Shown here piece by piece: positions 1-64,000 of a DNA stretch of 64,000 nt. The stretch is from the NCBI RefSeq assembly GCF_019649055.1, contig NW_026570322.1, forward strand, positions 62,001 to 126,000. Reading direction: 5' to 3'. The first letter of the stretch is position 1, and each line of letters starts with the position of its first letter. The translations under genes and the position numbers were made by a program. The notes beneath the pieces were generated by a model, which was not told the origin of the DNA, searched no databases, and saw only the letters and a program-made list of their open reading frames with translations. The DNA comes from Paramacrobiotus metropolitanus (taxonomy: Eukaryota > Tardigrada > Eutardigrada > Parachela > Macrobiotidae).

Positions 1-58
1 CAGTATAACCGAACGATGTGACAAAATGTACTGTACTAGTTGCTTTTATTTGCTGCAG

Positions 59-435
59 CAAGGTTGAGCCGAATTTCGGATGATTACACCGCGCTCTTGC
101 GAGTGATAAACTCCACAGTTGGAAAAGAGCCGGAAGACGTGCAACTGGCTGTGGCATGGGTCATAAAAAACCGCGGGGATCAGGATCGTGCCGAATGGGG
201 TGGCGGTTCCATCGCCTCGGTGTGTGGCCATCTGGAGTCGCTCGGGAGTTTTAAAAACGATACCGCCGAGTTACACGATGCGAATTCTCAAAAGAAAACT
301 GAAAGCTGGCTGGAGAGGGCGTACGACCGCCCGGATCCTACGGAAGGAGCCGTGTACTTTACCAAAAAGAAAAACGAAACACAACGGTCACTGTGTAAAA
401 TTGCGGGATACTGGTTCCAAACGGAACTGGAGTAA
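59..435 (+). CDS. SleB-like cell-wall hydrolase, terminal exon (5' end outside window)
   Basis: About 125 residues are open from an acceptor (tttgctgcag, ending at 58) to a stop at 433-435. There is no ATG in frame, so I read it as the last exon of a gene that starts before the window. The pattern fits the Hydrolase_2 (SleB/CwlJ) family: a helix with AVAWVIKNRG near residue 40, a SIASVCGHLESLGSF stretch, and a C-terminal AVYFTKKKN...KIAGYWFQ that matches the family's 'Y...IG.H.FY' end. Family members cut peptidoglycan cross-links or glycan strands in bacterial spores and walls. An animal copy would most simply be a horizontally acquired gene used against bacteria or in digestion; that role is inference. 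The acceptor upstream argues against plain bacterial contamination. No signal peptide can be judged here. Family call moderate. Confidence 0.58.
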
Positions 436-1134
436 GAAAGTTAGCAGTTAGAAGGTTAGCAAGTTAGCAGTTAGAAAGTGAAAGTTAGCAGATACATGTC
501 CTACTTTTTTCGTACTAATGTTTCAAGTTTTTCACTAGCCTAGCGATCATACGTACATGTATGTACTTTGAATTTTTTATTACTTCAAACCATCATTATA
601 TAAAAATGTATCAAATGCAATTAGAAAAACAAAAGCTCGTTAAATAACTCAGCTTTCTCCACGGTGCTCATGGCTGAAACTGCGCCACCCCGCTGCGTCT
701 CTATCTAGAGACAGTCACTGTCGTAGAAATTGGTGCTTGTACTCTTTTTTTGTGTGCCTCAAATCGCCGCATCCATCGTATCTTCAAATTTTTTTGTTGT
801 TTCGCGTGCTGTCCGTAATACTGTCAAATGACGGGGTTTGCAGTGTTTTCCACTATGTACTGTACTACAATGGGGCTTCCCTCGTCTCGGAAAGGTGCAT
901 CGTTTTTCATTAATTAAGTAACAATTTTTTATTACAGTTAAATAATCCGCAGAACAGTCAATTTCAAAGCAGGTATATTTTTTATTTTCAAACAATTTTT
1001 GGTAGTTTTTCAACAAGACATTTGTATACAGTCGACAATGTAGGTGTGAGCAGTCGTTTAATCAAGTAGGAATGGAATGCACGCGGCGTTATAGTCAGTG
1101 CACTAAACACAAAGTACTATAGCTGTTACCAAGT
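436..1134. other. Intergenic AT-rich interval
   Basis: Between two convergent genes. It holds a short direct repeat just after the hydrolase stop (agttagcagttagaa-type units, 437-490). A TTTATT near 970, which is AATAAA on the minus strand, could be the poly(A) signal of the protease gene. Nothing else could be assigned. Confidence 0.4.
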
Positions 1135-4100
1135 CTAGTTGTTGGCCATAATTTCGTATATCCAATTCATCGCGTAAGCGGTGTTGGCGTAGACCTGTAA
1201 TACCGAACCAGCTTATTAGAATTATCTGTATGCATTGGCTGCGCGTGTTAATAATAGCGGTCTATGACTGTTGAAACCAAATAAAAATTAATCCGACATC
1301 CGAAAGAAACCGTACGGGATGAAGCGGAATTGGCAGTATTGAAACCGTACGGGACAAGATTGAACTGGCAGGATCGAAAACACTAAAATAAATTCATACC
1401 GCGGGAAAATCGATGTGCGCACAAGTCGGTGGTCCCCAGCTAACAATCCCGGCTACCATGTATTTGTTGTATTGGTTCTTGCAGACAAAAGGTCCGCCCG
1501 AGTCTCCGTGGCAGGTGTTCTTCCCGCCTAGCCAGTTTCCAGTTAAAAGCATGCACGCTCGTTAAATGAAATCAACATACCGATTCCCAAGAATCCCGAG
1601 CAGATCATGCGATCATTGATCCTGAGAGAAAAACACGACATTATTTTAAGTTTTTAACCGGTTTCTAATAAAAAGCTGCTCACTTGTTCGGACCGTGCAT
1701 CTCACCACAAACGGTTCGGTTAACCACCGGTACGGTCACGTGGCGCAGTGGTTTACCACCGTTTCGTGTTTGCGGTGCCAGGTTCGCAAATGTTTCCGGA
1801 TTAGGAACCCACCCACCGGTATTTCGCCCCCAACCTGACAGAATTACAGAACATTACCCGTAAACAATAATAAGCGATAAAGATAAACCGTCCAAATTGC
1901 GAAGACATAAACGCACAAAATCGAAAATTAAACGAATGAAAAGGTAAAAGATTCGTACCGGATGCTATGCACATGGTATCGGGCGCGACCTCTTGTCCTT
2001 GCCGGGGTAAACATGCCGGTACGACGTTCTTGCGGAATTTGATTGGTTGCTTGGTTTTAATCATGCAGTAATCGAAATCCGTGGTGCGTGGATTGGTGCC
2101 GTAATACGGATGGCTGTACATTAACTCAACTTTTGACACATTATTTTAATTTACCAAACTTTTAAAATGCGGTTTACCATAGCACCGTCTCGAATTCCAT
2201 ATCAGTACCGAGATCGTCGTTTGCGCTCAAGAGCACGTCATGCCCACCGACGCGGCCTCTGAACTGCGGCGCCGAACTGGGTCCCCTATTAACATCCGTT
2301 AACCTCTACATGCTTCTAACAAATAATTAATTCTGGAAGAATTACCCAGTAAAACAGTGCCCTGCGGTTAAGATCCACCTAAAAATGATACTTTAAGGTT
2401 TGCGGAACACCAGCCTCTACTTTCTCTTAACCTGTTAGAAATGATAGTTCCACCACAAAACTGACTGTTGCCTGCCGCGCGCAGCATCGCCACTTGCCAC
2501 TACAAACACAACCATTCCCTTTCGTTATGTCAATAAAAATGAAGAAATTACAAAATGTTAAGGACTCAGTAGGCCATCAGGAGCTTCACGCTATAATAGT
2601 AAAGTAAGGGAAGTCTGTCATCGTTTACCGGTACGGAATACGGATTCGCTTCGATGCCTGCAATATGCGTAGACCTCCTTTAAACGATGTAGAAATGACC
2701 GTACATTCCAAAAATGAAAGGTCAAGATTGCCGCTGTACCTCCAATAATTCGGGCGCTTTCACTGTGCATCGGGAAATGCGCGACCCCGCAGTCGGGATA
2801 GCAGTATTCGTGTTTCTCATCGGATCCATCGGCACAGTGCACGATGCCGTCACACTGCTGCTCCACCGATACACAGCCCAACGCCGGATTATCACAGGCC
2901 TGGTATCCGGCTCGACACGCCACCAACGATAAGGCGATATCGAAACCGGCGCCTTCCTGTACGTCATCAGCGACGAACGTAAAGACCAGCTGCGACGTGT
3001 TTCTGCAGAAAAGCACGGAAAGGCATTTCGAGGTTAGTAAACTTTATGTTGTACATATTGTACATGCAGTTTTAAACTGAAAAATTTATATAGGTACTTT
3101 GATAAAATGGAAAATGGTTACATGAAACGTTTGTGAACGACAAACTAACGCTTTTCGAAAGGTCACCGGTCTGCCTTTATGCTTACTCGAATCGCAGCTT
3201 CATCAGCTCGTTGTCGCTGCAGAAGCGCTGAACGACATTATTGCTGATATCGGTGATGGTCAGCGAATCATAACACCATCGATCCAAATCGAATAACCGA
3301 GCGTCCACCAGCACCGGGTAATTCCTACAAACATTGGTCAAATCCTTTATTCAATTTCTGCCAATGGGTGTAAAGTTGCATACGGATTGGTTCGGACAGT
3401 CCACGTGCAGTGCTGATTGGGCGGATAATTGGCGGGAAACGACGGTGAACGGATTTCGAAAGTATCCGTCAACTGCGTCAAATCGACGGTGTGATTGCAC
3501 TGGGTCGACGGGCTGGGAGGCGCCCAATCGAAAAACTCCAGTTCTACCAAAGAAACCTTGGATTTAGTATGACGGACGGTTTGCAGTAAGACTTGACAAA
3601 TTTTCTTACCGGCTTTCCAACCGCGTCCCTGTGTGCCGTAATCGGTACAAAAATCCACGATAATTCGATTGGTGCGGGATGTGTACGAAAATGAGAAGTT
3701 GCTGTAAGTTCCACAAACCGGGCCTGAAACAAAAGAATTATAAATAAATAAATAACAATAATTTAATTATAAATAAATACATAAATAATATTGTAATAAG
3801 TAGGTAAGAAATAATTAAATTCTAGTAAGCAGTTAAATCATAAAAATTTAAAATAAAGATTATCAATATAAATAAACAAAAAAGGCTGTGATGTCAATGG
3901 GAAAAATTTTTTCGGAAATCGGAAAAATTGTTACCGACCGATAACGGGATGGGTAAGGGTTTCGATGTCCCGGCAAACTTTAGCCACGTTATGACTGCTC
4001 AGGAGGGTTGTCGCATTGACTGCCGGAGAAACTGTGAAAACAGCGAAATCTTAATTTGATGTCAATTTTAAAAAGTGTCACTTTCCTATCTTCACTCACA

Positions 4101-6550
4101 CGGCGGAAATTCGTAGACATTGACGAAATCCATATTACTGTTAGAAACAATTAGAATTTCAGAGTATGAATCTAGGCCGGTTTATAAAACACAGGATATA
4201 CTGCTTTACCACTGTCCATGTTCTCCTTCTTCTACGTCAAAAATTCCGTTGACATTGATACGAATTCGCCGGTTGGACGGCACAGTAACAACCCATCGGC
4301 ACCACTTCAGCCAAACATGAATGAATTAAATTTTGATCAAGCGATACGGTTTGACGTATTAATGAACAAGCTCCTTACAGTGTAAGGTAAATAATTTCCG
4401 GCTTCGTCAAAATTATCGCTGGATATGGACGCAGTGTCGGTGGCGGCGGTGAAGGTCAAGTCGCGGACCTCCTGACATCCATGCTGTCCGTGCACTATGC
4501 GCAATATAAGCAAACGAGCACCACAATTATGCAATCAGCTATGCAAGACTGTACGACTTACGAGTACTATCATCAATTAAGCAATTAAGGAGATACGAAA
4601 TTACATTATTAAAATTTGTAAAAAACAAGATAATAAATCCTAAAATATTAAAAAATCTTAAATTAAAAAATTAAATCATAATAATTGCTACAGAACTTAA
4701 TAGTAACACCTACGGTATATCGGTTACTATTCGGCACCACTGTACAAGTAATTCTACAATAATTGATTAAGCAATAATTAAGAGTGATAATATGATCGAC
4801 TGAAGCGAAGCGAAGGTCCTCTATGCTCAAGAAAACAGGTATTTCTGTCCGTCGGTCACGTTCCTAAAATCCTGTCGGTCACACCGACATATGCATAGTG
4901 CGACTATAGCTATCACTCGAAGTACTGCCCTGTCGGTCACTTAGTTTTAACTTTTAAGCAAAATACTTTTAAGAAGTTAAAAGTCAAGTACCTATATACT
5001 TGTATATATTAAAATATTAAAGCCCAGATATTTATCGATTGTTGTGTGTTTGGATTAAAGGTCAAGTTGAACCGGCATGACTTCATAAAGTGTCGTTTTT
5101 GAAAAGTTTGAAAGCAGTAAATCCCGATTTGTGCAGCAACAGACCAGAATCGAAAGGGATCAGTTCTGTGCCGCGCAGCAAAACCAGTACCGTCGCAGAG
5201 GTCATCCGTTCGCCGTGTACCAACGCAAACAGTTGCGAGTATCCTTTAATAAGCTTTTGGGCAATTAATCAAGTATAGGCCGGAGTAGCTCAACATCACA
5301 ACTAAACGAAAAAACAATGCGCTGGATGAAAAACATCAAAATACCCGCCAAGCAAAGAGTGCGAATATGCAGCCCGAACGACGGCGATCCAGTCAGGGAC
5401 CGGGAAGCAGCTGCCCGTAGACGATGCGCCATCGCACAATCTGGACAAGAATAGAGCGCTAACCGGCGAAATAGAACGCACCGCTGTGCGTCATACAGCA
5501 ACGGCAACAATTAATGCCACATATTCTAGCAACAGCTCCGAAATGGTTAACCTGCACGGAACGCACCAAACCTTAGCCCGCATTAAAACCAATAAAAAAG
5601 CTGCAGGGTCAGGCATAGTCGAAACATGTGCACAGCTAATGGGCTTAAGCGGGGCACTATGATGTGTGCGGGCAAGACCACTAGATGCCCATCTAGAGTT
5701 CTTGGTGTGGGACATATATAGTTAACAAGCCGAGGAGTTCGTCGCCAGACTCACTGCCACACTGTCTGTAAATATCGGTAAAATTTCACAAGTACTCTGG
5801 ACTTTAAGTTTATTTACAACTGTATGGCCACAACAACCCATCACCATGAAACGGACGGAACAGTCGGAAAATTGCGTTAAGCTCTGTCTTCTTTAACGTT
5901 AGCTTCGGCCATTACAATACATAACGGATAAAGAATTGCTTGCGAGAGAGCAGTCTTCCATAATTATTGAAAAACGAAAACTCGCATCCGGTCTTATTTG
6001 CGAAGGCTTCTTACGCGTGAAAATACGAAGCGATTTGGCGGTATAGAGTTAGTCTTCCCGTTTAGCATTATGCAGTCCATTAAGCAAAGAATTAGAAAAC
6101 TACCCCTCAAAAGAAGGCTTTAATTAAAAAGCTGTGGGCAGGCGCTCTATTTCCATTAAATATATCGAAAATAATTTATCTAGGTAATTAATGTCCGAAA
6201 TGTGGTGTTCAACCTCTTCACGGACATCACAGTCAGTAAAAACAACAGTCTGCTGCGTCTATGCGTATATGTAATTCTGTTTTTGGCTTCGCTTCGGTCT
6301 TCTAGTGCTGGCCAATAGCGGTGCACTTCCCTAGTAACAACTATTGTACTTCAACAAACTCTTTCTTTAAAAAACAATAAAAATTAAATACTTGTTACTT
6401 ACAAATACATACACAGTATGCATGTATGTACTCTGTATAAAACAGTTATAGGTACTAAGAGTTATCACTTAAAAGACAAAAAACACGCGTACCGGAAGCG
6501 GCGCTGATCAGTGCAATAAGCACTACGAAGCTAGCGATCCTTCTATCCAT
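1135..6550 (-). CDS. Secreted CUB-CUB-LDLa-trypsin serine protease
   Basis: Seventeen exons on the minus strand. Exon 1 (6493-6550) is MDRRIASFVVLIALISAASG, a clean signal peptide. Exons near 4379-4494, 4210-4304, 4100-4137 and 3935-4031 form CUB 1; 3384-3723 and 3187-3324 hold CUB 2; 2740-3002 has an LDL-receptor class A repeat (CDGIVHCADGSDEKHEYC) and the activation site RIIGG. The peptidase continues in 2635-2657, 2432-2499, 2346-2378, 2178-2285, about 1959-2135, 1684-1834, 1581-1621, 1400-1527 and 1135-1194. The triad is present: His in TAGHC, Asp in TDFDYCMIK, Ser in CHGDSGGP. Six residues before the Ser is Asn (KNTCHGDSGG), not the Asp of trypsins, so strict Arg/Lys specificity is not expected. 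Likely an extracellular zymogen of immunity or matrix turnover. The long first intron (4495-6492) is unexplained. One acceptor near 2135 and the donor near 3935 are uncertain. Confidence 0.85.
4495..6492 (-). other. Long first intron of the CUB/trypsin gene
   Basis: About 2 kb between the signal-peptide exon and the first CUB exon. It contains three direct copies of GTCGGTCAC (about 4851, 4874, 4932). Around 5090-5700 there are several plus-strand stretches that are open but interrupted by stops and shifts. I could not match them to a family; they may be remains of a mobile element. Confidence 0.35.
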
Positions 6551-7183
6551 ATTCCGTGGATCACCGGGTTTTAAAAAACAAAGCTAGACTGAAGTCTGAA
6601 ACCAACGTTAATCGTTCAGCTGATCATGCGATCTATCTCAATGCAGCTGGCTGCGGCTCAACCAAAACACCTTACGCTACGATTGTTCCCAATAGAGTAC
6701 TGTTGTACCGGGTAACCAGTAATCCACACAGAGAAACGTCGATAATCTCATTAGCAACGTTTTGTTCTTTAATGGAACAGGAACAATGGCGATTCAAAAT
6801 ATTTTCATTGTAAATCATAACGCGATAAGATACAGTACCACGCAGCGCATGTATCGACCGGAAACCATAATTTCACCGCACTGATATCATGCCGCATGTC
6901 GACAAGCGTGATTAACGAATATCGGCGAAAATACCGTTAGTGTGTTAGTGTTTATTACAAATATTTTCATAATGTTTGCATAATTCTTTCCATCTTCATG
7001 CACAGAATATTAGTAAGGCATATATTTCTAAAAAAGTTATTATCAAAGAAAGAAAAAACAAATTCAAAGAGCTTAATCACAAAAATTCGGAAGAAAAACA
7101 GAGATTAGAAAAATGAGCAACGCAATACTCCATCGGGCGGCGGCCACTTGAGATACAACAAGTAACAATCCCAACAATTCCCG
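6551..7183. other. Intergenic interval between protease and FANCJ
   Basis: Separates the 5' end of the protease gene from the 3' end of the FANCJ gene; both lie on the minus strand. AT-rich, with no convincing exon seen. Confidence 0.35.
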
Positions 7184-10100
7184 TTAATAGATCCCGCGCT
7201 TCTTTTTCCGCACATTAAACTGCCGCTCCCCCGTCGGCGGGGACGGCGCTGACGATTTCGTGACAAACGGCGGCGCGGACAATTGTCGGGAGATGGTGGA
7301 GGGTCCCGGCTTAAGTTTTAATGGTGAATCTTCGTCATCCGTCAGAATCTGCTCATCCAACATCTCCTGCAACGGGCGCTCTTCCAGTGGTGGCGCGACG
7401 GGCTGCATGGCCAGGCGGTGCGCCACAAACGCCCGCAGACTGTTCATGGGATCGGCGAAATCGCGGAAGTTTCTTTTAATCCGCTGTCGCACCCATTTGG
7501 ACAAACCTGCACCAGCAAACGCGGGGTTATTATTCAAATTTAATATCCAACAAAAATAAATGTAATATCCAAATATTTATATAATACATGACTTAATCTT
7601 ACATATGTTTTTGAAAAAAATATAAATACAAAAAATAAACCTAAAAATTATTCAAATTAAATAAAAATGATTAAAAAAACAGAAAAGATATTCGAGAAAG
7701 TTGGTAAAGATTTTTTGCCCACCATCGACGAATTTTGGGTTCATGAAGCGCTGCTCCAACAGGATTAATGCGCCCCAGTCATGTTTATGACGAAGACATC
7801 GTCCCAAGGCTAAAACAAATTAAGAACAGTGTATCTGTTACCGTTGTTAACCGGCAGAACGGCATAAATACGACTAATCAGTAAATAATAAGACTAATCA
7901 ATAAAAATGAACAAATCGTGTAAAGCAGCAAACCTTGGTTAATGGCTCGGAAGGCTTGAATATCGTACCATTCATCACCGGATAACAATCCCAAATTTCT
8001 CCGCGCATCATTATACTGGCGTTTCATTTTCACCTGCAATGAAATCGATCAGCGGTGTACTGATCGAAGCAGCATACCCTTTCCTAATAGCTTCCAGAAA
8101 TTCGATTTACTAATAAAAAAAAACAAGAAAGTACTGTGGCACCCGGCTCCACTCGATGCGTAGGAAGCCGCCACAGCCATATTGGGAAAGTTTAAAACCA
8201 CGATTTTGTTCCATTTCGCAATACACAACAGCTGACATTATCACAAGTTTTTTTCTCTTAAATTTTCAGTATCCCCGAAGACACGAATCACTGAATCTCG
8301 ATTTCGTGCCTTTCTTTTAAGCCATCGCTTGACTCATATAAACTCCTAGCCGGTTTTAAAAGCCCGCCATCCAAACACGGCTAACTAAAAATAATTCTAC
8401 CTAGACAAATTATTCAGGAAAGGCGAAAAAATACTTAGAAAAGGAAAATCACTATTCAGATACGCGAGCAATGGTAACGGTTGCCGACATTACTACATGC
8501 GTAATGTTTGCGTTGTTATCAGCCACTGCACTACAACTCTTCATTAAAAAGTGTGCTGTTGCTCTTGAGTCATGACAATCATTCACAATCCTTCGAAAAT
8601 TTCTCACTTTAAGAAAACGAAGTCATCACGGACTTCTAACCACCACAACGGAAGGTCTTTTAAATTAAATTGAGTTAAATTAAACAAATTATTTTAATTA
8701 AGTTAAATTAAATTGAGCAAACGTTTAGCGCACAATCTAACACACTCCATAATATCTCAAGAAAAAAAAAATTTTATTATGCACCCAATTTTTTTCAAGA
8801 ATAGGGTACTGATTAATAATCAGTGATTATATGCTGAAAATAATACGCCAGTGACATTTTGCGTTATTATCCAAAAACTTTTCTTTGAAAAAAAAATTAT
8901 TTTTTTATTGATCTGCTCACTACGGAAAATCACGTGCCCACCTGTGTGTCCTGAAAATACGGATAGGGTATGCCCACGGCAATCACGGCGCGGGCATTAT
9001 CATCGGCAAAATCCAATCCCTCACTGATCTTCCCGCGGTAAACGCCGAACATTAGCGCCCCATCCTGACCCTCATGCAAGCCGGTGCCGCGGATCGCTTG
9101 ATAAAATGTCTCCAGGATGGCGGCGAAGACGTTCTTATCCGCGCGCTGCGGTTCTTGCAGCACGACTTTCTTCTCCTCCAGTGCCTCGTAGATTCCATTT
9201 AACTGCATATTAAAACAGAAACATTCTAAACAGATTGGAAGAATTAACAGAAACAACGAAAAACGACAGATTCGAAAACCCGGTAAACCTATATTTTTAT
9301 TCTTTCTTGTTCATACTTACTGAATCTACCGAAAAAGAACCTAAAAAATTAATTAATGAAATACAAGGAGTCAAGGACTAATTAAGCCATCATAATGTTT
9401 TATATGTTTACGCTAACAGATTCCAATAAATGATCGAAGTGTTTTTATCGTAGCCGTTATTCTACAATCTTTTCTACAGCTTTAGGAAGTTGTGGAAAAG
9501 AAAGCTGAGATCATACGTACAAATAAAACTCAGTTTATAAATTCAAAAAATCATAAAAGTAAAACCAAATTTAAAAAATGTATAAAACTCACTGAAAATT
9601 ACTTAATTATAAAATTGTTCTATGATCAACCAATTGCGTAGATTTATATTATTAGAGTTTTATTGATCCATTCACCTTCCATCGAGTGATCATCGTGTCC
9701 ATGGCCTTATACGACGTGAAAAAGCACAGCACCCCCTTAGGGACCGCCTGGCACACCTGCAGCACGGCATTGCCCAGATCATCCTGATACGCCAGCGTCT
9801 GCACGTTCTTATACGTCCCGCACAACGTCGTCCGCGCCGGCCCCTGTCCAATGACCCCCGCCCACACCTGTCCATCCTCAATAACGTGCGGCGCCTCGAA
9901 CTTCACCTGAAACTCGAGCCCCAACTCCGACTGGAACGACGCCATAGGCGACAGCGTCCCCGATGTCAACACCACCGCGTGGCACACCTTGAAGTCCCCG
10001 AAGGCCACCGCCGGATTGAGACACCAGAAATTTAAGGTAATATTCCACTGCGGTATGGCAGTGCCGCGGCGGTGTTTGCGCTGACGGAAGTATTCCATAT

Positions 10101-13100
10101 CGCTGCGGAAGGAGATGGGCTCCTTGACGACGACGATGTTGTAGTCGGCGGCGTGCTGGCAGTCGTTGCGGTACAGGTAGTCCAGGACGACGGAGAGGCT
10201 GCCGACGAGGAGCAGCGCGGCGGAGGAGACTTTCTTCTTGGCGCTCGGACCATCGCCGGCATCACCGGCGTAGATGCGCCCGTACTCGGATTGTTCTTCT
10301 TCCGTGGCGTTTTTGTCGTTGTACAACGCCTCCACGTTTTTCTGCAAAATCATTGGCTTCGTCCCGCACACTGTCCGATTGTGGTAAATAATCAGCATTT
10401 TCTAGAAGTTACTTATATTCGATACAAACTGAAAAAGTGAAAAATTGTAACTGAATATTTTAAATCATCCGTTTCACAAAAACTTTATAAAAAGTTCAAC
10501 TAAAACATCACTAAACTACGGTGTGATTTATGTTTCCGATGTAGTGTGTTGCATTCAACAATGAGAGTTTAGTCTTGACGACCACTAAACTACAGCAACT
10601 GAGTATTGCAAGACACATTCACCAAGCCTTACTGTGATGAACGGTGCGTATGAAATTCCTTAATTTACGATACTTAAAACACGTAATGAATAATTCACTG
10701 TAAAACTGGACAACTTTTTCCGCGTCAAAAGAAAAATTCAATCAGAAAACCGAAAAATTAATTCTACTTCTGGCACAAATACTATCGATACTACAAAGTA
10801 CAACGACGATTTCGCTCACAGCTACCTCGCAAAATTTTGCCATTCAATTTTAGCCACTCGACTACGAGCACTACATTAAAATGCAACTGCATTTTAATGT
10901 AGTGCATGAATTTTAATGTAGTGCATGCATCATTAGAATGCATGATAAGAAAATACGGTAGTTTTTCCTGTGTTGAACGTTAGGAAGAAAATGTCATAAA
11001 TTATCGATACTACTATACAAAATATCAAATAATTAACAGAAAATTTTATACAACTTTTCCAGAACCAAAAATAGATTTCTGTCGAAAACCTCAAGAAAAA
11101 CAACGTTAATCTTCAAACAGCATAATTATTGGTAGTGTACGCTAAACACTCAAACGTATTACTATTATGGAAGCTGAGAGCCACTCCACTACAACGCTGT
11201 TCATTTACCTATACTGTATAAGGCATATAATTATGTTAAAAATAACACAATGCGAGGAATTAACGATTTTCCAATAAGTCTGCAACACAGCAACACGGTA
11301 CCTTGAAGGCGGGGAATTCTTTCGGCCCGAGGTGCAGTCGGGTGGCGATGGCGATCATATCCCGTCCCGTGATGACCCGATTGGCCGCGCTGTTAATGCC
11401 CACCTCCAGATTGTCCGCGGCTTCCTCCACCCACCCCTCCAACGGCTGCAGCACCCGCAGCAGATCCATGACAATCTCGTATAACGCCGCCGGACTGATA
11501 TGCTCCCCGCTGTCCATGGAGTACTTGGCCGCCTGGTCGCTCAACTCGCGCGCCGTGAACTGCAGGTCCTGGATGGCCATCTTCAGGTTGTCCAGTTGCA
11601 GAATGTAGGAGGCCGCTTCGCGAGCGGCATCCTCCATGTTGTGGCCCTCGTCGAAGATGACGATGGCGTTGTCCAGGCTGATCTGCATGGTGGCCCGGAT
11701 CTTGGCGTCCACGAGGTAGTTGTACGGGGTAAAGATCAGCTGGGCGCCGTCGCGCAGCTCACGCGAGGCGAAATACGGGCAAAACTGTCAACAGTGCGAA
11801 TTCCAGTAAAAAAAATTCTGAGACCTCATCTCAAATAAACCTTAAAAAATTCCGTTCAAAAATTCTAATCTACAGAATCAATAAGTTCTAATCATTTCTG
11901 AATAATTTCTAATAATAATATTTAATTAATTTATAAAAATTTCTGAAATTTTGATCTATAGGTATACTGACGAAAATTTGACAAATATCACAGCGAACAA
12001 AAATTCTTAACTGAAAAGCTGAATTATCTTACAAAAGCTCGAGCAGTACAAACACTTGGAATAAACACACTCAGATTCGTGTGGAAAAAGACAAAGATGA
12101 TTCGATTATTCAAGCTCAAATAAGATCACTCAACAGCAGACAAAAACAGCTAAGCTTCTTAGATAAATTATCGACATTTTTGTATTTACAATACATATTA
12201 AAAACACCTATACAAGCTATATTTAATCTGACAAAGCGTTAATTTTCAGATTATTTGTATTTTCAATTTCCAAATAAGGAAATTTGATTCTAAAACCTGC
12301 AATCAAAAACATTTCAACTTCTCATATACATTTTAATAATTTTGTATAGTAAAACTATCTATACAGTACTTCAGTACGTCTTTAATTGGTAAAGAAGTTT
12401 TCAATTTGTAAAATTATTTGTGTTTTCAGTTATCCGCTGACAATTCCAAAAATGCAAAGACCTCCTCTTACACGGTGTTTCTTTCCAGATTTGACCAGAT
12501 CTTCAATATCGAAGGCCGTTTTCAAATCGTAATTCTGCAACTGACCATGCGACACCGCTCGGCCCTTTCCGAAATAATCACAAGTCTGCAATACAAAAAA
12601 AACCCGCATTTTTTTTAAATGAGAATTTCTTTAAAAAAAATGCTGTGTACCTGGCCATCCAACGGATCGTCCGCATCCGTCGACATATCCATGGCTTCCT
12701 GAAAGGGATGCTTCTGGGCGTTCTCCAGCAGTCGCGAACAGTTCTCATTTTTATTCCCATGTTTCGAGACATACTCGTGGATGCAGTACTGTGAAAATGA
12801 CAGAATTCATTATTTGTTTTACAATAATAACACGAGGCAGTATGGCTAAACGTAATGAAACATTCACATACCTGCTCGCGACTTCCCAGAATCGTCATCC
12901 TGCATTAAACCGCACCATGAGAAATCGCAAATAAAATCAGGAATAATCAAATTGTGTTTGAAAAATCAAATGTGTTTAACGCTCCTTTGTTCGCTACTTT
13001 TCCAACGAAAAAGCCAAAATTATTAAGCGCTACTCATTGATTATTTACTCGTCCGAAATAAATAAACTCAATTTTCTTAAAATCGAAAAATACTGTTTCG

Positions 13101-16089
13101 AATCAGAACTCACCGGCAGTTTTTGTAAGTCGTCTTACGCAGTTCCCGTATTAGCTGCGCGATCTGCTTGTGCGTCCGCGTGCAAAAGTAAATCTTCGGA
13201 ATACTATGAAAAGCATACAGTTTCATGATTCATCACACAACTTTTACTCGCATTTATCGGACTCCATTTATGTATCCTTAACGAGCACTTACCCAGTTTG
13301 CTTTTAACACAATATATTATGTACTGAAATATTCATTTTTTTAAAAGTTAAACACCGCATACAAAAAAAGGAATAAAAAATTAGAAAAGAAAATAAAAAT
13401 TAGATAAAAAATAAGTAAACCGTTTAAAATTACTGACTAGTAAGTACTGCACGGGCCATATTTTACCTGACTTCCGGTGTAGCAGTGGAAGCAGCAGCGG
13501 CGCTCATGCCTTCCAGCATTTGCAGTTTAGTGTCCATATCCACATCCATCGCGGCCCAACCAGCATCGGCCAGGCTTCCATCGCCGGCGCAACACGGCTG
13601 GTTGCCGCTGCAACCAGCTCCGTTTCCGTTGACCGATGTCTACATTAATATTTCACTGAGCATTTCACTTATTAAACTCTTTTTATCCTCCAGTCTTCCC
13701 TGTGCAATCTTTATTTCCAAACTTTAAATGGTAAATTTATTTTAGGATGCAAGTACTGCTTTAGGATACGATTTCCTGACGCTTGCCACCCAGGAAATGA
13801 AATCCCGATACAATCAAGTTACATTTAACACGCTGCACGAGGGAAAACTGCAGACCACTGTCGGTTAAAGCAGTGAGATGCCGATATAATTCGTCAGTAA
13901 AGGAAAAACGATCAACACAGAGCCTTTAAAAACGGGGATAAAATCAAAAAAACAATCCAAACGAAAAAAAAAATCAAAAAACGGAAATCGCAGGCTCGCA
14001 GCCACGGTACCTGAGTTTTCATGGGAGAAGCACCCCAACGGGAGTTTGCCGAACATCCCGATCCAGAAAAAAACGCTGAAGGGAAGATAATCCGAAATGT
14101 ACACTACCGCAGAGGCACGCTATAATGTTTATATTACAGAGACATTAAAAAGTTATAAAAAAACAATAAAATACTTAAAAGTATAAAAAATGGTCAACTA
14201 TCAGCGTCTGTCCCATTTTTTATTATTATCAATACTTCTACAGCATTTTTACTGCCATACAGGATCTCGTAATAAAAAAAATCCGAAGCAGCAAGCAGCG
14301 AAAAATCTGGAATGCATTTGTTAGTCAAGAAAAGTTGCCAAACATTAGAGGAAATTATCTCCTTTGAAAATACATTAAAAATTACAAGACTAAAATTAAA
14401 GCTTTTGTTCGCAATTTCATATAAAAACTCCTATAATCGTACTCGTAGTCATGTGCACCAAAAGTCCACCATTCCAGCTCGTTCGAACTTACCTGCGTTG
14501 AAAGATGTCGACTGATTTTCTTGATTTCCTCCCGGTTTGGTAGTAGACACCCCGGCTTCCAGTTGGGCCAACTGCTCGGCTATCATTGCGTTCTGTTTCT
14601 GTCGCGCTTCCGCTGCTGCAGAATTTCAGTGTATGTTGAAAAAGATACGGTCTAGCTATGTACTGTTATTCTGTACACAATCGTTAGTTTTTCCGGCACC
14701 CAAAAGTCACGAAAAATATCAGTAACACGGCCTCAAAAATAAATTTAGTATCTACTAAAAATTCGTCAACATAAACTGATATATAAAATAAGCATACAAA
14801 TTTTAATTTATTATTTAACTATATTTTTGGAATTAATACGTGCAGCTGTATAATTGTATTTACCTTTAGCAATTAAGTGCATCTGATACGCTTGACTGGA
14901 ACACAGAAGCGCTAAACTCTTTCCACTTCCCGTGGGGCTCTCCAGAAGTCCATTCTCCTTGTTTTTCAAGCATCGAAGTACCTAAATTCCAATTCATTCA
15001 GTGATATAAATGGCACAACGGCACAAAAAACCACATTAAATTCACGGTCAGTAAATCGCAAACGGCAGGCGAAAAACAACTTTCCTTAAAACAGCTGTGA
15101 AAAACACCCTAAAACTGATCGAAGATGCAAAACATTTTAAAAAACCACAAAAACCTAAGAAAATAAAAAAAAATTATAAGAACTGCCCCAGCAGAACAAC
15201 AACGGAAACGATCCCAATATAAGAAAAATATTACAGTGGAAACAGACAAACAAAAATTTGAAAATTTAAAAATACTAAACATTACAAAAAAGCATAATCA
15301 GAAGAAAATCAGTACCCTAAAATTCCCAAAAAAATATCTGATGCATAAACTGTACGCACTAAAATACTACAGAAATCACCCAGAAAGGCAAGGTTTCAAT
15401 TCATTTCTTTTTGACCAAATAAGTACTCTAATTTATCCGACCAGTACTCCAACATGCTGCACATGTTTATTGGCGCCAACCCACCTTGTCCATCAGGCCA
15501 ATCTGCGATCCATAGGGTTTATGGGGGAACTGCACCTGCACCCCCTGCATCATCTGGCTCCACTTGGGCGCCACCACCACCTCCGGCTCCACCACGGATT
15601 TCGGTGCTTTCCCCCGTCCCCCGCGAAGCACGTTACCCACCCGCGGCAACACCTTTCGCGCCGACAGATCATCCTCCAGGTCCTCCATCATGGGCAGGAT
15701 GTAGTGGTCCGCAATGTGCACAACGTCGGGGTCCCCGGGGGGCGACGGGGGCCGGGCGCCCCACACCCGCACCCGCCGCGGAACCGGGCCATCGTCGGAT
15801 GATGCGGAGGATCCGTCGGACGCTGGGGGAAGGTGGGGATGCGGATTGAAGATCTGGCCGTTGACCAAGGAGGAACTGGACGGGGTTTTGGGGTGTATGG
15901 GGGCACGAGGGGCGATGGTGCTCGGTCGCCCCACACCCTCACACGCCGCGGAAGAGGGGCGTGGCTGGGGGATGCGGATGGATCGGCGGATGTTGGGGGA
16001 ACGGGGTGGCGCGCGTTGAAGAGCTGGCCGTTGAAGGGTGAGGAGTTGGTGTTGGACTGGGAGCGTTTGACGGGCTGCCAGCCAGACAT
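7184..16089 (-). CDS. BRIP1: FANCJ/BRIP1 5'-3' DNA helicase (XPD-like, iron-sulphur)
   Basis: Fifteen exons, about 1,080 residues: 15945-16089, 15485-15822, 14864-14981, 14493-14615, about 13467-13635, 13114-13203, 12872-12899, 12651-12788, 12472-12585, 11302-11784, 9676-10401, 8942-9202, 7934-8033, 7723-7809, 7184-7506. Helicase motifs appear in order: Walker [10 protein letters not shown], Ia [12 protein letters not shown], four Fe-S cysteines ([31 protein letters not shown]), Walker [25 protein letters not shown], and [27 protein letters not shown] and GLSKWVRQ are FANCJ-specific signatures. FANCJ unwinds G-quadruplexes and acts in interstrand crosslink repair. Odd points: DEGH instead of DEAH; a short C-terminal tail compared with vertebrates; and a 170-bp tandem duplication near the start. 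I chose ATG 16089 because it allows an in-frame splice across the duplication; ATG 15934 is the alternative. Confidence 0.9.
10868..10924. repeat. Inverted repeat with extra direct copy (FANCJ intron)
   Basis: Left arm gcactacattaaaatgca (10868-10885), two-base loop, right arm tgcattttaatgtagtgc (10888-10905). A further copy of ttttaatgtagtgc follows at 10911-10924. It lies in the 900-bp intron between two FANCJ helicase exons. Confidence 0.8.
15759..16070. repeat. 170-bp tandem duplication inside the FANCJ 5' coding region
   Basis: Two diverged copies lie exactly 170 bp apart: ctggccgttga at 15854 and 16024, ccccacaccc at 15759 and 15929. Each copy is open on the minus strand and encodes a similar NGQ[IL]FN...P[LV]PRRVRVWG segment, but in different frames because 170 is not a multiple of three. 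Confidence 0.85.
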
Positions 16090-17459
16090 GATGAGCGCGA
16101 TCAGCAGCGATAATTGTTGGGCATGGACCGTGTTTATTAAAACTTGTAAAGTATACGTTGATACCAAATGCGAAAAAGATTAAAAAACGACTTATAGATT
16201 TTGCTCGGATAAATTAAAATAACTGCGCTTATTGACATGAATTTTATCGCTTATGTTTCATGACTCATCTGGGCCAGCTGGTTGGAATTGGAAATGGAAT
16301 GCGGTGGAAGAGCTGACTGGAACAGCCGCCACCGGAATTCCAGTTGCTTTTAAGTGCTAACGTTTGCACAGTAACCTCCTTAGCTCCTATAATTTGTTTA
16401 CTTACCAGTTTGCTATTACAGAATGCTAGATTGTTAAAAAAATAATGGCACTGAGTTTTGCACTTTCTTGCATTATGTTAAAGTAATTAGACCTGAGGAA
16501 ATGCGCCATGAAATTGTGCGGCGTGAGCCTTTGTTTCTACCGCCGTTTGACATCCGGTGAAACTTCACGCATCTGTATTCCATTGAGCCAACGAGCAATG
16601 GTGAAGCGCACTTCATGAATAAACATGTTTCAGTAGACACTAGAGTCGGTGACTAGACAGTTTACATTACATCCTCTCTGTTATCGTTAATTTTGTTGTT
16701 ACTTTTTTGAGTGTTATCTACTACTGTAATGAACTTTCTTGGTCAAAATCAATTCGAAACATCGATTTTGGGTTACATAATAATAGAGATTGCAAAATAA
16801 TTACAAGTACTCACTTGTAATTATGATGTATAATATTTATATGTATATATCTTATATCTATCTATATAATATCTGTATTACGTATTCAGTACATAACCAT
16901 GCAGGGATTAACTGATTAATGTAAGCACTTGTACTGCATTACCGTATTACTTTACCGCATTAAACTTTTAAATAACGCGATGCACTCTTAAAGAGCATTC
17001 CGATTCATACTTCTACAGAACTTTCTTGCACGAAATGTGATAAAAAAATAAACGATATTACATTAATGTTAATACGAGTACAGTTAAACAATGTCATGTA
17101 CAGAGTCTCTAAGTACTTACAGCAAGCGACTACTACTGCGTACGTGGTATTCGCACTTCGCTACCTAGCTGTAAGTAATAATTCTTTTCTAAGGTTCAGT
17201 TAAAATTCATTAAAATGGTTTTATTACAGTACTGTACTACTATCATTTTTATCACAATGGTATAGGCCTGCTAGGCCACACATAATATCACAAAGCTTAT
17301 GTAGCATAATGGAACCGCTTCCAGGTTCGGCATGGACTGTAGATACCCAATTATAACAAAAATAAAGAGATTACAAAGCAGTGTTAATTCACGCCCGGAA
17401 GATCAACATGTATTGTATCCGTAATCAGGAGCATACAAGTAAGCGGAGGCAGAACAGCA
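16090..17459. other. Intergenic AT-rich interval
   Basis: Between the FANCJ start and the 3' end of the next minus-strand gene, so it should hold the FANCJ promoter. No TATA box or exon was convincing. Confidence 0.35.
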
Positions 17460-18924
17460 TTAACCGGAAGTATCACACAAATCGTATTCGTCTAATTCAT
17501 CATCACAAAAATCATACTCCCCTTCCAGAACCGTTGAAACGCGCCGTTTTGGCTTTCCTCTTTTTTGTGCAGCCTTACGCGTACCGGACTGGGAAATGTA
17601 ATCTTCCAGCCGGTCGAAATGAAACTGATTATGGTAAGCTCGAGATGCCGGAACAGTGTCGGAGTTGTCGTATTCATCTTCGTCACTGTTTTCATCAACC
17701 CAGTTATGCATGCGCCAGCAGCATGTACAATCCACATCCGCATAATCAGTGCGCCTTTCCGGCGGCAGGAACCGGTAACTGGATGACTGCGAACCGACTT
17801 TGTTGCGGCATGCTTTGGTTTTGATCGAAGATTTCCGTCCCCGGTAGGCCGGTTGTTGGGAGTGAAACTGCTTGTGGAAGTAGAATGCGTCGTACTTCCA
17901 CGGTAAACCGATCTCGTAACCGATGTCTTTTACATCCTCGACTTGGGTAACATCTACATACATCATCACGAAATTAGTACCACAAGCGATTGGTTCAGTA
18001 CAGTACGATAATTCAGTTGTACGCTAACCAATAATTACTACTGTTTTTGAAATGATTAAGTAGTAACTAACGAGTATTTTGAAATAATGCCATGCTGATG
18101 AACATTAACACTGGAAACGTACAATACTTGTTCTCGTACTCGTATCCTACAATACGAATATTTTTGGGCGCCACCGTATTAAACGCAAATTCTCAATTCG
18201 AGGGCCTATCCGTAGCACGTATGAGTGCGATAAATGTGGCTGCATTACACTTTATCTTCTAAATTAAATGTGATACCTTCAGCGGTTCTGGAACTGTTCG
18301 TCAAGTACGTACAGTATAACTGTATAAACAACTTTCGTTCACACATACCTGATCGTCCGCGCAAACGTTTCCCGTTCTCCCAAAGATTCCTGAAAACTGC
18401 AGCGCCCGACGGCCGTGAAGTATACACCGTGCACAAAGATGCCTGCTCATCGCCATCATCAAGATCCGCATTAGCCGCAAATTTCGTCGAGGTTAAGCTC
18501 AGTGCACGGGTCGGATCGTAAGATGAGCGATAGAACGAGGGATACATCTGGTGACAGTACACGGAAAGATGCAGATTATGCGCGCGGATGTCGTGAGCCG
18601 ATTCCTCCGCGAGATGTCGCAGGCGTTCCAACAATGTCCAGCGCTGGCGCTTATTCAGACTGTATAGAAGAATGTACCGGTCGCTGCCGGGCACACAATC
18701 CATGCCATCATCCAGGAGGTGGCGTTGCAGAATAGCATCGCTGTGGTGGAAAGCCTCAGCGTCTTTAGCACTGCGTTCCGCATCCTGGTACCACAGCGTC
18801 CACTTCGGTAAGGGACTGTACAGATCGCTGGGTGGACCGAACCCTTGCGAATAAACCCGGCTTTATGGGGCAAAGACTGGCAGCAGGGATAGCGCTTGTA
18901 CTTCGGACGGGTTTTCAATACCAT
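17460..18924 (-). CDS. Hypothetical protein with Cys-rich and acidic C-terminal part
   Basis: At least two exons, joined in phase 1. Exon 17460-17953 begins at an acceptor (gtatgtag) and encodes DVTQVEDVKDIGYEIG..., a DVDCTCCWRMHNW cysteine cluster, the acidic run ENSDEDEYDNSD, a basic patch KRGKPKRRV, and the end DDELDEYDLC. The upstream exon ends at donor CAG|GTATGT (18349) and encodes a mostly helical stretch with SLNKRQRWTLLERLRHLAE. Between about 18700 and 18880 it carries PSDLYSPLPKWTLWYQD in the same frame. The 5' limit is uncertain: a stop lies upstream in that frame near 18865, so another acceptor or exon is needed. An ATG exon ending CCG|GTATGT at 19302-19352 is a possible first exon. 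I do not recognise the family. Codon-like composition and phase-matched splice sites support a real gene. Confidence 0.55.
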
Positions 18925-19352
18925 AATTATATTACTTTGTTGATTCCCGCGATTATTATACTTACGAGCTTCGCAAAATTATTGGGAGTACCACACAAAA
19001 GTCAAGGAAGTAACGACAGGTACAAATAACACTTCTCGAAATTCACGTTTACTAAATTTACTTATATATATTTCTACCATAATAATTTTAGAGAGATCAG
19101 AGCTATCATAACAGTCCTAAGTAATAAGTAGAAATGTGCAGTATAATAAGTACTGTTGTGCTGCCAAACAGCGCGGATACAAATAGTGGGTACTACTAGG
19201 TAAATACTGCACGGTGTGATCGATAGATCGACACAACACGATGTTTTCGGCAGCTGCTGAGCTGTTAAATACGACGCGCGACATGCTTGCCGATTACATA
19301 CCGGATACAGCACGCAGTGAAACCGTGGTCGTTTAAAGCCAAATGAAATCAT

Positions 19353-20890
19353 CAGGATTTTAGGCGCTTAGCTCGCCCAAGGTTGAAAATTATGATATCA
19401 TGCAGAATGGTACCAGTGTTTGCTGACTCAGTTATTGTGCTTCCCGCCTTATCGTCTCCGTAAAAACAGCGAACTGAGTCACCGAAAGCGTTTGCACGTG
19501 AAACAAAGGTAGATACAGAGTGCAGCTAAACAAAAATAGAAGTATAAGCTAATCAGTGTTGGGTTACGGTACATTAGAAACTACTGTTTTGTTAGATTAA
19601 GGGAAATGGCCCGGTACATGGTGTCAGAAATGGGATACATACGCTAAAACTTTCGCTTTCGCGCACTCCGAATCACTTTTTTGTAATACTTTATGACATT
19701 CTAAAGCTAAATGATTTGATTACATTGTTCTGAAAACTGTTTGCGCGCGCAACATCCGGTTGCCGAGATATGGTGAAACAAAATGGCCAAAAAGTTTATA
19801 TGCATTGTCGTGCACCAAAAGTCTGGTTATTACCCGATCTTCTTGAAACTTTGCTGTAAAAGGCACATGACCATAAGGTCGAAAGTGAACCAATTTCAGC
19901 TTCATAGCACTTTCCCATAATTTTAAAATGATTTTAAAATTGTTGAAATTCATTTTAACAGACGAACCAAAAAGTTGTCAGAACTTCGTCACTGTAAATT
20001 AAATTTTAGAGCGAATTCAAATTTTAAAGCGTAAATAATTATAATACGATTTACAACTACGAGTCTACGAGTACAACAAATCGGCATTAAGGATATTGAA
20101 CGAACTATTCACAGGGTCGGAAATTAATCAGCTCAGGGTACTAATGCAATTCTTTAAATATATTAATTTTATTTTTAATCAGTATTATAAAAGATTAGCC
20201 GGTTGTTTCTTAGTATAACCTAAATAAATAGGATAAATGTACGTCATGCACCTCACTCGTATTAATCATACGACTAATACAAGTTAGATACATACTAATT
20301 ACGCTAGTTCGCGATCGAAAAGAAGTAATGTATTATGTCTTTTCGATCGCGAACTTAAGTAAGTTACTTAATTACAAACAGTTTCAACTTTGTGCACAGC
20401 CGTAGACTGATCTGTACAATAACGTGATGATTCGATAAAGAAATTTGTTCAAATGATGCATTTAGTGTAAACAACTCGTAGGTGGTAAACGCTTTCACGA
20501 CGTTACAAGTATTAAACATTTTGACCTTTAGTGTCAAGGGACCGATAAGCAAAGGATTTACTGCGACTCAACCTTTCAAAGCAGCACATTAATGTAAACG
20601 TCTGTGCGAATGTTATGACGATATTGTCGCATAGCGTGCCGAATTACACCAGCAGTCATTACTCGCGGGACAACAATGTTCGCCCATAAATTTCCTGCTA
20701 CGATTAACACACTACCCAGACCGCGCTGGCTGCTTAATGCGCTCCACAGGCTAACAGCTTTACGCGAGGGCGTCGAAGCGTAAAATTAGTACCGGGAACA
20801 CCTTATGACTTAATTCCGCACTTAACCACAATCGTAATTAATCCGCCTGGATGCATCAATCCCGGCATGCGCTTATGGCTAACTTATAGA
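19353..20890. other. Intergenic AT-rich interval with one strong inverted repeat
   Basis: No exon found. Contains the inverted repeat at 20306-20355 listed separately. Confidence 0.4.
20306..20355. repeat. 18-bp perfect inverted repeat, 14-bp loop
   Basis: agttcgcgatcgaaaaga (20306-20323) and its exact complement (20338-20355) flank agtaatgtattatg. The arms contain the GC-rich palindrome tcgcgatcga in AT-rich surroundings. It could be a small palindromic MITE or a stable hairpin. Confidence 0.85.
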
Positions 20891-20891
20891 C

Positions 20892-20900
20892 TATAAAATA
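20892..20900 (+). promoter_or_regulatory. TATA box of the secreted-precursor gene
   Basis: tataaaata lies 74-82 bp before the ATG at 20974. A start site about 30 bp downstream, near 20920-20930, would leave a 45-55-base leader. The position and match are good; no transcript was seen. Confidence 0.55.
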
Positions 20901-20973
20901 GCATCGTTCTAGCATGCGGCCTCGCAGTTGCTTTTGTTCGCTTTCCATTTACACATACCTACCAATAATTAAC

Positions 20974-21920
20974 ATGTCTACAAGCGCACTGTTCGCCGTG
21001 ACCTTTGTGTGCGTGTTTGTCGCGTTGTGCGCTCAGGATGTGGACTATCCGGATACCGCGCGCGAAGTATGGAGAAATGGTGAGGATTTGACGGCGTTGA
21101 CGGGATCGCGCGGGGGTGCGTTGGTCAGTTATGCAGCGCCGAGAACAGAGGATGACGGATGGTCTAATGACGATGGGGTGGAGGTGTACGCTGTGCGACC
21201 GCGCCATCTTTTTGCCCGACAGGCCAGCCGATCAAAGGTGACTTTTGTTGTTTGTATTATTGATAGTCTCCACAAAATCCGGTTACAGAAGGGTCAAGTA
21301 CAAGGAGCAATATAATAAGATGATAGTCGTTACACGCGAATAGTAAACTGTATGCACAGAATATTACAACGTTGGTTGAAAACTTGAATATGTACAGCTG
21401 TGAAATACGTTCTTGAATGTTACTATCGCCAGACTTGATGTTTCTTCAACATTTTTCGCAAACGGCTTTCGTAAGCAGTCTACCACAGGTTGATTTTTAA
21501 TGCTTCAAACTTATACGAAACTAGAGTGAAGTGTCCACAATTTCGACATTTTAGAGTGTCACCCAATATTAGTTCTGTTGCACGTGGTTAATCCACATTT
21601 GCGTGTCTGCATTTTAATCAAAATTTGCCTTCTACTCTGAAAACGAGGTCAATCAGGTTATACTTTCACCTGGACGTGCGCATTGGTGTGATACAATTAG
21701 CTCTTCCAATCAGCTTAGCAACCAATCACAACTAATTATAATGACGCACCGGCTGGGCGCGTTCATTTCATCCCAAATCATGATTATTCTTGTGCGTTTA
21801 CAGCGTTTCTTCTCCATTGCCTCACCCACCGACCGGTTCCGTTCACGCTATTTCCGGTCAACACCCAAGCCCAACGCTCCCTTCAGTGCCATGGCGCTCC
21901 TTACCGGCATCGCAGAATGA
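20974..21920 (+). CDS. Small secreted precursor, possible neuropeptide-type
   Basis: Two exons, 20974-21237 and 21804-21920, joined in phase 0 (AAG|GTGACT and tttacag|CGT), give 126 residues. The start MSTSALFAVTFVCVFVALCAQ is a signal peptide; an upstream in-frame ATG at 20914 would add hydrophilic residues before it and is less likely. The mature part is acidic (DVDYPDTAREVW...), then turns basic: RPRHLFARQASRSK at the exon end and RFFSIASPTDRFRSRYFRS at the start of exon 2. The splice joins Lys to Arg, making a KR processing site. The tail is STPKPNAPFSAMALLTGIAE. There are no cysteines in a disulphide pattern and no GKR amidation signal. I do not recognise the peptide. A secreted regulatory peptide is the best guess; a structural peptide is possible. 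Confidence 0.5.
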
Positions 21921-24718
21921 CAGTGCTCTTTACACCTATGTATTACACCTACGTATTTCGCGTCGAAATACAATTAATAGATCTCTTGAGACTGTATAGG
22001 AAATTAAGAACAATCAATTTGCGTTTGTACGTATGGGTATATTGTGTGGCTGTAATCGTTTTGGGACAGCTGTGCAATGTGCTGCGCTCTTTACAGCCTT
22101 GGTCTTTGGGTTAGCATTTAGTAAACAGTCGAAGATGCGGTGGAATTGTGGCTTTGGTTTGCTTATTATGAAAGAACTAAATTTATTTCACGTATGAGTC
22201 GGCAACTGTATTTGACAAAGAAAACTTCAATAACAACACAGTACTCGTTCTGTAGTTAGCTTATGTTTAGTAAGATGGCTAGAGTAGTACTTATTGGTTT
22301 CAAAACACAAAGTCTGTTGTTAATAATATTGTAATGTCGTACGTTTCGGTCAGTTTTAAGTTCCGTTAAAAATTCCGATTGTGAGACCGAATAATTTTAT
22401 CAAAATAAATAAAGTGCTTAATGTACGAGGAACTTCTTTGGAAATCTCAAAAATTAAAGTGCAAGGAAATGTTTGTATCTGTACCGACTGTACGAGCAGT
22501 ATAGCAGATCGAGCATGGGTAAATATGCCATTAACTTGATGTAAGTATAATTATGTTTATTACGCGCCTACCACAGGCAGCGTTTGTGTAACGTCTGTTC
22601 CACCTTCAACGCACTGAAGGTCATCGTTATATGTGGAAATATCTGGTTCCCCACTGTCAATTCCTGGTCAGATGGTCCATCGAAATGCCTATATTATCCA
22701 GTGAAATACTGAAATATTCGGTGGTAATGGTCCCCACTGTTGAATTCCTGGTCAGATGCTTATCCCTAGAAATTTCTGATCAGGAAATTTCTGATCAGGA
22801 GGTAACTGTCCGGTCTCGAGTGAATTAGCAGCTATATTTGCCATCCAGAATGTTGTTTTGCTTAACCGGAGCCAGTTATCATGCTTTGGAAGAATTAAAT
22901 TTTCCACCAGCAAAGCTGCTTATGCACCTAAAGTCCTAAACCTAACCAGGAGGAAACGGAATAAAAAAAGTTTTTCATGCACCAGCATCCATATTGTATT
23001 TAACTTCCTAAGTAGTACTCGTATTTACGCACACATTTAAATAAATAATAATACTAATATTCTTACATTTGACAGTTGCTAATTGATCGTAATTTATTTT
23101 CGTAGATCCAAGTTCGGACCAGAGCGTCCCAGTTGCTTTCCTTTCGTTTTAATTGTTAGCTTATCGCCGCTCACAGAAGCATGGTCTACCGGCTGTACTA
23201 AACGATGAAATAGCTTTTAAATTTTCTATCTTCCAGACAATAAAAATATTCAAAGACATAAGTTTGATGCCGACAGACACCTACGCTCCAAGGCAGTTGA
23301 AATCACCGGTGTTTCGCATCAAAACCGGTGGCGACAGCAACAGTTCGTAAAAGAGTTAGCAAAACTCTAGACCGTTAGCCATTGTGAAAACGATACAAGA
23401 GTGCCGCTGCATGCATGGGCCTGTACGACAGCGATTTGGCTGTGAAACGGACGAGATGAACTTCTGGCCGCAGTTGAAAACCGGCATTAAATTCGCTTTC
23501 AATTATTTGACGTGCCATGGCGCTCAGAATCAGCTGGAAAGCTGATACGCTTATGTTTTCTCAGAGAAAGAATTCCAATATCTCCGTAGCTGTAGCTGCA
23601 CTATTTTTAATTTACTAATTTCACCTAAAATAAACAAGGTGCAAAAAGGGATGACCGTAATTTGGGGGGTGCTTTTTTATTACAATATTATTATTCAACT
23701 ATTTCTGTTCTGTTTCTGTGCTGTACATCTTGCGATATGGTAGAGAAGGAAGACGTTTACTTTGCCTTTTAGTTAGCTGAACGGAAACGTTAATTTTTGT
23801 TAACTGATACTCATGCATTACTTAGTTCAATACGTGTTGATCACCATTAAAAGAAAGTACGAAAAACATTTTATCAGATTACAGTAGCCAGTTTTCTTTA
23901 ATGGGGAGACATGCCATGAAGCTATTGGAAACCTGTTTGGTTAGTTTAGAAATATTTTGTACTTTTTCAGTTTGATTTTATGAGATAATTACAAGATAAT
24001 GATAATCTGGATAACATTTTCGCAAACTAAAAAAAATTCACCCTTCAGAACAGTAGAAGGTGGGGATCGTACTCATTTTTACAGGGTCTTATTGGAAATG
24101 ATATCATCCGATTCGCTCAGTCCCAGTAGCGTCTGTTCCGATCAGGTGCGCTGTCTTGTATCGCAGATATTTAAAAATGTGCAAGTATAAATAACTTTGT
24201 CAAGCACACAATTCCGCCAAAATGCACTGTCGCGACCCAGCATACATGCCCTTTGCGACGTAATAATCTTGATGAATTGTCACGAGAAGTCTCACCGGCA
24301 TCTTGCGCCGAGACGAACCAACAATCGACACAAACAGCGGCTCCCAGTATTCCCCAAAGCACTGTGAAATATGTCAGCCGTTCGCCGATGCTGAGAATAT
24401 TTTATAATGAAAAGCCGAAAAAATTTGGTGTGGGGTTTATAAACGGTGACCTGTAGTAAATACTCTTTCGCACTGACAGTCCTAGTCTCTAAGGGAGTAG
24501 CCATCGCCTACTGTATTTCGAGAGAGCGTTTACTTTCTTCCATGTAAAAGCACTTTCAGCAAAGCCTTTCTTTAATAATATCAAGTACTTTCAACAAAGG
24601 TGAAAGGTAAACCTCGCGTTCTGCTGTAATCTTACCGCGAGCGCTCGAATACGCGCAAAGGAATTAACAGTGCTTCTGCAACTGGGAATTTGTTTTAAGA
24701 CAAAGTTCGGTGTAAATA
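21921..24718. other. Intergenic interval with short repeats and doubtful exons
   Basis: Contains a diverged tandem repeat at 22649-22800 (listed separately). A minus-strand open stretch at 24190-24504 is readable in two frames next to a cttcacag-type acceptor and a CAG|GTCACC donor. I could not support any one gene model here. Confidence 0.35.
22649..22800. repeat. Short tandem/direct repeats
   Basis: ccccactgt..aattcctggtcagatg occurs at about 22649-22674 and again at about 22732-22759, 83-85 bp apart. Just after, aaatttctgatcagg is repeated head to tail (about 22770-22800). The words share the core ctg(g/a)tcag. Confidence 0.7.
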
Positions 24719-26787
24719 ATGGACCCCGGTGGGGGCAAGAATGGTAATCCTGCATGCAACGCAGATAGCGTATACGTATATAAGAAGTTCATACTCTTGC
24801 AGCGCAGAGGTATTACGTCTTCTGGTAGAATTTTTGCCACACAATTTGAGTACTATTATTTTGCAATGGAAGCTAGCGAAATCCCGTCGACCGGCGTCAC
24901 TCCTTCCAGAAACATGGAGACCGTAAAGTTTGAGAAGTCACTAGAACATGTATTTAATTGCCTACACGTTCTGGGTCTGGTGGACCTAGGAATATGGACG
25001 CATTATGGAACCATGTCCAGTCGATTGAAACTATTCCATATGCTTAATTACACGTGGAGTTTATTATTGCTGCTTTCTATATTTTATCTGACATATTTTG
25101 ATTTCGCCACGTACTGGTGGCCTCTTGACAAAGATCATCAGCGGCTGGAAATGATGGAGATTATTTCTAACGCGGTATGCGCGGTAGCCATGTTTGTGCT
25201 ACCATCGTTCGGTCTTCGCGGTTTCCCAGAGCAAGCAGTCAACATTTATGGAAAATTTGTCGGAGAAAAAACGTGAGTAATTAACAAATCAAGGCCATTA
25301 TCTATTTGCTATTTATTCGAGAAAAATTCGAAATTCATTTGCGAAAATTCGAAATTCGCTCGAAATGTATTCGAAATCCGTTTGCTGTTCATTCGAGAAA
25401 AATCAAGTTATTCGTTTTTCGTTTTCAATTGAAGGCGGTTTTATACACGTCGTTTTGTTAAGAAAGTGGGCTTCCGTCTTATGCCGTAGCCTAATTTTAA
25501 CCTGTCAAGTGACTAAAGGTCACCACGTTAAAGGTTGCGTCAGCGTCAAGTGGCTCAAGGTTATGCTGAGTTTGCTTCAGCGGTTTCTTATAAAATGTCT
25601 GTAACGGTATCTGTATATTTGAGATACATCAGTAAATTGATAGCATTCGTCTCGCTAGGCATTATTCTATGGACGCGACACATCTGACGCTCTCAGTTAT
25701 TACACTGGGATTCACAGCCTTTTTCGCGTCAAGGTCGATTATCTTGTGGAATGCCGATGACACGGCTGTGGATATCATTGAACAGTACTATAACAAATCC
25801 AACACCGCTTCAAGTACCGGAAGCATGACAATGCATGCACTGCGCTACGTCCATGATGCCGCGTCTGTGGCTCAGGCATTAACGGATTTGAACATGTATC
25901 TCATCCGCGGATTACTCATATATTGGTGTTATCAATTAGCAAGGATATTTGAGAGGTTGACGGTTGACTTTGCGAAAAGAAGCGACCAGACTAATCCTTA
26001 CTCCGCCTGGATGGATTTTCGGGATCGATATCTCACACTTCGGTCGCACATTATTGTAACATCGCGACAAATGCGATACTATGTCAAAGCTTTATATATT
26101 TACGATTTCTTTACAATAGTTTACATAGTAAACAGTTTGCTCAAGGAGACCAATGGAAAATTTGCATTAATTTCCGTTGCCCAACTTATACCGCAACTCG
26201 GATTTGTGGTGTTATTGGCCTCCTCAAGTTCCCGTTTATACGAAATGGTACAAATACTGTTTTATAAGTAATTTTGCTTAAATAGTTTGCATGGGTTGTT
26301 TATTTGTGTCGAGGTGCAGTGTTTCGCTTGATTATCTGTAAGTGCGCGTAATATTTTTCCAGAACTTTGTCCGTTATAATAAAATTAATGTAATTTGTAT
26401 TTTGTTCACAGGCAAAAAATTTCGTATCCACAATGGAGGAACTGACAGTGTCTCAAGCGGAGCGGATGTCGGAGACACAAAAAGCCGACCTATCACGTGC
26501 TTGCACGTTTTATTTGAGAAATGAAATCGGACTACAGATGGCCGGCCGAATTGTAGAAGGAAATTTTGCTGATGGCGTAAGATATCACAACCGTATAAAC
26601 AAACTATTGCACTATCAAATTTTGATGCAGTTTGTCAATTGTAATCAATACCGAAAGATTGTCAAAAAGGGAAATGTTTCAACAGGGTGAAAAGCAGGCC
26701 GGTACATTATGCTTAATGTAAAAATTCTTAATTCTTGTGCAGGTGGCCGGCGCCATGGGCGCCCTTATTTTGATCACTGATAAATGA
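24719..26787 (+). CDS. Gustatory-receptor-like seven-transmembrane protein
   Basis: Four exons: 24719-25272, 25659-26247 (or 26266), 26412-26576, 26743-26787. The first and third junctions match in phase (AC|GTGAGT with ctcgctag|GC; GGC|GTAAGA with gtgcag|GTG). The second donor is weak. A second in-frame ATG at 24866 (MEASEIPSTG) may be the true start. Hydrophobic segments: LFHMLNYTWSLLLLLSIFYL, NAVCAVAMFVLPSFGL, LTLSVITLGFTAFFASR, MYLIRGLLIYWCYQL, YIYDFFTIVYIVNSLL, VAQLIPQLGFVVLLAS, and a short last one, GAMGALILI. The layout (intracellular N-terminus, long second loop, a G-x-x-x-G-N-F element before the last helix) resembles arthropod gustatory receptors. The classical TYxxxxxQF end is missing and the protein stops soon after ALILITDK, so it may be divergent or truncated. 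Expected role: ligand-gated chemosensation at the cell surface. Confidence 0.55.
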
Positions 26788-28677
26788 CCGGTGATCTACA
26801 AGGCGGAAACGGCTGTTTTCAGATATGCAGAGTACGTTACTTACTTTCAATAGTTATTGATGTTGTGCGTTTACTGTACCAAACGTAATTAAGTTTGAAA
26901 CCCAGAATTGTCTGCTTTTGCAGCTATCCACGGCCTACGTACTTCCATCTTCAACCAATTTTGAATTTGGTGTGCGTGTGCGGTGCAAACCCGACGAATG
27001 GAACTTCAGTACCTAGTACAATACTTATCTGTACATGTTTGGCAGCCCATCTCTGAAAAGCTGCATAGATTGCTATGTTAAACGTATGCTTTTGTTATGT
27101 TAAGCGGTTCCTTGTTGGACACTGGCGTGGTCAACAGCGCTTAGCCGCATTAACAGTATAGCATCGCCATGGTCATACTTATACGAATATTATTGCATTT
27201 TCCTTAAAAAAATTGTCCGGGCATGCATTACGGTATTGTCATATTGATGTTTCCCGTTTTTACTTGAAAAAACTTAACGGATGTCAAACGAAGTTTGTGT
27301 CGCATGTTGATGCTGCAAAAATCCTAAGAAATCGTAGATCTTAGATACAAGAAAGTAAGAAACCAACAAGTTTAGAAGAATAAGAAAGCAAACAGACTCG
27401 ATCGAAGTATGTACGTGTGATTATGTTCTATGGAAACTATTGACGACTACAAAAACTGCATGTTATTGCGGAGGGAACACAAAGGTGACTAACCACCGGT
27501 TATAAATTCAGAAAAATTTCATCTTTAAATTCGTTTAATTAAATTAAAAAGATTGAAAGAGTAACACTACTCTAGAGCAGAAACAGAAAATAATTTCATG
27601 TGCTATCGTCAACAAGGCGTGACCAAACAAAAATTACACGAGTGCCCAGTACTCTCTAGTCTCTACTGTTACAGTGCACTGCGTGCAGTATATATAGGCT
27701 GTTTGGTTGCAAATTTTGTTTTGATTTTGCGGGCATTGTGCCAGTGGCACTGCCATCGACCTTTGCAGCTAGTTTCCACTTTCCTGCCGTACGTTACAAA
27801 CTGGCGTCACTGATGCAAGCTTGCGATGGCAGTGCCTGCATCGCTGCCAAACTTTAAATTTTCAAAAATTCGTCTTTTGTCGAATTGCAAAACATATTAA
27901 ATTTTTGTATGGAAGCGGGGTTCTGAGCAGTCGGCAAAGAAACTTCTAAATTTCTAAAATTAATTGTTGAGCAGTTGGGGGAAGTGCGTTGAGTCTCGGA
28001 TTTGCAGCGTTTCAGCAGTCAGCATTGCTATTACCTACAGTATTAGCGGTTTGCCGGTATTACAGTAAGTTGTGTTGGTTTACCTCCCAATCTGATTTTA
28101 GACCAGTAGCGCCTGGTTGCAGCTGTAAGATTTGTTAATCAACCAAGTGACAAGTTTGTTTAAACGTTTAATTTAATTTTAATTTAATGGCTTCAGAGCA
28201 GTTAGCCCACTTCCCATTGCAGTGGCAATCTAGTATGAGATTTTAAAACTGACTGAAAAAAACGAAACCACCTTTAGCATCAAACCAGCTGAATCCGAAC
28301 GTTCTCATAGCAATTTACCAGAAGTTAGCAGAGCTGCTGCATTGCTTTTGCCGAATATACGTAATATGGAAAGCGATGGATGAAGACTGGCGCCCGTAAA
28401 TAAGGCTCAGATTCAGATATTTACTATTATTATTGTACGGCAGGCAGCTAATCCATTAGAAGGCTAGGATCGAGATCTAGCCTGGGTACTAGTATTTAAA
28501 CCTGGCTAAATAACAGGAATCATAATGAAATCAGAGCAAAAGCCACTAAACAAGAGAAGTACTAAGAAAAGGAAGGCATCAATTAATGGTACCTGTACTC
28601 ATGCAAGTAGTGCCAAACGCCAAACACCCACTACACACTATATTCCATGAAAACGCATGTAAACCAAAATCACATTA
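26788..28677. other. Intergenic interval
   Basis: No supported exon. Open frames here lack splice context and coding composition. Confidence 0.35.
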
Positions 28678-28905
28678 TTATCCTTTGTATATGTGCTGGT
28701 CGGTCTTTTCCTTGATCACTTGTGGAGCTGGCGGGGCCATCATTATAGGTGGCACTGGAATGCTGGTACCATTACGGGAATTGCCGACACCAGTTGAGTT
28801 TCTATTCGCAGCAGTAATGTTAGGACCTGATACTGGCTTTGTTGTTCTCACCATCGACATCAACAGCAAGCCAAACAGCATCGCGAAAATTAACCGTTTT
28901 AACAT
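28678..28905 (-). CDS. Small secreted proline-rich protein
   Basis: A 75-residue frame starting MLKRLIFAMLFGLLLMSMVR, a typical signal peptide with two basic residues and a hydrophobic core. It continues as a Ser/Asn/Pro-rich mature part with two N-glycosylation sequons (NIT, NST, with NGT possible), the stretch IPVPPIMMAPPAPQV, and a charged end KEKTDQHIYKG. No cysteines. No splice sites are needed. I recognise no family. The signal peptide is the main reason to keep it; it could be a chance frame. Confidence 0.4.
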   Translation of the reverse strand: MLKRLIFAMLFGLLLMSMVRTTKPVSGPNITAANRNSTGVGNSRNGTSIPVPPIMMAPPAPQVIKEKTDQHIYKG

Positions 28906-30429
28906 TCTGTATATCTGTAGCAGTGTCACGTCAAGATGACCAGAGCAATCGCTGGCAGCTTTTGACGACTGTATCTGTAAGTAAAAACTATGTATTATTA
29001 CAAACTGACCTGAATTAGCGTACGCGTAAAAGCACTTTTGCCAAATAGACATCATCTGTACATTTTTATTGTGCTTATTTATATGATAATATTGCCCACA
29101 TCGGTTTCGTACACCTCGATCGGATAATATATTTTACGAGATACACGCACAGTACACGATATAAGTACGAGATACACGCAGTGACGCAGACTATACGAGT
29201 ACGTACATAGAGGTACCACACTGATTGTACTACAGATCTGTAGTTACTGTAGCTTGTACTATCTATACAAGATACTCTGTACAAAGGTTTCGCAAGCTCT
29301 TTTCAGTAAAACTTAAAACGATAAAATAGATATGCACGTACATCTGCGACACTTCTCTGTAGAAGTACTTCAAGTTTGTCGACAAAGTAGAATCTTGGCC
29401 TCTTGACATATTAAATACTTTAGAATTGCATACAATGGCGGTTACATAGCAATGCAGATTCTTTTGTATTGCTGTTTTCCTTGGCTAATGTAAAATACCT
29501 ATGCCATTTGTGAATTTACGGGAAACGCGAATAAGTCCACTAGCACCGTCCTGTGCTTGAACAATTTCTAAAGCATAAAGGATGTTGAACTGTTGTTAGT
29601 ACTTGACACACAATTTGGTATTATGGATGTATGGTACAACGGTTTTACCAGTTAAAACCGGTACGACCGATGATAGTCATTTACAAATGGTAAAATATTA
29701 ATGCTGATGCCGACAGGCTGATTATAAAGGGCTCTGCATTTTCTCGTATTTTATTTGGATTTTGCAGCGAAAGCTAGTTTTACCAAACCGACCGAATACG
29801 GTTGCAAGTCGAGAGGTCGACAAAAAGGGCGGGATTGAATGTAAAACTTTTTTCCATAACTATGATGACCATAGCGCTCGTTAAATAAAAATATGCTGAG
29901 TTTGCCATACTATTGTGCATAAAGTACGTATGCAGCTACAACCGTAAAAGTTCTGTAGCCTGATGGTAACAGTGTGTGCTTGTCAAAGAACAATGCAGTA
30001 CAAAAACATACTTTTCTCATAGCTCCTTTTATGTAGGTATGTTCCCGAATAAACTGCCATTTAGCTCGCGTTCATGTCAATGGAAATTGGTAGTCGAACT
30101 GAAAAAGTGTTACTACACGTTTTGTGACCACCGACAAAATTTGTCCATCGACATCACGCTTAATGCAGCATCGTGCTGCCTCTGCAAAGGAAGAACTAAG
30201 TAGTTGCCGTAAACTCCTTCGTAATCCGAGCAATTTTTCCAGCAGACCGTTGTATTGAGAGAGATTCTAATGCTCTTTATTCTGTGAAAGTTGGATGGAT
30301 GGAACGGAAGTCAGACGCGGAGAACGCAAACCCTGGCATGGATGATTCGTATTCATACAAGTAATTAGTTCTGCACAATATTAAACAGAATTCCATAAAC
30401 AGTATGGTCAGAAAAACGTACAATATGGA
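28906..30429. other. Intergenic AT-rich interval
   Basis: Rich in gtac and acgagatacacgca words (two copies near 29136-29180). No gene supported. Confidence 0.35.
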
Positions 30430-30621
30430 CTATGTATTTTGCACTGGCACCACGTCCACCAGGGGGAGCACGTTATACAATCGGAAATGTCTGGTTTTCT
30501 CCAGTGACCTTTGAATCTCGAAATCGCGGAACGACAGCGACTTCAGCGACCTCTGATCGTTGCACAGCCGCAAGAAAACAGTCGCGAACGCCAAAAACAC
30601 CCAGTCTTTTTTGTCAAACAT
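30430..30621 (-). CDS. Possible small exon or gene, unknown
   Basis: Open frame MFDKKDWVFLAFATVFLRLC...NVLPLVDVVPVQNT, GC-rich compared with its surroundings and ending at a stop at 30430-30432. An overlapping frame starting MANTKRMLDT just upstream runs out of phase with it. It may be the last exon of an unseen gene or a relic. No family recognised. Confidence 0.25.
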   Translation of the reverse strand: MFDKKDWVFLAFATVFLRLCNDQRSLKSLSFRDFEIQRSLEKTRHFRLYNVLPLVDVVPVQNT

Positions 30622-30756
30622 CAGTATCAAGCATCCTCTTCGTGTTCGCCATGTTAACAGATTAGAAATCCTTGGACAAAACTTTCGACACGCAGTACGA
30701 ACGCACTGAACAACACCGAATGCGCTCTAATTCAACAGCTACAAAGCAAGATCCGG

Positions 30757-33700
30757 CTACGCATCGTTGGCCAAGGGGAAGACATTGTCGAAATCATTGG
30801 CCAGGGGCAGCAGGGACCCGTTGGGGCCCAGGAGGACGGCCGCCGGGTGCGGGAGACCGCTGCCGTGTCCCCCGCTGTGTGTGGACTCCGCTGAGCTCAC
30901 ACTCAAGTCCTCCGGACTCTCATCCACATCCCCGCCACCTACAACCACGAAAAATCAGAAAAACCACAAGAAAATACGTACACCATGCTGCGACTATGAA
31001 AATACTACCAAACAACACGAAGCAGTTGACTTACTGAAAAAAGTTAAATACTTACACCAAGAAAACTTTAGAAGCCGCTATGCAATAATTCAACACAATG
31101 AAAAAATATAAAATTAGATAAAATATGGGTAAATAAAACCGTCTATCAGACGCCGTAGCTGATTTTAAATTGACTGTTGCAGAAGACGCACCGCGGAAGC
31201 GCGTGTGGATCCCGTCGATGGCGTCGCGTCCAGTCACATCCAGCATGGCATCGGCGATCTCCGACACACGGTGCAGATCGTCGGCACTGCTGGAATCCCT
31301 GGTCAGGTACTCTGGAAACACAGCTTTATCGAAAGCGCCTAGAAAAGACGTTTCCACGGTACACATCAACCCACATCGCATGCGGAACATGGGGAAGTCA
31401 ATTACGCAACTAACCTGAGCCGGCTTCGATGGTCAGCGAGTAATTGCTGCCGGAGGCACTCGGAAGATTCATCGGCGCCGAACGTATCCGCATGTTGGCC
31501 AATCTACAACAAACAAAACTTAAAATGCGGAACAATTTCTCTGCCAAGGAAGTGTTGTCCAAAAAGCATGCCATTACGATAAATTATAACTCTACGACAA
31601 TCGATAATACACCATCAAGAACAAGGAAAAGACCCTTGTAAACTGGCAAAAGAAGAAAAACAATGAGATATCACAAGCATTCCTAATACAACTCATAATA
31701 GATTACACTTTACACTGAAAACCGGTTAGAAATACTTGCAAAAAACGAAGCTTAATAAATCACAATTACGAAAATGATTTTCCAAATTTCATGCGTAGAA
31801 CAGTTTTATTATATAAATATTCACTTCAAAATTTTAAAATCTTGCCAAAACGAAGCACCTCAACAGATTGCAATAACTTGTGAAAACGATTCGATAAATA
31901 AAGATTATGAAAATCATGAAAAATTAGGAAAATGATTACAAGTTTATACAAATTAAAAGAAATGCCAAACTCAATAAAAAACATTAAAATTCAATTGTGA
32001 AAATGATTTTCGAGATTTTTGTATGCGTGGAACAGTTTTATTACAATAAATATTCACCTGATAGTTCAAATTCCATTAAAACGAAGCAGCTCAATAAATT
32101 ACAACTATGAAGATGAGTTTCAAAATTTTCATATGCGTGGGAACGTTTTATTACGGTAAATATTCGCTTATTCAGATTAAAATGAATAAAATTCAAAAGG
32201 AAATTTCCAAAACTTCCGTAGCGCACTTTAGATCGCTGAGATCCCAGTCGGAGCCGGTGCGCATGATCTCGGCCTGCGCCAGACTACTCAGCGGGATACT
32301 GGTGGAGCAGCCGGGCGAGGTGGACGGCGTGAAGTGGAACTGCGGTCCCATCCACAGCCGGCGCGCCGGACCGGCATTGGTGACGATCTCCACCTGCGAC
32401 AGCCACATTTCGTTGTCGCTGGCCGCGGCCAGATTGACGATCTTCTCCGTCAGCTGCATCTCCAGGAAGCGGCTGGGTTCCGGGTCCGGCTTGTGGCTGG
32501 CCTGGTCGGCCGACAGCGCCGGGCTGTTCAGCAGCGGATGACTGGCCGTGAAGTTGGCCGGGAGGAATTCCGGGTGGCCTAGATGCCTGCAGATACGGAC
32601 ATTACGTTGCAAAAGAATGCGAAACTTGACTGTTTTGTCTTACATAACGCCATGGTTATTACGTGACAAACGTTCAATCATTGTTCGTTAAATGCAGCTA
32701 ATAAAATTTTCCAACCATAAATCAGGAGTTCTACAGTACAACCATATTATTGAATGATACAGTGCAACGAAAATATTACAGTATTCGATACTCGTACACG
32801 TCCTTTTCCCAAAACAACCATAACATAGTTAATCTGAGTATTTTCGAATTTACTATTTACAAATTTATTAAACATGACAAAATGAAGCTGTTACAGACAG
32901 ATTATGATGTAACTAATAAGTTCACGAAATCATTTGACACATTCCGATGAAAAAACAGGTTATACAATTATACAACTTTACGAAGCTAAAGTGCGTGTTC
33001 ACACGCTTTGGCCAAAAAAGCTTTTTTCCCAAGCATATGATAAACTCTACCTGTTGAGAACCCACTGCGACTGTGCATGGATACTTAATCCCACCGGCGT
33101 CTCACTGGAGATTCTCTCACCGGGACCGTTCGGCACCACCGGCTGCAGGGAGTATTCCACCAAGGCGCCATGCGAAGTGGCAATCAGCAGTGCATCACAC
33201 ACTGCCTGCGGCTCGTTGGTACTCTGCACAAAAATTTAAAACTGTTCTGTTAAATCCTTCTAAACACTGGATAATAAAAGTAACTTAACGCTGCGATAAC
33301 AATGCAAAAACATCAAGCACCACATTATCCTCAAAATACGAGGTAATTGTATCTTATTATCTTCCTCCAACAATATCGACTCACACACTTGCAAGTAGAG
33401 GCAGGCATGTACTAGCCGTTACACTACGAAAACCAATCAAAATACCAAAACCGAATACCACGCTACGCCGTTACAGAACAGCGAAAACAAGGATTTTGCT
33501 CTTAACTTTAAGAGAGCTTTTCCACAAAATTAATACAGTGTATCACGGACATGTCAGAGAACATTACCGTACAACTCACCCGAGAACGGCGGGCCGCAAA
33601 GCACGCGGCCACCTTGACCGTCTCGTTGACGACGGCCGGCTGCCGGCCACTGGTCAGATTGCCCGGCGCCTTGGAGGGGCCCATGTGCTTAATCTGGATG

Positions 33701-36700
33701 AGCGGCTGGACGATGACCGGGGAGCGGAAGTGCGGCACCCGCTGGGCGGACGACGACGACGGGGTGGTGTAGGCGGCCACGGTGGGCGGCGCCTGCACCT
33801 GCACGCGCGTGGTATCGGCGAAACGCGGCGATGTGCTGCCCACCACCGCGGTGGCCGAGGCTGTGGCGGTGGCCGGGCTGCCGTTGACACTGGCCACTGC
33901 TGGTTCCAGTTCGTCCAGGCCGGCGCTCTTCATGAAACGAGAGCTCTTGTTGACCACACGGGCGGATGAATGCGTGCGGCAGGTAATTGGTCCTTTGGAG
34001 AAAAAAACAACTTTAACACTGCGAACTAATATTACAGAAAAATTCCAAACAAACGCTTAAGGAGTAACATCAAACCAAAAAACCAAAAGTAAAACCATTT
34101 CTTTTAAGCAAAGCTGCAATGTTTGCTGATGATACAGGACAACCCCGGATTTCCGAGACCCCACGCCATTACACTACGTAAACACGACAGTAACTACTTC
34201 TACATGCAACCAATGCATACCATCACCACCATGAATTATCAAAGATTGTACAAAATCCAGCAAATCACAGAAACTTGTAGAAAACTCTCATCATAATATC
34301 CATGATATTCTCAAGATTCAGACGGTGAAACAAATAAAGTACAAATTCCACTGATAATAAAAAGGCATAATGGTGAAACCCCCGAAAACGGTTACAACCA
34401 CAACATACCAACCAGAATCGAGAAAAACCAAAAATGTTCATCGCAAAACAAACAGCTTAATTTTCGCAAAAACAGCAGCGAAAATTAACGCAAAATTGTG
34501 GTCACTCAATAATCATCACAATGATAATCCCCAAAAATAGGAAATATTCTGGGAGAAAAACGAGCGGAGTGAGCATCGTCGCGCTGGCACTTACCACCGT
34601 AGGGCGTAATGGGAAAGACATGGGTGGTGGCGCGCAGACTGGTGACGGCCACCCAGCGGCTGTCCAGGGAGAAGGCCATGTCCTGCACCGTGGCGTTGGT
34701 GTCGCCGCGGTGCAGCGTGTACAGATGCTGCACCAGCGTCATGGAGGAGCCGGCCGGGTGCGGCTGGATGCGGAAGAGATGGAAGTGCTGGCCGGTCTGC
34801 GAGGCGGTCAGCAGCAGACTCCCGTCCACACTGAACGCCAGCGCCGCCACGTTGGACGAGGAATGGGCCAGGAAGTGCGCCACCACGCCCGTCCGATTCA
34901 CGCCGCCCTTCTCCAACGACACCTACAACGAACACGTCATAAACCACCACTGACCGGCACATGGTACTGTTCACTAATTAAGACAGAAAAGCAGCCAAGA
35001 CAAGTGCTATTATTTTCCATATATTTTCATAAGAAAAAATAACAAATTAAATTTCCGTACACTGTACTGATACAATGACCTGCGTCAATATAGACTGTAA
35101 ATATGAATAGTATCTTGTAAATCACGTGTTTTATTGATTCTATGGAAAACGCAACCAGGAGTATCACTTCGCTTACCTCCCCGTCACCGGCGGCCTCAAT
35201 GTCCAGCACGGTGACCACACCCTCCTGTTTGCCTTCCGGTGCGGTGTTGGCGAAGGAGGACGTGGTGGTGAACTTCTTCGTCCCGGAGATACTGTTGGCC
35301 ACCACTTCGCTGATGTTGGTGATGCCCTGCTGGATGGTCTATCAACACAACAATCGCCTGCTTATCAAGAAACTTGCATCGAGCGACTATGCTATCGTAT
35401 CGTATCCACTAACGCTAAGTTACTACTTGCGTATCCAAATTTTTTCGTTATGGTACAGCAGACAGCGCCTTACAAAACATAAGACATACCGTAGTGGACA
35501 AATCAAACAAAAAAATTTTTGTCGCAACTGCGGTAAACAGAATAACAAGCGTAAGTAGGAATGCAATATACCGTACATCACGCGCAGCAGTTATACCATT
35601 GTCGGCGACTCGGCGTAGTGCAGTGGTAAGGAAGTAACAAACCCCAACCCCTCTTTTCCCCAACTTAGGGTGCCGCTGCTGCCGCAAAGCAACAATAGTG
35701 CGCGAATTAATATAAATTTCGATTTCCTTTAAAACTTTTTCGTAATTCCGTTGCTGTTTTGCAGAAACTTTTCCTGACATCGTTCTACTATAATCGACAA
35801 TACTGTTCGTTATTCCATGCGCTGTGTTCATAAAGAAAGCAGTATTTCTGTAAGTAATTTTTCTTATTCGTCCCTAGTAATCCAAAGTTTTGGTGCCTTT
35901 CGTTATGACAACATACAATAGAAATAAAACTCACGATAATAATTATTAAATCGACAGATAAAAGTTTTACATCCCTGATCAGCGCGAATGTCTAACACGA
36001 TTTATTACATTCAATTTAAAACAGCTGATGGAAAGTTTTATTTAGGACGGGAATACCTTAGCAGCGCTGATAACCGAGGCTGTGTAAGACGGTACACCGT
36101 CGATCATCCGTCCGCCCAGGGAATGGTACATATCATGCAGCTGTAAAAAAAATTATGTTATTATGTATCACTCATTCACACACTGTAAAGCAGAATTAAA
36201 GCCACGGGAAGCAAATGATGAAGCGGCGATCACAAAATTTAATTTCCAATAAAACAGCCATACTTTGCTTTCCGAGTAGGCAACCCAGCGTTTGCCAAGG
36301 GCCACCGGGTTCGGCGACACTAAATGGACAGGAAACGAAGCTACAAAAAATTCAACGCAATAATTATATAATTACTTTGCATCTTATTTTATTTTTATTT
36401 AAATTTTATTTTTATTATTTTATTTACAGTCTCAAGAATACACTATTTTATATCACTGTACGATTATCACGCACGACAAATTGCCCAAAAATACACAAAA
36501 TATTATCACTACTCCGATATACACAACAATTACAGGTATTAGCTTTGCCAAAGCGGAAGATAGCGTGTAAATTTTTATAATGTCAGAAAATCGATCGAGA
36601 ATTTAAATCATAAGTGTTTCGTACCAGGAACAATAAGACGATCCTTAAATGTGCAGGCATCAATAACAACAAACCGATCGGGAAACGTAACGATAAGAAC

Positions 36701-38800
36701 TCTGCAAAACGGAAAAGTTACTCCCAAGAAAACCGCATCAACACGCCCATCAACGCGATTATCTCACCTTTGGTTGCAATAAATTTCTTCGACGGCCGTC
36801 CGATACTTTAGATTATGTACAGGTTTACCGCTCTGCAGGGAAATAATACTGACGGATGTAAAGGGCTGACTATTGGATTGAGCACTGTCGCAGATGGCCA
36901 TCAGAGGCCGTTTCTCCGCAAAGTTATCCGCCGAGCCTAAAACTGAGCAAAACCAAAAGAAAGGTTAGTGCAAATCGCATAAAAATGACGAAACGCTGCA
37001 TGATCCCTTATTAAACGTTCGCAGCGGGACTTCCAAAAAATTTTCCAAACCGGATTTCAAGAATAAACGCACGTGAATATTCCGATAAAAAAATATACCG
37101 TAAGTATCAGTCAAAAACGCAAAATAATTTCCCACGCTGTCCTGATTGCTCACAAAATGAGGCATGCGCAAACAAGGCATTCAAACATTACCCAAAATAA
37201 CAACATTCTTAAATCATATTATATCTCTTAAAAAATTAAAATATTCAACCCTAAGTGATACTTTGGCTATAGCAACTGTTCCCGGACCGGTTATAGACAT
37301 TAGACACCGAAACGCAGGCAATGGCGCTACTAGTCACTGTACTACGAAAACCATACAATCATGTACGCCCAATGCCACGCTGCGCCGTTAAGTAAATAAA
37401 TTACCACGTTAAATATTTACTAATTTGATATTTACAGGATCTATGAAAACCACACCAGGTCCGACAGCCAATATTATTGCGCTGCTTCCCCGGAAATATT
37501 TAAACGTTTTAACAAATCTAGTTGGCAAGCATATAAGCACAGGCATTAAACATCCAGTGTACCTTCTTCCGGCAGCGGCAGCAACCGCAGCGTCCTCACG
37601 GGACCATGCCGGGAGGAATAGACTTCCCAAGCCTCGCCGTGCGCCTCGATGGCCCAGATCTGGACGCCGTTGGTGTAGCCGAAGATCAGATAGAACGGCA
37701 GATGCGTGTCCGCAATATCGCCTAAACCGCAACTGTCCCCGTTTAAACATTCCCAAAATGCAGACGGTATCATGTGCATACAAAATGCACAACCCTGTGC
37801 GTTACCTAAACGCTCGGGCTGTTCAATCTTGATCCAGATGATGCTCTCTTTGTCGTTGGCTTTATGAGGCACATTTCCCTACGGAGTTTCAGTATGAGCG
37901 AAAAATCCCACAAAAATTCCAATAACGATAAAAAATGCAAGGGTAAAGCGGGTGATTTTTTAGTTTTTTACCTGAGGAAGCACGTCGTTGATGAAGTCCA
38001 CCACACTCTGCACCACGGTTTTGTCGGCCCTGAAACGAAAAAATAAAAAAAAATTGATACCACTGACTGGCACTAAATACATTCTTTGTACTTCTATTCG
38101 CCGAAGTTCCGAACGTATGTTTAAAAAAATTGCATTTTTATTTATGCATTACAGTATAAAATTCTGATAGCAAACTTTAAATCGTTTAATATTAAAAAAA
38201 ACAATTACACACAACAATTACACTCGTTGCAAAACAAAACAAAAACAATTGCAGTCGTTGCAATTACACTCGTTGCAATACAGCCTGTCGCTGCTTAACG
38301 TCAGATTTCAAGCTTTGCAGAAAAACGTAGAGCAGTGCCATAAAGTGGTTGTCATTATGCTGCAGTTTCGCAAACCATTATAATGCCATTATTGCAAAAT
38401 TATAAATGGCTCCTTTCAAAAACCCCGTTTTTTTGCTGTGCCACTATCCGAATAACCTAGGGACATTAATAAGCGTAATTTCAGTAAGCCATGCAACAGG
38501 AGACGATAAGAAAGACCAAAGTGAACGAACGGAAGAATTACGACTGCACTTTGGAATGGCACGCACACTACGCACATCCCTGTACCAACGCTACTTTCAA
38601 CCATACTAGCATAGCGCGAAACCGTATAACAACACCACATTTAAAAACTGAATAATTTCGAAAAGACGAAAACCAGATTTCTTCCAAGGAAATTCAAATA
38701 AGTTTTTTTTATCTTAGCGTGAAAATGGCACTTACGAGACTTTCTGTGGTCGAACAACAACCATGGCTCGGCCATTTCCCGCAGCAACATCTCCCGACAT
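30757..38800 (-). CDS. BCAS3: BCAS3 (Rudhira) WD40-type autophagy/cytoskeletal protein
   Basis: Sixteen exons give an uninterrupted 862-residue frame (human about 910-930): 38736-38800, 37972-38029, 37806-37878, 37563-37721, 36768-36936, 36625-36701, 36264-36340, 36057-36140, 35177-35338, 34595-34922, 33580-33992, 33051-33223, 32227-32586, 31415-31503, 31192-31311, 30757-30938. All junction phases agree. Family signatures in order: VVVRPQKVS, VVDFINDVLPQ, FGYTNGVQIWAI, ADNFAEKRPLMAICDS, LGKRWVAYSESK, YTASVISAAK, LYTLHRGDTNATVQDMAF, THVFPITPYGG, MWLSQVEIVTNAGPARRLWM, and EIADAMLDVTGRD. The N-terminal half folds as a beta-propeller; the C-terminal half carries the BCAS3 domain. Known roles of the family: binding phosphoinositides with PHAF1 at pre-autophagosomal sites, and cytoskeletal/cell-motility control. 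A Ser/Thr-rich insertion (33650-33900) is expanded here. Confidence 0.93.
33410..33480. repeat. Dispersed intronic repeat, copy A
   Basis: ccgttacactacgaaaacca followed 40 bp later by accacgctacgccgtta. The same layout recurs at 37330-37390 in another BCAS3 intron. The reverse strand reads like a tRNA-derived SINE head (ggcgtagcgtggta). Confidence 0.5.
37330..37390. repeat. Dispersed intronic repeat, copy B
   Basis: tactacgaaaaccatacaat then gccacgctgcgccgtta, about 75% like the copy at 33410. Short related cores (ccattacactacg) occur at about 34167 and 42280. Confidence 0.5.
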
Positions 38801-40382
38801 GGCCACACCACCCCAGAAACCCCTGCCAAAATCCAACTCCACACCAGACTGATTCAGGCAGAACCACGCAGAACTGTGTCGTCGCTTAAAATCGAATCAA
38901 CAACCCAGAAATGTTCACAGAAAACAAAGAAACATAAGTTCCAGACAACCCTCCAAATCAAAAAAGAAAACGTTTCCCACAGTGATCGATGGACTATTAA
39001 TCGTCCACGTCACACGGAGAATGGCCCAATAAAAAAGTAGGTTTCTTCGTAATTCAAATGTTAATCACATTCATCACGTGTCAGTTACATAAACGTGTGC
39101 GAATCTAGGAGAAAAAACTGAACGACAAAAACATGAAACGATTAGCGGAAAGGGATCAACTTATTCCCTTGTACAATGACACCAACGATTAACTGGCCTT
39201 GGAGTTTCGATCCAGAAGAAATAGGCTGGGTAATTTAAAAGAGGGAATTGCCAGGGTTGACTGACACTGGAGACTCACCACAGTGTGCAGATACGAAACA
39301 CAACAAAGACAGATGAGATGCACACACTTGTCAGCTGTTATACGGGGTACGCACGGCTCCTCCTCGCGTTCTGCGTAATCTATGGTGAGCTGGCTGGACC
39401 AACTTTTGCTGACACTGAAATTGACTGAATGTTTAACTGTGCAGTACCACGTATCCAAATTACCGAATAATATCTTGCATAATTTCAAAAATCCCGGCAC
39501 CAGTATGCGGACATTGTAAGCAGACCGTTGACAAAAATAGCATGAGAAATTTGCAAGCTCAGTTTGAAAGTGAAATTCTTGAAACGGTAAGAATTTAGTA
39601 CACCACAAATCACAATTTAACACGAATCCAGTAGCTGTATTTTATCTGGAATAATCTCGTAAATGCGGCATAATTAGACTTTACAGTTAGAACAATCAGT
39701 TAAAGTATACGTAGTGTTCACGAAAAGGTAACATTTAAAAACACTGATTTTTTTTTAAAAACAACTTTCAAAAATTCTCGGTTAAAGGTAAACCCAGTTT
39801 TTACGTTTTAAAACGGAGACTCGCAAAGAATCCTATAAACTTCTGTGCGTAAAATGTAAAATCAAAATGTAATAAATGATGCAAATCAAATGTGTAAAAT
39901 AAAAATGTTAAATAAATAATGTAAAACAAATGTGTAAAATAAAAATGTTAAATAAATAATGTAAAATAAATATGTAATAAATAATTTAAAACAAAATGTC
40001 AATAAAAATTAAAATTTATTTGATGTTGCGGCTGTACCGGAGCCTTGGCTGGCTGTTGCCCATATACAGTAGCTGCAAATCAACGAATTTTATTAGAGTA
40101 ATCATGTGTTTACAATTCCGTGATAGTTAAAATCTTTTCTCACTCCAGTCTCCAGATAAACAGAACATGCCCCAACGAAAACTCATATCAAAATTAGATA
40201 ATACCGATAGTGTGTTTTGATTGCAGTAGTATTAATCAACGCCGAGAAACCACGAACTCGAAAACTAAAAAACGTAATAAAATCCATTAGAACTCTATCA
40301 AAATCAAATCAAAAAGCAGAACGGGTAAAAGCTGTACAAAGGTAAAACGATGAAATCACATATAAGCGCCGACTTTGGCCGG
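38801..40382. other. Interval between BCAS3 start and ITFG2 end
   Basis: Both flanking genes lie on the minus strand. Contains a 40-bp tandem repeat (39887-39966). A minus-strand stretch near 40024-40072, following an atttgcag acceptor, looks exon-like but has no place in the ITFG2 model. Confidence 0.35.
39887..39968. repeat. 40-bp AT-rich tandem repeat, two copies
   Basis: Unit caaatgtgtaaaataaaaat... starts at 39887 and again at 39927. The copies are nearly identical, and decayed pieces (aatgtaataaat) lie on both sides. Confidence 0.8.
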
Positions 40383-43300
40383 TCATGCTCTCTGTTTCGG
40401 GCGTCTCCAGAAGGACGGAATCGTGGACAAACAGGGAATCTCCAGAGCGTAGTAGATAATCACCCGGCCACCACTGCAGATGGTGGCGAAGGCGCATGTG
40501 TTGACGTGCTCGCCATTGCGGGAAATTACACCATACGAACCTATGCAAAAATGCAAATGGGTATAAAAATCCACAGTAAATATAACAATAAATTAATACA
40601 ACACACTGTATAAAACGCCGCAACGTTTCACACGAAATTCCACATTCGTGTCTGCTTCAATAAAATAAATTAAAAAATTTTCACAATAAAAAGAATAAAT
40701 TAAAAATTTCCTAAAATTCCCCCTTTAACAACCACGGAATAAAAATCGATAAATTTTCCCTTTAAAAACCACGCTAAAATACCAATTAAAAAACGAACCC
40801 CAATTGGGTGGCGATTTCCAATAGAAAGCACACCGTGTTCTAAACGATTCGCCGTAAGGCGTTAAATTATTCCCATAAAGCAACGCACCGCAGGCGAATC
40901 CGTTCATGGGTTCCGACGTCAGCAGTTTAATCATCTTCTTCCTATCGTTAAACACGTATACGGCACCGGAACTCGTGGCTATCACAAACTCATCCTGCAA
41001 CCATTTACACGGTTTAATTATTAAAGAATCCGGATCGCAGGGATGATCGATCATCGATGTGCCAGGGTAACGTACACGTAGCGGCAGGGACTGGATGGCG
41101 ATCGGATGCTCCTGGGCCTGATGCTCCCATAATACTGTATCTTCGTTGCACACCATCACCGTGCCTACAGCCACAAAAGTTATCTAATACGCAAAAAAAA
41201 CACGCAGTGTCCAAACACACAAAGCGAAATGTACTAACAGTACGAACGACCATTCCTGTCAACAAGTGAAAATAATTTATAAATTCTGTACTTAGTGTAC
41301 AAAACTTATGCAAATGGAACTGGCTCGGCAGATTTTATTTGCAAAAATCTAAAGCGTATAAATGATAAGATTACGCAGATCTGCAAAAATTTTTAACTAC
41401 GTATTCGTGATGCTTTGTGTACATATGGCAAGTCTAAAGATTACGATCTATATTCAGTTAACCATCGCACTACGATCAACGATTACACACACTCCTTTCG
41501 TACGAGTACAATGAAGTACGAGTACTGTCAGTTTTCGAAAAGATAGAATCATACTGGCTGCGAAATCAGAGTTCTCATGTCAAAATTAAAAAAAAATTAT
41601 ATATTCTTCTGACATATTATAGTGTTAACTGAATTCTATTAGTACTGACTACTGACCATCGAAAGCACACAGCGCGTAGATATTCCTCCCGCACTCCACC
41701 ATACTCTGCCCGGTTTTCCCGCGGTTCTCCGGACCCTTGAACGACACCCCGCCCAGCACGTGCGCGATCATCAGCGGGTTGCGCAGACGGGACGCCGCCG
41801 GACTGTGGTAAACCGGCGGTTCGAAGTTAATCTCCAGCACCGGTTGCTGCTCCTCCTGGCGAAGGGGGCAGGCCTTCAACCGGCAGCAACTCCCGCCGGG
41901 CTGACTGACCAGGATCTGCGCGATACCCTCGCTCAAGGTGGCTGAGAGGTTGCCGATCTGGCCGGCGAATTCCCATTTGTTGAGGGTGATGAAGGCGCCG
42001 GTGGGTGTCGTCTGACCGGGACCAGCCTGTCAAAACACACCCAATTAATTTCCCGTACGCAATAGCCACCACAAAGCTTCACCAAATTTTTTAAAGGGGC
42101 TGAACGTGATCCGAAAAGACGATTTTCTAAGACGATATATAAATAAAATGTGATCACGATGCAATAATAAAAAAATATTCCTCCGTATCACAGGATTTTA
42201 AATGAAAGCGCTTGTCACTGCTAACTTTTAAGTATACGTCTTCATAATTTCAAACAGGTCTCTGTCTTGCATTCGCCTGCCATTACACTACGGTGCAACT
42301 TATTCAACACCGGCCTGCAAGAAAAACTACGAGTACATAGTAAAAATTCGCTAGTGATACCGTATTCTGATACAGTATATCCAAACTTGAACCCAATCCG
42401 CGACAAAGAATACGATGAGGCGATAGTGGTTCACAAAAAATAACAAATTCTAATTTGACAGGATAGCAGTAAATACAGTAAGTACCTAACAGCCGAATAT
42501 TCAAGGGTGAATACACAGACTGCTACCTATACACCACATTCTGATTTCTGGTCATAAAAGTATTTGCTCAGCATACCGGCGATTCCACCCATTTGAACGA
42601 GCGCACCACACGGTCAGTCATCCCGAATAAAATCTCGGGATAGCCATCGCCATCTAACAAAAGACAGAAATTTGTAAAACTTCACAAACAACTTCGAAAA
42701 AATAATGATGAATCGAAGGTACACCACATCACTAATACTGTACATAAATGAAAGTTTGAAGTTGCTGGGAATAACTGAAGTTATTGAACCATGGTATTTA
42801 GGAAGTACAAAGAATTCTACAAAAGTCAGCATACTGCTGACAGCAGTATGCTAAAAAATTTAAATCATACCGATATCGGACAACACCGACATGACGATGT
42901 TCGGAGGAATCTTCTGCATGAAAGACGGCTCAATACTGCTGCGGGAACGCATCATGACGTCGCGAGGTTTACCGCTGTCCTGCAAAGCAACATATTCAAA
43001 GTTCCAATTTATATTCAGGAGGCCGGAAAAAAACGGTCACAATACAATGAAGACCACAACAAAATAAACGAAACATGGTAAAAAATATAAAAAATGGGCA
43101 AATAATGAGCAGCGCAAACGACTGCACGGACGACTGCAAACATAAACTTATAATTAAAACTGTTTGCATAAGAAAACAGCTGAAAAGAATTATTATAAAA
43201 TATTACGGTATACCGTTTGAGTTCTTAATGTACAAAACCACAACTACAGCAAATTAACCGCCGACGAATACCATCAGCTTGGAAAAGACGTTTCGATGAA

Positions 43301-44589
43301 GTGCACGATTTACAGATATATCATATATTTGGAAATTTAATCAACAAAAAAATCAACGGACCTCTTGCGCGACATTAGCATGCGTGACGTTGGTGGGAGT
43401 GATGAAGAAGGTGTAGAGGTCCCTTCACCCGTAACGACGTAAATCACGTTCTTCTTTTTCTGCATAATATCACCGGCTCCCACGACGCTAATCTACAAAT
43501 AAGTACACAATTACTAAAAATTTTTGCAGCAAAAAAAAATTTCCGCGTGTACACTGATCGCAAATTCAGCATCTCGCACAACAACAGTCTGAACTTGTAC
43601 CGCAGTATGCCGCAAAGGCGCAAACGCAGGGACAATTATAAGAATTCTAGCTTCAAACTCTGGAGAAGACATACTTTAGATTTCGTTTTTACTGCTCTAT
43701 AAAAACGGGGTTTTCGTAAAAACCCAAACTGATTAGTAATTCTGTTCATTACCAATAAAGAATAATTTACAGATAAATTCTTCTGAATTGGGAAATACTA
43801 TTGTCTCGGTTGTCTGCATGTTTGTTATGCGCGAATAAGACCTACCATTCCCAGTCCGGAAGAGCGCTTCCAGTATTTCGGTGTTAATCCCTTAAAAATA
43901 AACAGATCGCCCTGGATGGATCCAGCCAAGAACTCGGACATCTACAAGCAAGAAAAATACCCAGAAATAAATTCAAGTACTCCTTAAGAAAGTCAAAACG
44001 CCAGCAAAATAATTTTCGGCGCAAAACATCTGCACTTAAAATTAAAAATTCTTAGAATAATTTTTTAAAAAAATTCTTTTTCAACGATTGCTGCTAAAAT
44101 AATTGTTACACATCAGCAGAAGTACAACAAATTAGTTCAGCGAAACAATAAAATCAAAAATAACGTACAATTTTAAGAAAAATCAAAATATGTAAATGAG
44201 TCTAAATCAGCATAAAAAATCGGTCCAGTATTTTAATTCAATACTATCACGGATTAAACATATTTAAAGGCCAGTACTAGTACTGTATAAATCAATACGG
44301 TACACAATTAAAAATGAATTGGATTAAATTTCTGCAACACGATATTACTTATACGTCACAATTCACTCAGAAGTCACGAATTTGTTCGTTTTGCAAACTT
44401 ACCGCTTACGGTAATTAAGCAGTAAGGTAAGGTAAGTTTGCAAAATTCACTAACATTGTAACTTACGCCGTCGTTATCCGCATCGGCGAACGTCATGGCA
44501 TTGGGATAGACCGTGGCCGACTCGCAGAACTCCAGCTCCAGCCATTTGGTCAGGGGCTTGGTCAGGAGGATCTCCGGACTGGACGCCAT
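40383..44589 (-). CDS. ITFG2: ITFG2, FG-GAP beta-propeller subunit of KICSTOR (one-base frameshift in exon 3)
   Basis: Eight exons: 44467-44589, 43846-43941, 43362-43492, 42871-42979, 42577-42653, 41657-42026, 40889-41164, 40383-40540. Signatures: PNAMTFADADNDG, EFLAGSIQGDLFIFKG, VVGAGDIMQKKKNVIYVVTG, FMQKIPPNIVMSVLSDIDGDG, LFGMTDRVVRSFKW, LNKWEFAGQIGNLSATL, AQILVSQPGG, NIYALCAFDG, VIATSSGAVYVFND and GGRVIIYYALE. With one extra base in exon 3 the length is 446 residues, against 447 in human ITFG2. Every other junction is in phase. As given, exon 3 is 131 bases and its second half (YTFFITPTNVTHANVAQE) lies one frame off. ITFG2, with KPTN, C12orf66 and SZT2, brings GATOR1 to the lysosome to restrain TORC1 when amino acids are low. 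The neighbour BCAS3 is also an autophagy-linked propeller; I infer no functional link. Confidence 0.88.
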
Positions 44590-45513
44590 GTCGCACGAGG
44601 ATAGCGCAATACTGTATACTTCACTGCAGCGACTCTACTGCATCCAGCGCAGCTAGAACAGCTGCGATGGTGCGCTTCACGCCTCCACAGGCTCACAACA
44701 GGTCATCAACTATCAGTTATCGCATGGTTCCTCATATCTGCAAGTCTTCATGCGATAATACACCCTCAGGCATCTGCACAAAGATTATCAAGAGTGCAAG
44801 ACCATCACCACAAGACACGGAAGCCTGACGAAAAAATCTCCAAAATTCGAATGATAACAAACTCCAGTGAACTTCAACTCGGCTGCTCGATCTCTTTGTC
44901 ACAAGTCCCCAAATTTTTATTGTGCAACCCAAAATCACTGGCTTCTTTGACATTTCAGAAATAACTATAGGGTGTAAAATTGTGTATGGAAAGATAAAAT
45001 CGCGGTGTTCGTAACTTCGTAAAACGAAAATTTTACTTGGATTTTAATTTTTATGATTGAAAATTTTGCAGTCAGCTGGATATGATCATCATATGCTGTA
45101 TAACACGCTTTGGCAAGCCATTCAGACCAAATCTGTTATTACGAACTGCGAGAATCAATTGGTTTCTCCAACTGTCCTCGACTTCCGGTCTGCCCGACGC
45201 AAGCTGAACGAGGGAACTTCATTATTTTTATTAAAGGAACATTCGGCCCAGCTGCTCCTTTTTTTTTGTTTTACGCCTACTGTGTCAGAAACTTCCAATA
45301 GTGCCACAGAGGTTCGAAAGATAAGTGCACAATTTATAAATACACACATACGCGGACCGGTAAATGCGTTTTTTAACCACATATCTATTATTTATTATAC
45401 ACTATTATATATAAAATTTATATGAACCATGGTCCTTTGGGAGATATTAAATCGTTCGGAACAAGAACGTCCCACAAGAAGCTGCTATACAGAAAATTCA
45501 TATGATTTACAAT
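44590..45513. other. Interval 5' of ITFG2 and 3' of dioxygenase copy 1
   Basis: 45060-45300 is duplicated, in diverged form, 3' of dioxygenase copy 3 (about 55760-56040): gaaaatttt..gcag..cagctggat and cgacttccgg are shared. It marks the downstream part of the tandem unit, not a gene. Confidence 0.5.
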
Positions 45514-48312
45514 TTATACATTAATCAAGAAATCCATTTTTCCTTCGAAAGTTTTGAAATCGTTGGTGTTGCTGTATGTGATGGTTATGGTAGGATCCAT
45601 AGCTTTACACACTGGGCATGTATCCGTCGGGCGAAACATATCTGCAGAAAAAACTCTATCAGCTAATTGTAATTGAGAAAGTGGGAAATCAATAATTATT
45701 GCAGGACTTGCAATTCGTGAAACCCCATAAAGGTCACTCGGATAATTTAGCCATATATGTAGAACACTACGGTAAGACTGTAAAACATAATAGGGCTGAC
45801 AGACTAAATATCTCTAGAACCTCTACATATATGTCTCTAGACTAAATATTTGAGTAAATAATTTAATATTTACCATATTAATCTAAATATGTACAAGCAG
45901 TGTTTACCGTAGTTGAAATACAACTGTGTAATGAAATCCTTTCCAATGGGCTTATTATACTGATCCAGTTGGAAGATACGGAAGTGCATGTGTGCCGGTC
46001 GCCAGCCAGCTAGAATCTCGTAACGCCCCGGAATGACCGTGGATATGGAATAATAGCCATCATCACCGGTGATGATTTTAAGTCGGCAAAACTACAATTA
46101 AATAAAGGATCAGTGATATTTATCTTGCAGGCAGTTTTATGCTCCATATATAACTGAAGTACAACCTACGGTAGTTCACAGATTTCATAAGCAATCTGCT
46201 GCTGTTTGCGGCTTTACGCTAAACGTTGCCATCATCAAATTCAGCGGTATATCTTACCCAGTCTGGATCACTGACGGATGTCGCATTGGTAGCCAGTGTA
46301 AATGGGTCGGCATTTTGAAAGAATGCTGTAAAACGATATTTAATGTGCTAATTAACGTCTTTTACGCATGCTGCTAAGAATAAATACGTACAGCTGATAA
46401 AAAGGTTTACAAAATATAATAAATTTGTATGCTATTAGCAATATTACTGTTATGCTGGCTTGCTGCATGTTAAAACTATCTGTATCGTACTTCACTATAC
46501 GTGCTTCACTATCTATACTTGTACATAAAAATCTCAGTACATTGCGTTGCACAAAATGCATTGTATAACAATTTGCGTACATGGAGTTGGGTTCTGGAGG
46601 GCAGGGGGCACGATACTGTACCATCCGGTCTGATTGGCCATCCACATATCGACCAGCGCTCGTTTGCCGACACCACACGATACATTGTCGGACCGGAAGC
46701 GAATATAGCCGCTAAGCAGCACGCGGTCATCGCGGAAGCCATTAGGACACAGCCAGACCGTCTGATTCGCGGTTGGCGTATACACCGGCGCACCGTTGAC
46801 GTAATACGGTCCGATATCGTCGGCGGCGGTCGGCACACAGGACGTGTTTGACTGGACGATCGACTGCTTCGGTTTGGTGAGGGATTTCAACACTGTCTTG
46901 GGATCTTTCCCCAAATAATACAGAGATTTTGTAATTATTGCACTAGCCGTTGCTGCTGCTTACTGCTCTAGTTTGCAGTGGCCATGTATTTGCAGCATGT
47001 TAATAAATATTTAGCAAGAGTGAGATTAGATTTTTGAAATCTAGTAAGAAATCACCAGAGTAAAAAAGCTAAACCAATGCATCTACTCGTTCAACTTATG
47101 GGAGGGAGTGGGAGTCGTAAATTAACTTGTTGGATTTGGAGCTTTTATTACTGTACTTTACATTTCGTCTGCGGACACACAAGACAGTTATAAATGTGCA
47201 ATAAGAATATTACGGATGATTTTTCATCTTCTATAAACTGCCCGCTCTCAAATTTTTAACTCAGCATTCTCTGTTTTTAATAACGTGCTTATATATCAAA
47301 ATCACATGCGTCTACAGATATATTTGGTGCTCTTATAAAGAAACTTCGTATCTATATTTCTGCAAAGTATTTTAACTCATGCAGTCGTACCTACAGATTA
47401 GCTCTATAGCCTGCTGATGTTTTGAGAAAAAGGTCAAATAAAAAACATTTAAACGGCTACATTTATAAATCAACTCTGATCAGTGTAGATACATTTTACT
47501 AGTACAGTTATAGCAAAGGTCACTGTTAAAAGTACTTTCATCAAATTTCATGCAACCAACGCACTTAATTCTGCCCCCGCTGCGATTCTTACAATTCGAA
47601 GTGGATTTGTACAGTAGTATCTGTTATCTTCGTTAATGGATGTGTATCTGAGATTTTTTTTTAAATGATATTTTATATATATAGGGACGAGCAGCGCTGA
47701 CAGAAACACATTCAAAGAAGAATCTGGGTATCTGTCCATATATTAAATTGTAATAAATCCGTGCGTATGTCGAAATTATTGGAATATCTTGTAACGCTTG
47801 TTCCTTACCGTAACAACACCACGCGTCGTTCGAGCAGTCCATTGATGCGCTGAGCTCCCCTTTAGAGCACTGCTCATCCATATTCTCTAGATCGACACAT
47901 TTGCCTATCTTCCCGGCGGCCGGAAGAGATTTAGGTGCACACGGAATGAGCGACGCACCCCTGACTTCCGGAAAATCTGCGCACAAAAGCAAAACTTATA
48001 AATATAAATTTCAAAAAATTTTCCGTGTTTGTCCATAATTCGTGCTTGAGAATTCAAGACCAGATGATAAGTGTAATAAATGAGAGTAAATGGCCACATT
48101 CTACGTTATTTGTCAGAGATAATCAGACTCGTAAAAAGGTTGCAATGGATACACAGATGACAGAGTTGACAAGGATAATAATTAATGACCTGACTGAAAT
48201 CCATTGACTGCGACGATGCAGTACAAAAGTAATCCAATGCAGATGTTGCTAGCGATGCGATCAATCACCAGTCTACATAAAACATCAGTAATGAAAATAT
48301 TCTTTTCCTCAT
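45514..48312 (-). CDS. Secreted intradiol ring-cleavage dioxygenase, copy 1 (start codon out of frame)
   Basis: Six exons: 48190-48312, 47809-47976, 46581-46904, 46258-46325, 45908-46091, 45514-45641. Exon 1 should encode a membrane-inserting signal (NICIGLLLYCIVAV). Exon 2 is a six-cysteine, WAP-like module (CVDLENMDEQCSK...CSNDAWCC). Exons 3-6 form the catalytic domain: CVPTAADDIGPYYVNGAP, ALVDMWMANQTGWYSI, VIPGRYEILAGWRPAHMHF. The Tyr residues and the H-x-H pair are the non-haem Fe(III) ligands of catechol 1,2-dioxygenases, which open aromatic rings between two hydroxyls. A secreted form suggests detoxification of catechols or dietary phenolics; this is inference from similar spider-mite genes. 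In exon 1 the ATG aligned with copies 2 and 3 (48312) is two bases out of frame with the signal, so the copy needs another start or is damaged. Confidence 0.8.
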
Positions 48313-48479
48313 CGTGTTTATCCCGTGCTTCAATTTAAATGGCAATTTTAATTTGACAAAAATTTGCGATATGCGGGAAGTATGTTAAGAAACCGTAAAC
48401 GTGTGAAAAAACCCATAAAAACGCAAAAGATATAGTCAGCTCTATAAATGCCAGTCAGCAGTTTTCACAATAAGAAAAT

Positions 48480-48700
48480 AGCCGCGCGGAATATGCAATT
48501 TTAGCGGACGAACAGAAGAACACTTACCGGCACGAGTACGGCACGATACGTTGTATTTGTTTGATTTTCTGTTTTTCAGGTGCAAAAGACAAACGGCACT
48601 CGTAAATCTGCCGTTTCCTTATTAGAATGACTGTTTTTGTTAAAACAAAACTTATGTAAATCGCTGACACAAGAGAATTTATATGTTCATGTTCATTATT
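48480..48700 (-). promoter_or_regulatory. Conserved 5' flank of dioxygenase copy 1
   Basis: gcggacgaacag, cggcacga, and caggtgcaaaagaca followed by acggca are shared, in order, with 54480-54700 (copy 2) and in weaker form 58780-58960 (copy 3). The block lies 170-390 bp upstream of the start region in each. Conservation may reflect recent duplication, selection, or both. Confidence 0.5.
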
Positions 48701-48990
48701 AATGTCAGAAAATGTATACATTCTTGATACTTTTGACGAATGCACTCGTGAATTATAATATGCTATGTCCAATTATTTCATCAAAGGATTTTTGATTTTG
48801 CTACAATCTCGCTGATTTATTACTGTCGAAGGTCGAACGAGCGTTTACCGAAGAGAATAAAAACAAGTTAAAGACTTTTCTTATATAAAAAAATAGTAAC
48901 ATCGCGGGTGAATTTGGACAGCTCAACTAACTAAATACTCGTAGTTGGCAAAACATTCTGCTTTTCATTTACGTAATTACGTAATTACAT

Positions 48991-49046
48991 ATAATGGTGG
49001 AATATAATGAGTGCGTTATAACGCACTCATTATATTCCACCATTAT
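48991..49046. repeat. 56-bp perfect palindrome
   Basis: ataatggtggaatataatga gtgcgtta is followed without a spacer by its exact reverse complement. No mismatch. It is followed by a T-run. Confidence 0.95.
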
Positions 49047-51266
49047 TTTTTTTAAAAACTTGGTTACAATCAAAACAGTTACATTTTATGGCAAAATTTT
49101 CATTTTTGAAAAGCATAATCATTTGTTAACGTAATGATATACGAAGAAATATTTTTGCGGCTTCTTGTATGCACATACTATCCACATGGTTGCGGCAGGG
49201 TAATTAACCGTAAACAAATAACCGTTGCTGGTAGTCTGTTAAACTTGGCACTAGTCGTGTCGGCTCAAAATAATTATTGGTCATGCGCCGGTACTATACG
49301 AATTGTTTGAAATAATTCTTACGGATTTGTTGATCTTGACTTTGTGCGAACAATACGCTGTACAGATCTATGTCTGTTCATTCCCGCGCGCGTAAAAAGT
49401 GCATAATTAGCGGAAATCAGATTATCCGTGACAGCGCTCTTTAATTTTGCTCATGAACTGTGCTGATCCGACTATGATAGCGTCAACACTCACCACAACA
49501 ATCATACACATGTATGCAACAATAAGTGCGGCGCGCTGCACGTGTATTGTACTACTGCCGCTGACGTTTGCCGCGTTTAATAAAAGCAAGGCAGATAAAA
49601 CTGGCTTTAGTGTATGGTGTCTACACAGTCCATTTGCATTTTGAAGTCCTCGGATCGGAGCGACCGCAAGCTTAATCAAATGCATAATCAGAGCATCTCA
49701 TTGCATATTGCCACCGCATCTAAATTGTGTTGTTCGACCACAGTGGTAAATTAATCGTAAGTTCGTGTACAGTACACGTTTCTCGTACTCGCAACATTTC
49801 ATTCATTTAGCCAATCAAAATTAAGAGTTGTAAATATTTTTTACTGCAAAATTCAGCAAAGTTTGCTCAAATGCTAAGAAACGCAAGCTTTGGATAGACA
49901 AGATTATTTTTTAAAAATATACATATTTTAGACTAATAAGATAACCGAAATGCCGACAGAAGAAGCGAACTGCATCAGTTGCATATATATATACCACCAA
50001 ACAGTAACCATTCCCGTCATCCCCTTCCGAATTATTTGATTCACTTCGTAATAGTGTAAAAAACTCTGTAATAGTGTAAAAAATTCTGTAAATTAAAACC
50101 TTAAATAGCAGCAATCTAAAGACAACTAGAATTGGTGTCCCAATACTGAGAAAAATAACCAGCATTATAGAGATCCAACCGCATAATGTATTGATAGCAT
50201 AGAGCGAATTTTCATTTTTGTAGCAAATAAATGACTATTACGTAATGACCGAAAACAAAAATAACTTTAACGTACGATGTACGAATTCATACAGGCAGTT
50301 TCATAGAAATTTAACCGCATACTGCGTCTACAATATGTTGTAACACAAAAGTATAGATTTTAATTTTTATTATAGACACCAAATCATGGGAAAATCGTAT
50401 ACTGCGAAGTATCACTGTTGGTATTGAGAGCAGAAAACAAAGAAATAATTTGTTTGCAATTCGTACAGCTAAATTGCAACAACCATTCCAATAATACACG
50501 TGTCGTATGTGATCCCACGTTGGATCTGAATAATGTTATCGTACAATCGATACCGAAAAGAACTCTTCAGCGCGTTTCTGGCTGCAGAAGCAGGGAATGA
50601 GCGACTACAGAGCCTGTTTACAAAACTTCCCACCTTGACCACAGGCTCTTAGTACAATTCTCCCTAAAGTAAGGTCTGTAAATTTTGAACGCCGTCGGAC
50701 CGAAATGGCACCGTTTTTTCAACCAGCAGAGCTTCGTTAGCTCTATCCTTTCGGCTTGCTCCGCGGTGGCTCCGGCGCTCACGAAAGGACGACAAACATA
50801 CGAGGCCGCCAGTGCGGCGACGACGGTAACGTCCGGGTTTACCTTACTCGCGCCCACGGAAAGATTGTGATGACATAATACGCTCTGTTAGGATCTTTCA
50901 CGACAAACCTTTTGGCTTCGTTCTACCTTCGTGCTAGCCGACTAGATTTAATTCGTCAAGTAAAACTTGAACTCCCCCTTCCGGACTTTCCCCTTCCCGA
51001 TATAAGGTGCAATATTCGGGTATATGCACAGGCACTTTGGCTATCGGGCACTGATACAGTGATACATATACCGGGTCACTTCCCTTAAAAATTAAGCTAC
51101 CGCAGCCGTATTGTTCCAAACTTTAAAATGCACCTATGTACATCTGTTTATGTAATTGAGTAACGGTACTTCGTAGTCGACGAAAAATAAAAAGTAATAA
51201 AACATGACAAGTACGATTGTACGCGCAAGAAAGAAGCTGCTTATTATACTGTAAATAGGCAGCATT

Positions 51267-54200
51267 TTAAACATTTATCAAAAAGTCCATTTTTCCTTCG
51301 AATGTTTTGAAATCGTTGGTGTTTGCATATGTCACGGTTATCGTTGGATCCATGGCGTTACACCTTGAGCATGCATCCGTTGGCCGGAATATATCTGTAC
51401 AAAAATCGGTTTAATTTAAGACAACTGTTTACGGTGGAGTCCGTCAACGAACATCCATCTGTTGTCTGATGTAAAACAGTGAGCTTTCGCAGCACATGTA
51501 AATTCATACTTACAATGTTAATCGCATTACACCTATAAGGTACTGATAAACCGCTGCAAATCCGTACCGGCCTTAAATCAAAGGTCACCCGGATAATTAA
51601 CTGCACGCACATATGCTAAGAGTACAGAGTATTAAAAAAAAGTAGCAACGGCGAAGCTAAAATTATAGCATGGATCGGAAATATTGTATAAGCTAAGTCT
51701 TTGATACGTCAGGCTAACCGCTGTCGTATATATGTATTATTCTATAGCAGCTATTTACCGTAATTGAAATACACTTGTGTAATCAAGTCCTTTCCAACAG
51801 GTTTGTTGTACTGATCCAGCTGGAAAATACGGAAATGGACGTGGGCCGGTCGCCAGCCTGCAAAAAGCTTGTAGCGCCCGGGAATAACCGTGGATATGGA
51901 ATAATAGCCATCATCGCCGGTGATGATTTTAAGACGGCAAAACTACAAAACCAACCCAGTGATATTATAATTTTTATCGTTCAGGTAGCAATAAATCTGT
52001 GCTGTGTATGTACGGACTACAAGTAGTTACAGTGAATTAAGGCTTAGCGCTGTCATTCATTGATTACCCAGTCTGGATCGTTGGCGGATGTCGCATTGGT
52101 AGCCATCGTAAACGGACCGGCACTCTGGAAGGCAGCTGTAAAACCACTTCGCTCAATGTTATAAAATTCAAATTCATCTGACTCAGTTTTACTAGCATTT
52201 TTTATTTATATTCTATTTAATGTTTCAGACAACACTGCATGCATTGGCCATAATACAGAAAAAGTGACTGAAAAACACTATGCAATATACGTAAAACTAC
52301 TAATGCGCGACGATGTTGATTTGTAAACATGTTATTTATTTAGTTTTGCGCGCATTTAATGCAGATTGGGATGATGGAGGTCATGCGTTACTTTCAATGA
52401 TAAACATATGTATTTCTTCATATATTTTTATTGTACTAGCATAAGCGGAAAACGTAACGAATAATTTGCGATAATTTGCGAAAACAAAATATCATAAACG
52501 ATTAACATGCGTACGTGCATATTATGTTTGATCACTACTTTGATGTGCAAAAAAGTTAATAATAAATGTCCCTTGTGCATGTGTTTCTACTGTTAATCTT
52601 ATTACGTTTCCTAATATTAGGGAGTGGTAACATTGTCGTACTTGGAGTTGGGATTTGGAGGGAAGGCGGTACGATGCTGTACCATCCAGTCTGATTGGAC
52701 ATCCACAAATCTACCAGCGCTCGTTTCCCGACGCCACACGATACATTATCGGACCGGAAGCGAACATAGCCGCTGAGCAGCACGCGGTCATCGCGAAATC
52801 CATTGGGACACAGCATGACCGTCTGGTGTCCGGTTGGCGTGTACACCGGCGCGCCGTTGACGTAGTAAGGACCAAGAGTGTCGCCAGCGGTCGGCACACA
52901 GGACGTGTTCGAATGGACGGTCGACTGCTTTGGTTTGGTGAGGGATTTCATCACAGTCTTAGGATCTTTCCTCAAAATCCAATACAGAGATTTACTAATA
53001 ACAATCATTTATGATAATTTCTTTGGGTAAATTGCGCCAGGGAATACGCTTTTGTAATGGCATATAATTGTATGCTGTGCGGTCTGCAATGTGCTCATCA
53101 GGTGCAAGTGGCATTATTATTGAAATTTTGTCATTGTACATGTCTATTTTATTACGATATTGTTGCTTAACTGTAACACATAATTATCTCTGCTAATCTG
53201 GCGTAGTTACTAGAAACCCTGTTTTGTACGGCTGGCCGAATGTTAAGCAAAAGTAATCAGTTACCGTAAATTCTTTCAGTTATAAACTGTAAACATCAAT
53301 TAACAGTGGTTTGGTTTTTAATTGAAGCGGTGTCTTGAACGATAAAACAACATTCCGATACTGCTTAGATTCTATTAAACGAGACGATACTTTGGACTTT
53401 GTACTTTACATCTTATACTTTATAATTTATACTTTATTCAGCGAACTATATATAATGGATAAACGCGCAAAGCACAAAATGTACACCTATCAGAGTTCCG
53501 CGAAACGCATTTCACCTCCTTTACTACGCACTCGTTAATGCTTATATACGTCACCTGCTCGTGCTTTGCAAAAAAGGTCGAATCAAATCGCAGTATCTGG
53601 ATTACTTTATTTATGATTCTACTTCCGGTATAGGAAGATGTCAGAATGTCAGACATAGCGAAGGTCACTTACTTCTTCGAGCCTTATATACAGACAGAAG
53701 CAATACTATATAACTATGGTCTAAGATGCTTCTTTTCCAAATTTATTACTTCGAAAGTATCATACGCAGTCTATAATAGGCGGTCTATAATTAATAAGCT
53801 GCCCATAACAAAATTTCAAGAAGATGTTTTAACACTTCTTACCGAAACAACACCAAGCGTCGTTAGAGCAGTCCAGAGACGCACTGAGCTCTCCTTTAGA
53901 GCAATGCTCATCCATGCTCTCCACACTGACACATTTCCCTATCTTTCCGGCGGCCGGAAGTGATTTTGGAGTACACGGACTGAGCGAGGCGGCCGTATCT
54001 GGGCACGAAAATAAAAAAGAAAAGACGAATATTAAAAACATCTTCCGGGTTCATTCGTTATCCATTCATCAGAACATCAAAACCTAATAGTGTGTAAACG
54101 AAAGTACTCCATACACTGTTCGACAGAAATATCCAGATTTATTTAATAAGTCATATGGGAGTCGAGCTGATGCTCATTTTATTATATAATTACCTGGCTG

Positions 54201-54314
54201 CAATCCGGCGACTGCCGCAATAAAATGTAAAAATAATCCAATGCAAATGCTGTTGCAAATGCGATAATGTGCCAAGCTGTGTAAAGCATCGACCAAAATA
54301 TTTTTGTTTGTCAT
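51267..54314 (-). CDS. Secreted intradiol ring-cleavage dioxygenase, copy 2 (intact)
   Basis: Six exons: 54194-54314, 53843-53998, 52642-52965, 52068-52135, 51759-51942, 51267-51394. All phases agree from ATG 54314 to the stop, giving about 326 residues. Start MTNKNILVDALHSLAHYRIC is followed by the hydrophobic ICIGLFLHFIAAVAG. The WAP-like module has CVSVESMDEHCSK and CSNDAWCC. The catalytic domain has CVPTAGDTLGPYYVNGAP, ALVDLWMSNQTGWYSI, GDDGYYS, PGRYKLFAGWRPAHVHF and the C-terminal end TNDFKTFEGKMDFLINV. Exons 3, 4, 5 and 6 have exactly the same lengths as in copy 1 (324, 68, 184 and 128 bases). Bacterial and fungal relatives lack such introns, so the gene is integrated and old in this genome. 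The Cys-rich module may hold the enzyme in the extracellular matrix or a secretion; its role is unknown. Confidence 0.87.
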
Positions 54315-54479
54315 TGCAATGTAGTTAATCCGTAGTTGACAAGAAATATTTAATCCGATGAAAATCCTCAATATGTTGAACGTATGTTAAGAAACCTAAT
54401 ATGCCTGAGAAATCCCATTAAAACGCGAAGTATACACTGCGTTCTTTAAATAACCGTCACCATTATTTAAAACAGTAAA

Positions 54480-54700
54480 ACCGCCCCACTGATTTTTAGC
54501 GGACGAACAGAGGAAAACTTGCAGACACGATTACGGCACGAAACGTTTTCATTTGCCTGGTTTTCAGTTTCTCAGGTGCAAAAGACAGACGGCACTCATT
54601 AATCTCCAATTTCCTTATTACTGTGGATTGATATTTTCGTAGAAACCAGTCTTATGTAAATTACTGACATGAGTAAAATTATGTTCTGTATTAAAATTTA
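54480..54700 (-). promoter_or_regulatory. Conserved 5' flank of dioxygenase copy 2
   Basis: Matches 48480-48700: gcggacgaacagagg, attacggcacgaaacgtttt, ctcaggtgcaaaagacagac. Since this copy is the intact one, this is the best candidate for a working promoter of the array. Confidence 0.5.
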
Positions 54701-56301
54701 TAATTAATGTCAAAATTTGGTCTAGTTTTTGGGTACATTGAAAGCATATCTTTTAGCAAATCAGTTTGTGAATATGCTAATCACAATATTTATATGATTT
54801 AATTTTGTTGATTCATTACTTTACTTACTGATGTAACAATTTCAATAAATATTTATTACTCATAGCCTAACACACTTATGAATGTGAATATGTGATTAGC
54901 GCTGGTATCGTCAGCGCTAAATAATGAAATCATGCGCAGGTAATTTGTGTAACAACTGTTAGAATTAGAAATACCGGTAATTGTGGGTTACGGATTAGTT
55001 GCCCTTGACTTTGTCCACACAATACGCACTACTATGACTGTCCGATTCCGAGCTCGTTAAAACCCGATCATTTAAGCAAAAAAAGGTTACGCGCCACGCA
55101 TAACCTGTTTGATTTTTCTAATTAACTGTGCTGATCCGACCACGATAGTGACAAGTGACAACAGTCACCGCAACACTTAAGTTTACCTCTATACGTACAT
55201 GATACACATTCAACAATAAGCGTTGACGCGCACGTGTGGTGGACTACTTCCGCTGACTATTACCGCGGTAAAAATTCGCGGTGTAGATAAATTTGGTTTC
55301 TTTGTGGGTTATTCGAAATGAAGTCCTCGGGCAAACTCGTCACTGACGCTGTATGTCCGGAGTTAGATTAAAGCTACGCATTTCGAACGGATAGGATGAC
55401 CATCCGCACGACAATCATCGGTTTTCAATATACTTAATTATACAACCGCATGCAGAGCAAAATGGAATGGAAAGTGGCCATTCGGAAAAAATGTGACTAC
55501 GTTTTGTGATAATTAAGTTGTGGCGAGTAGGCTTACTACGGGTAGGCTACCAAAAACATTTGCCATTTCGGAGGATATTTTAGTAAAATTTCAAAGTAGT
55601 GACTAATTCTTACCGCACCACGTACTCTGTATACTTGTATCAAACTCTGTCTTTTCCCTTCATGCCAACGCCACCCCACAGAGCTGCCCATTCTGTTTTC
55701 AGCATGCAGAAATCGCTCAGAACGATTATTACTCGTATATTGCTTTTACCTGGATGTTCTGAAAATTTTCTGCAGTACAGCTGGATCTAATACGAATTTA
55801 CTCTTTGGCAGGCCAGTAGGATTTAGGACTAAATTCTATTTTCTCGTGTAAAGTCCAGTGACATATTCTGCGTTCGAGAACGGAACGGTCTCGAACTGTA
55901 CCTGACTTCCGGTAGAATTGTGTCAGATGCACACTGAAACTGGCAGAAGGACAAATGGCTCAAATGTTTCTTTTTTTTGGTGAGAAGTATGTAGTTTCAT
56001 TATACACATTGTGACACTTCCACTACGGTTTAATGGATGTCTGTGCAAACCTGTATACTCCACCAGAGAAAGATAATCGCCATCGCATTATATATGGTTA
56101 CAAACAACTGCTATTTCCGTACCGGCCGTAAATAAAAGGACGCTCGGATATGTAAATAAGCTGCACATAACACTACGTATATTATGAGCGTAAAAGGAAG
56201 CGGCACCGACGAAGCTGTATATTTAATTTAACAACCTAATCCTTTAGTATGTCAAGCCGATCGCTAACATAGATTATTTATTATGTTAAGCAGCTACTTA
56301 C
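54701..56301. other. Spacer between dioxygenase copies 2 and 3
   Basis: 55121-55265 repeats the block at 49451-49570 (actgtgctgatccgac, cgcacgtg, ccgctgac). 55760-56040 repeats the region 3' of copy 1. 56060-56180 matches the intron before the last exon of copy 2 (ccgtaccggcc, gctgcacat), but the last exon itself is absent. Confidence 0.5.
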
Positions 56302-58480
56302 CGTAATTAAAATACACTTGCGTAATAAAATCTTCTCCAATTGGTTTATTATACAAATCCAGTTGGAAGATCCGGAAATGCATATGGGCCGGTCGCCAGC
56401 CATCTAGAAGTTGGAAGCGCCCGGGAATAACCGTGGACATGGAGTAATAGCCATCGTCACCGGTTATGATTTTAAGACGGCAAAACTACAAAAAACATAA
56501 ATGACATTTATCATTCAGGCTTTACCATAGTATGGTACTACGTGTACCGATAATAAATATGGAATAATAACGGTGTATCTTACCCAGTCTGGATCGTTGA
56601 CCGATGTTGCATTGGTAGCCGTTGTAAACGGACCGGCATCCTGGAAGGTTGCTGAAAAACCACTTCGCTGGTGCCTCTGGTTTATCAGAATTTGCTGCTT
56701 ATAAAATAATTATTTAATTTTTCACGCAACATTGCAAGCATTTGCTAAAATCCAGACGGGTACATTTACAAATACGGACACACATACGGGTACATTTACA
56801 AATACTATATGTACAGAAAACGCACATATGCGATTTCCGGCTGCTGTATTACAAACGTATTATTCATCGACTGTCGAGTTTCATTTTTAATTTTTATGAC
56901 TATACAATAAAAATATATTAAAACTATGTTATTCTTAGTGGAAGCAACTATATACCCACAGCACTACAATTTTCAAAGTGCAAAATTAATCAATCATACA
57001 TCTGATACGTATGGACCCATTGTTACGCTAACTGCTGTGTAATAAAATAATAATCGCAGTCCCAGGTGCATATGTTTTTCATACTCTAGGATCTCAGTAC
57101 GTTGCGTGGAATTAACTAAACCTTGGAGAATAATCAAGTAGTCGTACGGGGAGTTGGATTTTGGAGGGCAGATGGCACGATACTGTAGAATCCGGTCTGA
57201 TTGGCCATCCACATATCCACCAGCGCTCCTTTCCCGACACCACACGATACATTATCGGACCGGAAGCGGATATAGCCGCTCAGAATGACGCGATCGTCGC
57301 GGAAGCCATTGAGGCACATGCACCATCACCGTCTGATGCCCAGTTGGTGTGTATACCGGCGCACCGTTGACGTAATACGGACCAAGACCGTCGGCGGCGG
57401 TCGGCACACAGGACATGCTCGGTTGGAACTTGGAAGGGCAACTGTTTTTCTTCGGTGGTGGATTTCATCAATGTCTTGGGATCTTTCGTCAACAACCCAT
57501 ACAGATTTTACAGATATTATTTTATTAATAATAAAAAATTATGATAATTCTTTTTGGGTAAACTTCTAAAGAGGGCCAGTACGTTAAGTATTGTTTACTT
57601 GTGTAAGATATTAATGGCATTATCATTACAGATAGAACATTAGCGCACTATGCGTTTATTTACTCGTATTTAAGCTGTTGTACTGTAGCTCAACTGGAAT
57701 AACTGCATCTGCTAGCTCTTGCTGGAAACAACAATTAATAGCGAAAAGGGTTGCATGTGTTGTTCCCGCGCGATAAATCCTGGAATGTATATTGTCGGCT
57801 CCTATCTTAAAATGGATCAAATAGTACAGCCATGTGATGGGATTAACTTATTCATGATGCTGCTTCCGGTATGGGAATCTAACGAAGGTCAACTCTGGGT
57901 GCATTTCGAAGCAGTGGTGCAAGCAGCAGTGGCTCATGCGTTTCTTTTAAAAATTTATCGACTGAAAATTGATTACTGTAAGACGAACTTTAAAATACTT
58001 CATTCAATGAAGTTCATTGGATGGTCACGGTCAAATTAAATTATTATCAGCCCATACATCTTCCGAAATTCTAAGAAATTTTTTAAATCTGTTTTTTACC
58101 GTAGCAACACCAAGCGTCACCGAAGCAGTCCGCAGATTCACTTAGCTCCCCTCTAGAACACTGTTCATCCATACTCTCCACATTGACACATTTCCCTATC
58201 TTTCCTGCGGCCGGAAGTGACTTCGGAGTACAGGGACTGAGGGATGCGCTCTTGGCTACCGATGCATCTGCACACGGAAATAAAAAAAATCAACCCAAAT
58301 GTTAATATTATGTTATATGCTTAATATAGATATTCGCAATTGATGCTTAGCTTAATGACCTGGCTGAAAGCCATCAACTGCAAAAATACGGAATAAAAAT
58401 AATCCCATGCAAATACTGTTGTAGATGCGATATTCTACCAAGCTGCATAAAACATCAACAAAAACATTTTTGTTAGTCAT
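56302..58480 (-). pseudogene. Intradiol ring-cleavage dioxygenase, copy 3 (decayed)
   Basis: Five of six exons are recognisable: 58360-58480, 58100-58267, 57148-57482, 56584-56651, 56302-56485. Exon 1 is intact with an in-frame ATG (MTNKNVFVDVLCSL) and a hydrophobic core, and the WAP-like exon keeps its cysteines. Exon 3 is 335 bases instead of 324: about seven extra bases before the VPTAADGLGPYYV part and four before NGFRDDR, so the frame changes twice and is not restored. In exon 5 the motif reads PGRFQLLDGWRPAHMHF, with Phe where the other copies have the presumed iron-binding Tyr. The last exon is missing. A transcript could still be made from the shared 5' flank, but an active enzyme is not expected. 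Confidence 0.8.
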
Positions 58481-58779
58481 TGCAATTTAGTTAACCTCTA
58501 TTTGAAAAAAGTAAATGCTTAATCCGCTTGGAATCTTAATATGCCAAACGTACGCTAAGAAACCACGTAAAAAAAGCAAAATATATAGTGTGATGAGTCA
58601 CTGTGCTCGTAAATGACGGTCGTATTCGCATTTGTAGTGCTCGTATTATTATGATTAATGTTAAAATTATGTATTGTGTTTTGATACATTAAATCTGTTA
58701 CTCCTGACCCATGAGCTCATGAATACGCTAAACATAATTAAGGGATTATTCATATTCAAAACGGTAAAACTGCCACACG

Positions 58780-58960
58780 GAATATTTCATTAGCTACTAG
58801 AGGAAAATGCCGGTCGATTACGGCATGTAACGTTTCATTTGCTTGCCGTTTCGTTTCTCAGGTACAAAAGACAGATAGCATCATTAATCTGCTATTCCCT
58901 TGTTAAACTGGATATTTTTTTAAACAAATCATATGTAACTCACTGCATGACACAAGAAAG
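58780..58960 (-). promoter_or_regulatory. Conserved 5' flank of dioxygenase copy 3
   Basis: gattacggcatgtaacgttt and ctcaggtacaaaagacagat correspond to the flanks of copies 1 and 2 but are more diverged. Confidence 0.4.
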
Positions 58961-59296
58961 TATTTACGTTCGCAATTAAAATTAATGATGAAATTATATC
59001 TGTTTTGATACGTCAAAGTATGGGTTTTGACGAATGAACTCGTAAGTGTGCTAAGCACAATTAAATGATTAAATTATGCTGATTCATTACTCTCGAAGGT
59101 CGAAGAATTTGTATTCGTATCGAATAAACTGGAACAAAAACATTTTAGCACTCGTATAAACGATAGTAGTAATGACTGCAAGTTTGAGCAGTTTAACCAA
59201 GTACTTAACTGTTTTTTTACAAGTACTAAACTATTTAATCGAATACAAAGACAAGATTACAATTCACAAAAGAAACATTACATCGTAATATTAACA

Positions 59297-59660
59297 AACA
59301 GCAAAACATGCGGCCGGATTACAGAGAACATTTGATCTAAATTAGCCGAGGCCGGTGCCGTTCCCAGGATGGATGCCGCGTTTCCACGTTGAATTTCGAT
59401 GCTGAACCTCTGGCGCAAAAACTCCGTTGCACGTTTCTCGCCTGTTTCCTGCCAAATCATCTTGCCCACTTCGCTAATCAGCCGGGTAGGCTTCCGGTCC
59501 GAGTGGCCCCACTGTCTCCACGCCGACCGCTCGGAACAGGTAATCATGGGTGATGTCCTGGTACTTCTCGGTTTTTTTTTCGTTCGGCCTGAGCCGCTGC
59601 TGCGCCGGCTTGTGTGGATGTTCCAGCGATATGGGAAAGAGCCATAACTGTTTGGGAAGT
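59297..59660 (-). mobile_element. Decayed non-LTR retrotransposon fragment (end of reverse transcriptase ORF)
   Basis: Two adjoining minus-strand frames together read like the C-terminal end of the reverse-transcriptase polyprotein common in invertebrate LINE-like elements. One has AERKKTEKYQDITHDYLF then VGVETVGPLGPEAY. The other has LISEVGKMIWQETGEKRA then RFSIEIQRGNAASILGTAP. A one-base shift and a stop separate them near 59480-59490. No polymerase core lies nearby, so it is a dead 3' remnant. Confidence 0.6.
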
Positions 59661-59747
59661 TTATTGTTTTTAAAATGTATAACTTTACATTAGCAGCAGA
59701 TTTTACTTTCCGCTTTATACTGTAAAGTAATTTTAAAAAGGTGACTG

Positions 59748-60929
59748 CTATGCGCCCCGACAAACCGGGCGCATAGAATTTTGCTATGCGCCCCGATGTT
59801 CGGGCGCACAGAATTTGGCTTTGCGCCCCGAATTTCCGGGCGCAGAAATATCGGCGATTTGCTGTTTTCCTGAAGGTTTTTTATGTCTTATTTGGCTTGT
59901 TTTACTGCATTTATTCAACAACTCAGTTTTCCTGTTGTATTGTTATAAACATGACAGCTTATGAGACTCAACCCGTAAATTTATTTGCTTTAACGCAGAC
60001 TACGGCAGCAACAGCGACGATGCGTAATTATTAAGATTTACTTGAGCACTGGATGAGGACATTAGCACCGGAACACGGGTCACCGGTGCAGTCGACCCCG
60101 TCGTTCTTGCTAAAACAAACCCCCAGTCTCTTCGCAAAAAAATTTTAGGGGGGGGGAGAGAAAAGCTACCTGATACTGGTACATGTAATGATGTAAATAA
60201 ACTTTACTGATACTAAAGTTGATTTACTGCAGTGGACACAGCAGCAACCAAAACGAACTAAATACAAATGTGCAATCGCTATCAGCGACATCGTCAATCA
60301 GAGTTGCATTTCTTCTCGAGTATCGGGACGACACAATGTATGTACATCCCAACGATACAATAGTATCGGGATGTACATCCCAATCCCAACGACTCCTACC
60401 TAATGGCTTTTCTCGGCTGGACACTGGTCATCAAGTCGTCCAGCCTTGCAACTATCTACGCTGCGTTAACCGGAATTAGCTTTGCTAATTCTATTTTGCC
60501 ACAGTTTGGTGCATGGAGTGGACTTCTGTGCCGTCCTAGAAGACCTATAACAATTGTTACCCACAGAACGTAATTAAACCAGTGTTATAAGCTTGCTGTA
60601 AAGTTGCAAAAAATTAGGATCTCTCAGACTGATTCCGTGATGTTTTGAGTAAGCTTTTCAATAAACCATGCAATAAAATGGGGATAAATAAAACCAATAC
60701 TATTAAGGGTACTTGAATTCTGCAGTTCTCTGTAAACTTCTGCTCTCCTGCAACCTTAAGGGTTAATCGAATACAAAAAAATAAAATAAAAACAATCAAT
60801 TGCCGGAAAAACTTAAAAACTTCGATATTTCTGCGCCCGGACATTCGAGGCGCAAAGCAAAATTCTGTGCGCCCGAGCACTCGGGGCGCACAGCTAAGAT
60901 CTATGCGCCCGGTTTGTCGGGGCGCACAG
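59748..60929. mobile_element. Non-autonomous DNA element with hairpin-bearing terminal inverted repeats
   Basis: Left repeat 59748-59853 and right repeat 60823-60929 are reverse complements over about 106 bases at roughly 85% identity. Each repeat is itself three GC-rich imperfect hairpins in a row, each with gcgcccc..gggcgc arms; the outer one is tatgcgccc - cgacaaacc - gggcgcata. The interior (about 970 bp) has no transposase frame. It includes a second inverted repeat (tgtacatccc..gatac / gtatc..ggatgtaca, about 60341-60378). No clear target-site duplication could be set; ttttaaaa lies outside both ends. Confidence 0.75.
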
Positions 60930-61686
60930 CCATTTCGTTTTAAAAAACCACACGACATATTTTTGAAGTAAACTTTTGTTATTTCAGCTCACTGAGCTCC
61001 TCAGTAAAGTGTAAGGTACTCAGGAAAGTGTAAGGTAAAGTGTAAGGTCACTAAAGTGTAGGGTCAGTAACATCGGTTTTGGTTTTACATATATATATTG
61101 TATCCATATTTAAGCAGCCTGTTAACGGTGATCAAATATTTATCACACTATTCTCCTTATGGTTATTGCTGCTCGCCTCAGAAACAAATATAGTAGTTCA
61201 GTCATGCACCGGTAATGCACGTAAGAATCGTTTGAAATAATTTGTTGTCTGATTGTGAATATAGTAAAACTTACTGGCACTACATTTTTTAACAGATAAC
61301 ACATTTTTTTAACAGATTTTTTAACAGATTTAAAAGGCAAGCCTTTAAAAAACAAGAGTATCTCCTGAAGATTGATAGAATAATTTCAAACCATTGTATT
61401 ATTTTGCCATTATATATAGTGAGCTTGATTTAATTTAGTTTATATAGATTTGAAGAAAACCCTGACGCTAGCACAGTTTTAGCTGGTTCATAAAATTCAT
61501 CTGACAATGAGATAATTATGCAACAAGCGAACAGTCCGATAAGCCGTCGTTCGGTACCTTGCTCACATGTTTATCACGAAGGATAACATTTTTACGATAC
61601 GCGCTCTCCCACAGCTATGTATAATTACGTGATCTAAAATTTCTCGAGCAGCTTCTTAGGTAACCTAAGCAGTAAGCACTAACTTA

Positions 61687-61934
61687 TCACGGAGAATACA
61701 ACACCAAACAATGCAGATAATCATGCTCTGGATTAAGCATAACAAGCCGCCGCTTAATTCCCGAAACAACAGCATTTGAGCCCCCAACAGCAATTTTAAC
61801 GCAGCGACCTTCCGGCGGCGGTAAGGTGAGGCGGTACGTGTATGGCTCCACCAGCTCAAGCTGTAAGTCTTCTGACCATGGTTGTTTTATTTCAACGACC
61901 GCAAAACTAAGGGATATTTTTTCTGTACGGGACC
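61687..61934 (-). CDS. Orphan exon-like open frame
   Basis: Open from a possible acceptor (gggatgcag, phase 1) to a TGA at 61687. Encodes EKISLSFAVVEIKQPWSEDL, then ELVEPYTYRLTLPPPEGRCV, KIAVGGSNAVVSGIKRRL and a last piece with NPEHDYLHCLVLYSP. Composition is protein-like with no low complexity. There is no ATG in frame and no upstream exon that I could pair. It may be the last exon of a minus-strand gene whose start lies within 62000-62520, or a relic. Family unknown. Confidence 0.33.
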
Positions 61935-62553
61935 CTGCATCCCTTTATTAAAGGCATGACAAAACAATAATTGTGCCGTTTGTATAAAAACCCCGGAAAA
62001 TCACTGCTATAAATGTGTTCAGAATTAGTTTCAAGTTTGACAGTCTACTGTATTACCTAACCGAAGAAGCCATACAATAATTTCCTGGGTGCCCGAAAGT
62101 TTGTTGTAATTTTACTGCACACAATCAATACTGCTACAATTCAGTATGTGTGCACCAAAATATGTTACGCACCAGTCACGCATCTCAAGGTCTCCAGAAA
62201 GTCTTCACCTTTGAGCAAATTACTTGCTTACGTAATATCCTGCTTTTGTGCCGGTACAGATAAGATAATTTTGACAGTCTCCATATTCCGTTGATTCAGC
62301 CGCCCTTGTTAAAAACTGTAAAGACTCCCTTTATCAAGCAAATTCTGGATACTACTTCATAAAACTGACTGATAATAAATTTTCTACACTTACTTACAAA
62401 ACACACGCACACCGATAGATTATGTCGTTATCTATAACAACTTTCCTTGTGGTATCGTTCCTTTTCAGTCGATGCAAAGAGACGAAAGGAGCAATTCATG
62501 GCCCATTAGAACGTTCGCAAGTTTTTGTTGACAAGTAAAATAACAGTTTCTAC

Positions 62554-64000
62554 CATGTTGTACTCGGTTTCGCGGCTGTTAACCTTTGGAGCTCTGCTCA
62601 GTGTTGTCCACGGAGCGGGTTATGGCGTACCACGAGCACGGAGATGGCCCCGCAACCCGAACGCTGCAATGGACAACAACGGGTACACTGATCCTTTAGT
62701 GAAGATACCCTACGATGTTCCAGACGATTACAGTAAGTATCAATTTTAAAAAAAGCGCAAGGACTACGGTAATGAACTGTCGTACAAATGACGTCACGGT
62801 GCTGTTTTTTTTTATATATACCTTTCTGCAGCTATTCCACAGTACACTATTTTCCAAAATGCCATCACGAAGATCTATGAAGCCACCAATAAATGCATCA
62901 GATTCGTCCCGTGGAGTGCACTTTATACTGACGTACTTCACGTGACCTATTATATCAATTCCACCACTCAGTACGTTTGTGAACTTGGATGTGTCTTACT
63001 TAAAAATGTCTTACTTGGATGCTGTCTTACTTAATTGTGCTTAACACTGCTGAACCCATACCACTGCCGACAATAAAATTTAATAGTAATACTGTAATAA
63101 TCAAAATTTAATGGTTTACAAACAATGGAAATAATGTACTGGTTATGTCACAACTTTCAGATCTGTCTCGCCTGTATGCCGAGGTCCTCTTGGCTACACG
63201 GCGGGCAGTCAAACTTTGTTGATGGTGTCTAACGGCCGCACCGGTTGTCTGGACCCTGTGGACGGTGAGCGTGACGTCACCCGTATGCTGTTAAACGTGT
63301 TGGGTGTAGTCAGTGAATACCAGCGCCCGGATCGCGATGATGTGGCTAAAAGTCCCATGCAGTTCCTGTCAGGTTATAACGACAAGGTGCTGGATGTTCT
63401 GCAAGCCGATGGGATTTTCAATATAAAAACTGACACAATTCCGCTGTATCCTGATGAGTTTGATATGGATTCCGTCACGATGGTGCGAACGGCGCGGTAT
63501 GCGAAAGATCCTAGTATTCCGGTATTTACACGGACAGACGGCAAAGACGCACCCACAAGCGCAACGCTCAGTCAAAAAGATTGCGAGGCGCTCAATTACA
63601 TGTATCAGTGCAATATAGTCTGCGCCTCCACTTCGGGTAATGTTTACCGTTGTTTTAACGTGAATACGATTAGTGCCGTGCTATAACTACAGATTTCCTC
63701 AAACGTCATCTTCAGTCGGTTTCCTTGAAATTTGTATTTTTAAAGCCTGAATATTGTTTCGTTGATATTAATTTTAAAATGAATTTTGTTGAATTCTGAT
63801 TTCAATTTTCATAACCGAAATCAATATTTCCAAAAAAAAACCGTTGCAGCAAGTGCCACTTTTTCCATCTACAGGAGATTTAGGCCTGCCGAAATTCAAT
63901 AAGGACGAGATATCAGAGAGCTACTTCTGCTGGGAAACCACAACAGCTTCCGTTAACGATGCCGACGTTTTTGAGGACACCATATCTATCGTAGAGGTAA
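62554..64000 (+). CDS. Astacin-family protein lacking the zinc site (pseudoprotease), 3' end outside window
   Basis: Exons 62554-62730, 62832-62970, 63162-63634 and 63876-63996 join in phase; the last ends at a GTAA donor, so the gene continues. MLYSVSRLLTFGALLSVVHG is a signal peptide and a short basic pro-segment follows. The astacin fold is clear: AIPQYTIFQNAI-type start, NKCIRFVPW, PVCRGPLGYTAGSQTLLMV, LGVVSEYQRPDRDD, and LSQKDCEALNYMYQC. The zinc motif HExxHxxGxxH reads RMLLNVLGVVS: all three His and the catalytic Glu are changed, only Gly is kept. The Met-turn SVMHY reads SVTMV, so its Tyr is gone too. It cannot bind zinc in the usual way. A role as decoy, inhibitor or binding protein is inference. 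The exon-3 donor (TCGG|GTAATG region) is chosen because exon 4 (LGLPKFNKDEIS...) then stays in frame. Confidence 0.82.

Follow-up and report, generated by a model that had tools for sequence, protein, structure and literature searches.

A tandem cluster of intradiol dioxygenase genes with a six-cysteine module exon in the tardigrade Paramacrobiotus metropolitanus

The window is the whole stretch of 64,000 nucleotides analysed here, taken from contig NW_026570322.1 of Paramacrobiotus metropolitanus (positions 62,001 to 126,000, forward strand). Three intradiol ring-cleavage dioxygenase genes (PF00775) lie in tandem on the minus strand of the window at 45514-58480. A sequence-only reading of this DNA had reported such an array, and it is borne out, with copies 1 and 2 scoring over the PF00775 cut-off. 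Copy 2 (54314-51267, minus strand) has six exons and is the sole copy with an intact set. The features are as follows.

Copy 2 exon 1, 54194-54314, minus strand: start codon and hydrophobic leader; 3' end in phase 1
Copy 2 exon 2, 53843-53998, minus strand: six-cysteine module; phase 1-1 exon
Copy 2 exon 3, 52642-52965, minus strand: first part of the dioxygenase, with the first Tyr ligand, ending ..GWYS
Copy 2 exon 4, 52068-52135, minus strand: extra segment; a gap in the five aligned paralogues that have no module
Copy 2 exon 5, 51759-51942, minus strand: catalytic core PGRY..RPAHVH, with the second Tyr and both His ligands
Copy 2 exon 6, 51267-51394, minus strand: C-terminal CxxC segment and stop
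Copy 1 exon-1 counterpart, 48190-48312, minus strand: no in-frame ATG
Copy 1 exon 2, 47809-47976, minus strand: module
Copy 1 exon 3, 46581-46904, minus strand
Copy 1 exon 4, 46258-46325, minus strand
Copy 1 exon 5, 45908-46091, minus strand
Copy 1 exon 6, 45514-45641, minus strand: includes the stop
Copy 3 exon 1, 58360-58480, minus strand
Copy 3 exon 2, 58100-58267, minus strand: module
Copy 3 exon 3, 57148-57482, minus strand: disrupted by 7-nt and 4-nt insertions
Copy 3 exon 4, 56584-56651, minus strand
Copy 3 exon 5, 56302-56485, minus strand: PGRF where the others have PGRY

Exons 3, 4, 5 and 6 measure 324, 68, 184 and 128 nt in both copies 1 and 2, and exon 2 is 168 nt in copy 1 and 156 nt in copy 2. 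The five introns are bounded by GT..AG and have phases 1, 1, 1, 0 and 1 in these two copies, copy 1 being counted from exons 2-6. When spliced, exons 2-6 of each form an open frame without a stop. The acceptor of exon 3 was set at AAAG/ATCC because in each of the three copies this site is compatible with a phase-1 donor at exon 2. The earlier description had three copies with six phase-matched exons, but all six exons are intact in copy 2 only. Exon 1 of copies 2 and 3 encodes a hydrophobic stretch, which would fit the proposed signal peptide, whereas the exon-1 counterpart of copy 1 (48312-48190) lacks an ATG in the homologous frame. By eye, this counterpart is also one base shorter near its start than exon 1 of copies 2 and 3. 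A zinc-finger row on the leader of copy 2 (E 0.028) fell under the cut-off and was discarded.

The third copy had been taken for an intact gene, and this did not hold. Its exon 3 carries the 7-nt and 4-nt insertions and has no continuous frame, the tyrosine taken as the second iron ligand is a phenylalanine (PGRF vs PGRY), and its exon 6 was not found when exon 6 was queried against the window ORFs of at least 25 aa, where the matches were copies 1 and 2 only. The two insertions and the absent exon mark copy 3 as a probable pseudogene of recent date. A paralogue on contig C71 has a frame break in exon 3 too, so some of the breaks may be assembly errors. As assembled, only one of the three window copies is intact. 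Purifying selection is seen between copies 1 and 2, with a dN/dS of 0.108 at dS 0.73 in the module and of 0.14 at dS 0.58 in the catalytic part. Compared with the other two copies, copy 3 gives dN/dS values of 0.09 and 0.15 in exons 4-5 and of 0.08 and 0.14 in the module. Since the readable parts of copy 3 are as constrained as those of the others, either its decay is recent or the breaks are partly artefact.

The identity of the enzyme is clear from profile matches. PF00775 is matched by copy 1 (exons 2-6) at 4.7e-15 and 55.9 bits and by copy 2 at 1e-13 and 51.6 bits, against a curated cut-off of 27.3. Searched against PDB at E up to 10, a seven-member family profile returned 39 rows (best 4e-18), all of them intradiol dioxygenases except the last (NOMO2, 0.073). 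In the underlying alignment, which leaves out copy 3 and the genes on C71 and C33, Y78, Y137, H147 and H149 are invariant in all seven members, as is the Arg of RPAHxH. We take these four residues to be the two Tyr and two His iron ligands. Six cysteines are likewise invariant in 7/7 of the tardigrade dioxygenase rows, the comparison being among tardigrade rows alone.

Ahead of the catalytic part, each copy has an exon encoding a six-cysteine module, as the sequence-only reading had noticed. The exon 2 unit is 44 residues long with a cysteine spacing of 13-9-10-5-0. The motif SNDAWCC, reported for the array, is present in copies 1 and 2 and is FGDAWCC in copy 3. A genome search with the module returned 118 rows at E up to 10, of which 38, the window's three included, are under 0.01. 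An iterated profile found 120 domains (training members included) in ORFs from the window plus the 16 loci fetched first, the majority of these loci having been picked for such module matches. In a residue-shuffled control, a single domain appeared across ten sets together, and the similarity among the modules is therefore not due to chance. The spacing is 12-9-10-5-0 in 70 of the 108 distinct full modules. Open frames on contig C26 reach 1392 aa with 23 modules, and Thr-rich runs were seen by eye in five of ten module frames from the second batch of loci. The module is an abundant domain of this genome, often found in long arrays, and is not private to dioxygenases.

The module has more than 100 relatives in this genome and matched no known family significantly in Pfam or PDB. 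One module gave no Pfam row, and among 25 modules at E up to 10 each of six unrelated families was matched by a single module (best 0.011, CBM_1 at 0.054 included). Three long arrays at E up to 10 gave two unrelated rows (0.13 and 0.75), and ten further module frames gave three unrelated rows (0.051 to 0.097), none over its own cut-off. The discarded module rows were all under the curated cut-offs where these were printed. Against PDB, the module profile returned two rows that are not significant (E 1.4 and 3.7), and the 1392-aa array had no match. An AlphaFold model of the module, built from the three window rows, was modest (pLDDT 71). A Foldseek search with it is a weak comparison of folds; it returned one unrelated row at E 3.2, for which VIA gave no Z of 2 or more. 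CLIP and WAP modules are small, cysteine-rich extracellular domains with an adjacent cysteine pair, and in these respects the tardigrade module resembles them. The WAP domain has eight cysteines, compared with six here, and WAP is absent from the Pfam rows of the 25 modules and three arrays; the WAP-like label given earlier was dropped for want of a significant Pfam or PDB match. A CLIP identity, suggested by the order of the cysteines, was likewise set aside, since no CLIP row appeared for the 25 modules or the three arrays.

The only dioxygenase genes in which a module was found were those of the window and C71; the iterated profile detected none in the loci of the other family members (L002-L008). 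In the window, the module occupies an exon of its own that begins and ends in phase 1. The C71 gene has its leader and module in a single open frame. Outside the window, seven of eight single modules (C71 included) are followed by a phase-1 GT, and a putative phase-1 acceptor was seen by eye at three single modules (L013, L015 and one in L014). This is the pattern expected of an exon-shuffled module, that is, a symmetric phase 1-1 exon common to other genes, with splice sites that outside the window are predicted. The four genes that bear a module group together as a clade (100/99). Because the module lies on a phase 1-1 exon and occurs only in the window copies and C71, a single fusion before local duplication is indicated, and the clade points to the same order of events. 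Most simply, one host-module exon would have been inserted in the common ancestor, followed by tandem duplication at C102. The earlier suggestion of fusion and then local duplication agrees with this.

The assembly that was searched comprises 169.8 Mb in 533 contigs. Relatives of the window genes lie on contigs C71, C54 (two), C134, C157, C224 and C33, which together with the window copies makes ten members; a short match was also seen at C134:18286. A tree of 97 rows, 80 of them bacterial loci, unites all ten in a single clade (100/99). These 80 were the best among 149 confirmed loci from bacteria; the tree used 149 of 292 columns, and its eukaryotes other than this genome come from PDB only. 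The program warned that columns were few and that some branches, including T_C33, were long. In this tree, the window family stands as one clade beside bacterial groups, with no bacterial group singled out as its sister. Identity to the five best bacterial loci is 37-40%; three of these belong to Myxococcota and one to Acidobacteriota, and the fifth is from an unplaced bacterium. Among phages, four Acinetobacter records carry bacterial-type enzymes at 28-29% identity and were judged irrelevant. By eye, a phase-0 intron falls one residue before a conserved CR in all ten members, so this intron predates the expansion of the family. A microbial-type enzyme is thus resident in the animal genome, and the shared intron position and the single clade support an old acquisition, as the sequence-only reading had proposed.

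Transferred dioxygenase clusters were already known in a tardigrade. In 2017, intradiol ring-cleavage dioxygenases in tandem clusters, judged to be transferred, were reported from Hypsibius dujardini (Yoshida et al. 2017, PMC5531438). The enzyme class and the tandem arrangement are the same as here; the passage on those clusters makes no mention of a cysteine module, exon structure or copy decay, and the two are likened by description (PMC5531438). Among other animals, the DOG enzymes of the spider mite Tetranychus urticae (PDB 6bdj) are also multicopy intradiol dioxygenases; they are described as secreted and acquired from fungi, and were shown to cleave plant phenolics (PMC9167512). The bacterial members of PF00775, which are protocatechuate 3,4-dioxygenase beta-like or catechol 1,2-dioxygenase enzymes, are alike in catalytic core and ligands, whereas the tardigrade genes have introns and an N-terminal host module. 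Literature searches turned up neither the module nor its abundance nor the fusion, which is no proof of their being unpublished; searches on tardigrade catechol dioxygenases listed nothing relevant.

Taken together, the genes would belong to a eutardigrade family of microbial origin, whose members are secreted intradiol dioxygenases with non-haem iron. We infer secretion from the hydrophobic leaders and the conserved cysteines. Fe(III) would be held by two Tyr and two His, and a catechol-type ring would be opened between its two hydroxyls with O2; the ligands are observed to be conserved, and cleavage of catechols is what the family would predict. After the acquisition, introns would have been added to the gene, and it would have multiplied. 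C71 and the window genes would descend from an ancestor in which the host six-cysteine module entered on a phase 1-1 exon, and the fused gene would later have been duplicated in tandem, with one copy decaying. The contexts in which the module occurs elsewhere suggest that it most likely anchors the enzyme in an extracellular or mucin-like matrix, or directs it there. By analogy with the spider mite, the enzyme is likely to detoxify catechols of the diet or environment extracellularly. As a whole, this reading of a secreted, microbial-origin iron dioxygenase that acts on catechols, has gained a host module and serves extracellular detoxification is a probable one.

The source of the enzyme allows two other accounts. 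The enzyme family is microbial, and contaminating bacterial or fungal DNA is thereby suggested, but the introns at a shared place, the host-genome module within the same gene and the spread of ten paralogues over seven contigs, six of them 0.12 to 1.27 Mb long, make this extremely improbable. The other account is a transfer of fungal type shared with the spider-mite genes. Contig C96 carries two further PF00775 genes of another type, and the one compared with PDB matches the spider-mite enzyme 6bdj at 3.2e-28; these are the mite-like genes of this genome. AU tests did not reject trees joining the window family to the C96 genes alone (p 0.084) or to both these genes and the mite (p 0.204). Nevertheless, the best tree groups both C96 genes with 6bdj apart from the window family (99/98), as another subtype, and the histidine motif of the mite enzyme is GRTPHIH, compared with RPAHxH in the window family. 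A shared transfer is improbable, and two separate acquisitions, one of the window family and one of the mite type, are favored by the best tree, though not proved.

Questions of function arise as well. The array could be dying or largely non-functional and consist of remnants only, as the broken copy 3 with its missing exon 6, the lack of an in-frame ATG in copy 1 and the frame break in the C71 paralogue might suggest; this is unlikely given that copy 2 is intact, that exons 2-6 of copies 1 and 2 are stop-free and that dN/dS between these copies is ~0.1 across both domains. The main rival to detoxification is a role in the catechol chemistry of the animal itself (cuticle hardening, melanin or pigment precursors, egg-shell), in which the module would place the enzyme in the cuticle or another matrix. 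The modules found elsewhere in long arrays and in some Thr-rich, probably extracellular frames (by eye) speak for such a role, as does the best tree, in which the enzyme that the mite uses in detoxification is of a different subtype. Diet-derived phenolics are an equally plausible substrate, and this alternative is possible, with the balance tilted against it. A bolder form of the same idea is doubtful and is offered tentatively: the module may be an undescribed tardigrade extracellular domain of more than 100 copies that builds giant matrix proteins, with a microbial dioxygenase exon-shuffled into the matrix to act on the catechol-based surface chemistry of the animal.

In this case, a microbial-type gene seems to have gained an animal domain by insertion of a phase 1-1 exon, an event that is often supposed and seldom caught. 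The large family of cysteine modules, which matched no Pfam model, makes up long tardigrade proteins and could bear on the cuticle or mucus.

Two other searches of the assembly concerned protein families apart from the dioxygenases. A lipocalin search pointed to three places, and the one frame examined resembles an ordinary fatty-acid-binding protein. SAHS proteins are a tardigrade family. With SAHS1 as the query (matched to PDB 5xn9), 14 of 23 rows had an E below 1e-4 at up to 64% identity; 13 of these lie at C3:446-467 kb and one on C78.

The six-Cys module, a 44-residue unit encoded on exon 2 of the window genes, forms an array on contig C26 of the P. metropolitanus assembly (G000:C26:1004457-1031926) that is spread over several open frames. 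The largest of these frames is 1392 aa long and contains 23 modules, as counted with the iterated module profile. A Pfam scan of three frames of this array gave no significant match. Further rows of the module were found by genome search at C1:751-780 kb. On C62, a long open frame close to single modules (locus L014:5034-7577) contains GQPM repeats as well as a section rich in Thr and Pro.

The module-bearing dioxygenase paralogue on C71 has a broken frame in exon 3 (locus L001:2718-3112), which may reflect decay or an assembly error. An additional short match to the catalytic exon (C134:18286-18396; 6.3e-4) is perhaps another family member or a remnant. Two intradiol dioxygenase genes on C96 (210233-210379 and 225328-225489) appear in the best tree to be of the spider-mite type and separate from the window family.

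On C4 (2486244-2488563), PF08883 DOPA dioxygenase is matched twice (2.0e-26 and 4.7e-24); these matches are perhaps the DODA1 reported from other tardigrades (PMC13389832). SAHS-like exons are clustered at C3:446414-467166, and probably represent several tandem genes.
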